Shown: positions 1 through 54,863 of the stretch, in pieces | Position numbering within the stretch: the stretch's first letter is position 1 | Layout: every line of letters begins with the position of its first letter | Source of the DNA: Eggerthellaceae bacterium | Lineage (GTDB): Bacteria > Actinomycetota > Coriobacteriia > Coriobacteriales > Eggerthellaceae | Length of the DNA: 54,863 nucleotides | Direction: 5' to 3' | Assembly (NCBI GenBank): GCA_022644775.1 | Contig: JALCHN010000009.1 | Span: forward strand, 1 to 54,863 | The notes under the pieces: generated by a model | What the model was told of the DNA's origin: nothing | Database searches by the model: none | What the model saw: the letters and a program-made list of their open reading frames with translations, nothing else | Program-made: the position numbers and the translations under genes

Positions 1-18
1 TGTTGTCACCGCTATGCG

Positions 19-45
19 TGACAACATCACGCGCCCCCGTTGTCA
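19..45. repeat. Interspersed palindrome TGACAAC-N13-GTTGTCA, copy 1
   Basis: Perfect 7-bp inverted repeat TGACAAC/GTTGTCA around a 13-base GC-rich core (ATCACGCGCCCCC). It lies just past the 3' end of the exporter gene. The same 27-base pattern recurs at 3598, 3635, 11238 (degenerate) and in tandem at 18078-18224, and starts again at the right edge of the window. It resembles a REP-type intergenic element. Confidence 0.75.
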
Positions 46-51
46 CCGTCA

Positions 52-1527
52 TCACGCTTTGCGCTTCAGCGGCGTCACGATCAACAGGACGCAGGCCAGA
101 GTGAACAGGGTGAGCACCACCTGCATGGCGAAGCTCGCGTGCAGTCCGGCAAGCGACACGCCGGCCGCCGCCGTGGGCGCATCGGGCTCGAGGGCCTGGG
201 TGGCCGCCGCCATCGAGGCCACGAGCACGCTCGACCCGAGCGAGCCCACGATCTGGCGCAGGGAGTTCACGATGGCCGTGCCGTGCGCCACATCGGGACC
301 CGAAAGCTTTTCCAGAGCGTAGGCGGTCATGGGCATCATGAGGAAGGCGAGGCCCACCATGCGCACGCAGTAAAGCGCGCCGATGACCCATTCGGGCGTG
401 GCCTGGTCGAAGAGGGCGAAGGACAGCGTGCCCGCCGCGAGCGCAAGCAGGCCCACCGTCGCCGACACGCGCATGCCGTGACGGTCGTAGAAGCTGCCCA
501 CCACCGGCGAGGCGAAGGCCATGAGCACCGAACCGGGCAGAAGGACCAGGCCCGCTTCCAAAGCCGAGATGCCGTGCAGCTCCTGCATGTAGAGGGGCAG
601 CTGCACCGAACCGGTCACCATCGCGATCTGGGCCAGGGCGCACAGGGCCACGCCCAGGATCACGTGCTTGCCGCGGAAGAGCTGCACCTTGAGCACCGGC
701 TCTTCCAAATGGAGCTGGCGGTGACAGAAGGCGATGAGCAGAAAGCCCGCCAGACAGATGATCGCACAGCAGCTCGCGTCATAGAGGCCGCGCTGCTCGA
801 TGAGGGTCACGCCCACGAGCAAGAGGATGAGACCGGGGATGAACAGCAGGCAGGACCTGACGTCGAGGCTCACCTTGTAGTGGGCGCCCGCCCCGCGGAC
901 CGTGAAAAACGACGCCGCGAAGGCGATCGTCGCCAGCCCGCCGAGCACGACGAAGATCATCCGCCAGCTGGCCACCTGCACGATGATGCCGGCGATCGAG
1001 GGTCCCACGGCCGGCGCGAAGCCTATCACCATGCCCACGAGGCCCAAAGCGAAGCCGTGGCGCTCTTTAGGGTAGACGCTCACCGCGACCGTCTGCACAA
1101 GCGGGATGAGCACGCCGTTGCCGCCGGCCTGCAGGAAGCGGGCGGCGAGCAGGATGTAGTAGCTCGGCGCCAACCAGGCGAGCATCGAGCCGATCACGAA
1201 GCAGCCCACGGCCGCCAGGAAGAGCTTGCGCGTGTCGAAGCGCTGGATGAGGAAGGCCGTGAGGACCGACAGGATGCCGAGCACGTAGATGTAGCCGGTG
1301 GTGAGCAGGTTGCCCATCGACGCGTCGACGGAGAATTCCGTCATGATCGCGGGCAGGGCCGTGGAGAGCATGGCCTGCGCCGCCGAGGTCACGAACGTCG
1401 CCGCCAGCATGATGTAGAAGACGACCTTCATGGGGACGTGCGCCACGTAGGGCGGCACGGTCTCCTCCACCCGGCGGGGCTCCCCTTCTCGCTCAATCGA
1501 TGCGTCCTGCGCTTCCGCGCTGCTCAT
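52..1527 (-). CDS. MFS multidrug-type exporter, DHA2 family
   Basis: Proton-driven major facilitator of about 491 residues in the cell membrane, most like the DHA2 (EmrB/QacA) drug:proton antiporters. A charged N-terminal tail of about 33 residues precedes the first membrane helix (about 34-55). The antiporter motif C region, GFAPAVGPSIAG, lies near residues 169-180, and hydrophobic helices run to a short basic C-terminus (PLKRKA). The ATG at 1527 is preferred over an in-frame ATG at 1545 because AAGGAG sits just before 1527 and would fall inside the longer reading. No EmrA or TolC partner and no regulator lie next to it inside the window. Substrate unknown. The family call is firm, the substrate class is not. 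Confidence 0.85.
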   Translation of the reverse strand: MSSAEAQDASIEREGEPRRVEETVPPYVAHVPMKVVFYIMLAATFVTSAAQAMLSTALPAIMTEFSVDASMGNLLTTGYIYVLGILSVLTAFLIQRFDTRKLFLAAVGCFVIGSMLAWLAPSYYILLAARFLQAGGNGVLIPLVQTVAVSVYPKERHGFALGLVGMVIGFAPAVGPSIAGIIVQVASWRMIFVVLGGLATIAFAASFFTVRGAGAHYKVSLDVRSCLLFIPGLILLLVGVTLIEQRGLYDASCCAIICLAGFLLIAFCHRQLHLEEPVLKVQLFRGKHVILGVALCALAQIAMVTGSVQLPLYMQELHGISALEAGLVLLPGSVLMAFASPVVGSFYDRHGMRVSATVGLLALAAGTLSFALFDQATPEWVIGALYCVRMVGLAFLMMPMTAYALEKLSGPDVAHGTAIVNSLRQIVGSLGSSVLVASMAAATQALEPDAPTAAAGVSLAGLHASFAMQVVLTLFTLACVLLIVTPLKRKA

Positions 1528-1643
1528 CCGCGCGCTCCTTTCCATATGGTGTCATGTGTTCGTATCTTGACGGATTGGCCCCGAAACAAGCAAGGGGCCG
1601 CACGCTTTCGCGCACAGCCCCCGCAACGCTTCTGCGAAACCCG

Positions 1644-2570
1644 CTAGCAGGTTTCGAAGCCTTCGGCGTCATAGCGGTGGCTCGACTGACGGACCTTCAC
1701 TTCCTGGTTCTTCAGCGTGACGCGCGAGTTTTCGGGCACCGATTCGGTGACGAAGGTGCTGCCCGCGATCACCGTGCCCGATCCGACGACGGTTTCGCCG
1801 CCCAGCACGCTCGCGTTCGAATAGATGGTCACGTAGTCGCCGATTGTGGGATGGCGCTTGACCCCGCGCAGGCCCTGGCCCGCGCGCGTGGACAGGGCGC
1901 CGAGCGTGACGCCCTGGTAGACCTTCACGTGGCTGCCGATCTTGGTGGTCTCGCCGATCACGACGCCGGCCGCGTGGTCGATGAAGAAGTAGGGGCCGAT
2001 GTCGGCGCCCGAATTGATGTCGATGCCCGTGTGATCGTGGGCGTACTCGTTCATGATGCGCGGAATCAGGGGCACGTCCTGCGCGTAGAGCTCGTGGGCC
2101 AGGCGGTAGACGAAAATCGCGAACAGACCCGGGTAGCTGAAGATGATCTCTTCCTTGCTCTGGGCGGCAGGGTCGCCGTCGAAGGCGGCCTGCACGTCGG
2201 TGAGCAGGACCTTATGCACGTCGGGCAGCTTGGCGATGAAGGCGTCGACGATGTCGCTGGCGCGGCGGTCGAGCTCGCTGAGATCGGCATGCGGGTCGCG
2301 GAAGAGCAGGGCCTCACGCACCTCGCGGGCGAGGTGTTCCTGAATGCGCATCAGGGTGTCACCGATGAAGAACTCCGGCCGACGCCCGCAGGAAGCCGGT
2401 TCGTCGCCGAAGTAGCCGGGGAACATGAGGTGGCGGCAGTCTTCGAGCACGCCGATGATCGCATCGCGGTTGGGAAAATGGCGGTCGGGTTCGGTGAAGA
2501 AAATCTCGGGCGCGCTCGCGTAATTGTCCGCGAAGCTGCGCACGACCGCGTCAAGTTCCTGATTGTGCAT
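1644..2570 (-). CDS. cysE: Serine O-acetyltransferase
   Basis: Transfers acetyl from acetyl-CoA to L-serine to give O-acetylserine, the first step of cysteine synthesis, in the cytoplasm. The 308-residue protein has a helical N-terminal half and then a left-handed beta-helix of hexapeptide repeats, including HDHTGIDINSGADIG, the catalytic-region IDHAAGVVIGETTKIG and VYQGVTLGA. This is the longer, plant/EpsC-like form rather than the shorter E. coli CysE. The ATG at 2570 has AGGAG six bases upstream, so the 22-residue extension possible in the same frame is rejected. It is alone here; cysK is not in the window. A shared 165-bp gap with the divergent gene at 2736 holds both promoters. Alternative: a related acyltransferase of the same fold, less likely given the close match around the active-site loop. 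Confidence 0.9.
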   Translation of the reverse strand: MHNQELDAVVRSFADNYASAPEIFFTEPDRHFPNRDAIIGVLEDCRHLMFPGYFGDEPASCGRRPEFFIGDTLMRIQEHLAREVREALLFRDPHADLSELDRRASDIVDAFIAKLPDVHKVLLTDVQAAFDGDPAAQSKEEIIFSYPGLFAIFVYRLAHELYAQDVPLIPRIMNEYAHDHTGIDINSGADIGPYFFIDHAAGVVIGETTKIGSHVKVYQGVTLGALSTRAGQGLRGVKRHPTIGDYVTIYSNASVLGGETVVGSGTVIAGSTFVTESVPENSRVTLKNQEVKVRQSSHRYDAEGFETC

Positions 2571-2735
2571 TTCCACTCCTTCGAATGGGCGCGACCTATG
2601 TGCACGCCGTGTATTCCGCACCACAGTATGGCACAAGCGCCCCAGGCGCCCCGCACGCCGTTACCGAATTGAGAGTAGAATTGCGACCGTTGCTAACACG
2701 CGGGCGCCGCCGCGCCCCTTTTCCCGGGAGATTCC

Positions 2736-3596
2736 GTGCAAGAACAAGAACCCCAGCAAGAGCCCAAGCCCACGCCGGCGCGCATCGTCGTGCCCGTCAC
2801 CATCGGCGTCACCGCCGTGGCCCTGCTCACCGCCTACAGCGTGGCCCTGCCCTTCGCCCACGGCGTGTGGACGAACCTCAAAGGCACGGATGCGGCCGAT
2901 GCCACGCCGCTCGCGCTCGTAGAACCCGCCGACCAGGCGGCAAGCGACGAAGACGCGCAGTCCCCCACCAAGCTCGTGGCACAGTGCAACGGGGTCGACG
3001 TGTATGCGCCGATCGAGACCTCGGCCATCACCGCGGTCCTCTTCCACCAGGCCTCCTACGCCTACGCGCTCCCGCTCACCACCGAGCTGCCCAAGGCCGA
3101 TGCTACCGCAGCCAAAGCCGCCCAGCAGGTGCGCGTGAACCACGACCAGACCGACGGCGACTGGCTCGACGCCGACGCCCTGCACCTATGGCGGTCGCAA
3201 GATTCCACCGAAATGGACACGGCGATCGACGTGGGTGCGACTGCCGGCACGACCGTCTACGCCCCGGTCACCGGCACCGTGGCGCTCGTGAAAGACTACC
3301 AGCTCTACGACCGCGTGCCCGACATCGAGATCCACATCCAGCCCGACGGCCATCCCGAAATGGACTGCGTGGCCATTCACATCACCGATGCGCAGGTGCA
3401 GGCGGGCGACCATGTGGAAGGCGGCGTCACGCCGATCGCGAGCGTGCGCGACATCGCCTGCAGCATCGACGGGATCCAGCTGACCGACTACACCCCGGCC
3501 GACGACCCGGGCAACCACACCCACATCCAGGTGAACAACGCCGACTACCCCGGCTACCGCGAGAAGAAGCTCCAGGGAGCGATCACGGTCCAGTAG
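2736..3596 (+). CDS. Membrane-anchored LytM/M23-like protein with altered first metal ligand
   Basis: A 286-residue protein starting at GTG, with GGGAG six bases upstream. One membrane helix (about residues 15-40) anchors it, leaving most of the chain outside the cell. The C-terminal half is recognisable as an M23/LytM beta-sheet domain: AIDVGATAGTTVYAPVTGTV matches the family's substrate-groove strand, and the HTH of NHTHIQV matches the distal metal-binding HxH. The usual HxxxD start of the domain reads DTAID, so the first zinc-ligand histidine is aspartate. It may be an inactive regulator of cell-wall hydrolases, like EnvC or NlpD, or a metal-site variant. No operon partner follows; two palindromic repeats lie directly downstream. 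Confidence 0.7.
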   Translation: MQEQEPQQEPKPTPARIVVPVTIGVTAVALLTAYSVALPFAHGVWTNLKGTDAADATPLALVEPADQAASDEDAQSPTKLVAQCNGVDVYAPIETSAITAVLFHQASYAYALPLTTELPKADATAAKAAQQVRVNHDQTDGDWLDADALHLWRSQDSTEMDTAIDVGATAGTTVYAPVTGTVALVKDYQLYDRVPDIEIHIQPDGHPEMDCVAIHITDAQVQAGDHVEGGVTPIASVRDIACSIDGIQLTDYTPADDPGNHTHIQVNNADYPGYREKKLQGAITVQ

Positions 3597-3597
3597 G

Positions 3598-3661
3598 TGA
3601 CAACAGGGGCGCGTGATGTTGTCACACGCGCGGGTGACAACGAGGGCTGCTGACGTTGTCA
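3598..3661. repeat. Two interspersed palindromes, copies 2 and 3
   Basis: Two adjacent TGACAAC-N13-GTTGTCA units at 3598-3624 and 3635-3661, starting right after the stop codon of the M23-like gene. The first unit has the reverse complement of the core seen at 19-45; the second core is diverged. They may act as a transcript end structure, as no T-rich terminator is seen here on the plus strand. Confidence 0.75.
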
Positions 3662-3721
3662 GTTCGGCCCACAGCCCGCGGCACCGTTCCGAAGCCGCAG
3701 GCGAACAGCCCCGCCCCACGC

Positions 3722-3747
3722 AAAAAAAGGAGCCCGAAGGCTCCCTT
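3722..3747 (-). terminator. Terminator of tRNA-Asp, copy 1
   Basis: GGAGCC-CGAA-GGCTCC hairpin with a run of seven T on the minus strand, directly downstream of the tRNA. It is almost identical to the hairpin after the second tRNA-Asp. Confidence 0.85.
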
Positions 3748-3758
3748 TCGCATTCAAA

Positions 3759-3835
<77 letters not shown>

Positions 3836-3972
3836 GTGCTTTTAGCAACTCGTTCAATATACAGGAGGCACCTGACCCGCGCAAGAACTTTTTCGGACAA
3901 ATTTTTCCAAGCACGAAGGCCGCATGCACCCCAGCGCCTTCGTGCGGAAGCCGCCCCGCGCGGCGCGACGCC
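3836..3972. other. Intergenic stretch between galT and tRNA-Asp
   Basis: Holds an AT-rich promoter-like segment upstream of the tRNA (TTCAATATAC on the plus strand) and the untranslated end of galT. No ORF or clear terminator for galT was found. Confidence 0.4.
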
Positions 3973-5490
3973 CTAGGCGAGCCGGTCAAGAAAGCGCGCC
4001 TGCGCCGCGCGGCCGGCATCGTCCCATTTGAAGACGCCGGCGCATTCGAGCACCTGGGCGAACACCTGCCCCACTTCCCGCTGCAGCAGCTCGCGCACCG
4101 TCGCTTCCTCGAAGGACCCGTAGCGCGTGCGCAGACCTTCCGCCCACGCCGCATGGGGCGCGCAGAGCGGATCAGCCGCAAGGTCGCTGCCCTCCACCAA
4201 AGCGCGCGCGAGGGCGGCGAGCTCCCGCTTGAGCCGCCCGGGCAGAATGGCCAGCCCCATCACTTCGATCAGCCCGATGTTCTCGCGCTTGATGTGATGC
4301 AGGTCTTCTGTGGGATGGAAGACGCCCCAGGGCGCCTCGGGGCTCGTGACGTTGCAGCGCAGCACCAGATCGAGCTCGAACGCCCGGCCCGCGCGGCGCG
4401 CGATCGGCGTGATCGTGTTGTGGCGCGCACGATCGCTCTCCGCCACGATGCCCGCCTGCGCGTCGCTGTAGTCCCGCCAGACTTCGAGCACGCGATCGGC
4501 CGCTTGCACGAGCCGGCTGGGGTCGGCGGCGCGCAGACGCAGCACCGACAGGGGCCACACCACCGTATGGGCTTCCACATCGGGAAAGCCCGCGAGCGCC
4601 ACCCGGTCCCCTTCGGGCGCGCGTTCCATCGGGAAGGTATGCCGGCCGCCCTGGAAATGGTCATGCGAGAGGATCGAGCCGCCCACGATGGGCAAATCGG
4701 CGTTCGACCCGAAGAAGTAGTGCGGCAGCGCTTCGGTGAGCGCGAGGAGGCGGCGGAAGGTCGTCGCATCGATGTGCATGGGCCTATGGACGGGCGCCAC
4801 CGCGATGCAGTGCTCGTTGAAATAGGCGTAAGGCGAATACTGCAGGGCCCAGGTCTCGTCACCGGCGTCGACGGGCGCGGCGCGCAGGTTATGCCGCGCG
4901 GGATGGGCGCCCCAGGGGCTTGCGGGCCCGCGCCCGCCGTACCCCACGTTGTCGACGCAAAGGGCGCAGGCGGGATAGCCGCTGCGCCGGGCGCGCCCCG
5001 CCCGTGCGATCGCGCGCGGGTCCTTTTCGGGTTTGGAAAGATTGATCGTGATTTCCAGATCGCCCCATTTCGTGGGCGCGCACCACTTCTCGTCGCGGGC
5101 GATCGCGGCGCGGCGCACGAAGTTCGCGTCTCCCGAAAGGGCGTAGAACCAATCCGTCGCCCGACGCGGGTCAGCCGCACGTAGCTCTTCGAAGCGCCGC
5201 ACGACTTCCGAAGGCCGCGGCATCAGGGCGCCCATGATCCGGCAGGCGAAGGCGTCGTCTTCCTCGCCCGCGGTCAGGGCGCCCTGCGTGCGCGCGAAGG
5301 CGCACAGATTGGCCAGCGTTGCGTCGATCGAGGTCGCGTCACGCGGGGCGACCGGTTGCGCGAAGCCCGCCCCGTCGCACCCCACCAAATCGAGCACTGT
5401 GTTGCGGGCCCAGGCGACATCGGCCGCCTCAATGAGGCCGTGGGCACGCGCATAGGCCACAAGGCCTTCCACCGTTGCTTCTATTCCCAT
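3973..5490 (-). CDS. galT: UDP-glucose-hexose-1-phosphate uridylyltransferase, type 2
   Basis: Leloir pathway enzyme that exchanges UMP between UDP-glucose and galactose-1-phosphate in the cytoplasm. At about 505 residues it matches the long GalT family found mainly in Gram-positives (COG4468), not the 350-residue E. coli type. The histidine-rich active-site signature SHDHFQGG is near residues 274-281, with PHYFFGSNADLPIVGGS just before it. The ATG at 5490 overlaps the end of galK by ten bases and has AAGGAG upstream. The reading frame stays open far upstream, but that part lies over galK in another frame and is not coding. It is the last gene of the coupled transporter, alpha-galactosidase, galK, galT operon. 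No galE is in the window, so epimerisation must be encoded elsewhere. Confidence 0.92.
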   Translation of the reverse strand: MGIEATVEGLVAYARAHGLIEAADVAWARNTVLDLVGCDGAGFAQPVAPRDATSIDATLANLCAFARTQGALTAGEEDDAFACRIMGALMPRPSEVVRRFEELRAADPRRATDWFYALSGDANFVRRAAIARDEKWCAPTKWGDLEITINLSKPEKDPRAIARAGRARRSGYPACALCVDNVGYGGRGPASPWGAHPARHNLRAAPVDAGDETWALQYSPYAYFNEHCIAVAPVHRPMHIDATTFRRLLALTEALPHYFFGSNADLPIVGGSILSHDHFQGGRHTFPMERAPEGDRVALAGFPDVEAHTVVWPLSVLRLRAADPSRLVQAADRVLEVWRDYSDAQAGIVAESDRARHNTITPIARRAGRAFELDLVLRCNVTSPEAPWGVFHPTEDLHHIKRENIGLIEVMGLAILPGRLKRELAALARALVEGSDLAADPLCAPHAAWAEGLRTRYGSFEEATVRELLQREVGQVFAQVLECAGVFKWDDAGRAAQARFLDRLA

Positions 5491-6617
5491 TGCGCACACG
5501 CTCCTTGCGTCGTAAGGTCGAGCACGCAGGTCGCGCCCGGGGCCAGATGGGCGTCCATGTAGGAGGCGAAGCCCTCCACCCCGTCGAGAGGCACGTACGC
5601 CTGGATGGTGCCGCCGAAACCGCCTCCGTGGATGCGCGCGGCGCCCCGCTCGCCGAGCCAGGCGTCCGCCAAGGCCAAGGCCACCTGGGCGGGTTGGCTC
5701 GCCTCGCCGGGCACCGACACGTTCTGCAGATATTCGGCCGACGAATGGGCCGACGCGCGCGTCGCCCGCAGGAAGGCACCCGCGTCGCCCGCGCGCAGGG
5801 CCTCCAGCCGCTCGTCGACCAGGCGCATCTCGCGATAGTAGTGGAACGCGCGCAGGGCCACGCGGTCCCCCAGCTGGGCGCGCAGAGCGTCGAATCCCAC
5901 AAAGAAGCGGTCCTCGGGAACCGCGCAGAGCCGTTTGGCTCCGAAAAAGCCCGCAGCCGCCTGCATGTCGAGGGGAATCTGCGCGTAGAGCGGCGTGAGG
6001 GCCGCGTGATCGGCGCCCACGTCGATGAGGCAAAGGGCCAGCCCCGCATCGGCGAAGCTGAAATCGACCGCCTCCACGCGCGCCTCCTCTTCCGCGAAAT
6101 CCATCTCTTCGATGCCGCCGAAGGCGATCGAGGCCTGGTCCATGAGCCCGCAGGGCTTGCCGAAGAAGTCGCGCTCGGCCGCCTGTCCCATGCGGGCCAG
6201 ATCAAGCGGCGGCAGGGCCGCGTCGGCGAAGAGGCGCGCAAGCCCCGCGCCCACGGCGAGCTCGAAGGCCGCCGAAGACGACAGCCCGCCGCCTGCGGGC
6301 ACCGAGCTGCGCAGACGGGCCGAAAAGCCGCCCACGGGGATGCCGGCCGCCTTGCACCCGGCGACCATGCCGCGCACGAGCGCCGCCGAGGTGCCCGCTT
6401 CTCCCGCGCGCGGCTCCACATCGCGCACGTCGAGGTCCACGGGGCCGAAGCCCTCGCTGATCAGGTGGGCGTGATGGCCGCCGGAGGCTTCCATGACCAC
6501 GCTCACGCCCTGCCCCACCGTGGCGGCGACGACGCGCCCGCCCTGGTGGTCCACATGGTTGCCCGCGATTTCGGTGCGGCCCGGGGCGAAGGCGCGCACC
6601 GTCTTCCTGCCGGTCAT
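5481..6617 (-). CDS. galK: Galactokinase
   Basis: Phosphorylates galactose at C1 with ATP; GHMP kinase fold, 378 residues. The galactokinase signature appears as GRTEIAGNHVDHQGG at residues 13-27, the ATP-binding PAGGGLSSSAAFELAVG near 109-125, and the third GHMP motif GGGFGGTIQAYVP close to the C-terminus. The ATG overlaps the stop codon of the alpha-galactosidase gene (ATGA), and the last ten bases overlap galT, so translation of the three genes is coupled. The signature differs from the usual GRxNLIGEHTDY (TEIAGNHVDH), as in several Gram-positive galactokinases. Kinase activity on galactose is inferred from the operon as well as the motif. Confidence 0.93.
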   Translation of the reverse strand: MTGRKTVRAFAPGRTEIAGNHVDHQGGRVVAATVGQGVSVVMEASGGHHAHLISEGFGPVDLDVRDVEPRAGEAGTSAALVRGMVAGCKAAGIPVGGFSARLRSSVPAGGGLSSSAAFELAVGAGLARLFADAALPPLDLARMGQAAERDFFGKPCGLMDQASIAFGGIEEMDFAEEEARVEAVDFSFADAGLALCLIDVGADHAALTPLYAQIPLDMQAAAGFFGAKRLCAVPEDRFFVGFDALRAQLGDRVALRAFHYYREMRLVDERLEALRAGDAGAFLRATRASAHSSAEYLQNVSVPGEASQPAQVALALADAWLGERGAARIHGGGFGGTIQAYVPLDGVEGFASYMDAHLAPGATCVLDLTTQGACAQWE

Positions 6618-8203
6618 CGCCGCTTCCTTTCCGCCAGAACGTCTACCGCCCGCTGAAAGGCCGCGCGCGCCTCGGGGCCCCAGGCGCCCATATCGTCGGA
6701 GGTGAGCAGCATGCTGCCGAAGAGGCTGTCTGCCTCGAGCAGCTCGCGCTTGCGCGCCGGCGAGATGCGCACGTCATCGCGCAGGAAGAAGACGTCGGGG
6801 TCGCATCCGAAAGCGCGCCCGTCGAGCGGGGACCGGTAGACGGTGTTGGCAAGGCTGCGCGCCGTGCTCGTGCGCTCGCGGTGCAACAGCTTCGCGGGCG
6901 GCACGTTGTCCCAGGCAAGGCCGACATCGCAGCCGATGCGGCAGTAGTCGAAGACCCCGAAGGCGCTGGCCAGCGGCACCCCGCAGCCTAAAATGACGCA
7001 ATGGGTGCCGGCCGCACGGCGCAGCAGGCCGACCGCGTCGGCCATGAGCTCGCCGCGCGTCATGCCCGCATGGGGCAGCATGCAGGCGGCGTAGAGGAAG
7101 TCGAGCTTCAACGCCGAAAAGCCCCAGTCTTCCACCGCCGTGCGCACACATTCCTCCACGTAGGCGCGCACTGCAGGATTCTGCGTGTCGAGCGCCACGT
7201 GCCCGCTCCAGTGCGAGCCCGTGGTCACCGGCTCACCGTCGGGGCCGCGCAAAAGCCAATCGGGATGCTCGGCAACGAGGCGCGAGTCGCTCTCCGCCAC
7301 GAAGGGGGCCATCCACAGGCCCGGCCGCGCGCCCGTGCGGGCGATTTCGGCCGCGAGCGCCGCCATCCCATGAGGAAAGGCCGCCGCATCGACGTCGAGC
7401 CAGTCGCCCTTGCGGCACCAGCCGTCGTCGACGAAGGCCACCGTGCCCATCCCGTGCAGATCGACGCCGGCAAGGCCCTCCTGCAGAGCCTGCACGTCGT
7501 GCAGGATCGCGCCTTCGTCGATGTCCTCGTAGTGCCGATACCAGCTCGTGTAGCCCACCAGAGGAGCGTCGCCCCCGTAGGGGCGCACCCCCAGCGCGGC
7601 AAACCAGGCGTCGAAGACCGCGTCCTCGCCGCCCTCCTCGAGCACGAACGAGGCGAGCGTCGCCTCCTCTCCCGCCGCGAGCGCGCGCGCCGGCGCCTCG
7701 GGCTCGAAGGTCACGACGCCCGCGTCGCAATCGGTGCGCAGGAGCGTGAAGCCCCGCCGCTCGCCGGTCGAGGCGAGCAGGGTCACGCGGTCGCCCGCGC
7801 GCACCGTGGCGTAGGTGAAGCCGTGCCGGCAGCCGGGGCGTTCCTCGTAGCGCGTGAAACGGTAGTCGCCCATCGCGTCGATCGCGAACCGGCGCACGCC
7901 CCATTCCGGCAGCCCGTCGAGCCCGCGCATCACGGCCCAGGGGCTCTCTTCGGCGGTGTCGGTCCAGGACTGGTAGCCGTTGAGCAGAACGCGCTCTTCG
8001 GGCGCGAAGTCATGGGCGAAGCGCACCGTGCACGCGGTCACCCGCAGGGGCACGCGAGCGGTGATGCGCACCGTTCCCTTCTCCCCATCGAAGGAGAACT
8101 CGAAGGCGGCTTCGTTGGTTGCAAAGCCTTCCGCATCCGCGCGCTCGACGCTCACCGCGCCCGCTTCCGTTTCGAAGCGCGCGCTCCAACCCGCAAGCCT
8201 CAT
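6614..8203 (-). CDS. GH36-family alpha-galactosidase
   Basis: Hydrolyses terminal alpha-galactosides such as melibiose or raffinose to release galactose for GalK. The 529-residue protein has an N-terminal beta-sandwich (NGYQSWTD, GYTSWYRHYEDI) and then the GH-D clan barrel. The nucleophile is the aspartate of FSALKLDFLY (about residue 366), and the acid/base aspartate is in CRIGCDVGLAWDN (about residue 424). FVDDGWCRKGDW and PGLWMAPF are further family blocks. There is no signal peptide, so it acts inside the cell on imported sugar, which fits the adjoining symporter. It overlaps both neighbours by four bases. It is shorter than the 700-residue AgaA/RafA type, so the exact substrate is open. 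Confidence 0.88.
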   Translation of the reverse strand: MRLAGWSARFETEAGAVSVERADAEGFATNEAAFEFSFDGEKGTVRITARVPLRVTACTVRFAHDFAPEERVLLNGYQSWTDTAEESPWAVMRGLDGLPEWGVRRFAIDAMGDYRFTRYEERPGCRHGFTYATVRAGDRVTLLASTGERRGFTLLRTDCDAGVVTFEPEAPARALAAGEEATLASFVLEEGGEDAVFDAWFAALGVRPYGGDAPLVGYTSWYRHYEDIDEGAILHDVQALQEGLAGVDLHGMGTVAFVDDGWCRKGDWLDVDAAAFPHGMAALAAEIARTGARPGLWMAPFVAESDSRLVAEHPDWLLRGPDGEPVTTGSHWSGHVALDTQNPAVRAYVEECVRTAVEDWGFSALKLDFLYAACMLPHAGMTRGELMADAVGLLRRAAGTHCVILGCGVPLASAFGVFDYCRIGCDVGLAWDNVPPAKLLHRERTSTARSLANTVYRSPLDGRAFGCDPDVFFLRDDVRISPARKRELLEADSLFGSMLLTSDDMGAWGPEARAAFQRAVDVLAERKRR

Positions 8204-9627
8204 GCCCGATCGCCCTCCTCCGCACGCGCGAGGCCATCGGCAATCGCGGCGAAAACGCGGTCCTCGTGGTAGCGCATGAAGACCAGGCCGCCCGCCAGGC
8301 AGAAGGCGGCTGCCACCGCCGCCGTGAGCCGGTAGCCGAAACCGCCCGTTCCCACGAGCGCCAGGCTCGTGAACAGGAGCATCGACAGCGACTGGCCCAG
8401 CTTGAAGGCGAAGGTGCGCGCCGCGTAGAACATGCCCTGGCGCGCCTCCCCGGTGGACAGGGCGTCGGCTTCGGCGATATCGGCCACTACGGCCTGGGGC
8501 AGGATGCCCAGAATCGCCATGGGGATGGCCGCCATCACGGCCACGACGACGCCCCACACCACGCCGGGGATGCCGAAGAGCCCCACGAAGGCGGTGAGGG
8601 CGAAAGCGCAGGCGAAGAAGAGGAAGGCGAACGTGACGAGCCTCTTCTTCCCCCACCGCTTCGCGAGCACGTTCACCGGGGCATAGCAGATGAAGCTCAC
8701 CAGGGTCATCAGGGCGAACAAGGGGAAGGTCATCGTGCTGTCGAGCCCCATGAGCTCGGTGATGTAGAAGGGCAGGCCCGTTTGGAAGAGGGTGAGCGCG
8801 ATCCAGTAGAGCACGTCGGACTTCACGAAGGTGAGGAACTCGGGGTTCTTGAAGGTCTTCACCAGGCTCTTCACCGTGCCCGTCGCGCTCGGTTTGGTCA
8901 CCGCGTACACGTGCTCGTCGATCGCGAACGAGGGCACGAGCATGCACACGACGGCGACGGCGGCGAGCACGCCCACCGTGAAGCGGAAGCTCGCCACCAT
9001 GCCCATCGACGGCACGAAGAAGCCCTGGATCGTGGGCAGCAGGTAGGCCACGGCCGTTCCGAAGAAATAGGTGACCGATATATAGGTAGAGACGTTGATG
9101 CGCAGCTCCTGGGTGCGCCCCAGTTCGGGGATGAGCGCGTTGAAGGGCGTGCAGTAGCAGGTGAGGCCCAAGTAGAAGCAGAGCACCATCGCGAAGAGGA
9201 AGACGTTGTTGACCCAGCTGACCCCGTCCACCGGCGAGACGAACACGAGCACCGTGGCGATGCCGAAGGGAATGGGCGCAAAGCGCAGGAAGGGCATGCG
9301 CCGCCCGAGCCGATGGGTGCAGCGGTCGGAAACCGAGGCGATCCAGGGGTCGGTGAAGGCGTCGAAGATGCGACCCGACGCCGTGATGATGCCGATCACC
9401 GTGAGGCCCAGAAAGACCGCGCCCTGGGTGATGAAGATCTGCTGGCCCTGCGAAAGCAGGCTCTCGCCCGGCTGATAGTAGTAGACGAGCCAGTTGGTGA
9501 TGATGCCCGAAAGGATCGACCAGCCCAGCTGGCCGATCGCGAACAGCCACAAGATGCGGTTGCTCGCCAGTTTCCGCTGGCCCGCTGCGGGCGCGGAAGC
9601 AGAGGCGCCGCGCGCGTTCGACTTCAT
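8200..9627 (-). CDS. Glycoside:cation symporter, GPH (MelB-like) family
   Basis: Cytoplasmic membrane importer of 475 residues, twelve predicted helices. The GPH signature RIFDAFTDPWIASVSDR lies in the second helix/loop region and is followed by HRLGRRMPFL, both matching melibiose permease and relatives. The aspartates of this segment bind cation and sugar in MelB. The ATG has AGGAAG upstream. First gene of the operon, overlapping the alpha-galactosidase start by four bases, so imported alpha-galactosides would be split inside the cell. Like many Gram-positive members it has no EIIA-like C-terminal domain. Sugar specificity is inferred from the operon only. Confidence 0.9.
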   Translation of the reverse strand: MKSNARGASASAPAAGQRKLASNRILWLFAIGQLGWSILSGIITNWLVYYYQPGESLLSQGQQIFITQGAVFLGLTVIGIITASGRIFDAFTDPWIASVSDRCTHRLGRRMPFLRFAPIPFGIATVLVFVSPVDGVSWVNNVFLFAMVLCFYLGLTCYCTPFNALIPELGRTQELRINVSTYISVTYFFGTAVAYLLPTIQGFFVPSMGMVASFRFTVGVLAAVAVVCMLVPSFAIDEHVYAVTKPSATGTVKSLVKTFKNPEFLTFVKSDVLYWIALTLFQTGLPFYITELMGLDSTMTFPLFALMTLVSFICYAPVNVLAKRWGKKRLVTFAFLFFACAFALTAFVGLFGIPGVVWGVVVAVMAAIPMAILGILPQAVVADIAEADALSTGEARQGMFYAARTFAFKLGQSLSMLLFTSLALVGTGGFGYRLTAAVAAAFCLAGGLVFMRYHEDRVFAAIADGLARAEEGDRA

Positions 9628-9709
9628 AATCGCTTCCTATTCGTTCGGTGGTGCGAGGATTAGAATGACAACGACCATGATAGCGAAACCTAACTGCAAA
9701 GGAGCCCGG
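9628..9709. promoter_or_regulatory. Divergent promoter region of the galactoside module
   Basis: The 82-bp gap between the divergent symporter and glycosyltransferase-like genes must hold both promoters. A TTGTCA on the minus strand (around 9664-9669) may be a -35 box. I could not assign convincing -10 boxes or an operator, and no regulator gene lies in the module. Confidence 0.4.
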
Positions 9710-11230
9710 ATGGCCATGGCGGAGAATCGATCGGCGTGCGTTTTCGGGAACCCGATCCCAGAGCGCGACCAGGCGAAGGCGCGCAAGGCCAAGGAGCGCT
9801 TCGCCCGCAAGTTCGGCGACGACGCCGACCGCCCCTGCCATCTGGTCGCACGCGACGCGCCCGCCATCCACCGCGCGCTCGGCGTGCGCCTGCTCGCGCC
9901 CGCGCCCGCCGGTGCCGGCGCCCTCGACCTCGCCGCCGACGCCCGGGCCCTGCCCGCCCCGCCCGCTACGCCCCGCACCGACCCCGCAGCCGCGGGCGCG
10001 CCGGTGGTCATCGGAACGATTCGCATGGGATTCGGCCACTACCGCATCGGCATGGCACTGGCTTCGGCCGCCCACGCCCTGGGATACACGCCCTACTGGA
10101 TGGACCTTTGCGGCTTCCCCGACACGACCTGCACGAAGATCATCGCCCACCAAAACGAGCTTTATTCCAAGGGCTCGCGCCTGAGCCAGAAGTGCGCCCC
10201 CTTCAACAAGCTCGTGTGGGAGCCCTTGAATTCGGAAGGCTTCCGCAAGCTTTCCTACAACGCGAGCGACCAGGCGGTCTCCGAGCTGATGGTCGCGCCC
10301 TTCGCCGACCTGCCGCGGGAGGTGCCCTTCGTGGGCGCGCACGCCTGGTGCGCCCAGGCGGCGCTGCACGCGGGGCTTTCGCACGTGGTGTGCGCCATCC
10401 CCGACAACTGGCCAATGGCCCTGCACCTGGCCGAGGGCGCACGCCACACCGTGCAGACCCCGAGCGCGTACGCGGGCTACAAGATGCTGCGCGGCATGGA
10501 CCCCAAACGGGCGCTTGCGCCCATGCCCGAAGGGTCGCTGTTCTACACGGGTCACTACGTCGACCACGAGCTCGTCGCCGCGATCGACGGCGACTGCTCC
10601 CGGCGCGAGGCGCGGGCGGAGGCCGGCAAGCCGGTGCGCTACCTGCTCTCCGTGGGCGGGGCCGGCGCCCAACTCGACCTGTTCGAGCGTATCATCGCCC
10701 ACCTCGTTCCCCGCATCGAAGCCGACGAGGCCGTCCTTTTCGTGAACGTGGGCGACCACGACCGGGTCTGGCAGGGGCTGAAGGAGCGCATCCCCCAGCT
10801 TGACGAGGCCGTCGTGCATGCCGAAGACTTCGAAGGCACCGCGCGATTCGCGGACGAGGCGCTCAATGGGGACGTTTCGGGCGTGCACGCGTTCTACGAC
10901 AGCGACATCTTCAGCGCCGTGTATTCCACGAACCTGCTCATGCGGGCGAGCGACCTGCTCATCACCAAGCCGAGCGAGCTTTCCTTCTATCCGGTGCCCA
11001 AGCTCATGATCCAGCGCGAGGGCGGCCACGAGGCCTGGGGCGCCGTGCGGGCCGCCGAAGTGGGCGACGGCACCTACGAGATGGACGACCCGCGCGAGAT
11101 CTGCGCCTTCATCGACTGCGTGCAGGAAGACCGATCGACGGTCGTCGACATGTGCGCCCACATCCGCACGGCGCGCGACGCCGGCATCTACGACGGCGCC
11201 TACCGGACCGTCGAGCTCGCCGCGCGATAA
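9710..11230 (+). CDS. GT-B-fold glycosyltransferase-like protein, function unknown
   Basis: A 506-residue cytosolic protein. The ATG at 9710 has AAAGGAG at the right distance; the frame is open further upstream but that part lies over the symporter gene. An N-terminal linker rich in Ala and Pro (about residues 60-100) precedes GTIRMGFGHYRIGMALASAA, which resembles the glycine-rich nucleotide-sugar loop and GxGH motif of GT28/MGDG-synthase-like enzymes. Towards the C-terminus, DLLITKPSELSFYPVPKLM is placed like the donor-binding segment of that fold. No membrane helix or signal peptide. It is divergent from the galactoside operon and inside the tRNA-Asp bracket, so a role with galactose-derived nucleotide sugar is possible but unproven. 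I do not recognise a characterised relative. Confidence 0.6.
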   Translation: MAMAENRSACVFGNPIPERDQAKARKAKERFARKFGDDADRPCHLVARDAPAIHRALGVRLLAPAPAGAGALDLAADARALPAPPATPRTDPAAAGAPVVIGTIRMGFGHYRIGMALASAAHALGYTPYWMDLCGFPDTTCTKIIAHQNELYSKGSRLSQKCAPFNKLVWEPLNSEGFRKLSYNASDQAVSELMVAPFADLPREVPFVGAHAWCAQAALHAGLSHVVCAIPDNWPMALHLAEGARHTVQTPSAYAGYKMLRGMDPKRALAPMPEGSLFYTGHYVDHELVAAIDGDCSRREARAEAGKPVRYLLSVGGAGAQLDLFERIIAHLVPRIEADEAVLFVNVGDHDRVWQGLKERIPQLDEAVVHAEDFEGTARFADEALNGDVSGVHAFYDSDIFSAVYSTNLLMRASDLLITKPSELSFYPVPKLMIQREGGHEAWGAVRAAEVGDGTYEMDDPREICAFIDCVQEDRSTVVDMCAHIRTARDAGIYDGAYRTVELAAR

Positions 11231-11237
11231 ACAGGTG

Positions 11238-11264
11238 TGACAGGGGGGACGGAGGTTGTTGTCA
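11238..11264. repeat. Degenerate interspersed palindrome, copy 4
   Basis: TGACAGG...GTTGTCA with a diverged left arm, between the glycosyltransferase-like gene and the tRNA terminator. Same position relative to tRNA-Asp as copies 2 and 3 have to the first tRNA. Confidence 0.55.
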
Positions 11265-11275
11265 CGCGCACACGC

Positions 11276-11303
11276 AAAAAAGGGAGCCCGAAGGCTCCCT
11301 TTT
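11276..11303 (-). terminator. Terminator of tRNA-Asp, copy 2
   Basis: GGGAGCC-CGAA-GGCTCCC hairpin followed on the minus strand by a run of T. Near copy of the hairpin at 3722-3747; in the other direction it can also end the plus-strand gene. Confidence 0.85.
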
Positions 11304-11311
11304 AATTGCAA

Positions 11312-11388
<77 letters not shown>

Positions 11389-11672
11389 AGAGCGGGTTAC
11401 ACGGCTTTACCGCGCAACAGCAGAGAGTATATTACGCATACCCTCAGGCGAACGCAAGTGCTTTTTTGAAAAAATCTTTCTGCAAGCACTTTCGGCCCAC
11501 CCCTGCGTAATTCCAATAAGTCCCGCGCATGAACGCGCGTTTTGCAAATAGTCGCATACGAGGTTTCCGTAATACACTTTCGACAAGAGAGATTGCGGCC
11601 GCATCGACCGCGCATCGGCACAGTATCGCACCCGTCGGGATCGGGGACGGCGCCTGCGCACGGGAGGGTTTG
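11389..11672. promoter_or_regulatory. Upstream region of the CoA-ligase gene and of tRNA-Asp
   Basis: A 284-bp stretch, much richer in AT than its surroundings. It holds GAGTATATTACG near the tRNA (its likely promoter, minus strand) and TTGCAAATAGTCGCATACGA near 11541 leading towards the ligase gene. TTGCAAATAGTCGCA loosely recalls the palindrome ahead of the CaiA-like gene at 14065. No ORF is supported here. Confidence 0.45.
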
Positions 11673-13301
11673 ATGATCACCGACCTGAAGATCAACGAAG
11701 CTTGCAAGCGAACTTACTACGAACGCGGGTACTGGACCACGTCCACCCTCTACGACGCATGGGAGCACAGCGCGCACGCGTTCGCAGGCCGCACCTACGT
11801 GAAAGACGGCGCCACGAGCCTCACCTACGCCCAGGTCGACGACAAGGCCGGCCGCGTGGCCAGCTGGCTGCGCTCGATCGGCGTGGAAAACGGCGACGTC
11901 GTCACCATCCAGCTGCCCAAGTGGGCCGAGTTCACAATCGCCTACGTCGCCTGCTTGAAAGTGGGCGCCGTCATCCACCCGGTCGCCGTGCGCTGGGGCA
12001 CGGGAGATTTGGCCGAAAGCCTCGCCTTCGTGCATTCCGCAGCCTACATCGGGCCCACCTTCTTCCATCGCCGCGATTATGAGGCGGAATTCAACCAGAT
12101 CAAAGCCACGGTCCCCTCGCTTCGGGGCGCCCTGTTCATCGACAAGGAGAAGGACCCCGACGAAGGCGACGTCTCCCTTTCCAACGTGCTCGCCGCCTTC
12201 GAGACGCTCGACGTGCCGCCCGCCTCGACATCCGACGAGGTCGCCTGCATCCTGCCCACCTCGGGCTCTACCGGCACGCCCAAGCAGGTGCTGTTCACCC
12301 ACAACAACATCCTGTTCAGCGAGAAGTCCTACATCTCGGTGCTCGACTTGTCGCCCGACGACGTCATGTGGATGCCCTCCCCGCTCAACCATGCGACGGG
12401 CTTCTTCCATGGGCTCATCTCGGTCATGCTCTTCGGCGGCTCGACCGTGCTGCAGGAAACCTACAAGCCCGCCGACGCCGTCGCGCTCATCCGCCGCGAA
12501 GGCTGCACCTGGTCGCACGGGGCCACCCCCTTCGTCTACGACCTGCTTTCCTACCTCGACCGGTTCGGCGGGGGCCTTCCCAGCATGCGCTTCTATCTGT
12601 GCGGCGGGGCGCCCGTGCCCTCGCGCATGATCGAGCACGCCCATCGCTACGGCATCCTGCTTTCGGAATCCTACGGGTCGACCGAAAGCTGCCCGCACGT
12701 CTACGTGCCGCTCGACAAGGTGCTCGAATGGAACGGCGCCTGGTCGGGCATCCCCTACGAAGGGATCGAGGTGCGCGTGGTCGACAGCCAACATCGCGAA
12801 GTGCCCCGCGGGGTGCAGGGCGAGGAATGCTCGCGCGGGCCCCATCAGTTCGTGGGCTACCTCTACGACAAGGAGCGCACCGACCGCGCGCTCGACGACG
12901 ACGGCTGGTTCTACAGCGGCGACCTGTGCTACATGGACGACGAGGGCCGCATCCGCATCAACGGTCGCAAGAAGGAGATCATCATCCGCGGCGGCGAGAA
13001 CATTTCCGCCGTGGAAGTGGACAACGCCCTGTCGGGCTGCCCGGGCGTGGGAGACCACGCGACGATCGGCATGCCCGACCTGCGCATGGGCGAGCGGATC
13101 TGCACCTTCCTCGTGCCCACCCAAGACGCGCGTCCCACGATCAAAAGCGTGACCGACTACCTCGCCGGTGCCGGCGTCCCCAAGCGAATCTGGCCCGAGC
13201 ACCTGGAATTCATCGACGAGATCCCCTATACGCCCACCGGAAAGGTGCAGCGCTACAAGCTCATGGAAGAGCTCCTGCGCCGTTTGAAAAAGGAGGCCTA
13301 G
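11673..13301 (+). CDS. Acyl-CoA ligase (AMP-forming), CaiC-like
   Basis: Activates a carboxylic acid with ATP and CoA through an acyl-adenylate; cytosolic, about 542 residues. ANL superfamily motifs appear in order: phosphate loop TSGSTGTPK (about 195-203), SYGSTES (about 333), the hinge-region [19 protein letters not shown] (about 411-429), [20 protein letters not shown], and the catalytic lysine of [11 protein letters not shown] (about 522). The start has GGGAGG upstream and drops a 48-residue leader with non-coding character. It heads a plus-strand series with a CaiA-like dehydrogenase and CaiB-like CoA-transferase, which is why CaiC (betaine/carnitine-CoA ligase) is the closest named relative. 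Substrate unknown; a fatty, aromatic or betaine acid is equally possible. Confidence 0.85.
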
Positions 13302-13307
13302 CACGCC

Positions 13308-13946
13308 ATGCCCCAACAGGAATTCAGCCCCACCCGCACCCACGCCACCTGGAAGCCCCGCGTCTTCGACAACGACCTGGCCATCTTCGAATGCCCCAGC
13401 TGCCACCAGGTCCACATCGGCGTGACCGACGGCAGCGACGTCGAATGGACCGGCACCGGCCGCTCGCTCGTGGCCGAGCTGCCCTACGGCAGAAGCGAGG
13501 CGCCCTTCTGCGACCGCTGCGGCACCCGCATGGAGCCCATGCCCATGATCGACGTGGCCGACCTGCCGCCTGAATTCGAGCTCGACTTCCAGTTCCGCGG
13601 GGGCTTCAACAGCAACTGCGTCAAGATCAAATGGTTCTCGAAGGACCGCGAGCTGCGCCCCCAATGGATGGCCGTGAAGACCTTCACCGCCTATCAGGTC
13701 AAGTACGTGCCCGAAAAGAAGTTCTCCCCCGTCACGTTCGCCTTCGCCGACGAGGACGCCTACTGCTACTGCGATTCCGACCCCTGCGAAGAGTGCATGT
13801 TCCGCTGCAAATTCGGCATGTGCGCGTATGTCTTCGTGAAGGGAATCGGCCTCGTGCGGATGTCCTTCGACCGTATGCTCGCGAGCGGATCGGGGTCGGG
13901 AAACGAAGGCTTACGCCGTACGCACGCCGGTTACGTCGACAAGTAG
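13308..13946 (+). CDS. Cysteine-rich protein of unknown function in the redox cluster
   Basis: A 212-residue protein starting six bases after the ligase stop, so surely in the same transcript. It has two CxxC knuckles, CPSC (29-32) and CDRC (68-71), spaced like a split zinc ribbon. A dense second cluster near residues 151-171 (CYCDSDPCEECMFRCKFGMC) has seven cysteines with spacings that could hold zinc or an iron-sulfur centre. No membrane helix, no signal peptide, no recognised catalytic motif. Its place between a CoA ligase and an acyl-CoA dehydrogenase suggests a role in the same pathway: an electron carrier, an acyl-CoA binding adaptor like the OB/zinc-ribbon partners of thiolases, or a metal-bound regulator. 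None of these is shown. Confidence 0.75.
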   Translation: MPQQEFSPTRTHATWKPRVFDNDLAIFECPSCHQVHIGVTDGSDVEWTGTGRSLVAELPYGRSEAPFCDRCGTRMEPMPMIDVADLPPEFELDFQFRGGFNSNCVKIKWFSKDRELRPQWMAVKTFTAYQVKYVPEKKFSPVTFAFADEDAYCYCDSDPCEECMFRCKFGMCAYVFVKGIGLVRMSFDRMLASGSGSGNEGLRRTHAGYVDK

Positions 13947-13983
13947 CGCCTGCATAAAACCAACCGTCCATTCACCTCCGTTT

Positions 13984-14014
13984 AGGCCCGTGACCTGCGT
14001 CGCGGGCCTTTTCC
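13984..14014 (+). terminator. Terminator after the ligase/cysteine-rich gene pair
   Basis: AGGCCCG stem with CGGGCCT, loop of about 12, then TTTT. It separates the two upstream genes from the CaiA-like gene, which therefore needs its own promoter. Confidence 0.75.
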
Positions 14015-14051
14015 GTATAGAGCGCCCCCTTGCACGGAAGGCTTGAAGGCT

Positions 14052-14125
14052 CCATAAAACAACCATTGCGAATCGCAATGATTCCCATTCGAAACAGCCG
14101 ATTGAACCAATTGGAAATGCGGCGG
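14052..14125 (+). promoter_or_regulatory. Promoter/operator region of the CaiA-like gene
   Basis: Contains the perfect palindrome ATTGCGA-A-TCGCAAT at 14065-14079 and, just downstream, the small dyad CCAATTGG at 14108-14115. The palindrome has the size of a LysR-type or other dimer site, and a LysR gene sits three genes downstream. The segment CATAAAACAACC just before it has a near copy (CATAAAACCAACC) at 13953. The link to the regulator is inference. Confidence 0.5.
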
Positions 14126-14202
14126 CGCGGGATGCAGAATACGAATTGCAAGAGCTGATGAGGCTCGAAAGAACATCGCGTAATTCATAGAGGAGGACTT
14201 AT

Positions 14203-15399
14203 ATGAACCCTAACGCGAAAATCACCGACGAGCAGTTCGAGGCGTACCTGAAGCAGGTTCGCGAACTGGTTGAAGGTCCCTTCGACGAAATGCAGAAGGA
14301 GATCGAGGTCACCAACAAGTTCCCGCCGGAATTCTTTGAGCTGGCCAAGAAGAACGACCTCTATCGTTTCTATCTTCCCTCCGAGTACGGTGGATGGGAC
14401 CTCAACGAGCTTGAGATTCTGCGCGTGCAGGAAGAGTTCTCCCGTGGTCCTGGCGGCATGCGCATGCACCTGCATCACGCCGCTGACATGAACTGGCGTA
14501 TTCTTGACGACTACGGTCAGGAAGAAGTCAAGAAGGAACTGATGCCGAAGTTCCAGGACAAGTCCGTCTACTGCAACTTCGCCATCACCGAGCAGACCGG
14601 CGGCACCGGCGCCGACCTGCACACCACCGCTGAGAAGCAGCCCGACGGCTCCTGGATCCTCAACGGCGAGAAGTGGCTCATCTCCCACACGGACTGCTCC
14701 GATTACACCTACGTGATCGCCGTGTCCGACCCGACCAAGGAAAAGGACGACCGTCTGTCCGCCTTCCTGGTCCCCAACGATGCTCCCGGCTTCGAAATCG
14801 TCGAAATGCCCCACATGATGGGCTGCCGCGGCGCCGGCCATGCGGGCCTGAAGTTCACCAACGTGCACATTCCGGCCAAGTACCTGCTCGGCAAGGAAGG
14901 CCAGGGCATGGAAGTGGCCATCCACTCCCTGTCCGTGTCCCGCGTGCACATCGCTATGTCCAACCTCGGCATGGCTCAGCGCATGCTCGAGATCTCCCTC
15001 AAGCGCGCCAATGACCGCGTGACCTTCGGCAAGCCGATCGCCAAGCGCCAGATGATCAAGGCCAAGTTCGCCGAGATGCAGACCTACATCCACGTGCTGC
15101 GCACCGCGATCTACGACTTTGCTCGCGACTACGACATCGACCCGCACAACGAGTACGTCACCGAGAAGGCCGCTATCTGCAAGCTCTTCTCCATCGAGAC
15201 GGTCAAGCTGGTCTCCGACCAGATGCTCGAGATCTTCGGTGGCGACGGCTACTTCGAGGATTCTCCGTACGGCCCGACCGAGCGTCTGTACCGCGACTGC
15301 CGCGCTATGTGGCTCGAGGAAGGCGCGCCGAACGTTCAGCGCATCACGATCGCTCGCGAGTGCCAGAACCATGGCGGCGTGGTCAAGTACAACTTCTAA
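14203..15399 (+). CDS. Acyl-CoA dehydrogenase/enoyl-CoA reductase, CaiA-like
   Basis: FAD enzyme of 398 residues that would add or remove two electrons at the alpha-beta bond of an acyl-CoA, with ETF as partner. AITEQTGGTGADL (near 126-138) and WILNGEKWLISH are the FAD/substrate blocks. RVTFGKPIAKRQMIK is the typical C-terminal helix motif. The catalytic glutamate is at its usual place in AMWLEEGAPNVQR (about 372), while the alternative helix-G position reads VSR, so it uses the common layout. AGAGGAGG precedes the ATG. A terminator on either side makes it a separate unit. Codons such as CGT and TCC are more frequent here than in neighbours, a sign of high expression. CaiA (crotonobetainyl-CoA reductase) is the nearest named relative. 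Confidence 0.87.
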   Translation: MNPNAKITDEQFEAYLKQVRELVEGPFDEMQKEIEVTNKFPPEFFELAKKNDLYRFYLPSEYGGWDLNELEILRVQEEFSRGPGGMRMHLHHAADMNWRILDDYGQEEVKKELMPKFQDKSVYCNFAITEQTGGTGADLHTTAEKQPDGSWILNGEKWLISHTDCSDYTYVIAVSDPTKEKDDRLSAFLVPNDAPGFEIVEMPHMMGCRGAGHAGLKFTNVHIPAKYLLGKEGQGMEVAIHSLSVSRVHIAMSNLGMAQRMLEISLKRANDRVTFGKPIAKRQMIKAKFAEMQTYIHVLRTAIYDFARDYDIDPHNEYVTEKAAICKLFSIETVKLVSDQMLEIFGGDGYFEDSPYGPTERLYRDCRAMWLEEGAPNVQRITIARECQNHGGVVKYNF

Positions 15400-15445
15400 G
15401 AGTTGCTTGATACACTGTTCAACATCAGTTGAATGATTTTTGAAA

Positions 15446-15477
15446 AAGGGCTGGTGCGATGCGTGCCGGCCCTTTTT
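15446..15477 (+). terminator. Terminator after the CaiA-like gene
   Basis: GGGCTGG stem with CCGGCCC (one G-U pair) and five T. Lies between the dehydrogenase and CoA-transferase genes. Confidence 0.75.
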
Positions 15478-15506
15478 CCATCAGGGAGATTTTGGAGGAA
15501 TTTCAT

Positions 15507-16751
15507 ATGTCTTTGCCTCTCGAAGGTGTGAAGGTCATCGACCTCACGACGTTTCTTGCCACCCCTACCACGGGCCGCGTGCTCGGCGAGTGGGGCGCCG
15601 ATGTCATCAAGGTCGAAGCTGCCAAGGGCGACCCGACCCGCGTGAACCAGGCTCCCGTCTACGGCATGCCGATGACCGACGATGAGAATCTCGCCTACGA
15701 CATGGCCAACATGCACAAGCGCATGATCAGCCTGAACCTGAAGAGCGAAACCGGCCTGGAAGCGATGAACAAGCTGCTCTCCACCGCCGACATCTTCATC
15801 ACCAACAACCGCACCAAGTCGCTGCGCAAGATGGGCCTCGACTGGGAGAGCCTGCATGCCAAGTACCCGAAGCTGATCATGGGCCACGGCCTGGGCTACG
15901 GCAAGAAGGGCCCCGAAAAGGACGCAGCCGGCTTCGACGTGACCTGCTACATGGGCCGCGGCGGCGTCTTCGGCACTACGGTCGACGCCGATAGCTTCCC
16001 GATGATCCCGACCAACGGCTACGGTGACTTCCAGGCCTCCATGTTCCTGGCCGCCGGCATTCTGGCCGCCTACATCGGCCGCGAGAAGTCCGGCGAGGGC
16101 GACTACGTCACCTGCGCACTGCAGCATGCCGGTATCTACGCCCTGTCCACGGGCATGGTGTCCGCCCAGTACGGCAACCAGTACCCCAAGAGCCGTATGC
16201 GCGTGAACAACCCGCTCAACAACGTCTTCAAGTCCAAGGACGACAAGTGGGTCGTGCTCTGCCTGCCCGAATACGACCGCGACTGGCCGCGCGTCCTGAA
16301 GCTGATCGGCCGCGAGGACCTGCTCGACGGAGCGCATGCCGACCTGGCGAGCATCAACGCCGTCAACGACAAGGACCTCTGCCCGCAGGTTATGCAGATC
16401 CTCGACGAGGGCTTCGGCAAGTTCACCCGCGACGAGCTGCTGAAGATGTTCAAGGAAAACGACATGCCCTGCGAACCTGCGCAGACGCCGGTCGACATCT
16501 ACGAGGACGAGAACGCCATCGTCAACGAGTACATCAAGAAGGTGCACTACGCCAACGGCAACGAGCGCTGGTGCCCCACCGCTCCCGTGCAGTTCGAGCT
16601 GGAAGGCACGGCCGAATTCAAGCCGACCGCCAACTTGGGCGCCGACACCGAAGCCGTCATGAAGGACCTCGGCTACACCGACGAGCAGATCAAGGCTGCC
16701 GAAGAAGACGGCTCCATCAAGGGCGACACGCCCCTGCATGAGCTCATCTAA
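15507..16751 (+). CDS. Class III CoA-transferase, CaiB-like
   Basis: Moves CoA from a product thioester to an incoming free acid, sparing ATP once the pathway is primed by the ligase. The 414-residue protein has the family III fold: MSLPLEGVKVIDLTTFLATP at the N-terminus, then GADVIKVEAAKGDPTR, and the nucleophilic aspartate in AAGFDVTCYMGRGG (about residue 144). The ATG at 15507 has TTGGAGGAA upstream; a 16-residue extension in the same frame lies over the previous terminator and is rejected. Together with the CaiA- and CaiC-like genes this is the core seen in carnitine and gamma-butyrobetaine clusters. No CaiD hydratase is present. Substrate not readable from sequence. Confidence 0.88.
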   Translation: MSLPLEGVKVIDLTTFLATPTTGRVLGEWGADVIKVEAAKGDPTRVNQAPVYGMPMTDDENLAYDMANMHKRMISLNLKSETGLEAMNKLLSTADIFITNNRTKSLRKMGLDWESLHAKYPKLIMGHGLGYGKKGPEKDAAGFDVTCYMGRGGVFGTTVDADSFPMIPTNGYGDFQASMFLAAGILAAYIGREKSGEGDYVTCALQHAGIYALSTGMVSAQYGNQYPKSRMRVNNPLNNVFKSKDDKWVVLCLPEYDRDWPRVLKLIGREDLLDGAHADLASINAVNDKDLCPQVMQILDEGFGKFTRDELLKMFKENDMPCEPAQTPVDIYEDENAIVNEYIKKVHYANGNERWCPTAPVQFELEGTAEFKPTANLGADTEAVMKDLGYTDEQIKAAEEDGSIKGDTPLHELI

Positions 16752-16778
16752 GCGGTTTTCTGCATCGTGAACGTGTTA

Positions 16779-16811
16779 GGGCTTCAACCCTGCGGGTTGA
16801 AGCCCTTTTTG
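16779..16811 (+). terminator. Terminator after the CoA-transferase gene
   Basis: GGGCTTCAACC pairs with GGTTGAAGCCC around CTGCG, followed by five T. One of the strongest terminators in the window. Confidence 0.9.
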
Positions 16812-16952
16812 TGAGTACCGCCCTACAGCTCGCGCCGTGTTTCATACACACGAAGCCCAAAGCAATGGAAATCTATCGGTAGTGTATATGGTAAGCTTTT
16901 CATGCGAGAGACACAGCGCATTGATGAATCGCATAGCGGCACGGAGGCCTGC

Positions 16953-17861
16953 ATGAATCTATCTCAGCTCCAGTACTTTTGTAAATTAGCCGAATTACAG
17001 CACTACACGCGCGCAGCCGAACAGCTCTATATCACCCAACCCACCCTGTCGAACTCGATTTCCCGATTGGAAGACGAGCTGGGCATTCCCCTTTTCGTGC
17101 GCGACGGCCGCAACGTGCGCCTCACCAAATACGGGGCCGAATTCAACCGCTACGCCAAGCAGGCCCTCATGGCCATCAGCAAAGGCAAAGCGCTCGCCCA
17201 AGACGAAGCCGGCGAGTACACGGGCACCGTTTCGATCGGCACCGTGTATACGATCGAGGACATATTCCTCCCCCACCTGATTAAAGAGTTCCGTGCCGAA
17301 TACGGCCGGGGCCCGGTGATTCACGTGGCGCAGGGCCTTACGAAAACGCTTGCAAAGGGGCTCGAAGACGACACCTACGACCTCATCTTCTGTGCCCTGT
17401 GCTCAGAATACAAAGACTTCCAGTTCGTGCCCGTAGCCCATCAGAGCCTGGCCGTCATCGTACACAGCAGCCACCGTCTCGCCCGCAAGAAGCGCGTGAG
17501 CCTGGCCGACCTGCACGGCGAGCACATCATCACCTATCACTTCGATACGCCGGTGGGACGCGATGTGAAGAAGGTCCTCGACAGCAACTCGCTCACACCG
17601 GCCGAAAAATACGACGACGAGATCACCCTCGCCTCGATGGTCGACGCCGAGCCCAACGCCGTAGGCATCGGGCTCGACACGTTCGGGTTCAGCATCTTCC
17701 CCGACTTGGTGACCATTCCCATTCAGGAAGTGCCCGAAAACTTCCACACTATCTATCTGGCCTACAAGAAAAACAGCTACAAGACACCGGCCGTGCAGCA
17801 CTTCATCGACGTGGCGCAAACCCACCGGCTCGACGAAGAGCCCGAAGAAGCCGCCGTCTAG
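16953..17861 (+). CDS. LysR-type transcriptional regulator
   Basis: A 302-residue DNA-binding regulator. The N-terminal winged helix-turn-helix is textbook LysR (LQYFCKLAELQHYTRAAEQL, then ITQPTLSNSISRLEDELG), followed by the periplasmic-binding-protein-like effector domain (about 90-295). The ATG at 16953 has GGAGG five bases upstream, which rules out a 17-residue extension. It has its own promoter region after a strong terminator and ends with its own terminator. Placed at the end of the CoA-activation genes and facing the transporter, it probably controls this cluster in response to the substrate or its CoA ester. Inverted repeats near the gene (ATACAC and GTGTAT about 30 bp apart, 16843-16886) may be autoregulatory sites. 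Confidence 0.9.
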   Translation: MNLSQLQYFCKLAELQHYTRAAEQLYITQPTLSNSISRLEDELGIPLFVRDGRNVRLTKYGAEFNRYAKQALMAISKGKALAQDEAGEYTGTVSIGTVYTIEDIFLPHLIKEFRAEYGRGPVIHVAQGLTKTLAKGLEDDTYDLIFCALCSEYKDFQFVPVAHQSLAVIVHSSHRLARKKRVSLADLHGEHIITYHFDTPVGRDVKKVLDSNSLTPAEKYDDEITLASMVDAEPNAVGIGLDTFGFSIFPDLVTIPIQEVPENFHTIYLAYKKNSYKTPAVQHFIDVAQTHRLDEEPEEAAV

Positions 17862-17889
17862 CGGGTGCTTGAGCTCTGTTCCGTTACCA

Positions 17890-17924
17890 CGCGCCCTCTC
17901 GCAGCCTGGGAGAGGGCGCTTTTT
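17890..17924 (+). terminator. Terminator of the lysR gene
   Basis: GCGCCCTCTC pairs with GAGAGGGCGC, loop GCAGCCTGG, then five T. Confidence 0.9.
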
Positions 17925-17935
17925 GGTGTGACAAC

Positions 17936-18260
17936 GGGGGCGACAGCGCAGCGCCTCGCCCCGTCCCGCAGGTCGCACCAGAGCCGCGACCCGGGCGCCC
18001 CGACCAGGCGAGTCCCACTCCGCAGCCGGGGCGACAGCGCAGCGCATCGCCCCTCCCGGCGATCCCCAGCCGCCAGCGTGTGACAATATCACGCGCCCCT
18101 GTTGTCATACGCAGGCGTGACGACATCACGCGCCCCTGTTGTCATACGCAGGCGTGACGACATCACGCGCCCCTGTTGTCCTACGCAGGCGTGACAACAT
18201 CACGCGCCCCCGTTGTCACACGCAACCCGCAGCAGGGGCGACAGCGCAGCGCCTCGCCCC
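17936..18260. repeat. GGGGCGACAGCGCAGCGC hairpin repeat, three copies
   Basis: Copies at 17936-17962, 18028-18053 and 18235-18260, each about 26 bases: GGGGCGA, a core of CAGCGCAGCGC, then TCGCCCC, able to fold as a hairpin. The first and third are followed by the same GTCCCGC tail. Two of them flank the tandem array. Confidence 0.8.
18078..18224. repeat. Four tandem 37-bp units of the TGACAAC/GTTGTCA palindrome
   Basis: Units start at 18078, 18115, 18152 and 18189. Units 2 and 3 differ by one base; the outer units differ by a few. Each unit contains the palindrome (TGACAAC or TGACGAC, N13, GTTGTCA or GTTGTCC) and a ten-base linker (TACGCAGGCG-like). Units abut with no unique spacers, so this is not a CRISPR array. 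Confidence 0.9.
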
Positions 18261-18589
18261 GTCCCGCGCGCAGGCCAAGCCGCAGCAACCTGAAACGCCC
18301 CAACCCGCACACGCCACCCCTCGCGGGCGGCCGCAACAACCCCTGCCCCAAGGCAGGCCTGTGCACGGGGCGGGCGGGCGCGTCGGGCGCCGTCGAGCGC
18401 CCCGCCAAAGAAGCGCGCGTGAGAGGGCGCGCCTTGTGAGACCTGTCGGTCCTACGGCCGGGGCATGAGGTGACGCCTTCCCCGACCCATCGGCGCGCCC
18501 CGAGCGCGCTTCGACGCGGGATGCGCGCGAGTCGGCGCCCGACGCGCCCGCCCGCCCCGGCGACCCGCGGTGCGCTCCGGCATATAGAA

Positions 18590-18617
18590 AGGGGCGGCCG
18601 CTTTCGCGACCGCCCCT
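18590..18617 (-). terminator. Terminator of the MFS transporter gene
   Basis: AGGGGCGG pairs with CCGCCCCT; on the minus strand it is followed by TTTCTATAT. About 78 bp after the stop codon. Confidence 0.7.
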
Positions 18618-18694
18618 CTTGGTAAAGGCGCATACCTTTTCGTCGACTTCTCTCCAGTCGACCGGGCTCGGGACGAACCCCTAATGGCAAGGAT

Positions 18695-20050
18695 CTAGTC
18701 CTTCAGCTTGTCCATAGCGCTGTAGCCGAACATGCCCTTGAACTGCTTCGCCAGGTAGAGAGCCATGAGGATGGCCAGAATCGAAGCGAAGAGGAGCAGG
18801 AACATCATGATGTACACAGCGTTGGCCTCGCCGGTCTGGGCGGTCATAGCGCCCACGATGCCGGGCAGGAAGACCGAAGCGGCGCCCATGAACGTGTAGT
18901 ACATACCAACGTTACGACCACGCGGACCGGGAACCATGAGCTGACGCAGCGTAACGCCGGTCTGGAGCATGCCGCCTGCAGCGCCGAAGCCCAGCAGAGC
19001 GATGCCGATGTAGACCGCCACGGAGCCAATGACCAGGCCCACGGCCAGGACGAAGAACAGGCCCACCGCAGCGATGATGGCGTCGACGAGGATAACCTTC
19101 AGCGGGTTCCAGCGCAGCTTGCCCATCATGAACGCCCAGAACAGCACGGCGATGATCGAGCCGGCGGTGTAGATGGACGTCAAGCCGGCAGCAGCAGTCG
19201 GGTCGAGGCCGAGGTTATTGATACCGTAGGCCTTGGAGTACTGCTGAGCGCCGTACATGATGAACATGATCACGAAGCCGTAGAACAGCGTGAGGAAGTT
19301 GGTCATGCCGTTGGCCGGCTTGAGCAGAGCGTCCTTGGCAGCCTGAATCTCGGCTTCGGCGGCGTTCTTGGCCGCGTTCTTGTCGTCGTCGCTGGAAACC
19401 TTCTTCTTGCGCTCGTCGTCGTAGACGAAGGGCGTGAAGATGGCGAAGACAGTCGCGATGATGGACATCACGATCGCGATCCAGACATTGATGTGCCAAT
19501 CACCGGTGTTCGAGGTGGCAACGACCGTGTTGGTCGCCTTGTCGAGCACATGGTTGGCGTTAGCGGCGGCAAACAGCGGGTAGATGATGCCGGAGACCGA
19601 AATGACGGCCTTGATGCCGATCGTGGTAGCACCGGCCTGGCGCGGGTTGGCCTCGGCGATGGCCGGGTACAGAGCGCCGTCCCAGAAGCCCGACGTCGCG
19701 AGGCCGGACAGGAAGCCGGCGACAGCGGCGATCGTGGCGTTGTCGGTGACGAGCATGATTGCGAACGAAATGACGTAGAGGATACCGCCGAGCACTGCGG
19801 GAAGCTTACGGCCGATACGGTCGGAAAGTTCACCGCCCGCCCACACGGAAACGAATTTGCCTACACCAGTCCAGACGATGGCCGTCGAAACGGCGGCAGC
19901 GCCCAGCTTGGGGTCGGTGAAGCCCCACTGCGTGTAGAAGTCAACCTGGTTTTGGCTGAAGATAATTGCCTGAATACCATGCGTCAAATAGCACATATAG
20001 ACGGTGGCAATAGCAAACAAGTACTTCTTAGCCTGTTGTGCAGCACTCAC
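18695..20050 (-). CDS. MFS transporter of the CoA-redox cluster
   Basis: Membrane transporter of 451 residues. The first half carries the MFS motif A between helices 2 and 3 (GGELSDRIGRKLP). A charged cytoplasmic loop of about 40 residues rich in Lys, Asp and Ala separates the halves (around VYDDERKKKVSSDDDKNAA). The GTG start at 20050 has GGAGG six bases upstream. It ends in its own terminator and is preceded by the terminator of the dehydrogenase gene, so it is a single-gene unit. Its place between the LysR gene and the ETF genes suggests uptake of the acid substrate or exchange with the reduced product, standing in for the BCCT carrier CaiT of carnitine clusters. Similar MFS carriers serve oxalate/formate-type exchange; the substrate here is unknown. 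Confidence 0.85.
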   Translation of the reverse strand: MSAAQQAKKYLFAIATVYMCYLTHGIQAIIFSQNQVDFYTQWGFTDPKLGAAAVSTAIVWTGVGKFVSVWAGGELSDRIGRKLPAVLGGILYVISFAIMLVTDNATIAAVAGFLSGLATSGFWDGALYPAIAEANPRQAGATTIGIKAVISVSGIIYPLFAAANANHVLDKATNTVVATSNTGDWHINVWIAIVMSIIATVFAIFTPFVYDDERKKKVSSDDDKNAAKNAAEAEIQAAKDALLKPANGMTNFLTLFYGFVIMFIMYGAQQYSKAYGINNLGLDPTAAAGLTSIYTAGSIIAVLFWAFMMGKLRWNPLKVILVDAIIAAVGLFFVLAVGLVIGSVAVYIGIALLGFGAAGGMLQTGVTLRQLMVPGPRGRNVGMYYTFMGAASVFLPGIVGAMTAQTGEANAVYIMMFLLLFASILAILMALYLAKQFKGMFGYSAMDKLKD

Positions 20051-20246
20051 TACATTCCTCCTAATCTTGTGGATTCCCTCATGTATGGCGCCTAGTTTGC
20101 CATTCGCTGCTATATCGGACTAATCGCATCGAATACCAAACCTCCATCATGGTAAATCCGCAAAATTCCCAAAGCCAATTGAATACATCGGGTCTGATTC
20201 AACAAATTCATTTCAAATGTGAATGCGAGGAAATTGGTCGTTGCAA

Positions 20247-20270
20247 TGAAAAGGGGCGTCGAAACGCCCC
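20247..20270 (-). terminator. Terminator of the second acyl-CoA dehydrogenase gene
   Basis: GGGGCGT-TTCG-ACGCCCC-type hairpin with TTTTC following on the minus strand. A second hairpin (CCGGC/GCCGG) lies nearer the stop codon at 20279-20295. Confidence 0.8.
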
Positions 20271-20316
20271 TGGAACACCGGCCTGGAGAGCCGGCGAATA
20301 TACCGATGGATACCGC

Positions 20317-21471
20317 CTAGCGATCGCCCAAGATCATCGGAGCCGCTATGTAGGTCATAATCTCGTCGGTGCCTTCGGAAATCTGGTTCCCGCGGCAATC
20401 TTGCCAGATCCAGCTCACGCGCTCGTCATCGGTGTAGCCGCGGCCGCCGAAAATCTGCAGCGCCGCATCGGCCACCTGCGTGGCCGCCTTGGGCACGTAA
20501 CGCTTCATGAGTGCCACGGTGAGGCGCTTGTCGGGTTCGTCGGCGTCGAAAGACCAGGCCGCATGGTAGACCGCATAGCGCATGTTGCGCAGGGTCACTT
20601 CCATGTCGACAAGCTTTTCCTGAATCTGCTGGAAGGACCCGATGTTCTCTCCAAAGGCCGTGCGGCTGCGGGCATGCTCCACCGCGTCGTCCATGGCCGC
20701 CTGTGCAAGGCCGAGCGACTGGGCGCATACGAGCACGCGCCCCACCTCGAGCATATGGAAGAGCTGCGGGAAACCCGCCTTGGCCGCGCTCGAGAGTCGA
20801 TAGGACTCCTCGACGACCACATGATCGAAGACGACGTCGGAAAAGGGCAGGATCTTCTGCCCCAGCTTGCTGATCGGGTAGGTGCGCACCCCTTCGAGGT
20901 TAAGGGGCACGAGCCAGAAGGACAGGGCCGGGTACTTCCCCTCCGGCGCGTCTCCGTCGATCGCCGCGACCATGACGTAAGGCGCGTACTCGCCGTTGAC
21001 AACGAAGGTCTTGCGGCCGTTCAGCACGAGCTTGCCGTCTTCGGTCTTCACCGTCGTGCGCATCCCCATCGTGTCGCTGCCGGCGTTGGGTTCGGTGACG
21101 GCGAGCGAGAAGATGAGCTTGCCCGACTCGCGATAGGTTTTGTAGGCCGTGTCGAGCTGGGAAGAGGAACCGGCGAACTCGCGCATGATGCGCAGGTTCT
21201 GGGTCTCGTTGGCAAACGGCAGCGAGGTGCCCGCCACGCGCGAGACCTCTTCGTTGACGAGCGCCTGGGCCAGAAGCGAGCCGCCCTTCAGGTTATCGCC
21301 GGAAAGGTCTTTGTGCCGGTAGTAGAGTTCGGCGTAGGCTTTGCCCACCTCGTCGGGAAGGCCCTGGTCATGCTGCCACTGCCGCACGCTCTCACGGGTG
21401 AAGTAGCGAGCCGCGAAATCGTGGAACTCCCCCACCAATTCGCGCTGCTCGGTCGTTAAGCTGAAATCCAT
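20317..21471 (-). CDS. Acyl-CoA dehydrogenase, second copy
   Basis: FAD-dependent enzyme of 384 residues, last gene after fixX. SLAVTEPNAGSDTMGM is the FAD-binding block, RTAFGENIGSFQQIQ the helix motif, and the catalytic glutamate is at residue 366 in QISEGTDEIM; the helix-G position is VGR. So it uses the standard base. The ATG at 21471 has TTGGAGGG upstream; the longer frame to 21597 is not supported. The 133-bp gap to fixX holds a hairpin at 21497-21527. It may act alone or pair with the third dehydrogenase as unlike subunits, since both flank the same ETF genes. Substrate unknown. Confidence 0.87.
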   Translation of the reverse strand: MDFSLTTEQRELVGEFHDFAARYFTRESVRQWQHDQGLPDEVGKAYAELYYRHKDLSGDNLKGGSLLAQALVNEEVSRVAGTSLPFANETQNLRIMREFAGSSSQLDTAYKTYRESGKLIFSLAVTEPNAGSDTMGMRTTVKTEDGKLVLNGRKTFVVNGEYAPYVMVAAIDGDAPEGKYPALSFWLVPLNLEGVRTYPISKLGQKILPFSDVVFDHVVVEESYRLSSAAKAGFPQLFHMLEVGRVLVCAQSLGLAQAAMDDAVEHARSRTAFGENIGSFQQIQEKLVDMEVTLRNMRYAVYHAAWSFDADEPDKRLTVALMKRYVPKAATQVADAALQIFGGRGYTDDERVSWIWQDCRGNQISEGTDEIMTYIAAPMILGDR

Positions 21472-21496
21472 GGTTCCCTCCAAATAAACGCACAGG

Positions 21497-21527
21497 CGGC
21501 AGTCCCCTTGCAAAAGGGGAACTGCCG
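21497..21527 (-). promoter_or_regulatory. Intercistronic hairpin between fixX and acyl-CoA dehydrogenase
   Basis: CGGCAGT plus CCCC pairs with GGGG plus ACTGCCG around eight bases. On the minus strand no T-run follows directly, so it is more likely an RNA processing or stability element than a full terminator. Confidence 0.5.
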
Positions 21528-21604
21528 TCAGCGCGTCGGTGCTCTCCGAACGAATGCGATACGCCAAGCGCGCCGCCCCCAGAGGAACGGCGCGCACGAA
21601 CGTC

Positions 21605-21916
21605 TTATCCGAAACGGTATTCTACGCCCATCGTGGGCTGGGGCATCTCCCATTTCTTCACGATGGTGTCCTCGCAGCAGATGCGGCAGGTCCCGCATTC
21701 CAGGCAGCCGGCGTAGTCGAAGGACTTGTGGCCCTCCTCGTCGACCTTGTAGAGGGCCGCGGGGCACACGCGCACGAGCTTCTGGAACTCCGTGTCGTCG
21801 ACCTCGTCGAGGTTCTCGTGGTCGAGCTCGATGTGGGCGTTCTCCTCGTCGACGTTGTAGTGGTTGAGCGAGATGAGCTCGTCGACGTTGACGGTGATGG
21901 GCTTGAGCTTCTTCAT
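21605..21916 (-). CDS. fixX: Ferredoxin-like protein FixX
   Basis: A 103-residue iron-sulfur protein that partners FixC in passing electrons between ETF and quinone. Cysteines occur as VCPAALY (near residue 51) and CLECGTCRICC (near 71-81), the FixX pattern with one 4Fe-4S centre. PQPTMGVEYRFG at the C-terminus matches the conserved end of the family. Its ATG overlaps the last base of the fixC stop codon (TAATG), so translation is coupled. Confidence 0.92.
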   Translation of the reverse strand: MKKLKPITVNVDELISLNHYNVDEENAHIELDHENLDEVDDTEFQKLVRVCPAALYKVDEEGHKSFDYAGCLECGTCRICCEDTIVKKWEMPQPTMGVEYRFG

Positions 21917-23229
21917 TAGAGTGCTTTCAGAGCTCCCTTCACTTCGCCGAGCAGCTTGAACAGGCCGCGCTGCTTGACAATCGGCATGATGCGCTTATTG
22001 AGGTGCTGGGTCGGCTTGCCGTCGACCACGAACATGGAGTTGAAGATCTCGCCGACCATCTTGGGGTAGTCGGTGAACATGCGGTGCCAGTTCTCCATGG
22101 TCTCGGGCCACAGGGCGTAGGTCTTGAGGTCCTGGATGACGAAGGAGTCGTCCATCTTCGTGCGGTAGGAGGCCAGGCCCGCCTTGGAGACGTCGCCGGC
22201 GTCGATCGCGTCGCAGGCGGCCTCGGCGGCCAGGCGGCCGGATTCCACGGCCAGGTCCATGCCGCGCACCATGTAGCCCAGGTTCATGCAGAGGTTTGCG
22301 GCGTCGCCGGCGACCAGGCAGCCGTCGAAGACGAGCTCGGGAATCGAGTTGTAGCCGCCCTCGGAGACCATGTGGCCGGAGTGCTCGGAGAGCGTCGCGC
22401 CCTTGATGATCGGCGCCACGCTCGGGTGCTTCTTGAAGTCGTCGAGCATCTGGTAGATCGTCGTGTCGGACTGGGAGAGGTCCTCGATCGTGGCCACGAG
22501 GCCCAGCGAGATGGACTCCTTGTTGGTGTAGAGGAAGCCGCCGCCCGTGTAGCCGTGCGTCGCGTCGCCGGCCCAGAGCATGGCCGCGCCCTCGCCCTCG
22601 TTGCACAGGAACCGGGACTCGATCTCCTCGGCGGGGAGCTCGAAGACCTCCTTGATGCCCACGGCCATCGCGTCGCGCTTGGAACGGGGGTTGCCGAGCT
22701 CGCGCTCGCTGATCAGGGAGTTCTGGCCCTCGGCGTCGATGACGACCTGGGCGGTGATCTCGTCGCCGCCGGCCTCGATGCCGTAGACCTTGCCCGCGTC
22801 GTCCTTCAGGAGGTGCTCGACCGCGATGCCGTTGATGAACTCGGCGCCCGCGTCCTCGGCCTGCTCGGCCAGCCACTGGTCGAACTCGGCGCGCAGGACC
22901 GAGTAGGAGTCGCGACCGTCGACGCCGAGCTCGTCGCTCGTGAAGTCGATGGTCATGCTGCTCGCGGGGTCGAGCAGGCTGATGCGCTCGTGGGTGATCT
23001 TGCGCTCGTAGGGGATGTCCTCCGTGGTGATCTCGCCCTCGGAGTAGTCGTCGAAGACGCGCTTCAGCGAATGGGCGTAGATGCGGCCGCCGGTCATGTT
23101 CTTGGCGCCCGCGTACTCGCCGCGCTCGACGACCAGCACCGACTTGCCCTTCTTCGCCGCCACGTAGGCCGCGATTGCGCCGGCGCACCCGGCGCCGATC
23201 ACGATGATGTCGAAATCGGTGTCTGCCAT
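21916..23229 (-). CDS. fixC: ETF:quinone oxidoreductase FixC
   Basis: Flavoprotein of 437 residues that links ETF to the membrane quinone pool. The dinucleotide-binding motif GAGCAG is at residues 12-17 with VLVVERG closing the fold; the second FAD block is LVAGDAANLCMNLGYMVRGMD (around 307-327). With FixA, FixB and FixX it completes a FixABCX set as found with carnitine and nitrogen-fixation pathways. In some bacteria that set bifurcates electrons between quinone and ferredoxin; here direction and bifurcation cannot be told. Starts 90 bp after fixB, across a hairpin at 23255-23283. Confidence 0.93.
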   Translation of the reverse strand: MADTDFDIIVIGAGCAGAIAAYVAAKKGKSVLVVERGEYAGAKNMTGGRIYAHSLKRVFDDYSEGEITTEDIPYERKITHERISLLDPASSMTIDFTSDELGVDGRDSYSVLRAEFDQWLAEQAEDAGAEFINGIAVEHLLKDDAGKVYGIEAGGDEITAQVVIDAEGQNSLISERELGNPRSKRDAMAVGIKEVFELPAEEIESRFLCNEGEGAAMLWAGDATHGYTGGGFLYTNKESISLGLVATIEDLSQSDTTIYQMLDDFKKHPSVAPIIKGATLSEHSGHMVSEGGYNSIPELVFDGCLVAGDAANLCMNLGYMVRGMDLAVESGRLAAEAACDAIDAGDVSKAGLASYRTKMDDSFVIQDLKTYALWPETMENWHRMFTDYPKMVGEIFNSMFVVDGKPTQHLNKRIMPIVKQRGLFKLLGEVKGALKAL

Positions 23230-23254
23230 CCGATTCCTCCCTTTCTCAAACGAA

Positions 23255-23283
23255 GGGGGCGAGGCGCACGCGTCCTCGCCCCC
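23255..23283 (-). promoter_or_regulatory. Intercistronic hairpin between fixB and fixC
   Basis: GGGGGCGAGG pairs with CCTCGCCCCC (loop CGCACGCGT region), followed on the minus strand by TTCGTTTG. Could be a weak terminator that sets the ratio of ETF to FixCX. Confidence 0.55.
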
Positions 23284-23319
23284 GTTGATGTTCAGCTCGG
23301 CGCTGGGGCCGCGCAGTGC

Positions 23320-24207
23320 CTACAGGGCAGCGGTCAGGGCCGGCAGGACGGTCTTGAGGTCGCCCACGAAGCCGTAGTCGCACGCCTTGAAGACCGGGGC
23401 GTTCTTGTCCTTGTTGACGGCCACGATGACGTCGGCGCCGTTGCAGCCGACCATGTGCTGCATCTGGCCGGAGATGCCCACCGCGACGTAGACCTTCGGG
23501 GAGACCACCGCGCCGGACACGCCGACGTAGGCCTCGCGGGGGAACCAGTCGACGCCCTCGGCCAGGGGACGGGAGCAGGCGAGCTCGGCGCCCAGCTTGG
23601 CGGCCAGGTCGCGGGCCAGCTGCAGGTCCTCTTCGGCGCCGAAGCCGCGGCCGCAGGCCACGATCGCGTCGGCGCCCGCCAGGTTGACGTCGCTGGGCGG
23701 CAAGGCCTCGGAGCCGGTCTTGGCGACGGCGTTCTCGGGCGCCTCGAAGGCGGCCTCTTCCACGGCGTCGGTGCCGGTGGCCTCGGAGGCGTCGAAGACG
23801 CCCGGGCCGAAGGTGTAGACGGCCACGTCGCCGGCGGCCTTGGCCTCGCGGACGCCCGTGCCGCCGAAGTACATCGAGGTGGCCACGCCGCCCTCGACGG
23901 CGCTCACACCGGTGATCGCCGCGGCGCCGAGCTTGGCGGCCAGACGGCCGACCAGCGACAGGGCGCGCAGGGTCTGCTCGCCCAGGACCACGTCGCCGCC
24001 CTCGGCGTCGTAGATCTTGTTGACGGTGACGTAGGCGTCGTCGGCGATGTTGCCGGCGGGCACGTCGATGTGGAAGGACTTGTCGGCAGCGCCCGAGACG
24101 GGGGCGCCGACGGAGACGAGGACGACCTCGTCGGCGAGCTTGCGCGCGCCGGCGCACAGCTCGCGAGCGCCGTTCTCGGTTTCAGCGATAACGAATGCCT
24201 TGGACAT
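23320..24207 (-). CDS. fixB: Electron transfer flavoprotein alpha subunit
   Basis: ETF alpha subunit of 295 residues, cytosolic partner of FixA; carries electrons between acyl-CoA dehydrogenases and FixCX. The C-terminal FAD domain is clear: CSRPLAEGVDW, then AYVGVSGAVVSPKVYVAVG and ISGQMQHMVGC, with VIVAVNKDKNAPVFKACDYG near the end. Starts 18 bp after fixA, same transcript. Codon use is strongly biased to GC-ending codons, as in highly expressed genes. Confidence 0.94.
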   Translation of the reverse strand: MSKAFVIAETENGARELCAGARKLADEVVLVSVGAPVSGAADKSFHIDVPAGNIADDAYVTVNKIYDAEGGDVVLGEQTLRALSLVGRLAAKLGAAAITGVSAVEGGVATSMYFGGTGVREAKAAGDVAVYTFGPGVFDASEATGTDAVEEAAFEAPENAVAKTGSEALPPSDVNLAGADAIVACGRGFGAEEDLQLARDLAAKLGAELACSRPLAEGVDWFPREAYVGVSGAVVSPKVYVAVGISGQMQHMVGCNGADVIVAVNKDKNAPVFKACDYGFVGDLKTVLPALTAAL

Positions 24208-24225
24208 ATCTGATCAAACCTTTCC

Positions 24226-24969
24226 CTAGAGAGCGGCCTTGACGGCGGCTGCGAACGCGTCGACGTCGTCGAACATTTCCTTCTTGCGGTCGACCTCGGC
24301 CGGGGCCTTGACGGAGACCTCTTCGACGGCCTTGGCCGGAGCGCCCTCGGCGCCCTCGACGTTCATCGGCTTCTTGCCGGCGGCCAGGATGTCCTTCATG
24401 CCGGCGATGCGGGGCTCGGCGAATTCGGGGGCCACGGACACGACGGCGGGAAGAGGCACTTCCACGGTTTCCTCTTCGCTCTCGAGCAGGCGCTTGGCCA
24501 CGAGCTTGCCGTCGGCGGCTTCCGCGGAGACGACCCCGGAGACGAAGGGCACGCCGAGCTTGGCGGCCAGCTGCACGCCGGTCTGCTTGGCGTAGAGGTC
24601 GGCCGAGCCGTCGCCGGTGACGATGACGTCCCAATCGCCGGCCTTGGCGGCGAGCTTGGCGAGTTCGGCGGCCGTCGCGAAGGCGTCGAGGCCGTCGAGG
24701 GCGTCGTCGGCGGCGAGGAAGAGCTCGTCGACGCCGCGGGCGAGGATGTTCTTCTTGGTCTTGGAGTCGTCGGCCTTCTTCGGGCCCACGGAGATGGCCT
24801 TGACGGTGGAGCCGTCGTTGGCGGCGGCGATCTGGGCCGCGGCCTCGATGGCGTTCAGGTCGTAGGTGGAAACGACCTTGTGGGCGCGGGAGAAGTCGAG
24901 GGAGCCGTCGCCGGCGACCTTGACGTCCTGATCGTCGGGGACGATCTTGCATGCCACGAGAATGTTCAT
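24226..24969 (-). CDS. fixA: Electron transfer flavoprotein beta subunit
   Basis: ETF beta subunit of 247 residues. N-terminal NILVACKIVPDDQDVKV is the usual start of the family. VISVAPEF-type strand and EPRIAGMKDILAAGKKP contain the recognition loop and the conserved EPR motif that contacts dehydrogenases. It is first of the fixA-fixB-fixC-fixX-dehydrogenase series. The upstream gap of 277 bp from the third dehydrogenase holds a strong hairpin, so fixA may have its own promoter. The extended reading to 25120 is out of frame with the family and is rejected. Confidence 0.94.
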   Translation of the reverse strand: MNILVACKIVPDDQDVKVAGDGSLDFSRAHKVVSTYDLNAIEAAAQIAAANDGSTVKAISVGPKKADDSKTKKNILARGVDELFLAADDALDGLDAFATAAELAKLAAKAGDWDVIVTGDGSADLYAKQTGVQLAAKLGVPFVSGVVSAEAADGKLVAKRLLESEEETVEVPLPAVVSVAPEFAEPRIAGMKDILAAGKKPMNVEGAEGAPAKAVEEVSVKAPAEVDRKKEMFDDVDAFAAAVKAAL

Positions 24970-25199
24970 GGAATGTCCTTTCTAATGGATAACGTTCATC
25001 CGAACCGTGTTGGGCAAAAAGCTTGCCACGCGCCATGGTGTCGATATTCGCCTTCGCAAGCCATCCCAAAAACTTCAGTAATTCTTGGAATTGCCCTGGT
25101 CCCCACGATATCGTGCCCACTGAGCAGGCGACAGTGGCAAAACGCGCATTTGTCTAAGCCGTTAAGCTCGACGTGCGCTTACGGGGCAAGGCCCCGGCT

Positions 25200-25234
25200 A
25201 GGCCGCCCTCCCCCTTGACCGGTGAAGGGCGGCC
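25200..25234 (-). terminator. Hairpin after the third acyl-CoA dehydrogenase
   Basis: GGCCGCCC pairs with GGGCGGCC around a 19-base loop, 12 bp past the stop codon on the minus strand. No long T-run follows, so termination may be partial. The 230 bp between here and fixA hold no ORF. Confidence 0.55.
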
Positions 25235-25246
25235 GTACGCGGCGCG

Positions 25247-26405
25247 CTAGGCGTCGGCGTACTTCTTGGCGACCTGGCGGCCGCAGATATAGGCCATGAT
25301 CTCGTGCGTGCCGCCGCCGAACATGTTGCCGCGAGCGTCGGCCCAGAGACGGCCCACGCGCACCTCGGTGGTGTAGCCCAGACCGGCGTAAATCTGCAGC
25401 GCCATGTCGATGACGTTGAAGCATTCCTTGCAACCGTAGCGCTTGAGCATGGCGCTCTCGAGCTGGACGGGCTGGTCGTTGTCCATCATCCACAGGGTCT
25501 TGTAGAGGAGCTGACGGGTAGTCTGCACCTTGATCTCCATGTCGGTGAGAAGCTCCTGAATCATCTCCTGCTTGTAGAGGGGCTTGCCGAAGGCGATGCG
25601 CTGGTTGGCGTACTTAGCGGCGTCTTCCAGAGCGGCCTGGGCCAGGCCCACCTGCTCGGCGACGATGTAGGCGCGCTCGACTTCGAAGTTCTTCATGAGC
25701 ATCATGAAGCCCTTGCCCGGCTCGCCCATGCGCTGGTCTTCGGTGAGGACGACGTCGTCGAAGTAGACTTCGCAGAAGGGGATGCACTGCTGGCCGATCT
25801 TGTGCAGCGGAGCGGTGGACACGCCCGGGGGTGTCCATCTTGAGCAGCCACAGCGACATGTCGCCGTTGTCATGGCTGGGGTCTTCGTCCTTGGCCACCA
25901 CGATCGTGTAAGGAAGCACGGCGCCCATGGTCACCCAGGTCTTCTGGCCGGACAGAACGTAGGTGCCGTCGGCCTGCTTCTTGGTGACGCAGGTCATCGA
26001 ACGGTTGTCGGAACCGGCGCCCGGCTCGGAGATGGACAGCGAGGAGATGGGCCAGCCGGTCTCCATGTAGTGGTCCATGGCCTGCTGCTTCTGCTCGTCG
26101 GTGCCGAACTCCATGATGTCGAACATCGACAGGGAGTTCTGGTAGAGGATATGCATGCAGCCGGACTTCTGGTACAGGCGCTCGATCATGAGGCCGATGG
26201 TCAGACGGTCGGCAGGGATTCCGCCGTACTCTTCGGGGATGCCCATGAGGCCGAAACCGGCATCGCGGTAAGCTTCGGCGATCTCGTCGGGCATGCCGCC
26301 CTTTTCGTACATCTCGGCGATGACGTCGTCGGTGAAGTAGCGCTCGCAGAACTCGTCAACGCTCTCCAGCAGAAGCTCCTGCTCGTCGGTCAGATTAAAG
26401 TCCAT
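25247..26405 (-). pseudogene. Acyl-CoA dehydrogenase, third copy, with one-base frameshift
   Basis: Two overlapping frames together give a full acyl-CoA dehydrogenase of about 385 residues. Residues 1 to about 194 read in one frame (MDFNLTDEQELLLESVDEF to LLKMDTPG) and the rest in another (VSTAPLHKIGQQ to KKYADA). The break is at a run of five C on the coding strand (25827-25831); four C would restore one frame. The SLSISEPGAGSDNRSM and RIAFGKPLYKQEMIQ blocks are intact on each side and the protein shows no other decay, so a sequencing slip or a slippery, phase-variable site is as likely as a dead gene. The usual catalytic glutamate is glycine (GGGTHEIM), but a glutamate sits in helix G (NFEVERAYIV), as in isovaleryl-CoA and long-chain dehydrogenases. 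Confidence 0.85.
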
Positions 26406-26760
26406 ATTTCCTCCTCGATCACTAGGTCAGGTCCCTTTTGGCCCTGTACCTCTTTGTCGATGAGATAAGGATAATCCCCATTCCAGGTGGTCGGATGGTC
26501 ACATTTTCCATTTTGTCCATGTCTTTGCGTTATCGCAGGTCGGAAGAGTACGGATTATCTATCGTTTCGCGTGTTTGAATAAGTGGCCCCTATATCAATA
26601 AATTTATGCAATCTGCTGGTAGAACAAGCGCCGCATACTCTGCTATATAGGTATACGCAGTAAGCGCTCACAAGAACTATTCTCCACAGATGAGATTTTT
26701 TATCCGCATTAGCCTATACTACGACCATACGCCAATCCCAGGGGGGGGTGACCTATCGTC
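26406..26760. promoter_or_regulatory. Divergent control region between acyl-CoA dehydrogenase and TetR gene
   Basis: A 355-bp AT-rich gap without ORF. It holds the palindrome ATAAATTTAT at 26598-26607, the repeat-like segment CTATATAGGTATACG near 26642, and a -10-like TATACT at 26715-26720 leading to the TetR gene. A run of eight G at 26741-26748 lies in the TetR leader next to the ribosome binding site. Operator identity is inference. Confidence 0.5.
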
Positions 26761-27414
26761 ATGCGTTCGCTCGACACCAAGCTGCTCATCGCGCAATCGT
26801 TCATCGATCTGGTCGATGCGGGCGATTTCAGGAAAGTGTCCGTATCCGACATCGTGCTTGCGTCCAACAAGAACCGCAAGACCTTCTATTACCACTTCCC
26901 CGACCGCAGCAAGCTGACCATCTGGATCTTCCGCTACAACCTGGCGAAGAACCTCACGGAAACGGTTCCCGCCCAGTACCTGGTCTACAACAAGGCCGAA
27001 GACAAGGAGCTCGCGCCCTTCCCCTACTACACCTTCATCAAGGAAGGCGTGCGCTCGATCAACGGGGCGCCCTTCTTCGAGCAGCTCGACCGCACCTTCC
27101 ACGACCACAAGTCCTTCTACGCGCAGGCGCTCGCCGACAACGCGGCCGACGGACTGACGGCCTACCTCATGCGCCTCTACACGCCGGCCCTCAAGCGCGA
27201 CATCGAATTCATTCTGAGCAATCGCTTCTTGAACGACCGCAACCAGGAGTTTTTGGCCGAGTTCTACACAGGGGCCTTCGTGAGCTACCTGACCAAGCGC
27301 GTGCAGGCGCGCGAAAGCCTTCCCCTGTCGGCCGTAACCGGCGCCTTTGGCAACCTCATCCACGATTCCATCGCCGAAGAGATCAGCAAACAGCAGCAGG
27401 AGCGCATGCTCTAG
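26761..27414 (+). CDS. TetR/AcrR-family transcriptional regulator
   Basis: DNA-binding regulator of 217 residues. The N-terminal helix-turn-helix is clear (LLIAQSFIDLVDAGDFRKVSVSDIV, then NRKTFYYHFPDRSKL), with a long helical ligand domain behind it, most like the DhaS/TetR_C type. It is divergent from the frameshifted acyl-CoA dehydrogenase gene and probably controls it, perhaps with the downstream ETF genes. The ribosome binding site GGGGTGA is part of an eight-G run, so slippage there could change expression. Ends at a strong shared terminator. Confidence 0.88.
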   Translation: MRSLDTKLLIAQSFIDLVDAGDFRKVSVSDIVLASNKNRKTFYYHFPDRSKLTIWIFRYNLAKNLTETVPAQYLVYNKAEDKELAPFPYYTFIKEGVRSINGAPFFEQLDRTFHDHKSFYAQALADNAADGLTAYLMRLYTPALKRDIEFILSNRFLNDRNQEFLAEFYTGAFVSYLTKRVQARESLPLSAVTGAFGNLIHDSIAEEISKQQQERML

Positions 27415-27435
27415 GGCGCGCCCTGCATGAAACGA

Positions 27436-27478
27436 GCGGGGGCCGGGACGCATGCGCGCGTCCCGGCCCCCGCTTTTT
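27436..27478. terminator. Bidirectional terminator between tetR and serA
   Basis: GCGGGGGCCGGGACGC pairs with GCGTCCCGGCCCCCGC, then TTTTT on the plus strand. It ends the regulator gene and, read the other way, lies just past the serA stop. Confidence 0.9.
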
Positions 27479-27492
27479 CGCACACAGGCGCC

Positions 27493-29067
27493 CTACAGGC
27501 GGATGTACCACAGGCCTTTTAGGACGATCGCCCGTTCGAGGCGCTCGAGCACCGAAGGGGGCACTTCCCTGTCGACGTTCATGTAGACGAGCGCATCGGT
27601 GCTGTCCTCGCGCGTGCCGATCTGCATCGTCGTGATGCTGATGCCCGCATCGCCCAGAATCGTCCCGATCGTGCCCATGCGGCCGGGCCCGTCGTGGTAG
27701 ACGAAGATGAGCGAGTGCTGCTGGGGCATGATGTCGATCTTATAGCCCAGCAGGTTGATGATGCGCAGCTTCTGGCCGGCGCCCGCGAGCGTGCAGGCGG
27801 CCCGGCGGCCGTCGGCGGCGATTTCCACGAACGAGGCGTACTCTTCGGCGTCGATGCGGCTCGTGCGCTCGACCTTGATGCCGTGGCGCTTGGCCACGTC
27901 GTCGACGTTGACGGCGGTGACCCGGTCCTCGTCGGCGGAAATGAAGCCCGAAAGCGCGCCGGCGACGAGCACGGTAAGGTCGGCGTTGGCGATCGTGCCG
28001 GCCGCCGTGACCGTGATCTTGCGGGGCACGTCGGGCGAGATCTGCGCGAGCATGCGGGCAAGGGCCTGCACAGCGGGCGTATAGGGGCCCAAAAGGTCGA
28101 AGACCTCGGGCGGCACGGGGGCCATGTTGATCGAGGTGGGGACGATCGAGCCTTCCAATCCCCCGCTCACGTACTCGGCGATCTGCACGCCGGCCCTGGT
28201 CTGGGCCTCGATCGTGGCCGCGCCCAAGTGCGGGGTGATCACGGCGTTGGGCAGGTCGTGCAGGGGGCTTTCGTAGCAGGGCTCTTCCTCCCACACGTCG
28301 ATGCCGCAGGCGGCCACCTGGCCGTCGCGCATGGCTTCGGCCAGGGCGTCGAGGTCGTAGATGCCGCCGCGCGACGTGTTCACCACGATGGCACCCGGCT
28401 TGATCATCTGGAACTCCTCGCGCCCGAACATCCCGATGGTTTCCGATGTGCGCGGCAGGTGGACGGTGACGAAGTCGGCACGGGCGAGCACCTCGTCCAT
28501 GTCGGCGACCAGATCGACCCCCAGCGAATCGGCGCGGTCCTGCTGGCAATAGGGATCGTAGCCGATCAGGTGCATGCCGAAGGCAGCAGCCCGCTTGGCC
28601 ACCAGGCCGCCGATGCGGCCCAGGCCGAAGATCGCGAGCGTCTTGTCGTAGAGCTCGCGGCCCACAAACGACGTGCGCTCCCATGCGCCCCGCTTCATGA
28701 GGGCGGAAGCCTGGGGAATCTTGCGGGCCGCGGCCATCATGAGGGCCATCGTGTGCTCGGCGGCCGACACGAGGTTCGATTCGGGCGCATTGCACACGAG
28801 CACGCCCGCCTCCGAGCAGGCGTCGATGTCGATGTTATCGACCCCCACCCCGGCGCGGCCCACGATCTTCAGGCGCGGCGCAGCGTCGATGAGCTGCTTG
28901 GTGACCTTGGTGGAGCTGCGCACGATGAGGGCGTCGTAGCCGCCGATGATGCCGGCGAGCTCTTCGGGCGACAAACCCAGCCGCACGTCGACCGTCGAGC
29001 CGTGCGCTTCGAACACGTCGATGCCCGCCTGCGCGAGCGGTTCGGTTACGAGAATCTTGAATCCCAT
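27493..29067 (-). CDS. serA: D-3-phosphoglycerate dehydrogenase
   Basis: Oxidises 3-phosphoglycerate with NAD to start serine synthesis. This is the long form, 524 residues: substrate and NAD domains (GLGRIGGLVAKRAAAFG near 146; the arginine, glutamate and histidine of the active site in VNTSRGGIYD, DVWEEEP and TPHLGAAT), then the ASB domain (about 320-440) and a C-terminal ACT domain (LIFVYHDGPGRMGTIGTILG) for feedback by serine. It follows ilvC but a terminator lies between, so it is probably a separate unit. Its pathway partner serC is 25 kb away at 53708. Confidence 0.96.
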   Translation of the reverse strand: MGFKILVTEPLAQAGIDVFEAHGSTVDVRLGLSPEELAGIIGGYDALIVRSSTKVTKQLIDAAPRLKIVGRAGVGVDNIDIDACSEAGVLVCNAPESNLVSAAEHTMALMMAAARKIPQASALMKRGAWERTSFVGRELYDKTLAIFGLGRIGGLVAKRAAAFGMHLIGYDPYCQQDRADSLGVDLVADMDEVLARADFVTVHLPRTSETIGMFGREEFQMIKPGAIVVNTSRGGIYDLDALAEAMRDGQVAACGIDVWEEEPCYESPLHDLPNAVITPHLGAATIEAQTRAGVQIAEYVSGGLEGSIVPTSINMAPVPPEVFDLLGPYTPAVQALARMLAQISPDVPRKITVTAAGTIANADLTVLVAGALSGFISADEDRVTAVNVDDVAKRHGIKVERTSRIDAEEYASFVEIAADGRRAACTLAGAGQKLRIINLLGYKIDIMPQQHSLIFVYHDGPGRMGTIGTILGDAGISITTMQIGTREDSTDALVYMNVDREVPPSVLERLERAIVLKGLWYIRL

Positions 29068-29104
29068 GGTGCGCGTCTCCTCACGGGGCGAAGGGACTGG
29101 AAAG

Positions 29105-29140
29105 CAAAAAGCGTGCGCCGCGAGGGGCAGCGCACGCTTT
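29105..29140 (-). terminator. Terminator of the ilv operon
   Basis: AAAGCGTGCG pairs with CGCACGCTTT, followed on the minus strand by TTTTTGCTTT. Lies between ilvC and serA. Confidence 0.88.
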
Positions 29141-29167
29141 CAGATTATATCCGCTCGATAGAGCCGA

Positions 29168-30163
29168 TTACTTGCTCAGCCAGCTGAACATGCCGCGGAC
29201 CTTTTCGCCCGTGGTCTCGATCAGGCTGTCGTTCATGGCCTCGCGCTGCTCGAGCAGCTTCTTGTGGCCGTTGGCGCAGTCGTCCATGAACTCCTTGGCG
29301 AACTCGCCGTTCTGGATGCGCTTGAGGATCTCCTGCATGGCCTGCTTGGACTCCTCGTTGATGACCTTCGGGCCGGCGTAGTACTCGCCGTATTCGGCCG
29401 TGTTGGAGATGGAGTAGTTCATGAAGTGGATGCCCTTTTCGTACATGAGGTCCACGATCATCTTCATCTCGTGATAGCACTCGAAGTAGGCGAGCTCGGC
29501 CGGGTAGCCGGCTTCTACCAGCGTGTCGAAACCGGTCTTGACCAGGGCAACGAGGCCGCCGCACAGAACCGCCTGCTCACCGAAGAGGTCCTCTTCGGTC
29601 TCCTGGGCGAAGGTGCCCTTCATCAGGCCGGCACGCGCGCCGCCCAGGCCCCAGCCGTAGGACAGGGCGATGTCCCAAGCGTCGCCCGTGGCGTCCTGCT
29701 GGACACAGCACAGGTCGGGCACACCGGAGCCTTCGACGAACTGACGGCGGACGATGTGGCCCGGGCCCTTGGGGGCGACCATGATGACGTTCACGCCTTC
29801 GGGGGCCTTGATGTAGCCGTAGTGGATGTTGAAGCCATGGGCGAAGGCCAGGGTATCGCCTGCATGCAGGTGATTCTTGATGTGCTCTTCGTAGACCTTG
29901 GCCTGGATCTCGTCGGGGATGAGGATCATGACGACGTCGGCTTCCTCGGCGGCCTGCTCCATGCTCACGACCTTGAGGCCGGCTTCCTTGGCCTTTTCGG
30001 CGGAAGAAGAGCCCTCGCGCAGGCCTACGCGCACGTCGACGCCGGAGTCCTGAAGGTTCTGCGCATGCGCATGGCCCTGGGAACCGTACCCGATGATAGC
30101 GACCTTCTTGCCCTGGATCACCTGGGGGTCGACGTCCTTTTCGTAGAGGATCTCAATAGCCAT
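29168..30163 (-). CDS. ilvC: Ketol-acid reductoisomerase
   Basis: Converts acetolactate or acetohydroxybutyrate to the dihydroxy acids with NAD(P)H and magnesium. Class I length, 331 residues. The Rossmann motif is [18 protein letters not shown], with the VGLREGSSS cofactor loop after it. The HGFNIHYG and [14 protein letters not shown] blocks and the metal-binding [18 protein letters not shown] are intact. Last gene of the ilv operon, 77 bp after ilvN. Confidence 0.97.
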
Positions 30164-30240
30164 ATTTGTTTACTTCCTTTCCTATGACTACATGGATGTC
30201 GTTCTATATGGTCTCGCGCCGAGGCGCGGGGTACCTGAAG

Positions 30241-30726
30241 TTAATTCTGCGCGGACCGCTTCATCGCGATCTTGCCCGTGCGGGTGATTTCCTTGATGCC
30301 GTAAGCGCGCAGCAGGTTTTCGAGCCCTGCGAGCTTGTGCTCGTCGCCGGTGGCCTCGATCGTGATGCTCGTGCGACCCACGTCGACCACTTTCGCGCGG
30401 AAGACGTTGGCGATCTCGATGACCTCGTTGCGCTTTTCGGCGGCGACGGCCACCTTGATGAGCACGAGCTCGCGCACAATCGCATCGCCCTTGTCCATCT
30501 CGACGATCTTGTAGACGCACACGAGTTTGTTGAGCTGCTTGGTGAGCTGCTCGAACGATTCGGACTCGGTGGGCACGATCATCGTGATGCGCGAGAGGTT
30601 CTCGTCTTCGGTGGGACCCACCGAAAGGGACTCGATGTTGTACCCGCGGCGGGACACGAGGCCCACGACGCGGCTGAGCACGCCGGACTGGTTCTCGACG
30701 AGAATGGAGAGAATGTGCCTATCCAT
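30241..30726 (-). CDS. ilvN: Acetolactate synthase small (regulatory) subunit
   Basis: Regulatory partner of IlvB that gives feedback inhibition by valine. The 161 residues hold an N-terminal ACT domain (HILSILVENQSGVLSRVVGL) and a second ACT-like half, as in IlvH/IlvN proteins of full length. The ATG overlaps the ilvB stop codon by one base (TAATG), so synthesis is coupled to the catalytic subunit. Confidence 0.96.
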   Translation of the reverse strand: MDRHILSILVENQSGVLSRVVGLVSRRGYNIESLSVGPTEDENLSRITMIVPTESESFEQLTKQLNKLVCVYKIVEMDKGDAIVRELVLIKVAVAAEKRNEVIEIANVFRAKVVDVGRTSITIEATGDEHKLAGLENLLRAYGIKEITRTGKIAMKRSAQN

Positions 30727-32546
30727 TAGCGGTCAGCCTCCTCGGAGTTCTCGATCTGGTTGGAGATGTCGCCCACCGACACGGCGCCGATGACGTCGTC
30801 GATGGCGGCGCCGGGCGCGACCATCGGGAAGACGCGCTCCTCGCGCGGGATCCGCAGGTCGAGCAGGGCCGGGCCGTCGGCGGCAAGGAAGGCCGACATG
30901 GTCTCTTCGAGGTCCGCCGGATCGAAGACGCGGAAGCCCTTCCACCCGTAGGCGTCGGCGAGCGTGAGGAAATCGGGCACGTCGGAAAGCTCGGTGGCGG
31001 CGAAGCGCTTGCCGTAGAAGAGGTCCTGCCATTGGTGCACCATGCCGAGCGCGGAGTTGTTGACGATGACGACCTTGATGGGCAGATCGTTGACCGCGAT
31101 CGTGGCCATTTCCTGGATGCACATCTGAATCGAGCCGTCGCCCGAGATGCAGACGACCTGTTCGTCGGGACAGGCGATCTGGGCGCCCAAGGCTGCCGGC
31201 AGGCCGAAGCCCATCGTGCCGGCGCCGCCGCTCGACAGGAAGGTGCGCGGCACCTCGCGGTCGATGTACTGGGCTGCCCACATCTGATGCTGGCCCACGT
31301 CGGTCACGACGATCGAATGCCGGGGGTCGAGCATGTCGGAGAGCAGCTTGATCGCGCCTTCGGGGGCGATGCCGCCCTGCGAGGTGGCAAGCCCCGGCGA
31401 AGCGAAGGGATGGCGGGCGCGCAGATCGTCGATATGGGTGAGCCATTCCGCGGTGCGCGGGGCCGCCCCGCGACGGTCGAGCTCGGCCTTCAGAGCGGTG
31501 AGCGCCCGACGGGCGTCGCCCACGATCGGCACGTCGGCTGTGCGGTTCTTGCTGATTTCGGTGGGATCAATGTCGATATGGATGACCTGCGCAAGGGGCG
31601 CGAAATCGGAGAGCTTGCCCGTGACGCGGTCGCTGAAGCGCGCGCCCACGGCAATGAGCAGGTCGCATTCGGTCATGGCGAGGTTTGCGTAGCGCGAGCC
31701 GTGCATGCCCACCGGGCCCAGATCGAGCGGGTTGCCGTTGGGCAGGGCGTCCTTGCCGAGCAAGGTGGTGACGGCCGGGATCTGCAAGGATTCCGCCAAA
31801 TCGAGCAGGGCTTCGGACGCGTCGGAGATGACCACGCCGCCGCCCACGTAGAGCAGGGGCTTGTCGGCCTTGGCGATAGCGGCGGCCGCCGTGCGAATCT
31901 GCTTGGCGTTGGGCTTGATCGTGGGACGGTAGGAGGCGATATCGGACGAATCGGGGTAATGGAACTCGAATTCGGCGGACAGCAGGTTAGACGGCACGTC
32001 GATGAGCACGGGGCCAGGACGGCCCGTTTCGGCGATGTAGAAGGCGTCGCGGATGATGCCGGGCAGGTCTTCGGCCTTCTGGCACAGATAGCTGTGCTTG
32101 ACGATCGGCGTCGTGATGCCCACGATGTCGGATTCCTGGAAGGCGTCGGAGCCGATCACGCTCGTGGGCACCTGGCCGGTGATCACGACGAGCGGAACGC
32201 TGTCCATGTTGGCGGTCATGATGCCCGTGACCGTGTTCGTGGCGCCCGGGCCGCTCGTGACGAGCACGACGCCGGCGCGGCCGGTCGCACGGGCGTAGCC
32301 GTCGGCGGCATGGGCGGCGCCCTGCTCGTGGCGGCAGAGCACGTGGCGGATCTGCGTGGAATCGTAGAGGGCGTCGTAGATCTTGATGGCCTGGCCTCCG
32401 GGGTAACCGAAGATCACGTCGACGCCTTCCGCTTCGAGGGAGGCTACGATGGCCTGGGCTCCCGTGAGGACGCGCCCCTCTTTTTCGGTATGGCTGCCGA
32501 AGCGCGGCAGGCCCTTTTCGATGGTCGGTTGCCTGGTATCGCTCAC
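30726..32546 (-). CDS. ilvB: Acetolactate synthase large (catalytic) subunit
   Basis: Thiamine-diphosphate enzyme of 606 residues that condenses pyruvate with pyruvate or 2-ketobutyrate. The catalytic glutamate is in [16 protein letters not shown], and the ThDP/magnesium motif is [15 protein letters not shown] ending in IVNN. A 25-residue N-terminal extension precedes the conserved [17 protein letters not shown]. The GTG start overlaps the ilvD stop (GTGA), coupling translation. Confidence 0.97.
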
Positions 32547-34201
32547 GAGAGATACGCCCCCTTGTCTGCGCTCGTGACGAGCTTCGCGTAGCGCGCGAGC
32601 ACGCCGGTGGTGTACTTGGGCGCCGGCTTGGCCCAGCGCTCACGGCGGGCCGCCAGCTCTTCGTCGGACACTTCGAGCTCGATGGTACCGGCGTCGATGT
32701 CGATGGAGATGATGTCGCCGTCCTCGACCAGGGCGATCGGGCCGCCCGCGGCCGCTTCGGGGCTCACATGCCCGATGCAGGGGCCCTTGGTGGCGCCGGA
32801 GAAGCGCCCGTCGGTGATGAGGGCGACGCTTTCGGCCAGGCCCATGCCGTAGATGGCGCTCGTAGGCGTGAGCATCTCGCGCATGCCCGGGCCGCCCGCA
32901 GGACCCTCGTAACGGATGACGAGGACCTCGCCGGGCTTGATCTTGCCGGCGAAGATGGCCTCGCAGGCCTCTTCCTCGCTTTCGAAGACGTGAGCCGGGC
33001 CGCGATGGGCGCGCATCTTCTCGCTCACCGCGGACTGCTTGACCACGGCGGCGTCGGGGGCCAGGTTGCCGCGCAGCACGGCGAGGCCGCCCTGCTGGCT
33101 GTAGGCGTTTTCCACCGTGCGCACCACCGTGCCGTCGACGGGCGGGCAGGAGGCCACCCAATCGGCCATCGTGCCGTGGCAGGTGAGCGCCTCTTCGTCG
33201 AGCAGGCCGCGGCGGCCGAGCTCGCCGACGATGGCGGACACGCCGCCCACGTCGTTGAGGTCCTGGATGTGCAGGGGGCCGGCCGGCGCGATGCGAACGA
33301 TGTTGGGGGTTTCCTTGCAAACTTCCGCCCAGTCGGCCATCGTGATCGGGCAGCCGGCTTCATGGGCAATCGCCGTAAGGTGGAGCATCGTGTTGGTGGA
33401 ACCGCCGAAGGCCATGTCGACCATCATGCCGTTCTTGATCGAATGCTCGTTGATCAGATCGAGGGCCGTGACGTTCTTTTCAAGCAGCTCCATGACCTTC
33501 ATGCCGGCGTGCTTGGCCAGGCGGATGCGCTCGGAGTAGACGGCCGGGATCGTGCCGTTGCCGGGAAGGGCGATGCCGAGCACTTCGGAGAGGCAGCCGA
33601 TGGAATTGGCCGTGAACATGCCCGAGCAGCTGCCGCAGGTGGGGCAGGCGGTGTTTTCGTACCAGGCGCATTCCTCTTCGGTCATCTTGCCGGCGGTCAC
33701 CGCGCCCACGGCGTCGAAGAGGGTGTTGAGGTCGGTCTCTTCCCCGTGATGGCCGCGGCCGGCGAGCATGGGGCCGCCGGTGACGACGACGGTGGGGATG
33801 TTCAGGCGGCAGGCCGCCATCAGCATGCCGGGGACCACCTTGTCGCAGCTGGGGATGAGGACCATGGCGTCGAACTGGTGGCCCTGCACGGCGCATTCCA
33901 CGCTGTCGGCGATGACCTCGCGGCTCGTGAGGCTGTAGCGCATGCCGGCATGGTTCATCGCGATGCCGTCGCAGACGCCGATCGTGGACACCTGAGCCGG
34001 CGTGCCGCCGCCCATGCGGATGCCCGCCTTCACCGCGTCGGCGATGTTCTGCAGGTGCATGTGGCCGGGGATGATGTCGGTCTGCGAGCACACCACGGCA
34101 ACGAGCGGCTGCGCGAGTTCCTCGTCGGTGAAGCCGTCGGCCTTGAGCAGGCTGCGGTGCGGGGCGCGTGCCAGACCCTTCTTGATCGAATCGCTTCTCA
34201 T
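32543..34201 (-). CDS. ilvD: Dihydroxy-acid dehydratase
   Basis: Iron-sulfur dehydratase of 552 residues that forms the branched-chain 2-keto acids. Cluster cysteines are in [10 protein letters not shown] and in [26 protein letters not shown] and GRFSGATKG are further conserved blocks. First gene of ilvD-ilvB-ilvN-ilvC. It lies behind a leader with a factor-independent terminator (see 34236), so the whole operon is under attenuation. Confidence 0.97.
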
Positions 34202-34235
34202 CTGCTTTTCCTTCCCGCGCGCTTGCGACGCGCAA

Positions 34236-34497
34236 TAAAAAAGCCCGGAGCTCGTCGCCCCAGGCTTCGCATTTCAACAGCACGGAAAGGCATGCCTTTC
34301 TGCAACCGTATCGGCGGTCACCGGTTCGACTTACTCACGTCCCGCTTCACGCGAAGATCGTCCGCGCTCACGGGGGTTTTCATCAAACTGCTCCGAGGTG
34401 GCTTTCAGAACGTCCTTCCACAGGCTCGCAGCGTCCGCCTGCTCTCTTATCGAAAGGATGGCCCTTACTTTCCTCTTCAACGCATTTGCTTCAACAC
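34236..34497 (-). promoter_or_regulatory. T-box-like attenuator leader of the ilv operon
   Basis: The transcript begins with GTTGAAGAGGAAAGTAAGGG, then AAGAGAGC and a hairpin, then CTGAAAGCCACCTCGGAGC. That order and spacing match stem I of glycyl T-boxes, where the specifier triplet is followed by A and the closing stem; the triplet here would be GCC (Ala), with CTG (Leu) a few bases earlier as an alternative. A palindrome GAAAGGCATGCCTTTC lies at 34285-34300. The leader ends in a terminator at 34236-34267 (AGCCTGGGG/CTCCGGGCT plus six T). The hallmark T-box sequence GGTGGNACCGCG is not found. A 21-codon ORF (34320-34385) with GGAG before its ATG is also present. Confidence 0.55.
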
Positions 34498-34502
34498 GAA
34501 CG

Positions 34503-34530
34503 AGTATATGCCCGAAAGCGATTTCCGCAA
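34503..34530 (-). promoter_or_regulatory. Promoter of the ilv operon
   Basis: On the minus strand: TTGCGG, 16-base spacer, TATACT. Places the start of transcription near 34495, just before the attenuator. Confidence 0.65.
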
Positions 34531-34546
34531 CGCGATTTCGCTATCG

Positions 34547-34576
34547 TCACAAAGCATCCACTTTAGGGTGCGATAG
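34547..34576. promoter_or_regulatory. Shared 30-bp block upstream of the ilv promoter
   Basis: Reads TCACAAAGC, three bases, CACTTTAG, three bases, GCGATAG on the plus strand. It matches 36127-36156 upstream of the BASS transporter at 25 of 30 positions. Here it is part of a larger dyad with CTATCG at 34541-34546 pairing with CGATAG at 34571-34576. It lies 16 bp upstream of the -35 box, a good place for an activator or dimeric repressor. Confidence 0.65.
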
Positions 34577-34736
34577 TGCTGAAATGAGCACGTTTTACCA
34601 GGTCATGCGCCTGCAGGAGTCGCTGCTCCCCCGCCGGCTGTCACACATGGTGGGCACGCGCGGCCCCGTGTAGCGCACCCGTCCGCACGGCCCCGAAACC
34701 CGGGAGCTGCCGCCGCGCGCACGGGCGCCCCATGCC
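34577..34736. other. Intergenic stretch after the BASS transporter gene
   Basis: GC-rich sequence between the transporter stop and the ilv control block. Short hairpins are possible (for example around CCCGGGAG near 34697), but I see no clear terminator and no supported gene. Confidence 0.4.
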
Positions 34737-35780
34737 CTAGGCCGCCTGTTCGACCGCTTCGGACTGCGCCGGATCGCCGGCGGGCACAAAGCCGCGCTTC
34801 TCATCGCGATGGGCGAACCAGCCGGCGAGCAGGGTGCCGGAAATCGAATGCCACACGCAGGACACGGCGGCGATCACCGCAGCCTGGGGCAGGGCCGCGA
34901 ACTGGGCCGTGCTCGTGGCGAGGTTGGTGGCGAGGCCGGCGTTCTGCATGCCCACCTCGATCGAAAGGGTGCGGCGCTTGGGCACGTTCATGTGGGTCGC
35001 GATCGCGGCCAGGTAGCCGAGCAGGTAGCCCACGCCGTTATGGATGAACACGGCCGCGAAGACCACGAGGCCCGAGGTGAAGAAGGTGGAGCCCTGCGAG
35101 GACGTCACGCCGCCCACGACGCAGGCCAGGCCCACGACGGCCACGCCCGGCATGCACGCCCGCACCTGCTCGTAGGCGGGGTTGCCGTCGAACTTGTAGT
35201 TGATCAAAAAGCCCAGGGCCACCGGCAGGATGACCGTCTCGATGATCGAGAGGAACATGGGAAGCGGGCTGATCTCGATGCTCGCCCCGCTCGCAAGAAA
35301 GGAGACGAGCAGCGGGGTCATGAAGGGCGCGAGCAGCGTGGAGACCGTGGTCATGCCCACCGAGAAGGCCACGTCGCCATGGCAGAGGTAGCTCATGATG
35401 TTGGACGACACGCCGCCCGGGCAGCAGCCCACCAGGATTAGGCCCAGGGCAAGGGCGTCGGGCAGGTTGAGCAGCTTGCAGACGAGGAAGGCCGAGAAGG
35501 GCATGATCCCGTACTGGGCCACGGCGCCGATGCAGATGTCGAGCGGGCGCTTCGCGAGCACTTCGAGGTCCTTCTTCGACAGGGTGAGGCCCATCGTGAA
35601 CATGATGGCGCCGATGATCAGCGACTGCCAGGAGAAGCCGTTGCCCAGAGGGTCGGTGAACAGGCGGATGTTGACCCAGTGCATGAGCGCGGGGAAAGCA
35701 AGCGTCGCGACCGCGATCGCGATCACGAACAGCGACGAATGCTTGGAGAGGAACGTGCTTGCGTGCTGCAGCGCTTCCAT
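34737..35780 (-). CDS. BASS-family (bile acid:sodium symporter-like) transporter
   Basis: Sodium-coupled membrane carrier of 347 residues, about ten helices. The BASS signature GCCPGGVSSNIMSYLCHGD lies near residues 129-147, and the second repeat half has SIEVGMQNAGLATNLA. The ATG at 35780 has AAAGGA upstream; the longer frame would start inside the riboswitch terminator. Members move bile acids, pantoate, pyruvate or other 2-keto acids. Control by a T-box riboswitch and a block shared with the ilv promoter point to an amino-acid-linked substrate such as a branched-chain keto acid or related anion. That is inference. Confidence 0.87.
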   Translation of the reverse strand: MEALQHASTFLSKHSSLFVIAIAVATLAFPALMHWVNIRLFTDPLGNGFSWQSLIIGAIMFTMGLTLSKKDLEVLAKRPLDICIGAVAQYGIMPFSAFLVCKLLNLPDALALGLILVGCCPGGVSSNIMSYLCHGDVAFSVGMTTVSTLLAPFMTPLLVSFLASGASIEISPLPMFLSIIETVILPVALGFLINYKFDGNPAYEQVRACMPGVAVVGLACVVGGVTSSQGSTFFTSGLVVFAAVFIHNGVGYLLGYLAAIATHMNVPKRRTLSIEVGMQNAGLATNLATSTAQFAALPQAAVIAAVSCVWHSISGTLLAGWFAHRDEKRGFVPAGDPAQSEAVEQAA

Positions 35781-35804
35781 GGTGGTCCTTTCTCGACGGA
35801 AGCA

Positions 35805-36090
35805 ATAAAAAATCCCTTGCAACCCGAATCGGTTGCAAGGGACGAAAGTTGCTTCCGCGGTACCACCCTTGTTCCGCCCTGTTGCCAGAGCGACGCTCCA
35901 CGCACCAACATGCGCTGTTCCCTAACGGGGAATCCCGTCGCACCCTACTGCATTCAGGCGCGCTTCTCAGAGAGGATAACGGTTGCGACCCTGTACGCGT
36001 CGGCTTTCACCAGACCCGACTCGCTGTGGCGCGGTTTCGCAATCGCCGTGTTCTCTTCAACGAATTTGCAACGGCTTGCGCCGTTGGTTG
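35805..36090 (-). promoter_or_regulatory. T-box riboswitch controlling the BASS transporter
   Basis: All main parts are visible on the minus strand. The leader starts CGTTGAAGAGAACACGG; stem I contains AGCGAGTCGGGTCTGGTG and AAAGCCGACGC. A stem III block holds CAGTAGGGTGCGACGGG and CCCGTTAG. The T-box AGGGTGGTACCGCGG is at 35855-35869. The terminator is TCCCTTGCAACC paired with GGTTGCAAGGGA, then six T (35805-35842). Uncharged tRNA would bind the specifier and the T-box bulge and stop the terminator forming. The specifier loop region reads CCGTTATCC, where GTT (Val) and ATC (Ile) are candidates; I could not fix which is read. Confidence 0.92.
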
Positions 36091-36092
36091 GG

Positions 36093-36120
36093 ATTATAGG
36101 AGCACCTCTTAGGCGAGCAA
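36093..36120 (-). promoter_or_regulatory. Promoter of the T-box/BASS transcript
   Basis: Minus strand TTGCTC, 16-base spacer, perfect TATAAT. Spacing is the same as at the ilv promoter. Confidence 0.75.
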
Positions 36121-36126
36121 GCACAT

Positions 36127-36156
36127 TCACAAAGCCTTCACTTTAGCCAGCGATAG
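36127..36156. promoter_or_regulatory. Shared 30-bp block upstream of the BASS promoter
   Basis: TCACAAAGC, three bases, CACTTTAG, three bases, GCGATAG; 25 of 30 positions identical to 34547-34576. It begins 6 bp upstream of the -35 box. The rest of the gap to pyrE (36157-36203) shows nothing further. Confidence 0.65.
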
Positions 36157-36203
36157 CGGGCGTGACGACGGGGCAGTTGATGCCGTCGCACCTCCACGGC
36201 CTC

Positions 36204-36884
36204 CTACTCCTTGGCCCCGTAAACCGCGTAGTAGGCGTCGATGGCCTTCTTCATGTCGTCGTCGATAACCACGCGGCCCTGGCATTCGCGGTTGTAGAGG
36301 TAGTCGGTGACTTCGGCCATGGTCACAATCGAAGCCGTGGGAAACCCGTAGCGATCGGAGACCTCGTCGATGGCGGCCTTCTTGCCGGAAGGACCCACTT
36401 CCATGCGGTTGAGCGAGACCATGAGACCCTGCACCTTGACGTCGGCGATCGAGCGCAGGAGCGGATACGTCTCATCGATCGACTTGCCGCTCGTGGTGAC
36501 GTCTTCGACCATCACGACTTTGGCGCCGTCGTAGAGCTCGGCGCCGAGCAGGCTGCCGCCCTCGCCGTGGTCCTTCTTCTCCTTGCGGTTGCTGCAGTAG
36601 CGCACCTCTTTGCCGTAGAGCTCGCTGTAGGCGATCGCCGTGACCACCGACAGGGGGATGCCCTTGTAGGCCGGGCCGAAGACGATGTCGAAATCGTCGC
36701 CGAAGTTCTGGTGGATGGCGCGGGCATAGTAGCGGCCCAGGCGATGGAGCTGCGAGCCGGTGACGTAGGCGCCGGCGTTCATGAAGAAAGGCGACTGGCG
36801 ACCGCTCTTCAGCGTAAACGAACCGAACTTGAGCACCTCGCTTTCGACCATGAACTCAATGAACTCTTGCTTGTAGTCTTCCAT
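36204..36884 (-). CDS. pyrE: Orotate phosphoribosyltransferase
   Basis: Joins orotate to PRPP to make OMP in pyrimidine synthesis; 226 residues. The PRPP-binding motif is VVMVEDVTTSGKSIDET, and the flexible-loop region with RYCSNRKEKKDHG carries the catalytic lysines. FGPAYKGIPLSV is the substrate block. It is the last of a minus-strand series from prfA through prmC, nucleoside phosphorylase and a hydrolase; a TATGAT at 36918-36923 (minus strand) may give it a promoter of its own. Confidence 0.93.
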   Translation of the reverse strand: MEDYKQEFIEFMVESEVLKFGSFTLKSGRQSPFFMNAGAYVTGSQLHRLGRYYARAIHQNFGDDFDIVFGPAYKGIPLSVVTAIAYSELYGKEVRYCSNRKEKKDHGEGGSLLGAELYDGAKVVMVEDVTTSGKSIDETYPLLRSIADVKVQGLMVSLNRMEVGPSGKKAAIDEVSDRYGFPTASIVTMAEVTDYLYNRECQGRVVIDDDMKKAIDAYYAVYGAKE

Positions 36885-36920
36885 GCCTGACCTTCCTCTG
36901 CGGGCGTGACGATGGCCCCA

Positions 36921-37730
36921 TCATACTACGGAAAGGGCGCTGCGCTGTTTGGCCGCGCTCACCTGGGCAGGGCACCCCGCGCGCTCGAGCATGGCCTGCA
37001 TGGCGCGGGCGGGCTTGCCGTAGGTGTTGTTGGTTTCGGAGATGTGCATGCACACGATGCGCTCGAGGCCCGGGTGCAGAAGCGATGCCGCCTCGGCGGA
37101 CCCCTGCTCGTTGGACAAGTGGCCGCCCTCCCCTTCGATCCGCCGCTTGAGCGCATAGGGATAGGGGCCCTCGCGCAGCATCGCGAGGTCGTGGTTGGTC
37201 TCGATCGCCAGAATGCGGGCCCCGCCTAGGGCCTCGTGGGCCGCGCCCGTGACGACGCCCGTGTCGGTCATGTAGCCCACGACGTCGCCTGCGAGCTCGA
37301 AGCGGAAGCCGAAGGATTCGACCGCGTCGTGGCTCGTGGGAAAGGCGTGCACCTGGATGCCCGCCACCGAAAGGGCGCATCCGGCGGAAAGGTCGCGCGC
37401 CTCGCAGAGATCGGCGATTTCGGCCAAGGGCTTGCTCGCGGCACGGACCTTGGGGCCCGCGTAGACGGACGGATGGGCGCCGAGCTTGGCGAGCCCGCGC
37501 ATCACGACGCCGAAGCCCTTGGTGTGGTCGGTGTGCTCGTGGGTAAGCAGGGCCCCCTCGATGCGGGCGGGGTCGAACCCGCAGGCGGCGCAACCTTCCA
37601 TGAACTGGCGCTTGCTGATGCCGCAGTCGACGAGCACGCCGGCGCCCGTGGCCCGGTTGACCACGATCGAGGCGTTGCCCTTCGACCCGCTGCCCAGCAC
37701 GATGAGCGCAAGCGCGCCCTCGCCGGCCAC
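36921..37730 (-). CDS. Metallo-beta-lactamase-fold hydrolase, YycJ/WalJ-like
   Basis: A 269-residue dimetal hydrolase. N-terminal VLGSGSKGNASIVV and the metal motif LTHEHTDHTKG (near 62-72), followed by a further histidine in FPTSHDAVESFGF and the aspartate of YMTDTG, match the WalJ/YycJ group, linked to DNA repair or cell-wall signalling. Not a beta-lactamase. Starts at GTG one base past the phosphorylase stop codon, so coupled; no strong ribosome binding site is seen, which fits re-initiation. The usual WalRK neighbours are absent. Confidence 0.83.
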   Translation of the reverse strand: MAGEGALALIVLGSGSKGNASIVVNRATGAGVLVDCGISKRQFMEGCAACGFDPARIEGALLTHEHTDHTKGFGVVMRGLAKLGAHPSVYAGPKVRAASKPLAEIADLCEARDLSAGCALSVAGIQVHAFPTSHDAVESFGFRFELAGDVVGYMTDTGVVTGAAHEALGGARILAIETNHDLAMLREGPYPYALKRRIEGEGGHLSNEQGSAEAASLLHPGLERIVCMHISETNNTYGKPARAMQAMLERAGCPAQVSAAKQRSALSVV

Positions 37731-37731
37731 C

Positions 37732-38583
37732 TTAGAGCGCCCCGACGATGCCGCGCACGAAGCTGGAGAAAGCGGCTTCGCGCGTTTTCGCCACGTCCAT
37801 GACCTCGGCCCCGGTGGGAGCCGCGCCGCCCGTGGCGCCCTGGGCTCCCACGCCTGCCGCCCTGTTGCTCACCAGCGAGATCCCCAGCACGCGCAGCCCG
37901 CTGTGGCGGGCGGCGATGACCTCTTCGACCACGCTCATGGCCACCGTGTCGGCGCCCCAGGAGCGGAACATCCGAATCTCGGCCGGCGTTTCGAAGCTCG
38001 GCCCCAAAAGCCCCAGGTAAACGCCTTCGTGGGCGGCGATGCCGCGCTCGGCCGCCACGCGCAGGGAAAGGGCGCGCAGGTCGGGGTCGTAGGCATCGGT
38101 CATCGAGAAGAAGCGCTCGGCCATGCGGGCTGCGTCGAGGCAGGCGATCGGGTTGCGCCCTGTGAAGTTGATGTGGTCGCGCATGACGCAGAAGTCACCC
38201 GGCTCATACGATTCGTTGATCGCCCCGGCCGCGTTGGTCGTGACGAGCGTGCCCACGCCCAGGCGCGCCATGACCCACACGGGGAAGGCGACCTGCTGGG
38301 CCGTGTAGCCTTCGTAGCCGTGCAGGCGGCCCTGCATGGCGAGCACGTCCTTCCCCTCGAGGCGGCCGAACACGAAACGGCCCACGTGGCCTTCGGCCGT
38401 GCTCACGCCCATGTGGGGCACGTGCGCGAAGGGCACGCAGACGGGATCTTCGAGCTCGTCTGCGAGCGGGTTCAGGCCGCTGCCCAGAATGAGGCCGATG
38501 GCGGGCGCGCGCCCTTCGAAGCGCTCGGCCAGAAAGGCCGCCGCCTCTTCGACGGCTGCAGAAAGTTCGTTCGGCTCGGTCAT
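37732..38583 (-). CDS. Purine nucleoside phosphorylase
   Basis: Splits purine nucleosides with phosphate into base and ribose-1-phosphate. The 283-residue protein is of the trimeric PNP I type: LILGSGLNPLADEL (phosphate loop), MQGRLHGYEGY, TTNAAGAIN, GPSFETPAEIRMFRSWGAD and the base-binding asparagine in LVSNRAAG. A glycine/alanine-rich insert (about 247-260) near the C-terminus is not part of the usual fold. Lies 3 bp after prmC, same operon. Confidence 0.9.
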   Translation of the reverse strand: MTEPNELSAAVEEAAAFLAERFEGRAPAIGLILGSGLNPLADELEDPVCVPFAHVPHMGVSTAEGHVGRFVFGRLEGKDVLAMQGRLHGYEGYTAQQVAFPVWVMARLGVGTLVTTNAAGAINESYEPGDFCVMRDHINFTGRNPIACLDAARMAERFFSMTDAYDPDLRALSLRVAAERGIAAHEGVYLGLLGPSFETPAEIRMFRSWGADTVAMSVVEEVIAARHSGLRVLGISLVSNRAAGVGAQGATGGAAPTGAEVMDVAKTREAAFSSFVRGIVGAL

Positions 38584-38586
38584 GGG

Positions 38587-39684
38587 TTACTCCCCCGTTT
38601 CGGAACTGGTCTGGTCATCGGAAGCCGCCGGCATGCGGGCGACGAGGACGCGCGGGCGCCCCGCCAAATCGCGCGCGATGCGCACCGCCTCGAAGCCGGC
38701 GGCGCGCGCCAGGCGGGCCGCTTCGTCCAGGCAGGTCTCGTGCAGCTCGACCGCGAGCACGCCTTCGGGAGCGAGCACCTCTTCGGCCTGGTCGAGCAGG
38801 CGACGGTAGAGGTCGAGCCCATCGGCGCCCCCGTCAAGGGCCAGGCGCGGCTCGTGGGCGCGCACCTCGGCGGGAAGGCCGTCGACCACGGCGGTGGGCA
38901 CGTAGGGCGGGTTCGAGATCACGAGCTGGGCGGCGCCCCGCCAGGGCGCGCCCACACCGTCGAGCAGGTCGCCTTCGACCACGCTCACGCGGTCGGCGAC
39001 GCCGGTCTTTTCGGCGTTGTGCCGGGCCAGGTCGACCGCTTCCGCGCTGATGTCGGTGGCGCAGACGCGGGCGCCGGGCACTTCGCGGGCAAGCGAGCAG
39101 GCGATGCAGCCGGTGCCCGTGCAGGCGTCGACGGCCAAGAAGGCGGGAGCGTCGCCGGCGGCGCCGGCTTCGTCCTCCCCCGGCGCTACCCCTTCAGGCG
39201 AAGCGACGGCTGATGGGCCTTCGGCGCCTTCCGCGCCCGCTTTCTGCGCCTCGTCGGCCCCTGCCCCGCCGAAGGCGCCCGGACCGTCGGCAGCGTCGGC
39301 ATCCGCAGCGGCCGCTTCCGCCGCCTGCCGCGCACGCTCGACGACGCGCACCTCGGCCAAGGCCTCGCTCACGAGCACTTCGGTTTCGGGACGCGGGATG
39401 AGCACGCCCGGACGCACGTCGACCGTGATGAAGCGGAAGTCGGTGGTTCCCGTGATGTACTGAAGGGGCTCGCCGGCGGCGCGGCGCTTGGTGTAGGCGC
39501 GCAGGACGTCGCGCTCCTCAAGCGTGAGCGGACGGGCCAGGTCGGCGTAGAGCTGGATGCGCGACACGCCGAGCGCGTCGGACACGAGCCATTGCGCCGA
39601 CAGGCGCGGGTTCTCGTCGCCGTGCTCCCCTAAAAACCCCTCCATCCAGGAAAGGATGCGGCCCACGGTCCAGGTTTCGGCCAC
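38587..39684 (-). CDS. prmC: Release factor glutamine methyltransferase with internal insert
   Basis: Methylates the GGQ glutamine of release factors RF1 and RF2 using SAM. GTG start at 39684 with AAGGAGG seven bases upstream; the ATG at 39705 would place that site inside the gene. About 365 residues, longer than the usual 280-290. The N-terminal helical domain ends in VLIPRPETEVLVSEAL, the SAM motif is AVDACTGTGCIACSLA, and the active site is VISNPPYVP. Between the first two blocks lies an insert of about 60 residues made mostly of Ala, Gly, Glu and Asp. It follows its substrate gene prfA, as in many bacteria. Confidence 0.92.
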   Translation of the reverse strand: MAETWTVGRILSWMEGFLGEHGDENPRLSAQWLVSDALGVSRIQLYADLARPLTLEERDVLRAYTKRRAAGEPLQYITGTTDFRFITVDVRPGVLIPRPETEVLVSEALAEVRVVERARQAAEAAAADADAADGPGAFGGAGADEAQKAGAEGAEGPSAVASPEGVAPGEDEAGAAGDAPAFLAVDACTGTGCIACSLAREVPGARVCATDISAEAVDLARHNAEKTGVADRVSVVEGDLLDGVGAPWRGAAQLVISNPPYVPTAVVDGLPAEVRAHEPRLALDGGADGLDLYRRLLDQAEEVLAPEGVLAVELHETCLDEAARLARAAGFEAVRIARDLAGRPRVLVARMPAASDDQTSSETGE

Positions 39685-39706
39685 GATTGTGCCTCCTTCA
39701 TGCAAA

Positions 39707-39737
39707 CGGCCGCCGTGCGCGAAGGCACGACGGCCGC
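39707..39737 (-). promoter_or_regulatory. Hairpin between prfA and prmC
   Basis: CGGCCGTCGTGC-type stem with GCACGGCGGCCG, followed on the minus strand by TTTG. Possibly a partial terminator or processing site within the operon. Confidence 0.5.
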
Positions 39738-39762
39738 GATCGATTCCTGCGAACGGGCGGGC

Positions 39763-40827
39763 CTAGACGACCTGCTCGAGCTTCTTGGCGCGCTCGGCGG
39801 CCTGCAGGGCCGTGATGACCTCTTCGAGCCCCGAACCCAGAAGCACGCTGCTGTAGGTGCTGTTGAAGCCGATGCGATGATCGGTCACGCGGTCCTGCGG
39901 CGCGTTGTAGGTGCGGATCTTCTCCGATCGATCGCCCGTGCCGATCTGTGCGCGGCGCTCGGCGCCTTCGGCCGCCTGCTGTTCGGCGAGCATCTTGTCG
40001 TAGAGGCGGGCGCGCAGAACGGCCATGGCCGCGATCTTGTTCTGCAGCTGGCTCTTCTGGTCCTGGGACTGCACCACCAGACCCGACGGCAGGTGGGTGA
40101 TGCGCACGGCCGAGTCGGTCGTGTTGACGCACTGGCCGCCCGGGCCGCCGGCACGGTAGACGTCGATGCGCAGGTCTTCGGGCTTGATGTCGACTTCCAC
40201 TTCGTCGGCTTCGGGGAGAACGGCCACCGTCGCCGTGGAGGTGTGGATGCGGCCCTGGCTTTCGGTCTTGGGCACGCGCTGCACGCGGTGCACGCCCGAT
40301 TCGAACTTCATTTCCGAATAGACCTTGTCGCCTTTGACCTTGAACTGGATTTCCTTGTAGCCGCCCATTTCGGAAGGCGAGGCGTCGAGGGTTTCGATCT
40401 TCCAACCGCGCGACTCGGCGAAGCGAACGTACATCTTGTAGAGGTCGCCGGCGAAGATGGCGGCCTCGTCGCCGCCCGCGCCGGCGCGGATCTCGACGAT
40501 GATGTCCTTGTCGTCGGCCGGGTCGGCCGGGATGAGCATGTACTTGATGTCCTCTTCGAGCGGCGGCAGCTCGCCTTCGATGCGGGAGATCTCTTCCTGG
40601 GCGAACTCCTTCATTTCAGGGTCGGCGAGCATCTCCTTGGCCTCGTCGAGGTCGTCGAGATCCTGCACGTACTGCTTGGCCGCAGCGGCCAGCGGGCCCT
40701 GGTGGGAATATTCTTTGGTGAGGCGGGCGTATTCCTGCTGGTCGGAAATGACCGCAGGGTCGCTCATCTTCTGCTGGAGCTCGTCGTAGGCGACGACGAT
40801 CTTCTCCATCTTCTCTCGTTCGAGCAT
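39763..40827 (-). CDS. prfA: Peptide chain release factor 1
   Basis: Reads UAA and UAG and releases the finished peptide. 354 residues, normal length. The catalytic GGQ is in [37 protein letters not shown] is the RF1 form of the neighbouring block (RF2 has HRLVRISPF), so this is RF1. The ATG at 40827 has GAGGATGG upstream. It begins 79 bp after trxB, across the hairpin GGGGCGC/GCGCCCC (40866-40884). The following prmC modifies its GGQ. Confidence 0.96.
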
Positions 40828-40906
40828 GATCCATCCTCGTGATACATAGCAAACTGGCAATGGATGGGGCGCACGCAGCGCCCCGATGGTGAACCTTGTC
40901 AGTCTA

Positions 40907-41848
40907 TCACGAAGCGAGCCATTCGGCGGCCGCCTCCGCAGCATTCGCACCGTCGCCCACCGCGGTGGCCACCTGGCGCAGGCGCTTGGCGCGCACGTCG
41001 CCAGCGGCGAACACGCCCGCGACCCCCGTGGCCCCCGATTCGTCGGCGCGCACGCAGCCCGCCTCGTCGAGGGGCAGCTGGCCGGCGAAGACGTCGGTGT
41101 TGGGCACCTTGCCCACGGCGACGAAGACCGCGGACGCGGGAATCTCTTCGGTCTCGCCGGTCTGCACGTCCTCGATCACGACGCCCGACACGGCACCTCC
41201 TTCGCCTTCGATCGTGCGCACCGTCTTGTTCATGTGGAAGACGACGTTATCGATGTCGGCGATGCGGCGCTGTTCGGCCGCCGTGGCGCGCAGGCGGTCG
41301 CGGCGGTGCACGAGGTGCACGGCCTCGCAGATGCGCGACAGGTAGATTGCGTCGGCCGCGGCGGTGTTGCCCCCGCCCACGACCACGACGGTCTTGCCGC
41401 GGAAGAAGTTGCCGTCGCAGGTGGCGCAGTAGGACACGCCGCGACCGGCAAGCTCCGCCTCGCCGGGGACGTCGAGCTTGCGGCTATGGCTGCCGGTGGC
41501 CACGATCACCGCGCGGGCCCACAACGTGCGCGCGGCGGTGTCGAGCCGCTTGGGCGCACAGGCGAGGTCGCAGGATACCAGGCCCTCGTTGACGAATTCC
41601 ACGCCGAAGCGCGTGCACTGCTCCTGCATCTGCATCGTGAGGTCGAACCCCGAAACGCCTTCGGGGAAACCGGGATAGTTGTCGATGCGACCGGTTTCGC
41701 CCATCTGGCCGCCCGGCATGAGCGCTTCGAGCACGACGACCGAAAGGCCGGCGCGGGCGGCGTAGAGGGCTGCCGTGAGGCCGGCCGGACCGGCGCCCAC
41801 GACGGCCACGTCGTAGGTTGTACGAGCTTCCTGCTCCATGGGAATCAC
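40907..41848 (-). CDS. trxB: Thioredoxin reductase
   Basis: NADPH-dependent flavoprotein of 313 residues that reduces thioredoxin. FAD motif [17 protein letters not shown] at residues 17-33, the redox centre CATC in [12 protein letters not shown], the NADPH motif [13 protein letters not shown] and the C-terminal [21 protein letters not shown] are all intact. It follows trxA, across a terminator in the 85-bp gap, and precedes prfA. Confidence 0.96.
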
Positions 41849-41875
41849 CCTTTCTTGCCGCCGCTGCAGGCGGCT

Positions 41876-41908
41876 ATAAAAATGCGCCCACGGAAAAGCG
41901 CGGGCGCA
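41876..41908 (-). terminator. Terminator between trxA and trxB
   Basis: TGCGCCC pairs with GGGCGCA; TTTTTATAG follows on the minus strand. Likely partial, so trxA is made in excess over trxB. Confidence 0.78.
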
Positions 41909-41933
41909 GAACGTATCGTCGTGAGGCGGGCGG

Positions 41934-42242
41934 TTAGTCGAACAGGGCCATGACGGCGGGCTTGGGCTGGGCGCCGACGGCCTGGTTCTTCACCTCGCCC
42001 TTGTCGAAGACGATCAGCGTCGGGATGCTCATGACGCCGTAGCGCTGGGCGATTTCGGGCGCCTGGTCGACGTCGATCTTGTAAACGTCGGCGGTGCCTT
42101 TGACCTCGGTGGCGATCTGGTCGATCGTGGGGGCCATCATCTTGCAGGGGCCGCACCAGGTGGCGAAGAAATCGACCAGCACGGGCTTGTCGGCCTTGAG
42201 GACTTTCTCGTCGAATTCGGCGGCGGTGATCTGAGTAGCCAT
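41934..42242 (-). CDS. trxA: Thioredoxin
   Basis: Small thiol-disulfide carrier of 102 residues. Active site FFATWCGPCKMMAP and the cis-proline block MSIPTLIVF are canonical. The ATG at 42242 has GGAAGGTG upstream; the longer reading to 42338 crosses the promoter and is rejected. Reduced by the TrxB encoded just downstream. Confidence 0.97.
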   Translation of the reverse strand: MATQITAAEFDEKVLKADKPVLVDFFATWCGPCKMMAPTIDQIATEVKGTADVYKIDVDQAPEIAQRYGVMSIPTLIVFDKGEVKNQAVGAQPKPAVMALFD

Positions 42243-42296
42243 GTTGCACCTTCCTTTTCCCATGCGCCTTGGCATGGACTCGTTTCGTTTAATGAC

Positions 42297-42324
42297 ACTA
42301 TAGCGACAACAGTTCTCTGTGCAA
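42297..42324 (-). promoter_or_regulatory. Promoter of trxA
   Basis: Minus strand TTGCAC, 16-base spacer, TATAGT. Upstream of it, 42325-42526 holds the divergent leader of the patatin-like gene, with TATACT near 42494 as a -10 candidate; nothing else is seen there. Confidence 0.7.
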
Positions 42325-42526
42325 GGCGCGATCGGCACCGCGTCACCAAACGGTTATATTGGTTGTGTGCAATTGATTTGCACCGTCCGGAATCACCGGG
42401 GAACGCCGCGCGGGCCACCCGCGGCCCCGCACCCGCGCGCCGCGGGCGCCCACGCTCCCCAAAACATCCGCAAACGCAGGCGCCCCGCTCACGTATACTG
42501 GTCGGGATACCCAAGGAGAAACGCAC

Positions 42527-43438
42527 ATGACAGCTACCCACACCCACACGCCTGCGCGCGCCGCCTGGCGCGACGCCGATACACTTCCCGTAAGCCTCGT
42601 CTTGGAAGGCGGGGGCATGCGCGGCCTCTTCACGGCCGGCGTCTGCGACTTCCTGCTCGAGCACGGCGTCTGCGCCGAACAGGTGATCGGCACCTCTGCC
42701 GGCGCCCTCAACGGCTTCAACTACGTCTCCGGCGCCATCGGACGCACCGCCTATCTCAACGTGAAGTACTGCACCGACTGGCACTACCTTTCCATGCGCA
42801 ACTTCGCCGTCACCGGCGACGCCTTCAACTCCCAGATGCTCTTCCACGATATCCCCGAGCGGCTCGACCCATTCGACTTCGCCGATTTCGAAGAGTCCCC
42901 CATGACGCTCACGACCGTGGCGAGCGACCTCGAGCGCGGCGACGCCGACTACCACGAGCACCACGGCCGCTTCGACGACCGCGCGATCGCCTACGTGAGC
43001 GCGAGCGCCTCGATGCCGTTCGTAAGCCACATCGTTTCGGTCGATGGCAAGATGCTGCTCGACGGCGGCACCTGCGATTCGGTGCCCTACCTCTACCACC
43101 GCTTCAAGGCCGTCGAGCCCAAGCAGATCGTCGTGCTCACGCGCGATCCCGCCTACCGCAAGAAGAAGCTCAAGCTCTCCGCCCTCGCCCAGCGCCTCTA
43201 CGGCGACTACCCCCTCTACATCGACCGGCTCGAGAACCGCCACTTCGAATACAACCTCTGCTATCGCAGGCTCCACGAACTCGACGCGGCCGGCAAGCTC
43301 TTCCTGATCGAGCCCGCCGTCCCCGTTACCGTCCAGGCGATGGAGCACGACCCCGACGCCCTGCTCGACCTCTACGGGCAAGGCTACGGGGCCGCCCTGT
43401 CCCGCTGGGAAGACCTGCAACGATATCTGGAGCTCTAG
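42527..43438 (+). CDS. Patatin-like phospholipase, RssA/YjjU-like
   Basis: Serine-aspartate lipid acyl hydrolase of 303 residues. The oxyanion glycine run is LEGGGMRGLFTAG (about 26-38), the nucleophile is the serine of VIGTSAGALNGF, and the dyad aspartate is in LLDGGTCDSVPY. AAGGAG precedes the ATG. No signal peptide or membrane helix, so it acts from the cytosol. It is followed after two bases by an amidotransferase-like gene, so both are probably co-expressed. Natural lipid unknown. Confidence 0.88.
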   Translation: MTATHTHTPARAAWRDADTLPVSLVLEGGGMRGLFTAGVCDFLLEHGVCAEQVIGTSAGALNGFNYVSGAIGRTAYLNVKYCTDWHYLSMRNFAVTGDAFNSQMLFHDIPERLDPFDFADFEESPMTLTTVASDLERGDADYHEHHGRFDDRAIAYVSASASMPFVSHIVSVDGKMLLDGGTCDSVPYLYHRFKAVEPKQIVVLTRDPAYRKKKLKLSALAQRLYGDYPLYIDRLENRHFEYNLCYRRLHELDAAGKLFLIEPAVPVTVQAMEHDPDALLDLYGQGYGAALSRWEDLQRYLEL

Positions 43439-43440
43439 TC

Positions 43441-44166
43441 ATGGTCACGATAGGCGTCACCACCCACACCGAAGATTTCGACCAGCTCACCGAAGGCGAG
43501 CGGGCCTACATCGAAACGCTCGAGGCCTGCGGGATGCGGCCCCGGCTCATCCTGAACACCCAGGATTTCATGGAAGCGGCCGAAGAGCTCGACGCGGTCG
43601 ACGGCCTGCTTCTTTCCGGCGGGGGCGACGTGCATCCCTGCCACTACGGGCGCGTGCTCGAACCGGGCATCGAGTACATGGACACCAACCGCGACCGCGA
43701 CCTCTGCGAGCTGCAGCTGGCCCGCACCGCCTGGCAGCTCGACATGCCGGTGCTCGGCATCTGCCGGGGCAACCAGGTCATGAACGTGAGCCTGGGCGGC
43801 ACTCTGATCAGCGACCTGCACGTGCACCACAAGTCGCACTCGAGCACCCATCAGCAGGAAAAGCCCTACAGCGTGCCCCACCAAACCGTCCACATCCAGC
43901 CGGGCACCCGCCTCTTCGAAATCCTCTTCGGCAGCGTCGCTGCCGATATCGACGACATCGACTGGATCATCCGCACCAACTCGATGCACCATCAGGCCAT
44001 CGAGCATCCCGCCCCGGGCCTCTACGTGAACGCGATCGCCTCCGACGGGGTCTACGAAGGGCTCGAAGACCCGAGCAAGACCTTCTTCATCGGCGTACAG
44101 TGGCACCCCGAGTACCTGAAGAACTGCCTGCCCCTCTTCGACGCCCTGCGCGACGCCTGCAAGTAA
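43441..44166 (+). CDS. Class I glutamine amidotransferase-like hydrolase, PuuD type
   Basis: A 241-residue peptidase C26-type enzyme. Catalytic cysteine in LGICRGNQVMNVSLGG (about 103), and the histidine-glutamate pair in VQWHPEYL. The SGGGDVHPCHYG block after the first strand is typical for gamma-glutamyl-GABA hydrolase PuuD. It stands alone without a synthetase domain, so it likely cleaves a gamma-glutamyl amide. Start codon two bases after the patatin-like gene stop; no other putrescine genes are here, so the substrate is open. Confidence 0.86.
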   Translation: MVTIGVTTHTEDFDQLTEGERAYIETLEACGMRPRLILNTQDFMEAAEELDAVDGLLLSGGGDVHPCHYGRVLEPGIEYMDTNRDRDLCELQLARTAWQLDMPVLGICRGNQVMNVSLGGTLISDLHVHHKSHSSTHQQEKPYSVPHQTVHIQPGTRLFEILFGSVAADIDDIDWIIRTNSMHHQAIEHPAPGLYVNAIASDGVYEGLEDPSKTFFIGVQWHPEYLKNCLPLFDALRDACK

Positions 44167-44186
44167 TCTCGGCGACCGGAAAGAAG

Positions 44187-44228
44187 AAGCCGGCTCGATT
44201 CCCCCTCGCGGGGACCGAGCCGGCTTTT
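44187..44228. terminator. Bidirectional terminator between convergent genes
   Basis: AAGCCGGCTCG pairs with CGAGCCGGCTT, TTTT on the plus strand and T-rich sequence on the minus. Serves the amidotransferase-like gene and the SEC-C gene. Confidence 0.9.
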
Positions 44229-44253
44229 CGTCGCTTGGGGGCACGGCGCGCGG

Positions 44254-46269
44254 CTAACGCCCGTGGCATTCCCCGTACTTCTTGCCGCTGCCGCAGGGAC
44301 AGGGGTCCATGGGGCCGATCTTCATTTCGGCCCCGTCCTCGTCGAAGAAGAGGGTGCGGCCCGTGATGCGCTCTTTCAACTGGTTGGGCGACCAGCCGTT
44401 GTCCTCCCAAGACGGCAGCGCCCGGTAGACGTTGTCGAGCAGGGACGCGAGCCGGCCGCTGCCGCCGTCGGAGCCCTCGAGCCCCGCGCTGCGGGCGATC
44501 GAGGCGCCCACGCGCTTGTCGCCCACCTCGAGCACCGACCGCACGACGCTGTCGACGACCTGGTCGGCGAAGGTGTAATCGTTCTCGCCGTCGGGCACAT
44601 GGGCGTCGAGGTAGCGGCGCAGGGCCCGCACCGCGGGCAGGGTGCACAGGGCCCGCAGGGGGTCGTCATCGAGGGCTTCCTCCCCCAAGGCGCGCAACGG
44701 CGTGCGGTAGTGGTCGGTGGCCAGAGACAGGCGCACGTCTTCCAAGTTGCCCAACTCGCGCGACAAGTCGTCGCGCACCCGGTCGTAGGTAGCGTCGAGG
44801 GCGCCCTGCATGTTCGAGGCCGCAGCGAGCCCGTTCATGATCTCGTCCTGATGGCGCTGGACCACCTGAGAGGCCACGAAATCCTTGCAGAGGGTGTAGT
44901 GGGCCAGGTAGGGCAGCTCCTCGAAGTCCCAGCACTCGAAGAGGGCCTGACCCGTTTCGGATTCGCTTTCCATGAGCTCGGCGAACTCATCGTAGGACAT
45001 GGCGTCGGAATAGATGCCGCAGAACCGGTCGTAGACCTCGTCGAGCGGGCAGACCCCGCAGTAGGTCACGTAGGCCGACGCGCAGTTGAGCGCCGCCCGC
45101 TCCCCCGCCCGCATGTGGGAGAGCGATTCGTAGTCGAAGCCGGCCACGAGCTCGCGCAGCTCGCGCGGCACGACGATGGTGAGCACCCCGTCGTGCAGGA
45201 AGGGCGCCGCATACGGAATGAGCGGGTAGCGTCCCAGGCAGTCGCCGGGGCCGGCCGGACATTCGAGCACGGGCTCTTCGGCCAGGGCCCGCATCGTATC
45301 GAAGACCTCGGCCGGGCTGATGAGCAGGTAACTCGCGTAGGTGCCCGCGTCGCCGGGCAGAAGGCGGGCAATCGTGGCGCGGGCGGTCGCGCGCGTCGAG
45401 GACTGGGACTCCTTGGCCCCGAGCACGTCGGCCATCTCGACGAGGGTTTCCGACTCGAAGCGGTCGAGCACGTCGCCCAAGGCATCGGTCGGGGCGCCCT
45501 CGAAGGAGTTGGCGCGAATGTAGGCGTCGATCTGGAAGGGGGCCGTCTGGCGATGCTCGGTGTAGTAGGCCTCGACCGCCTCGAAGCGGTCCTCGTCGGA
45601 CAGGCTCGAAAGCGGGCTCGCGTGAAAGCCTTCGGGCAGGGCCCCGTCGTCCTGGGCCTCCTCGCCCGAGATCTGGGCCAGGAAGGAGTCGAGCTCGCTC
45701 GAAGCGGCCAGGGCGTGCTCGGCGCGCGACGCTTCGATCAGGCCCTCGGGCGTGGACACGACGCCTGCGGACAAGCGGTCCTCGAAGGCGTCCTGGATGC
45801 GCTTGGCCTCGAGACCGTCGGGGTCGCTGATGTCGACGAAACCGTCGTAGACGATCACGTCGTCGAAGGGCAGAAGCGTGGTTTCCACGATGGCCGGCGT
45901 GCGGCCCAGGGCCTCTTCCACGTCCATCGTGACGCCGCAGACGGCGAAGACGTGGGCGTCGTCCATAAACAGCCCTACCCCGTTCTGATAGCGCACGAGC
46001 GAGAAGGTCTTGTGCAGGCCGTCCTTCCACGACGCGACCGTGGCGAGGTCGGCCTCATCGATGCCGTCGGGATTGCTGCTCAGGTACTCGTCGATGACAT
46101 CGGGGTTGTCCCAGAGGGTATGGGCGATGAGCGCCGCCTTGTCGTCGACAAGCGGATCGTCCTGGTCGGGGTCGAGGTCGCGCACGACATGGAAGCGGTC
46201 GTTGACGTACAGGAGAAGGGAATCGACGAGGTCGAGAAAGCGGTCGCTTTGCTCGATAGAAAGATGCAT
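44254..46269 (-). CDS. Large SEC-C motif protein, function unknown
   Basis: A 671-residue acidic, mostly helical protein. Only the last 20 residues are recognisable: DPCPCGSGKKYGECHGR is a SEC-C zinc motif as found at the end of SecA, where it binds SecB and ribosomes. The body has no signal peptide, no membrane helix and no nucleotide-binding loop. It has a cysteine pair in YCGVCPLDEVYDRF (near 396-409) and repeated acidic helical stretches. It precedes nothing on its strand but the convergent terminator and follows a small zinc-ribbon membrane protein by 19 bp, so the two may be one transcript. A chaperone or adaptor role near the ribosome is possible, not shown. Confidence 0.7.
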   Translation of the reverse strand: MHLSIEQSDRFLDLVDSLLLYVNDRFHVVRDLDPDQDDPLVDDKAALIAHTLWDNPDVIDEYLSSNPDGIDEADLATVASWKDGLHKTFSLVRYQNGVGLFMDDAHVFAVCGVTMDVEEALGRTPAIVETTLLPFDDVIVYDGFVDISDPDGLEAKRIQDAFEDRLSAGVVSTPEGLIEASRAEHALAASSELDSFLAQISGEEAQDDGALPEGFHASPLSSLSDEDRFEAVEAYYTEHRQTAPFQIDAYIRANSFEGAPTDALGDVLDRFESETLVEMADVLGAKESQSSTRATARATIARLLPGDAGTYASYLLISPAEVFDTMRALAEEPVLECPAGPGDCLGRYPLIPYAAPFLHDGVLTIVVPRELRELVAGFDYESLSHMRAGERAALNCASAYVTYCGVCPLDEVYDRFCGIYSDAMSYDEFAELMESESETGQALFECWDFEELPYLAHYTLCKDFVASQVVQRHQDEIMNGLAAASNMQGALDATYDRVRDDLSRELGNLEDVRLSLATDHYRTPLRALGEEALDDDPLRALCTLPAVRALRRYLDAHVPDGENDYTFADQVVDSVVRSVLEVGDKRVGASIARSAGLEGSDGGSGRLASLLDNVYRALPSWEDNGWSPNQLKERITGRTLFFDEDGAEMKIGPMDPCPCGSGKKYGECHGR

Positions 46270-46288
46270 AGGGTCCTTTCGGAAACAC

Positions 46289-46750
46289 TTAGGCGCGCGG
46301 GGCGGGCTCGCGCACGGCGGCGTGGGCGGCGGGCGCCCCGCAATAGGGGCACACGGTCCATTCGGGATCGAGCGCGTGGTGGCAGTGCGGGCAGAGGTTC
46401 TTCAGCCGCGCATGGCAATGAGGACAGAGGATGTAGTCGGCGTGCACCGGGTAGCCGCAGTTGGCGCATTCGCCGAAGTTCATGAGCTCGCGCCGTTTCA
46501 GGGCCACCTCGAGCTCCTGCTCCTGGCGGTCGACCTCGTAGAGGGGCGGGCGCAAGAGCACGTAGGCAATCACGCCCACCACCGGGACGAGCGACACGAC
46601 GGCCCACACCTGCCAACGGGCCCCGCGCAGGTAGGCGTCGCGGGCCGTCCAGACCACGACGAGCACGTAGAGCACGACGAGCAGGAACACCATGAAGGCG
46701 AGCACCCCCTGCACTTCGGGGGTAAGGAACTGGGCCGTAAGCTCTTTCAT
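46289..46750 (-). CDS. Zinc-ribbon membrane protein
   Basis: A 153-residue protein with two membrane helices near the N-terminus (about 12-33 and 46-65; the turn between them holds TARDAYLRGARWQVW, and LVPVVGVIAYVLLRPP follows, resembling a PLDc_N-type segment). Then a charged helix and two zinc knuckle pairs: ECANCGYPV/ILCPHCHARL and LCPHCHHAL/TVCPYCGAP, a double zinc ribbon facing the cytosol. The ATG at 46750 has GAGG nine bases upstream and is preferred over the one three codons earlier. Function unknown. Confidence 0.75.
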   Translation of the reverse strand: MKELTAQFLTPEVQGVLAFMVFLLVVLYVLVVVWTARDAYLRGARWQVWAVVSLVPVVGVIAYVLLRPPLYEVDRQEQELEVALKRRELMNFGECANCGYPVHADYILCPHCHARLKNLCPHCHHALDPEWTVCPYCGAPAAHAAVREPAPRA

Positions 46751-46821
46751 GATCCACATCCTCTTCGGTTGGCGCGCAGGTGCGGAGACGCGGGCGACTG
46801 CCGGCGCCCCCGCACCCTATA

Positions 46822-49488
46822 CTAGGCGATTTCGGCGATCTGCGCCTTGACGCGGGCGAGTTCGTCGGTGAGGTCGGCGAACTTGGCGCGGTCCTTTTCC
46901 ACGACCTCGGGCGCCGCCTTGGCAAGGAAGCCGGGGTTGTGCAGCTTCTTGTCGAGTTTGGCCAGGTCGGCCTCGAGCTTCTTGCTCTGTTTCTGCAAGC
47001 GGGCGCGCTCGGCGTCGAAGTCAACCAAGCCCGACAGGACCACGTAGACCTCGAGCCCGGGCACGAGCGTCGCCGCCGATTCGGCCGGCTTGGCGGTGTC
47101 GGTGGCGATTGCGAGGGCGTCGAGACGGCCCATGCCCTCGATCAGGCCGCGCTGTCCTTCAAGCAGGGCGGCGTCTTCGGCCTTTTCGGCCTTGACGGCG
47201 GCCTGCATGGGGGTCTTGGGCGAAATGCCGTAGCGCGAGCGATTGGCGCGCACGGCGCTCACCACGTCGCACACCATTTGGATGGCGCGTTCGGAATCCT
47301 CGTCGATGTAGCCCTTCAAGGACGCGGCTTCGGGCCAGTGGGCCACGATCAGGTAGTCGGCGTCCTTTTCCACCGGAAGCTCCTGGTAGATCCCTTCGGT
47401 CACGAAGGGCATGATCGGGTGGAGCAGGCGCAGGGCCACGTCGAGCACGAAGACGAGGTTGCGCTGGCAGGCCAGGCGGTCGGCCGCGTCGTCGCCCTGC
47501 AAGCGGCTCTTCGAGAACTCGATGTACCAGTCGCAGAACTCGTTCCAGAAGAAGGAGTAGAGCTCGCGTGTAACGTCTGAGAACTCGTAGGCGTCGAAAG
47601 CGGCGTCGACGTTGGCGACGAGCTTTGCCAGGCGGCTGAAGATCCACTTGTCGACCGGGGTCGTGGGCTCGGGCGCGCCGGGCGTGTAGCCGTCGAGATT
47701 CATCATGACGAAGCGGGCGGCGTTGCGGATCTTGTTGGCGAAGTTGCGGCTGTTTTCAAGCTTGGCTTCGTTGAACTTGAGGTCCTGGGCGCCCGTCACC
47801 TGCATGAGCAGGCCGAAGCGCATGCCGTCGGCGCCGTAGTCCTTCATGAGCTTCAGGGGGTCGACGCCGTTGCCGCGGCTCTTGGACATAGGTTTGCCGT
47901 CGGCGCCCATGACCGTGGGATAGATGATCACGTTCTCGAAGGGGATGTCGTGCATGCAGTACTCGCTGGCCATGACCATGCGGGCCACCCACAGGCCCAT
48001 AATGTCGCGCGCGGTGGCGAGTACCTGGGTCGGGTAGGCGCGCTTGAGCTCGGGCGCTTCGGTGCCGTATTCGGTCCAGCCCATCGTGGCGAAGGGCCAC
48101 AGCTGGCTGGAGAACCAGGTGTCGAGCACGTCTTCGTCGCGACGGACCTTGGCCCCGCATTTGGGGCAGGTGTCGACGTCTTCGACGCTCGCGTCTTCCC
48201 AGCCGCACTCGTCGCAGTAGAACATGGGGATGCGATGGCCCCACCACAGCTGGCGGGAGATGCACCAGTCCTTCAAATTATCGAGCCAATCGAGGTAGAC
48301 CTGCTTCCAGCGCGCCGGATGGAACTGGATCTTGCCCGACTCCACGGCCTCGCGCGCCGGCCCCTTCAGGCCGTCGACGGCCACGAACCACTGCTCGGAC
48401 TCCCAGGGCTCGAGCTTGGTGTGGCAGCGATAGCAGGTCATGACCGAATGGTCGTGGTCTTCCACATGGTCGAGCAGGCCCTGGGCCTCGAATTCGGCCA
48501 GCACGGCCTCGCGGGCCTCGTCGCGGTCGAGCCCCGAGAACTTCCCGTAGCCGTCGACCACGTGGGCGGTCTCGTCGAAGATGTTGATCTTCTCGAGGCC
48601 GTGGCGCTCGCCCATGCCCCAGTCGTTGGGGTCGTGCGAGGGGGTGACCTTCACGAAACCGGTGCCGAAGCCGGCATCGACGTAGTAGTCGCTGAAGATG
48701 GGGATCTCGCGGCCCACGATCGGCAGCTTGACCTTGGCGCCCACGAACTTCTGCTTGTCGGGATCCTTGGGAGAGACCGCTACGCCCGTGTCGCCGAGCA
48801 TAGTCTCGGGACGGGTGGTGGCCACGACGATGTAGTCCTGGCCGTCGACGGGCTCGACGAGCGGGTAGCGCAGGTACCACAGATGGCCGTGCTCGTCGAC
48901 GTATTCGGCTTCGTCGTCGGCGATGGCGGTCGTGCAGTGGGGGCACCAGTTCACGATGCGCTTGCCCTTGTAGATGAGGCCGTCGTGGTACCACTGCACG
49001 AAGAGCTTGCGGACCGCGGCGATGTAGTCGGGGTCGAGGGTGAAGTGCTCGTCGGAATAGTCGCAGGAGCAGCCCATGCCCTTGATCTGCTCGACGATCG
49101 TGGTGCCGTATTCGCGGCGCCATTCGTAGCAGGCCTCGATGAACTTCTCGCGGCCGATTTCAAGGCGGCTGATGCCCTGCTCGGCGAGCTTCTTGTCGAC
49201 CTTGGTCTGCGTGGCGATGCCGGCGTGGTCGGTGCCTAGGATCCAGCGGGTCTGGTAGCCCTGCATGCGGGCGCGGCGAATGCAGGCGTCCTGGATCGTG
49301 TCGTCGAGCGCATGGCCCATGTGGAGCATGCCGGTGATGTTGGGCGGCGGGATGACGATCGTATAGCAATCGTTCTGATGCTTGCCGAAACCAGGCGTGC
49401 GCTGGAAGTACCCGCGATCGTTCCACGCCTTGAACAACGGCGCCTCATGGGCGGCGAAGTCGTAGTCCACTTTCTTCTTATCGGCCAT
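46822..49488 (-). CDS. valS: Valyl-tRNA synthetase
   Basis: Charges tRNA-Val. 888 residues: HIGH-type motif as MLHMGHAL, editing domain, KMSKS-type loop as GKPMSKSRGNGVDPLKL, tRNA-binding helical domain, and a C-terminal coiled coil (about 825-888, rich in Lys, Ala and Leu). A zinc-like CHTKLEPWES and CDECGWEDASVEDVDTCPKCG insert is present. The ATG at 49488 has AAAGGTG upstream; the longer frame is rejected. A TATAAT at 49544-49549 (minus strand) suggests its own promoter. No T-box leader is present in the 130-bp gap. Confidence 0.97.
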   Translation of the reverse strand: MADKKKVDYDFAAHEAPLFKAWNDRGYFQRTPGFGKHQNDCYTIVIPPPNITGMLHMGHALDDTIQDACIRRARMQGYQTRWILGTDHAGIATQTKVDKKLAEQGISRLEIGREKFIEACYEWRREYGTTIVEQIKGMGCSCDYSDEHFTLDPDYIAAVRKLFVQWYHDGLIYKGKRIVNWCPHCTTAIADDEAEYVDEHGHLWYLRYPLVEPVDGQDYIVVATTRPETMLGDTGVAVSPKDPDKQKFVGAKVKLPIVGREIPIFSDYYVDAGFGTGFVKVTPSHDPNDWGMGERHGLEKINIFDETAHVVDGYGKFSGLDRDEAREAVLAEFEAQGLLDHVEDHDHSVMTCYRCHTKLEPWESEQWFVAVDGLKGPAREAVESGKIQFHPARWKQVYLDWLDNLKDWCISRQLWWGHRIPMFYCDECGWEDASVEDVDTCPKCGAKVRRDEDVLDTWFSSQLWPFATMGWTEYGTEAPELKRAYPTQVLATARDIMGLWVARMVMASEYCMHDIPFENVIIYPTVMGADGKPMSKSRGNGVDPLKLMKDYGADGMRFGLLMQVTGAQDLKFNEAKLENSRNFANKIRNAARFVMMNLDGYTPGAPEPTTPVDKWIFSRLAKLVANVDAAFDAYEFSDVTRELYSFFWNEFCDWYIEFSKSRLQGDDAADRLACQRNLVFVLDVALRLLHPIMPFVTEGIYQELPVEKDADYLIVAHWPEAASLKGYIDEDSERAIQMVCDVVSAVRANRSRYGISPKTPMQAAVKAEKAEDAALLEGQRGLIEGMGRLDALAIATDTAKPAESAATLVPGLEVYVVLSGLVDFDAERARLQKQSKKLEADLAKLDKKLHNPGFLAKAAPEVVEKDRAKFADLTDELARVKAQIAEIA

Positions 49489-49543
49489 ACGTGCGCACCT
49501 TTCCGCATTCGTATTCTCTGGATTTCTCGCTACATATCGAGCG

Positions 49544-49589
49544 ATTATACGCCAACGCAAAGCGCCCGCGACAGATGCCGCGGGCGCTT
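49544..49589 (-). terminator. Terminator of clpX and -10 box of valS
   Basis: AAGCGCCCGCG pairs with CGCGGGCGCTT (49560-49589), with TTTGCGTT after it on the minus strand. The valS -10 box TATAAT follows within 16 bases. Confidence 0.75.
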
Positions 49590-49618
49590 CACAGCGACTT
49601 GATGGATGAGCGGGCGGC

Positions 49619-50986
49619 TTAGGCCTCGATCGGGGCGCCCTCGCCCAGGGCCCGGGTGCCGGGGGCGATGTCGACGATTTCGGGAGCCGTGGTGCCCTCT
49701 ATGTCGCTCTCGCGCAGCTCGACGCGGGTCGGGCCTTCGTGTTCGGGCAGGTCGTACATGACGTTCTGCAGGACCTTCTCGCAAATCGAGCGCAGGCCGC
49801 GGGCGCCGGTGTTGTGCTCCATGGCCTTGCGGGCGATCGCGCGCAGGGCCCCCTCGCCCACCACGAGCTCGCTGTCCTCGAATTCGAACATGCGCTTGTA
49901 CTGCTTGATGAGGGCATTGCGCGGTTCGGTGAGGATGCGCACCAGATCGTCTTCCGAAAGCTCTTTCAGGCTCGTGACCACGGGAATGCGGCCGATGAAT
50001 TCGGGAATCATGCCGAACTTGTTGAGGTCTTCGGGCAGGACCTGGGCGAGCAGCTCGTCTTCGTCGTGCTTCTTGCTGGTGGCGAGCTCGGCGTTGAAGC
50101 CGATCCCGCTCTTGCCCACGCGCTCGGCCACGATGTCGGACAGGCCCACGAAGGCGCCGCCGAGGATGAACAGGATGTTCGTCGTGTCGATATGGATGAG
50201 CTCCTGCTGGGGGTGCTTGCGACCGCCCTGCGGGGGCACGCTCGCCTCACAGCCCTCGATGATTTTCAGCAGGGACTGCTGGACGCCCTCGCCCGACACG
50301 TCGCGGGTGATCGAGAGGTTTTCGGCCTTGCGGGCGATCTTGTCGATCTCGTCGATGTAGACGATGCCGATTTCGGCCCGCGGGATGTCGAAGTCGGCCG
50401 CGGTGATGAGCTTGAGCAGGATGTTTTCCACGTCTTCGCCCACGTAGCCCGCTTCGGTGAGCGTGGTGGCGTCGGCGATCGCGAAGGGTACGCGCAGGGT
50501 GCGCGCGAGCGTCTGGGCGAGCAGGGTCTTGCCCGAGCCGGTGGGACCGAGCAGGAGGATGTTGCTCTTGGCGAGCTCGACGTCGTCGTCGCCCGTGCGG
50601 TCGGCGCCCAGGCTGATGCGCTTGTAGTGGTTGTAGACGGCCACCGACAGCGCGCGCTTGGCGTCTTCCTGGCCCACGACGAACTGGCTGAGCGCGTCGT
50701 AGATCTTATGCGGGGTGGGCAGGTTGCCCAGGACCTCGGTGGGATCGGGGGCGTCGGTTGCGGCGCCGGGCACGTCGAAGGAATCCATCTGAGGGACCTG
50801 CGAAGGGGACATGCCCATGTCCCGCATCATGGCCTCGGCGCACACCGACACGCACTCGTCGCAGATGCACACGCCGTTCGGCCCGCTGATCATCGCATTC
50901 ACCTGCTCCGGCGTCTTGCCGCAGAACGCGCAGTGGATATCGGCGTCTTCGGAATCGTGGTTGTAGGTGTCGTGGGTACTCGCCAT
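49619..50986 (-). CDS. clpX: ATP-dependent Clp protease ATP-binding subunit ClpX
   Basis: Unfoldase that feeds substrates to ClpP. 455 residues: N-terminal zinc finger ([11 protein letters not shown] and [10 protein letters not shown], about 19-48), Walker [13 protein letters not shown], Walker [12 protein letters not shown], pore loop [14 protein letters not shown], and sensor region [11 protein letters not shown]. The ClpP-docking loop of the IGF type reads SGIGFNAEL. The ATG at 50986 drops an upstream frame that overlaps clpP. Gene order tig-clpP-clpX is the classical one. Confidence 0.97.
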
Positions 50987-51039
50987 GTGTGTGCGCCTGG
51001 CCCTTTTCTCTCGTAACTGATTGCTCGTGTATACTACCG

Positions 51040-51657
51040 CTATTTCTGCGCGGCGCGGCTGGAAACCACCTGGTCGACCAGACCGTAGGCGCAGGCTTCT
51101 TCGGCCGTCATGAAGTTGTCGCGTTCGGTGTCGTGCTGAATGACCTCGAGCGGCTGGCCGGTGTTGTCGGAAAGGATCTTGTTCAACTGCTTGCGGATCT
51201 TCAGGATCTCTTCGGCAACGATGGCGATTTCGGTCTGCTGGCCCTGGGCGCCGCCGGAGGGCTGGTGGATCATCACGCTCGAAGACGGCAGGGCGTAGCG
51301 CTTGCCCTTGGCGCCGCTCGACAGAAGGACGGCGGCCATCGAAGCGCACTGGCCGATGCAGATCGTCGACACGTCGCAGCTGATGTAGTTCATCGTGTCG
51401 AGGATGGCAAGACCGGCGGTCACGCTGCCGCCCGGGCTGTTGATGTAGAGGGAGATGTCCTTTTCGGGATCGGTGGATTCCAGGTGCAGGAGCTGGGCGA
51501 CCACGGAGTTCGCCACGTTGTCGTCGATCGCTTCGCCCAAGAACACGATGCGCTCGTTGAGCAGGCGGGAGTAGATGTCGAAGCTGCGCTCGCCGCGGGG
51601 AGACTGCTCGATCACGTAGGGGATCAGAGCGGACTTCGGATGGATGAATTCGTTCAT
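51040..51657 (-). CDS. clpP: ATP-dependent Clp protease proteolytic subunit
   Basis: Serine protease of 205 residues forming the chamber used by ClpX. Catalytic serine in [11 protein letters not shown], histidine in [12 protein letters not shown], aspartate in HDTERDNFM. The ATG at 51657 has AGAGG upstream; a 29-residue extension is rejected. Lies 53 bp before clpX and 133 bp after tig. Confidence 0.97.
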
Positions 51658-51790
51658 ACAACGCCTCTGTTTCGAAGTAGGTTCGTCTATTCGAGGGTCA
51701 TTATACGGAAAAGAAGGCGGGTGAACGGACCTCGGCCCGTCCACCCGCGTTTCATTACCGCTTTGTTTGGCTTCCGTTACCTGGGAAATC

Positions 51791-53329
51791 CTATTCGGCA
51801 GCGAGGATCGCGTCGACCAGTTCGGCCTTCTTCAGACCCTTGGCGTCGATGCCCATGTCTTCGGCCTTTTCGCGCAGCTCAGCCACCTTGAGCTTGTTGA
51901 GGGCGGTCTTGGTGAGCTTCTCGTCTTCAGCAGGAGCCTCGGCGGCAGCCTCGTCGGCCTTGGGAGCCTCGGCGGCTGCAGCGGCCTCTTCGACCTCCTC
52001 GTCTTCCACGCTCTGCAGCTTCTCGCCCGGCTTGAGCTCTTCGACCTTGAGGTCGGCGACGATCGCGTCGATGGCCTTGGTGCGCTTCATGCCCGCGCGC
52101 AGGGAAGCGATCTGGCCGTTTTCGCGCCACTGCTTCTCGAGCTTGGCCGGGTCGTCGACGCCGGACTTCTTGAACTCTTCGCTGATCTCCTCGTCGGAGA
52201 CCTGGATGTCGAAGTGGCGGGCCCAGGCGTCGAGCGCGAGGTCCTGCAGGGTGACGTCCTTGGCCTGCTTCTTCACGTCGTCCTTGAAGTCGGCCGGCGT
52301 CATGCCCATCTGCGCCAGGTAGGCGTCGAAGGTGAGGCCGGACTGCTGGATCTGCTGGAAGAAGTTCTGCAGGAGGTTCTGCTCTTCGGAGGAGCACAGC
52401 TCTTCGGGGGCTTCGCCCTGAACGCGCTTCTGCAGGGCGTAGAGCGCCTCGTTCTCGCGCAGGCGGGGCATCATCTGCTCCTTCTGCTGCTTGACCGAAT
52501 CGGCGATGCGGGTGCGGAGCTCTTCGACGCCGCCTTCGAAGCCGGCGGTTTCCTTGGCCCATTCGTCGTCGAGTTCGGGCAGGACCTTGTTCTTGACCTG
52601 CTTAACCTCGACGTCGATCGTGACGTCGCCTTCGATGCCGCGACCCATGAGGGAGTCGGAGATGTCCATCTTGACGGTGGTGTCGTCGCCCTTCTTCAGG
52701 CCCTCGAGCGCCTTGTCGAAGCCTTCGGGGAACAGGCCCGAGCCGAGCTCGTAGAGGCGGGAGTCGGTCGAGATGGTCTCGATGTTGTCGCCCTTGTCAT
52801 CCTTGGCGGCCAGGGAGATCTCGGCGAAGCCGTTCTCTTCGATGACGGCGTCGTCGGCGGCGTCTTCGAAGGTGTAGTAATAGTTGCGCAGTTCGTCGAT
52901 CTGCTCGTCGATTTCGGCGTCGGTGGCCTCGACGCTCGGGAGCTTGACCTCGACCTGGTCGTAGGAATCGAGCTCGTATTCGGGGCGGCACTTCACCGTC
53001 ACCGTGAAGGTGAAGGGCGCGTGCTCTTCCACCAGGTCGGAAGACAGGTCGAAGTCGGGCTGCGCGATGGAGATGAGGTCGTTTTCGTCCATGGCGATCG
53101 GGTACAGGCCGTTGACCACGTCGTCGGTGACCTGAGCGCGCACCGCTTCCTTGCCGAGCATGCTGTCGATAACGGGGCGCGGGGCCTTGCCCTTGCGGAA
53201 TCCCGGGAAGTTGTAACGCGATGCGAAGTCCTTGTAGGTCTTCTTGATGCGCTTGTCGATTTCGTCAGCATCGATGGTAACCGTAAGCTTTTTCTGGCTA
53301 CCTTCCAGTGCCTCTACCTTGGTGTCCAC
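51791..53329 (-). CDS. tig: Trigger factor with C-terminal Rho-N/SAP-like extension
   Basis: Ribosome-bound chaperone and prolyl isomerase. GTG start at 53329 with GGAGG five bases upstream; the ATG at 53341 would put that site inside the gene. At 512 residues it is longer than the usual 430-450. The ribosome-binding signature is [16 protein letters not shown]; the FKBP domain spans about 150-240 ([20 protein letters not shown]). After the chaperone arms comes an Ala/Glu-rich linker (about 440-468) and then a 40-residue tail, [17 protein letters not shown] plus [13 protein letters not shown], which looks like a Rho N-terminal or SAP helix-turn-helix nucleic-acid-binding unit. It heads the tig-clpP-clpX group. 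Confidence 0.93.
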
Positions 53330-53366
53330 TATTTCCTCCATCTGGTTCGTACCAAGCTGCGCAACA

Positions 53367-53451
53367 TGGTGCGGGTGAAAGGACTTGAACCTTCACGGGT
53401 TGCCCCACCAGGACCTAAACCTGGCGCGTCTGCCAATTCCGCCACACCCGC
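53367..53451 (-). tRNA. tRNA-Leu (anticodon TAG)
   Basis: Eighty-five bases with encoded CCA and a long variable arm, as expected for class II tRNA-Leu. Acceptor stem GCGGGTG pairs with CACCCGC. The anticodon loop is TTTAGGT between CCAGG and CCTGG, and the T-loop is GTTCAAG. It lies 38 bp upstream of tig on the same strand. Confidence 0.97.
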
Positions 53452-53640
53452 GCATAGTGCCGAGCTTCGTGCGCATATGGGGCCGAGGCCGCATATGCGA
53501 CGACCCATGATAGCAAAAAAGGCTCTGACGCGCACCAAAATGCGCAGGGCGCACACGAGGACCGGGCCTCCACCGGGTGCGGGACCCCCATCCGAGAGTA
53601 TTTCCTAGCAAAATACCGGGTTTTTCATCCCGTTTGCGGA

Positions 53641-53658
53641 ACTCCAGCCGAATGGAGT
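53641..53658. promoter_or_regulatory. Candidate operator upstream of serC
   Basis: Perfect inverted repeat ACTCCA-N6-TGGAGT, 50 bp before the serC start. TAGCAT at 53670-53675 may be the -10 box. The rest of the gap 53452-53640 shows nothing definite beyond AT-rich stretches. Confidence 0.5.
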
Positions 53659-53707
53659 ATCGGCGGTGCTAGCATGTCCGCATCCGCAAGCGATTAGGAG
53701 GTTTCAC

Positions 53708-54790
53708 ATGTCTCGCGTCTTCAATTTCTCTGCCGGCCCCGCCACGCTGCCGGTCCCCGTGCTCGAACGGGCCGCCGCGGAAATGCTCGATTACCACGGC
53801 TGCGGCATGTCGGTGATGGAAATGAGCCACCGCTCCCCCGAGTTCAAGGAGATCATCGAGACCGCCGAAGCCGACCTGCGCGAGCTCATGGCGATTCCCG
53901 ACAACTACTCGGTCATCTTCCTCCAGGGCGGTGCCACCCTGCAGTTCGCCGGCATCCCGATGAACTTCATGAAGAAGGGCAAGGCCGACTACATCGTCTC
54001 CGGCAGCTGGTCGAAGAAGGCCGCCAAGGAAGCCGAAAAGTACGGCGAGGTCAACGTGGTCGCCTCGAGCGCCGACGACAACTTCGCCTCGATCCCCGAC
54101 GTCGACGACATCGTCTTCGACGAGGACGCCGACTACGTCTACATCTGCCAAAACGAGACGATCACCGGCACCACCTACCACAAGCTGCCCGACACCCACG
54201 GAATCCCGCTTATCGCCGACGTGTCGTCGATGTTCCTCTCCGAGCCGATCGACGTATCGCGCTACGGCGTGGTCTACGGCGGCGTGCAGAAGAACGTGGG
54301 ACCCGCCGGCCTGTGCATCATGATCATCCGCAACGATCTGCTCGACGGGGACATCAAACCCTACACCCCGGTCTATCTGGACTACAAGACCCAGGTCGAA
54401 AAAGGCAGCCTCTACAACACGCCCGCCTGCTACACGATCTACATCTGCGGCCTCGTCTTCAAGTGGCTCAAGGAACAGGGCGGCCTGGAAGGCATCTCCC
54501 GCCGCAACCATGAAAAGGCCCAGCTGCTCTACGACTACCTGGACGCGAGCGCGCTCTTCAAGCCGACGGCGGCCACGGCCGACCGCTCGATCATGAACGT
54601 GCCCTTCGTCACCGGCGACGCCGACCTCGATGCGGAATTCGTCGCGGGCGCCAAGGCGCACGGCATCGCCAACATCAAGGGCCATCGCTCGGTGGGCGGC
54701 ATGCGCGCCTCTATTTACAACGCGATGACCGTCGAAGGCGTCCAGGCCCTCGTCGACTACATGAAGGAATTCGAAGCCGCGCACGCCTAG
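53708..54790 (+). CDS. serC: Phosphoserine aminotransferase
   Basis: PLP enzyme of 360 residues that makes phosphoserine from phosphohydroxypyruvate and glutamate, the step after SerA. N-terminal FNFSAGPATLPVPVLE and MSHRSPEF are the SerC signatures; the PLP lysine is in YGGVQKNVGPAG (about 197). HRSVGGMRASIYNAM closes the active site. TAGGAGG lies upstream of the ATG at 53708; the 14-residue extension is rejected. Only plus-strand gene in the last 10 kb. Confidence 0.96.
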   Translation: MSRVFNFSAGPATLPVPVLERAAAEMLDYHGCGMSVMEMSHRSPEFKEIIETAEADLRELMAIPDNYSVIFLQGGATLQFAGIPMNFMKKGKADYIVSGSWSKKAAKEAEKYGEVNVVASSADDNFASIPDVDDIVFDEDADYVYICQNETITGTTYHKLPDTHGIPLIADVSSMFLSEPIDVSRYGVVYGGVQKNVGPAGLCIMIIRNDLLDGDIKPYTPVYLDYKTQVEKGSLYNTPACYTIYICGLVFKWLKEQGGLEGISRRNHEKAQLLYDYLDASALFKPTAATADRSIMNVPFVTGDADLDAEFVAGAKAHGIANIKGHRSVGGMRASIYNAMTVEGVQALVDYMKEFEAAHA

Positions 54791-54820
54791 GATTCGCGCA
54801 CGTCGCACTCTGAAACGAAA

Positions 54821-54843
54821 CGAGCCCCGGTTCCCGGGGCTCG
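54821..54843. terminator. Hairpin after serC
   Basis: CGAGCCCCGG pairs with CCGGGGCTCG. T-rich sequence follows on the minus strand (TTTCGTTT), not on the plus strand, so it may chiefly end a minus-strand gene beyond the window. Confidence 0.65.
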
Positions 54844-54863
54844 TGACAACGGCGGCTGGTGAT
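54844..54863. repeat. Interspersed palindrome cut by the window end
   Basis: TGACAAC at 54844-54850 followed by exactly 13 bases to the window edge, where GTTGTCA would be expected if this is another copy. Confidence 0.5.

Follow-up and report, generated by a model that had tools for sequence, protein, structure and literature searches.

The 212-residue protein encoded at 13308–13946 on the forward strand, for which we use the label SORL, almost certainly has the desulfoferrodoxin/superoxide reductase (SOR) fold, and sequence comparison suggests that it is a previously undescribed form of this known fold from which the site of a working SOR is missing. The evidence also leaves us with hardly any doubt that SORL is linked to an acyl-CoA pathway. 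The fold, the loss of the histidine ligands, the invariance of four cysteines, and the genomic linkage were each established computationally. Our literature searches, partial in their coverage of the sources, returned no published account of the family. Coordinates refer to the window, that is, the whole stretch of 54,863 nucleotides that was analysed, and its features are collected in table 1.

Table 1. Features of the SORL locus and its surroundings in the window
Feature	Position	Strand	Basis
SORL, protein of the SOR fold lacking the SOR iron site	13308..13946	+	ORF, homologues, profile and fold searches
N-terminal desulforedoxin/zinc-ribbon-like region, codons 29–71 (C29, C32, C68, C71), unconserved in the SORL family	13392..13520	+	Cysteine column counts; weak Desulfoferrod_N matches
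SOR-like immunoglobulin-type domain, codons about 85–187	13560..13868	+	AlphaFold model; VIA Z 9.8 to 1y07
Four-Cys loop C-x4-C-x2-C-x3-C, codons 155–167	13770..13808	+	Invariant 44/44 with Sporomusa
AMP-binding CoA ligase, opening the ligase-SORL pair; GGAGG precedes its start at 11673	11673..13301	+	PF00501 1.5e-71; PRK06087 763 bits, cut-off 736
Hairpin and T-run after SORL and before ACD, probable intrinsic terminator	13984..14013	+	Consensus pattern
Near-perfect palindrome AACCATTGCGA-a-TCGCAATGATT upstream of ACD, candidate operator	14061..14083	.	Similar one in L035
Acyl-CoA dehydrogenase family enzyme (ACD), subfamily tracking SORL	14203..15399	+	Family and subfamily searches
Class III (CaiB-type) CoA-transferase, start perhaps 15507	15459..16751	+	PF02515 1.8e-79
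LysR-type regulator	16902..17861	+	Family search
MFS transporter, divergent	18695..20050	-	Family search
Second ACD, FixX-like ferredoxin, FixC-like flavoprotein, EtfA, EtfB	20317..24969	-	Context

The open reading frame begins with ATG, has AAGGAGG ahead of its start, and is separated by 6 nt from the stop codon of the ligase gene (end 13301). Homologues with identities as low as about 35% show that it is a coding sequence. A first-pass annotation had described a soluble, cysteine-rich protein of this length, tightly coupled to the ligase, and that description stands. It was also right about the eleven cysteines (residues 29, 32, 68, 71, 104, 153, 155, 160, 163, 167, and 172) and the two CxxC knuckles (29/32 and 68/71), but its seven-cysteine C-terminal patch comprises six (153–172), the eleventh being C104 in the middle of the protein. 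With the other 42 called proteins of the window as background, the binomial chance of at least 11 cysteines in 212 residues is 7e-4, and the densest cluster of SORL, six cysteines in 20 residues, compares with a maximum of five among those 42 proteins. As read from the aligned sequences, the conservation of C155, C160, C163, and C167 is a stronger argument for a real pattern than cysteine content. These four residues are invariant in 43/43 family homologues, and in 44/44 sequences when a homologue from Sporomusa termitida is added. The remaining cysteines vary among the 43 homologues: C29, C32, and C68 are each present in 26, C104 in 17, C71 in 16, C153 in 12, and C172 in 4, and two members (L044 and L068) have no cysteine besides those of the loop. 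Because only the loop cysteines are invariant, we regard the four-Cys loop as the core of the protein and the N-terminal CxxC knuckles, pointed out in the first-pass annotation, as optional.

The same annotation could place the protein in no family. This holds for Pfam and NCBIfam, where the SORL query returned no family at E 1; the query likewise had no match in PHROGs, and phmmer with the single sequence had none in the PDB. Profile, hhalign, and model searches do, however, place it in the desulfoferrodoxin/SOR fold. With a profile of 30 SORL members, the first match in the PDB was the SOR of T. pallidum, 1y07 (E 3.2e-4), followed by antibody chains (0.025), and hhalign of this profile against one of 17 canonical SORs of the same bacteria gave 98.4% (E 1.1e-14) over both domains. 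The AlphaFold model of SORL (pLDDT 81.5) matched 1y07 in Foldseek (E 6.8e-6) and in VIA (Z 9.8, 118 aligned residues, 2.9 Å, model residues 21–186), where 1dfx followed with Z 9.1 and the first unrelated row stood at 7.6. A second model, of the member L068 with only the four loop cysteines (pLDDT 83.3), again found 1y07 in Foldseek (E 2.8e-4) and as the best VIA match (Z 9.2, first unrelated row 5.5). Of the top 15 VIA rows for L068, 14 are titled SOR or desulfoferrodoxin and one hypothetical protein PH1083; families missing from VIA-align lists are not thereby excluded. Among sequence models of the fold, Desulfoferrod_N gave weak matches in 4/30 members (best 0.002), and PF01880 matched neither the query at E 1 nor any SORL place at E 0.001 in a search of 138 family genomes.

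The site at which SORs bind iron is missing from SORL. For these enzymes, the motif given for centre II is HX5H-CX2H and that for centre I is CX2CX15CC (PMC3116461). By regular expression, HX5H...CX2H fits 17/17 canonical SORs and 1/44 SORL sequences, and the CX2H (CGKH) of this sole fit, L037, lies away from the loop and off the aligned cysteine. The centre I motif, which belongs to the Dx-SOR class only, is found in 17/17 canonical SORs and 0/44 SORL sequences (a looser CxxC...CC in 11/44), whereas the four-Cys loop is found in 44/44 and 0/17, respectively, of the SORL and canonical sequences. In the hhalign alignment, Cys116 of SOR, the axial ligand, is paired with C155 of SORL, and the HPM..H loop of SOR falls on a gap or on unrelated residues. 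The residue three positions after the aligned cysteine is never His in the 29 SORL sequences listed, and no column of the family (n=43) has His in 40% of rows. Thus, the candidate role of a working SOR was dropped, given that the His ligands are gone from the aligned site, no His-rich column exists, and the iron-ligand motif is missing. We consider it very likely that SOR chemistry has been lost. A canonical SOR is encoded in 123/138 family genomes, that of the window among them, so the superoxide job is already covered.

Compared with the Dx-SORs of T. pallidum (1y07, class III) and D. desulfuricans (1dfx), SORL shares the two-domain fold over nearly its whole length and a cysteine at the axial iron-ligand place; in 2Fe-SORs, this fold joins an immunoglobulin-type sandwich to a Dx-like N-terminal domain. 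It differs in having no HX5H, no CX2H at the aligned cysteine, and no CX2CX15CC, and in having three extra invariant cysteines, a larger N-terminal region, and a place in acyl-CoA gene clusters. Methanoferrodoxin, a class IV SOR, combines the SOR site with an iron-sulfur domain (PMC3116461). As described there, it resembles SORL in adding cysteines to the SOR fold, and those of SORL could likewise bind an iron-sulfur cluster, but methanoferrodoxin keeps the SOR active site that SORL lacks. Five desulfoferrodoxins from several genomes of the same bacterial family (L184, L186, L187, L189, and L190) carry an HTH-like N-terminal region of the HTH-Dx-SOR type as read from sequence; HTH-fused SORs are a known class (PMC3116461).

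In both models, confidence is low at the four-Cys loop (block pLDDT 55–70). A loop profile found only chance alphaRep matches, outside the cysteines, in the PDB and three weak, single-member matches in Pfam, and no relative of the loop in either database. The spacing CX4CX2C resembles plant-type [2Fe-2S] loops, and compact four-Cys zinc loops exist in alcohol dehydrogenases. A housekeeping zinc-ribbon family, which the first-pass annotation had named as the match that would speak against a new component, was looked for and gave no confident match: zinc-ribbon models hit at most 4/30 members weakly (best 5.7e-5, judged on E-values and not curated cut-offs) and the query not at all at E 1. A plain housekeeping zinc ribbon was set aside because the CxxC knuckles are unconserved.

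We found 43 SORL homologues in 39/138 genomes of Eggerthellaceae, from 17/48 genera, and a profile of the four-Cys loop alone recovered the same 43 places in those 138 genomes and no others. The genome of the window has another copy, 57% identical and likewise placed between ligase and ACD, and the nearest named relative is in Hugonella massiliensis AT8 (94%). Among 396 genomes drawn across the phylum, no SORL was found outside Eggerthellaceae, and the five weak matches examined from this search are canonical SORs. A search of 297 genomes of the order yielded one strong partial match in another family (G536), which is cut by a contig end and shares its contig with CaiB and ACD genes. Phage and viral contig searches found none. 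The only match among plasmids is on Sporomusa termitida plasmid NZ_CP036260.1, from another phylum, where a protein annotated as 'hypothetical protein' is 32% identical (E 1e-28).

The gene neighbourhoods connect SORL with CoA metabolism, as the first-pass annotation had proposed. An ACD, CaiB, or ligase gene lies near SORL at 40/43 loci, compared with 3/40 control stretches, where the neighbour profiles were built from the SORL loci themselves and the window was counted over its whole 54.9 kb and the other 42 loci over 10–19.5 kb; scattered homologues without CoA neighbours, looked for as evidence against the connection, are therefore not the pattern. At least two of the three genes are present at 35/43 loci, and all three at 32/43, compared with 0/40 controls. 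The 40 controls came from large contigs of 20 of the 39 SORL genomes and were placed at fixed fractions of these contigs, with positions shifted in G070, G003, and G102 to avoid SORL loci. A ligase is the immediate upstream gene on the same strand at 21/43 loci, while ligases make up 2/589 control genes; genes were called with a home-made caller, and close relatives among the loci are not independent.

The ACD of the window belongs to a subfamily with 66 places in 46/138 genomes, whose members are 66–100% identical, the next ACDs in the fetched loci being at 29%. This subfamily occurs in 38/39 SORL genomes (Fisher 7e-25, a value that ignores shared ancestry); the ligase subfamily, present in 47/138 genomes, also occurs in 38/39. 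For ACDs at 85% identity or more, SORL lies within 2.8 kb in 16/16 cases, and it lies within 5 kb of 2/14 ACDs at 75–85% and 17/36 at 60–75%. In a tree of the ACDs, all 17 rows of a supported clade surrounding the window are SORL-linked and there are 4 label changes versus 13.9 in shuffles, both results being biased by rows partly chosen by SORL. Across genera the ACD is far more conserved (85–92%) than its ligase and SORL neighbours, which may reflect horizontal transfer or a strict substrate.

The association has exceptions. A subfamily ACD or ligase lies within 5 kb of only 28/43 SORL genes. In eight genomes, members of the ligase and ACD subfamilies occur but SORL does not, and their fetched loci yielded no diverged copy, including L201, which has no gene calls and was negative by six-frame search; SORL is therefore not needed for every such ACD. 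The SORL genes at L041, L042, L047, and L050 adjoin other genes, and L068–L070 (genus g2) stand apart. In the former four, all of genus g4, SORL is apart from ligase and ACD; an enoyl-CoA-hydratase-like gene lies divergently beside it, and the gene maps show a CopA-like gene downstream. In Sporomusa termitida, SORL directly follows an ACD gene whose product is 67% identical to the window ACD, and is followed by a convergent LysR gene and MFS genes; further along are CaiB, UbiD, a second ACD (29%), and EtfBA, and no ligase gene is annotated in the 24.5 kb fetched. Since L072, L074, and L075 share this order of ACD, SORL, and opposite-strand LysR, the ACD, and not the ligase, is the most constant partner. 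The expectation that homologues always lie beside the same ligase was not borne out, and the ligase as an obligate partner is weakened by its position directly upstream at only 21 loci, by the Sporomusa stretch, and by the 28/43 count within 5 kb.

Within the window, the hairpin and T-run after SORL imply that ligase and SORL probably form one transcript and ACD and CaiB another, as judged from consensus patterns. Comparable hairpins between SORL and ACD are present in L034 and L036, and the same rule found none in L037 and L038. A search of the window with the palindrome upstream of ACD gave 2 matches versus 2.2 expected, and without a good second copy it shows no regulon. Two tRNA-Asp (gtc) genes lie 7.5 kb apart on the reverse strand (3759–3835 and 11312–11388), the second just upstream of the ligase-SORL pair. 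Also on the reverse strand, an acyl-CoA dehydrogenase at 25247–26405 is split into one ORF with the N and middle domains (25614–26405) and another with the C domain (25247–25873), by a frameshift, pseudogene formation, or sequencing error.

Two known systems have a similar composition. The cai operon consists of CaiA, CaiB, and CaiC, and the window likewise combines ACD, class III CoA-transferase, and CoA ligase. The window ACD scores 129.7 bits against an equivalog cut-off of 540 for crotonobetainyl-CoA dehydrogenase, however, and the transferase 116.6 against 413 for carnitine CoA-transferase, both far under. We know of no SOR-fold gene in cai operons. The bbu cluster of Emergencia timonensis similarly groups genes for an ACD, for CaiB-type transferases, and for a small protein with cysteines (PMC8364193). 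That protein, bbuD, is described as a di-[4Fe-4S] ferredoxin and is the only small redox protein named in the available text (PMC8364193). SORL is instead an SOR-fold protein, and the window cluster includes an AMP-binding ligase; the earlier suggestion that SORL would be new relative to bbu agrees with this account.

With respect to the substrate, the ligase exceeds the PRK06087 equivalog cut-off in NCBIfam, and its second match, cyclohexanecarboxylate-CoA ligase, is under cut-off. Among named families there, the ACD comes closest to acryloyl-CoA reductase and cyclohexane-1-carbonyl-CoA dehydrogenase but falls far short of either cut-off. Acyl-CoA reductases and dehydrogenases of such kinds use ETF. 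At L045 (10274–12011) and L048, the SORL cluster continues into genes that read from sequence as dehydroquinate dehydratase-like and shikimate dehydrogenase-like, a hint of quinate- or shikimate-type substrates, and a UbiD gene lies near the Sporomusa SORL. That the substrate is an aromatic or hydroaromatic acid is a reasonable conjecture at most.

We tentatively propose, with confidence just short of even, that SORL is a metalloprotein accessory to an acyl-CoA reductase pathway, in which it would act as an electron relay. A desulfoferrodoxin would have been repurposed such that the two-domain SOR fold was kept, the Fe(His)4Cys superoxide site disappeared, and the old axial cysteine, C155, became part of a new compact site, C155/C160/C163/C167. 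In this pathway, an ACD of one subfamily would work alongside a CoA ligase, a CaiB-type transferase, or both, and a LysR regulator and an MFS transporter would complete the set. The four cysteines would hold one iron or iron-sulfur centre, which would pass electrons between the ACD flavin and either ETF or low-potential carriers of the cell, and the ACD would reduce (or dehydrogenate) a CoA thioester. We infer a single metal centre on the four cysteines, its redox activity, and the ACD as physical partner; one centre is argued from four invariant cysteines within 13 residues, in a soluble redox fold encoded beside a flavoenzyme. Against a relay, the nearby ETF and FixCX genes could supply electrons without SORL, the gene closest to SORL in the window encodes a ligase, which is no redox enzyme, and a likely terminator stands between SORL and ACD. 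Less assured, though conceivable, is the fuller version in which evolution converted the mononuclear Fe(His)4Cys site, without moving it within the fold, to an iron-sulfur or Fe(Cys)4 centre. An oxygen-defence enzyme would thereby have become an electron carrier dedicated to one ACD subfamily, with which gut anaerobes of two phyla would process dietary or aromatic acids.

A close rival, somewhat doubtful in our judgement, is that the four cysteines bind structural zinc and stabilise the loop, while the beta-sandwich scaffolds the ligase, ACD, and CoA-transferase or guides the CoA thioester. Such an adaptor would suit the ligases directly upstream at 21/43 loci, several with the 4-nt overlaps or few-nt gaps typical of coupled partners, as well as the rapid divergence of the rest of SORL (43–49% identity to the window where the ACD has 85–87%), the zinc-ribbon-like N-terminal region in part of the family, and the precedent of the alcohol dehydrogenase loop. 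Yet the ancestral site was a redox iron site of which one ligand is kept, and the Sporomusa neighbour is an ACD with no annotated ligase in 24.5 kb. We therefore regard the electron relay as more likely than the zinc adaptor. It is improbable that SORL is a redox, oxygen, or metal sensor whose centre alters the activity of the LysR regulator or the ACD. LysR is the opposite-strand downstream neighbour at 18/43 loci, the same-strand upstream gene encodes TetR at 4/43 and LysR at 4/43, and HTH-fused SORs occur in the same bacterial family, but family searches found no DNA-binding domain in SORL and the LysR neighbours fit ordinary pathway regulation. Finally, although the SOR fold would suit a superoxide or peroxide scavenger shielding an oxygen-sensitive flavoenzyme, the loss of all four His ligands from the aligned site, the lack of any column with His in 40% of rows, and the canonical SOR in 123/138 genomes, that of the window included, make this role highly improbable.

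To our knowledge, the SOR fold family proper is known only as oxygen-defence proteins, and an annotation of SORL from its fold alone would mislead. A protein that dropped its catalytic ligands, gained invariant cysteines, and entered acyl-CoA clusters would be a case of one active site replacing another within a single fold. For the Eggerthellaceae, SORL would be a testable missing component of CoA-dependent acid metabolism, and our findings suggest that an old fold has taken on a new role in anaerobic metabolism.

Follow-up and report, generated by a model that had tools for sequence, protein, structure and literature searches.

BASS and ilvD lie next to each other on the minus strand of the window (the whole stretch of 54,863 nucleotides that was analysed). 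They belong to two separate transcription units, BASS and ilvD-ilvB-ilvN-ilvC, and each unit has a copy of a 30-bp block upstream of its promoter. The features at the locus are as follows.

29168-30163, minus strand: ilvC (ORF translation, named by inspection)
30241-30726, minus strand: ilvN (ORF translation, named by inspection)
30726-32546, minus strand: ilvB (ORF translation, named by inspection)
32543-34201, minus strand: ilvD, dihydroxy-acid dehydratase, first gene of the ilv operon (TIGR00110, 749.6 bits)
34240-34489, minus strand: T-box-like leader of ilvD with terminator (RF00230, 69.2 bits, under the gathering score of 93)
34503-34530, minus strand: ilvD operon promoter, TTGCGG-16-TATACT (read from the sequence; absent from the automatic promoter scan list)
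34547-34576: shared 30-bp block, ilvD promoter copy (25/30 identical to the BASS copy)
34737-35780, minus strand: BASS transporter, SBF family (PF01758, 138 bits; TIGR00841, 233 bits, under its cut-off)
35812-36069, minus strand: T-box leader of BASS with AUC (Ile) specifier, GGTGGTACCGCG and terminator (RF00230, 92.3 bits)
36093-36120, minus strand: BASS promoter, TTGCTC-16-TATAAT (read from the sequence; absent from the automatic promoter scan list)
36127-36156: shared 30-bp block, BASS promoter copy (25/30 identical to the ilv copy)
36204-36884, minus strand: pyrE, the gene upstream of BASS (TIGR00336, 155.5 bits)

A conserved block at two promoters

The block had been described in an initial annotation of this DNA. 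Re-reading the sequence, we found that its coordinates, the common orientation of the copies and their identity were all correct, as were the 16-base spacers of both promoters and the placing of the -35 hexamers 16 bp (ilv) and 6 bp (BASS) downstream of the blocks. Between block and leader, the two promoters have dissimilar cores. The annotation also made the ilv copy part of a larger dyad, CTATCG...CGATAG. This dyad exists at ilv, but it is absent at BASS and the congener has CCATCG; we dropped it as a functional unit because the congener does not retain it. The TTTGTGA half was also read as CRP-like (TGTGA) and as Rex-like (TTGTGA); both were rejected by eye, as the second half does not match.

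The annotation had proposed a genome-wide motif search, and with up to three mismatches this search revealed exactly two copies in the 1.96-Mb genome. In the only congener, G001, the block also occurs exactly twice at this threshold and at the same two genes, with 30/30 identity at ilvD and 27/30 at BASS; the flank upstream of the ilv block has diverged around the identical block. The same search did not find the block in 58 other relatives besides G001. Loose three-mismatch matches in g65, between TAXI-type transporter and phosphoglycerate mutase genes, and in G113, upstream of clpB, are at unrelated genes and were set aside.

On an order-0 model, two intergenic regions 250-300 bp long have a chance of about 3.5e-5 of containing such a 25/30 pair. 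About 0.7 such pairs are expected among all pairs across the whole window, so the likeness of the blocks counts by their location and conservation. That expectation speaks for chance similarity of two promoter-upstream stretches, an explanation that was already disfavoured and that we consider very improbable: the copies stand at two adjacent promoters, are conserved in the congener, and independently rank first and second in the window for a published operator.

Predicted HisR operators in the blocks

The operator in question is that of HisR, a TrpR-family repressor whose consensus, cacTTTAnnnnnnTAAAgtg, has been published for Firmicutes, Actinobacteria and Synergistetes (PMC9413887). The parts of the blocks that concern it are listed here.

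34559-34578: predicted HisR operator of the ilvD operon, CACTTTAGGGTGCGATAGTG (12/14 against the published consensus; position weight matrix (PWM) rank 1 of 54,844)
36139-36158: predicted HisR operator of the BASS gene, weak, CACTTTAGCCAGCGATAGCG (11/14 against the published consensus; PWM rank 3)
34547-34555: TCACAAAGC, block sequence lying outside the operator and common to ilvD, BASS and the ilvD region of G019

We scored the published operator, cacTTTAn6TAAAgtg (14 positions), untrained, at all 54,844 window positions. The scan gave a single 12/14 position and a single 11/14 position, the window's top two, and these are the two sites listed above. None of 209 scrambled palindromes (0/209) reproduced such scores at both sites. 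The ranks of 1 and 3 came from a PWM trained only on his-gene operators from other genera. With this matrix the ilvD site scores 15 bits (chance expectation 0.85 per genome, 1.3e-4 per 300 bp) and the BASS site 7 bits (about 45 per genome, 0.007 per 300 bp). The right half of both sites, GATAG(T/C)G, departs from the consensus TAAAGTG, with 4/7 matches at BASS, and both predicted operators sit upstream of -35. In G001 a further site, of 10.8 bits, overlaps the ilvD -10, where the equivalent in this genome reaches 4.5 bits. The BASS operator is unconvincing alone; taken with the shared block and its conservation in the congener, it is likely a genuine site.

The 20-bp palindrome was thus recognized at ilvD and at BASS, in both cases at a promoter and conserved. 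ilvD and BASS are neither histidine genes nor hisR, a restriction of targets that describes the published regulon and not the operator. A model built from his-type sites, R3, gave few genome matches at E <=10 and the ilv site was missing among them; a direct pattern caught it. We read this miss as tuning of the model to symmetric his sites, and it is also a mild counterpoint to the HisR reading.

Comparison with relatives, also proposed in the annotation, gave different results for the two genes. Upstream of ilvD, sites of 13-27 bits were found in nine family genomes beyond the two of this genus. At BASS orthologues in other genera neither site nor block was found, so that the BASS site was seen only in its own genus. 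This restriction and the weakness of the BASS site would suit a duplication relic, in which insertion of BASS between pyrE and ilvD went along with copying of the older upstream region, leaving only the ilvD copy functional; in G019, pyrE directly precedes ilvD, which would also fit. However, the congener keeps the block at both genes although the DNA upstream of the block has diverged, and the likeness does not extend to the promoter cores. We therefore judge such a relic to be distinctly unlikely.

The regulator gene and its other predicted sites

HisR orthologues are present in Coriobacteriales and Eggerthellales, and DNA binding by the Ruminococcus gnavus protein needs L-histidine (PMC9413887). 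PF01371 was found in 132 of 137 family genomes. In this genome it has a single gene (71 bits; TIGR02531, 83 bits, over the cut-off), so a cognate HisR is encoded. The closest solved chain is E. eligens HisR, 3g1c; the DNA-contact helix reads ASATTIAR in the family's HisR and ASTATISR in E. eligens, and contact positions differ. The hisR gene is directly downstream of citramalate synthase (cimA), an enzyme of the isoleucine pathway (TIGR00977, 633 bits for the G001 protein), and a predicted operator of 19 bits, CACTCTACTGTGTTGGAGTA, identical in G001, precedes the cimA-hisR operon. The pairing, with hisR directly 3' of cimA, was seen in several genera of the family, and in G019 hisR follows an ilvE-like (branched-chain aminotransferase-like) gene; the loci concerned are L239 1892-3800, L240, L213, L225, L226, L230, L235 and L237.

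Further operators are predicted in this genome at hisXYZ (27 bits), aroB (25), an SSS symporter (22), hisZ (21.5) and a leuA-like gene (20), and all of these, like the cimA-hisR site, are matched in G001. At hisXYZ and cimA-hisR the predicted operator overlaps the apparent -10 region or lies downstream of it, a position that suits a repressor. On the coding strand the leuA-like site, CACTATCGTGTGCTAAAGTG, is identical to the ilvD site, CACTATCGCACCCTAAAGTG, at 17/20 positions, and it has the CACTATCG and CTAAAGTG halves of the blocks, so that this half-site variant recurs at a further gene of branched-chain type. With at most one mismatch, the lineage pattern CACTTTAN6GATAGYG gave 6 and 7 matches in this genome (G000) and G001, and its reversed control 0 and 1. 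The predicted regulator is not branched-chain-specific, as the same genome has stronger predicted sites at histidine, aromatic and transporter genes.

Comparison of upstream regions revealed a dyad, CACTTTAnCGnAATAAAGTGCGATAG, ahead of the ilvD promoter in the g64 orthologues, which on its sequence equals the published HisR consensus. In these genomes an extra GATAGCG half-site lies one 8-bp step further on. Comparable 8-bp stepping occurs in tandem TrpR-type binding. The ilvD region of G019 has a related arrangement, CACAAAGCATTCACTTG...GTGCGATAG, on the opposite strand. A sequence-only model built from six g64 sites detected more copies before ilvB (G131), ilvD (G130), transporter, aroC and serC genes, and the ilvB site was re-confirmed. 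The draft genome G132 is the only g64 genome in which PF01371 was not found, and the ilvD site was not found there either; in several HisR-bearing relatives the ilvD upstream site was also not found.

Three side observations were made with these searches. SSS-family (PutP-like) symporters lie behind HisR-type sites in three genera (L263, L283, L280, L187, L199), a pattern suggesting that these symporters belong to the HisR regulon as a conserved member not yet reported. In three g64 genomes (L195, L197, L198), strong HisR-type sites are followed by a membrane protein without an NCBIfam match, a candidate amino acid transporter. A GATAGTG-type site, TACTTTAGCTGCCGATAGTG, was found upstream of a VorB-like 2-oxoacid:ferredoxin oxidoreductase operon in both species of the genus (L281, L284, 1501-1520); it falls within the coding sequence that precedes the operon, and it may be conserved for that reason.

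TCACAAAGC, at the left of the block, is conserved, but HisR does not account for it. It is absent beside most other HisR sites of the genus but shared by the blocks and G019, and may therefore reflect a second factor or an extra half-site. The same distribution, together with the departure of the right half from TAAAGTG, would fit binding of a different, branched-chain-specific factor, the likeness to the HisR operator being partial convergence or overlap. Such a factor seems rather unlikely to us, since the 20-bit leuA-like site shares the halves of the blocks, the blocks hold the two best HisR consensus matches of the window, and HisR is linked to cimA, or in G019 to an ilvE-like gene.

T-box-type leaders downstream of both promoters

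The BASS leader, at 92.3 bits against a gathering score of 93, has the antiterminator GGTGGnACCGCG (here GGTGGTACCGCG), the AUC specifier and the terminator. In BASS orthologues of Dorea, Blautia, Anaerobutyricum and Coprococcus the leaders are T-boxes of 108-123 bits with ATC at the specifier position. A BASS carrier under an isoleucine (AUC) T-box is common to Eggerthellaceae and Lachnospiraceae (L043, L045, L046, L053), and this conservation suggests a branched-chain-related substrate. The specifier gives BASS a link to isoleucine that does not depend on the block. The initial annotation had tied the carrier to branched-chain metabolism through the block; the tie holds, with the qualification that the AUC specifier carries at least as much of it as the block does.

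The ilvD leader is different. We searched it for the canonical antiterminator and did not find it, and its 69.2 bits come mostly from Stem I. Stem I features were detected in ilvD leaders across the family at 43-74 bits (L124, L125, L128, L129, L131, L136, L138, L140), and the triplet at the specifier position is GCC or GGC, not a branched-chain codon. The ilvD leader may be a divergent or repurposed T-box.

A proposed model for control by HisR

Together, these results make it probable, on sequence evidence, that the blocks hold an operator pair for HisR (YerC/YecD, TrpR family) that controls ilvD-ilvBNC and BASS. The annotation's suggestion of a common transcription factor on top of RNA-level attenuation is supported as the best reading, with HisR as the predicted factor. 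From the observed sites, their rank and conservation, and the regulator gene with its linkage to branched-chain genes, we infer HisR binding, its ligand and the sign of regulation. A dimer of HisR, using L-histidine as its co-repressor like the R. gnavus protein, would bind CACTTTA-N6-GATAG(T/C)G some 55-75 bp ahead of the ilvD-ilvBNC and BASS start sites, and binding would tune the frequency of initiation. Started transcripts would then traverse a T-box-type leader that tunes elongation, with the BASS leader reading tRNA-Ile. Control would thus have two layers, a histidine signal at the DNA level, common to his, aro, cimA-hisR and transporter genes, and a branched-chain signal at the RNA level. 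Repression by histidine-loaded HisR is our first guess; an operator upstream of -35 is unusual for a simple repressor, and given this position activation is possible.

Because published HisR regulons hold histidine genes only (PMC9413887), the branched-chain genes and BASS would be new HisR targets; within an incomplete coverage of the literature, we found no publication tying HisR to branched-chain genes. A broader proposal, which we regard as evenly balanced, is that in this Eggerthellaceae branch HisR, once a repressor of histidine genes, has been rewired into a cross-pathway regulator whose targets are branched-chain, aromatic and transport genes, is encoded in an operon with the first enzyme of the isoleucine pathway, and acts jointly with T-box leaders on shared transcripts, one of these leaders being specific for isoleucine. 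If so, a repressor held to serve histidine genes only would, in anaerobic gut actinobacteria, also govern the synthesis of isoleucine, leucine and valine as well as a carrier of the bile-acid family, an example of a narrow amino acid repressor broadening its regulon. It would also offer a concrete example of a single transcript under control at both the DNA and the tRNA level, and would suggest that the BASS carrier here handles a branched-chain compound or precursor.

Comparison with known systems

The closest known system is the HisR regulon of Firmicutes, Coriobacteriales and Eggerthellales (PMC9413887). The predicted sites share its 20-bp palindrome, the regulator family is encoded here, and the his operon and hisXYZ have operators here as well. 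The differences are the targets, ilvD-ilvBNC and the BASS carrier, the right half-site GATAG(T/C)G, the position of hisR behind cimA, and sites upstream of -35. T-box leaders (RF00230) are matched by the Stem I and terminator of both transcripts, and at BASS by GGTGGTACCGCG and the AUC specifier. However, their action is on RNA, past the promoter, which leaves the block unexplained, and the ilvD leader is without the canonical antiterminator. The E. coli TrpR operators are comparable in the homologous fold of their regulator and in the overlapping sites at 8-bp steps, seen here in the his operators and the g64 ilvD sites, whereas their half-site sequence and their ligand are different.
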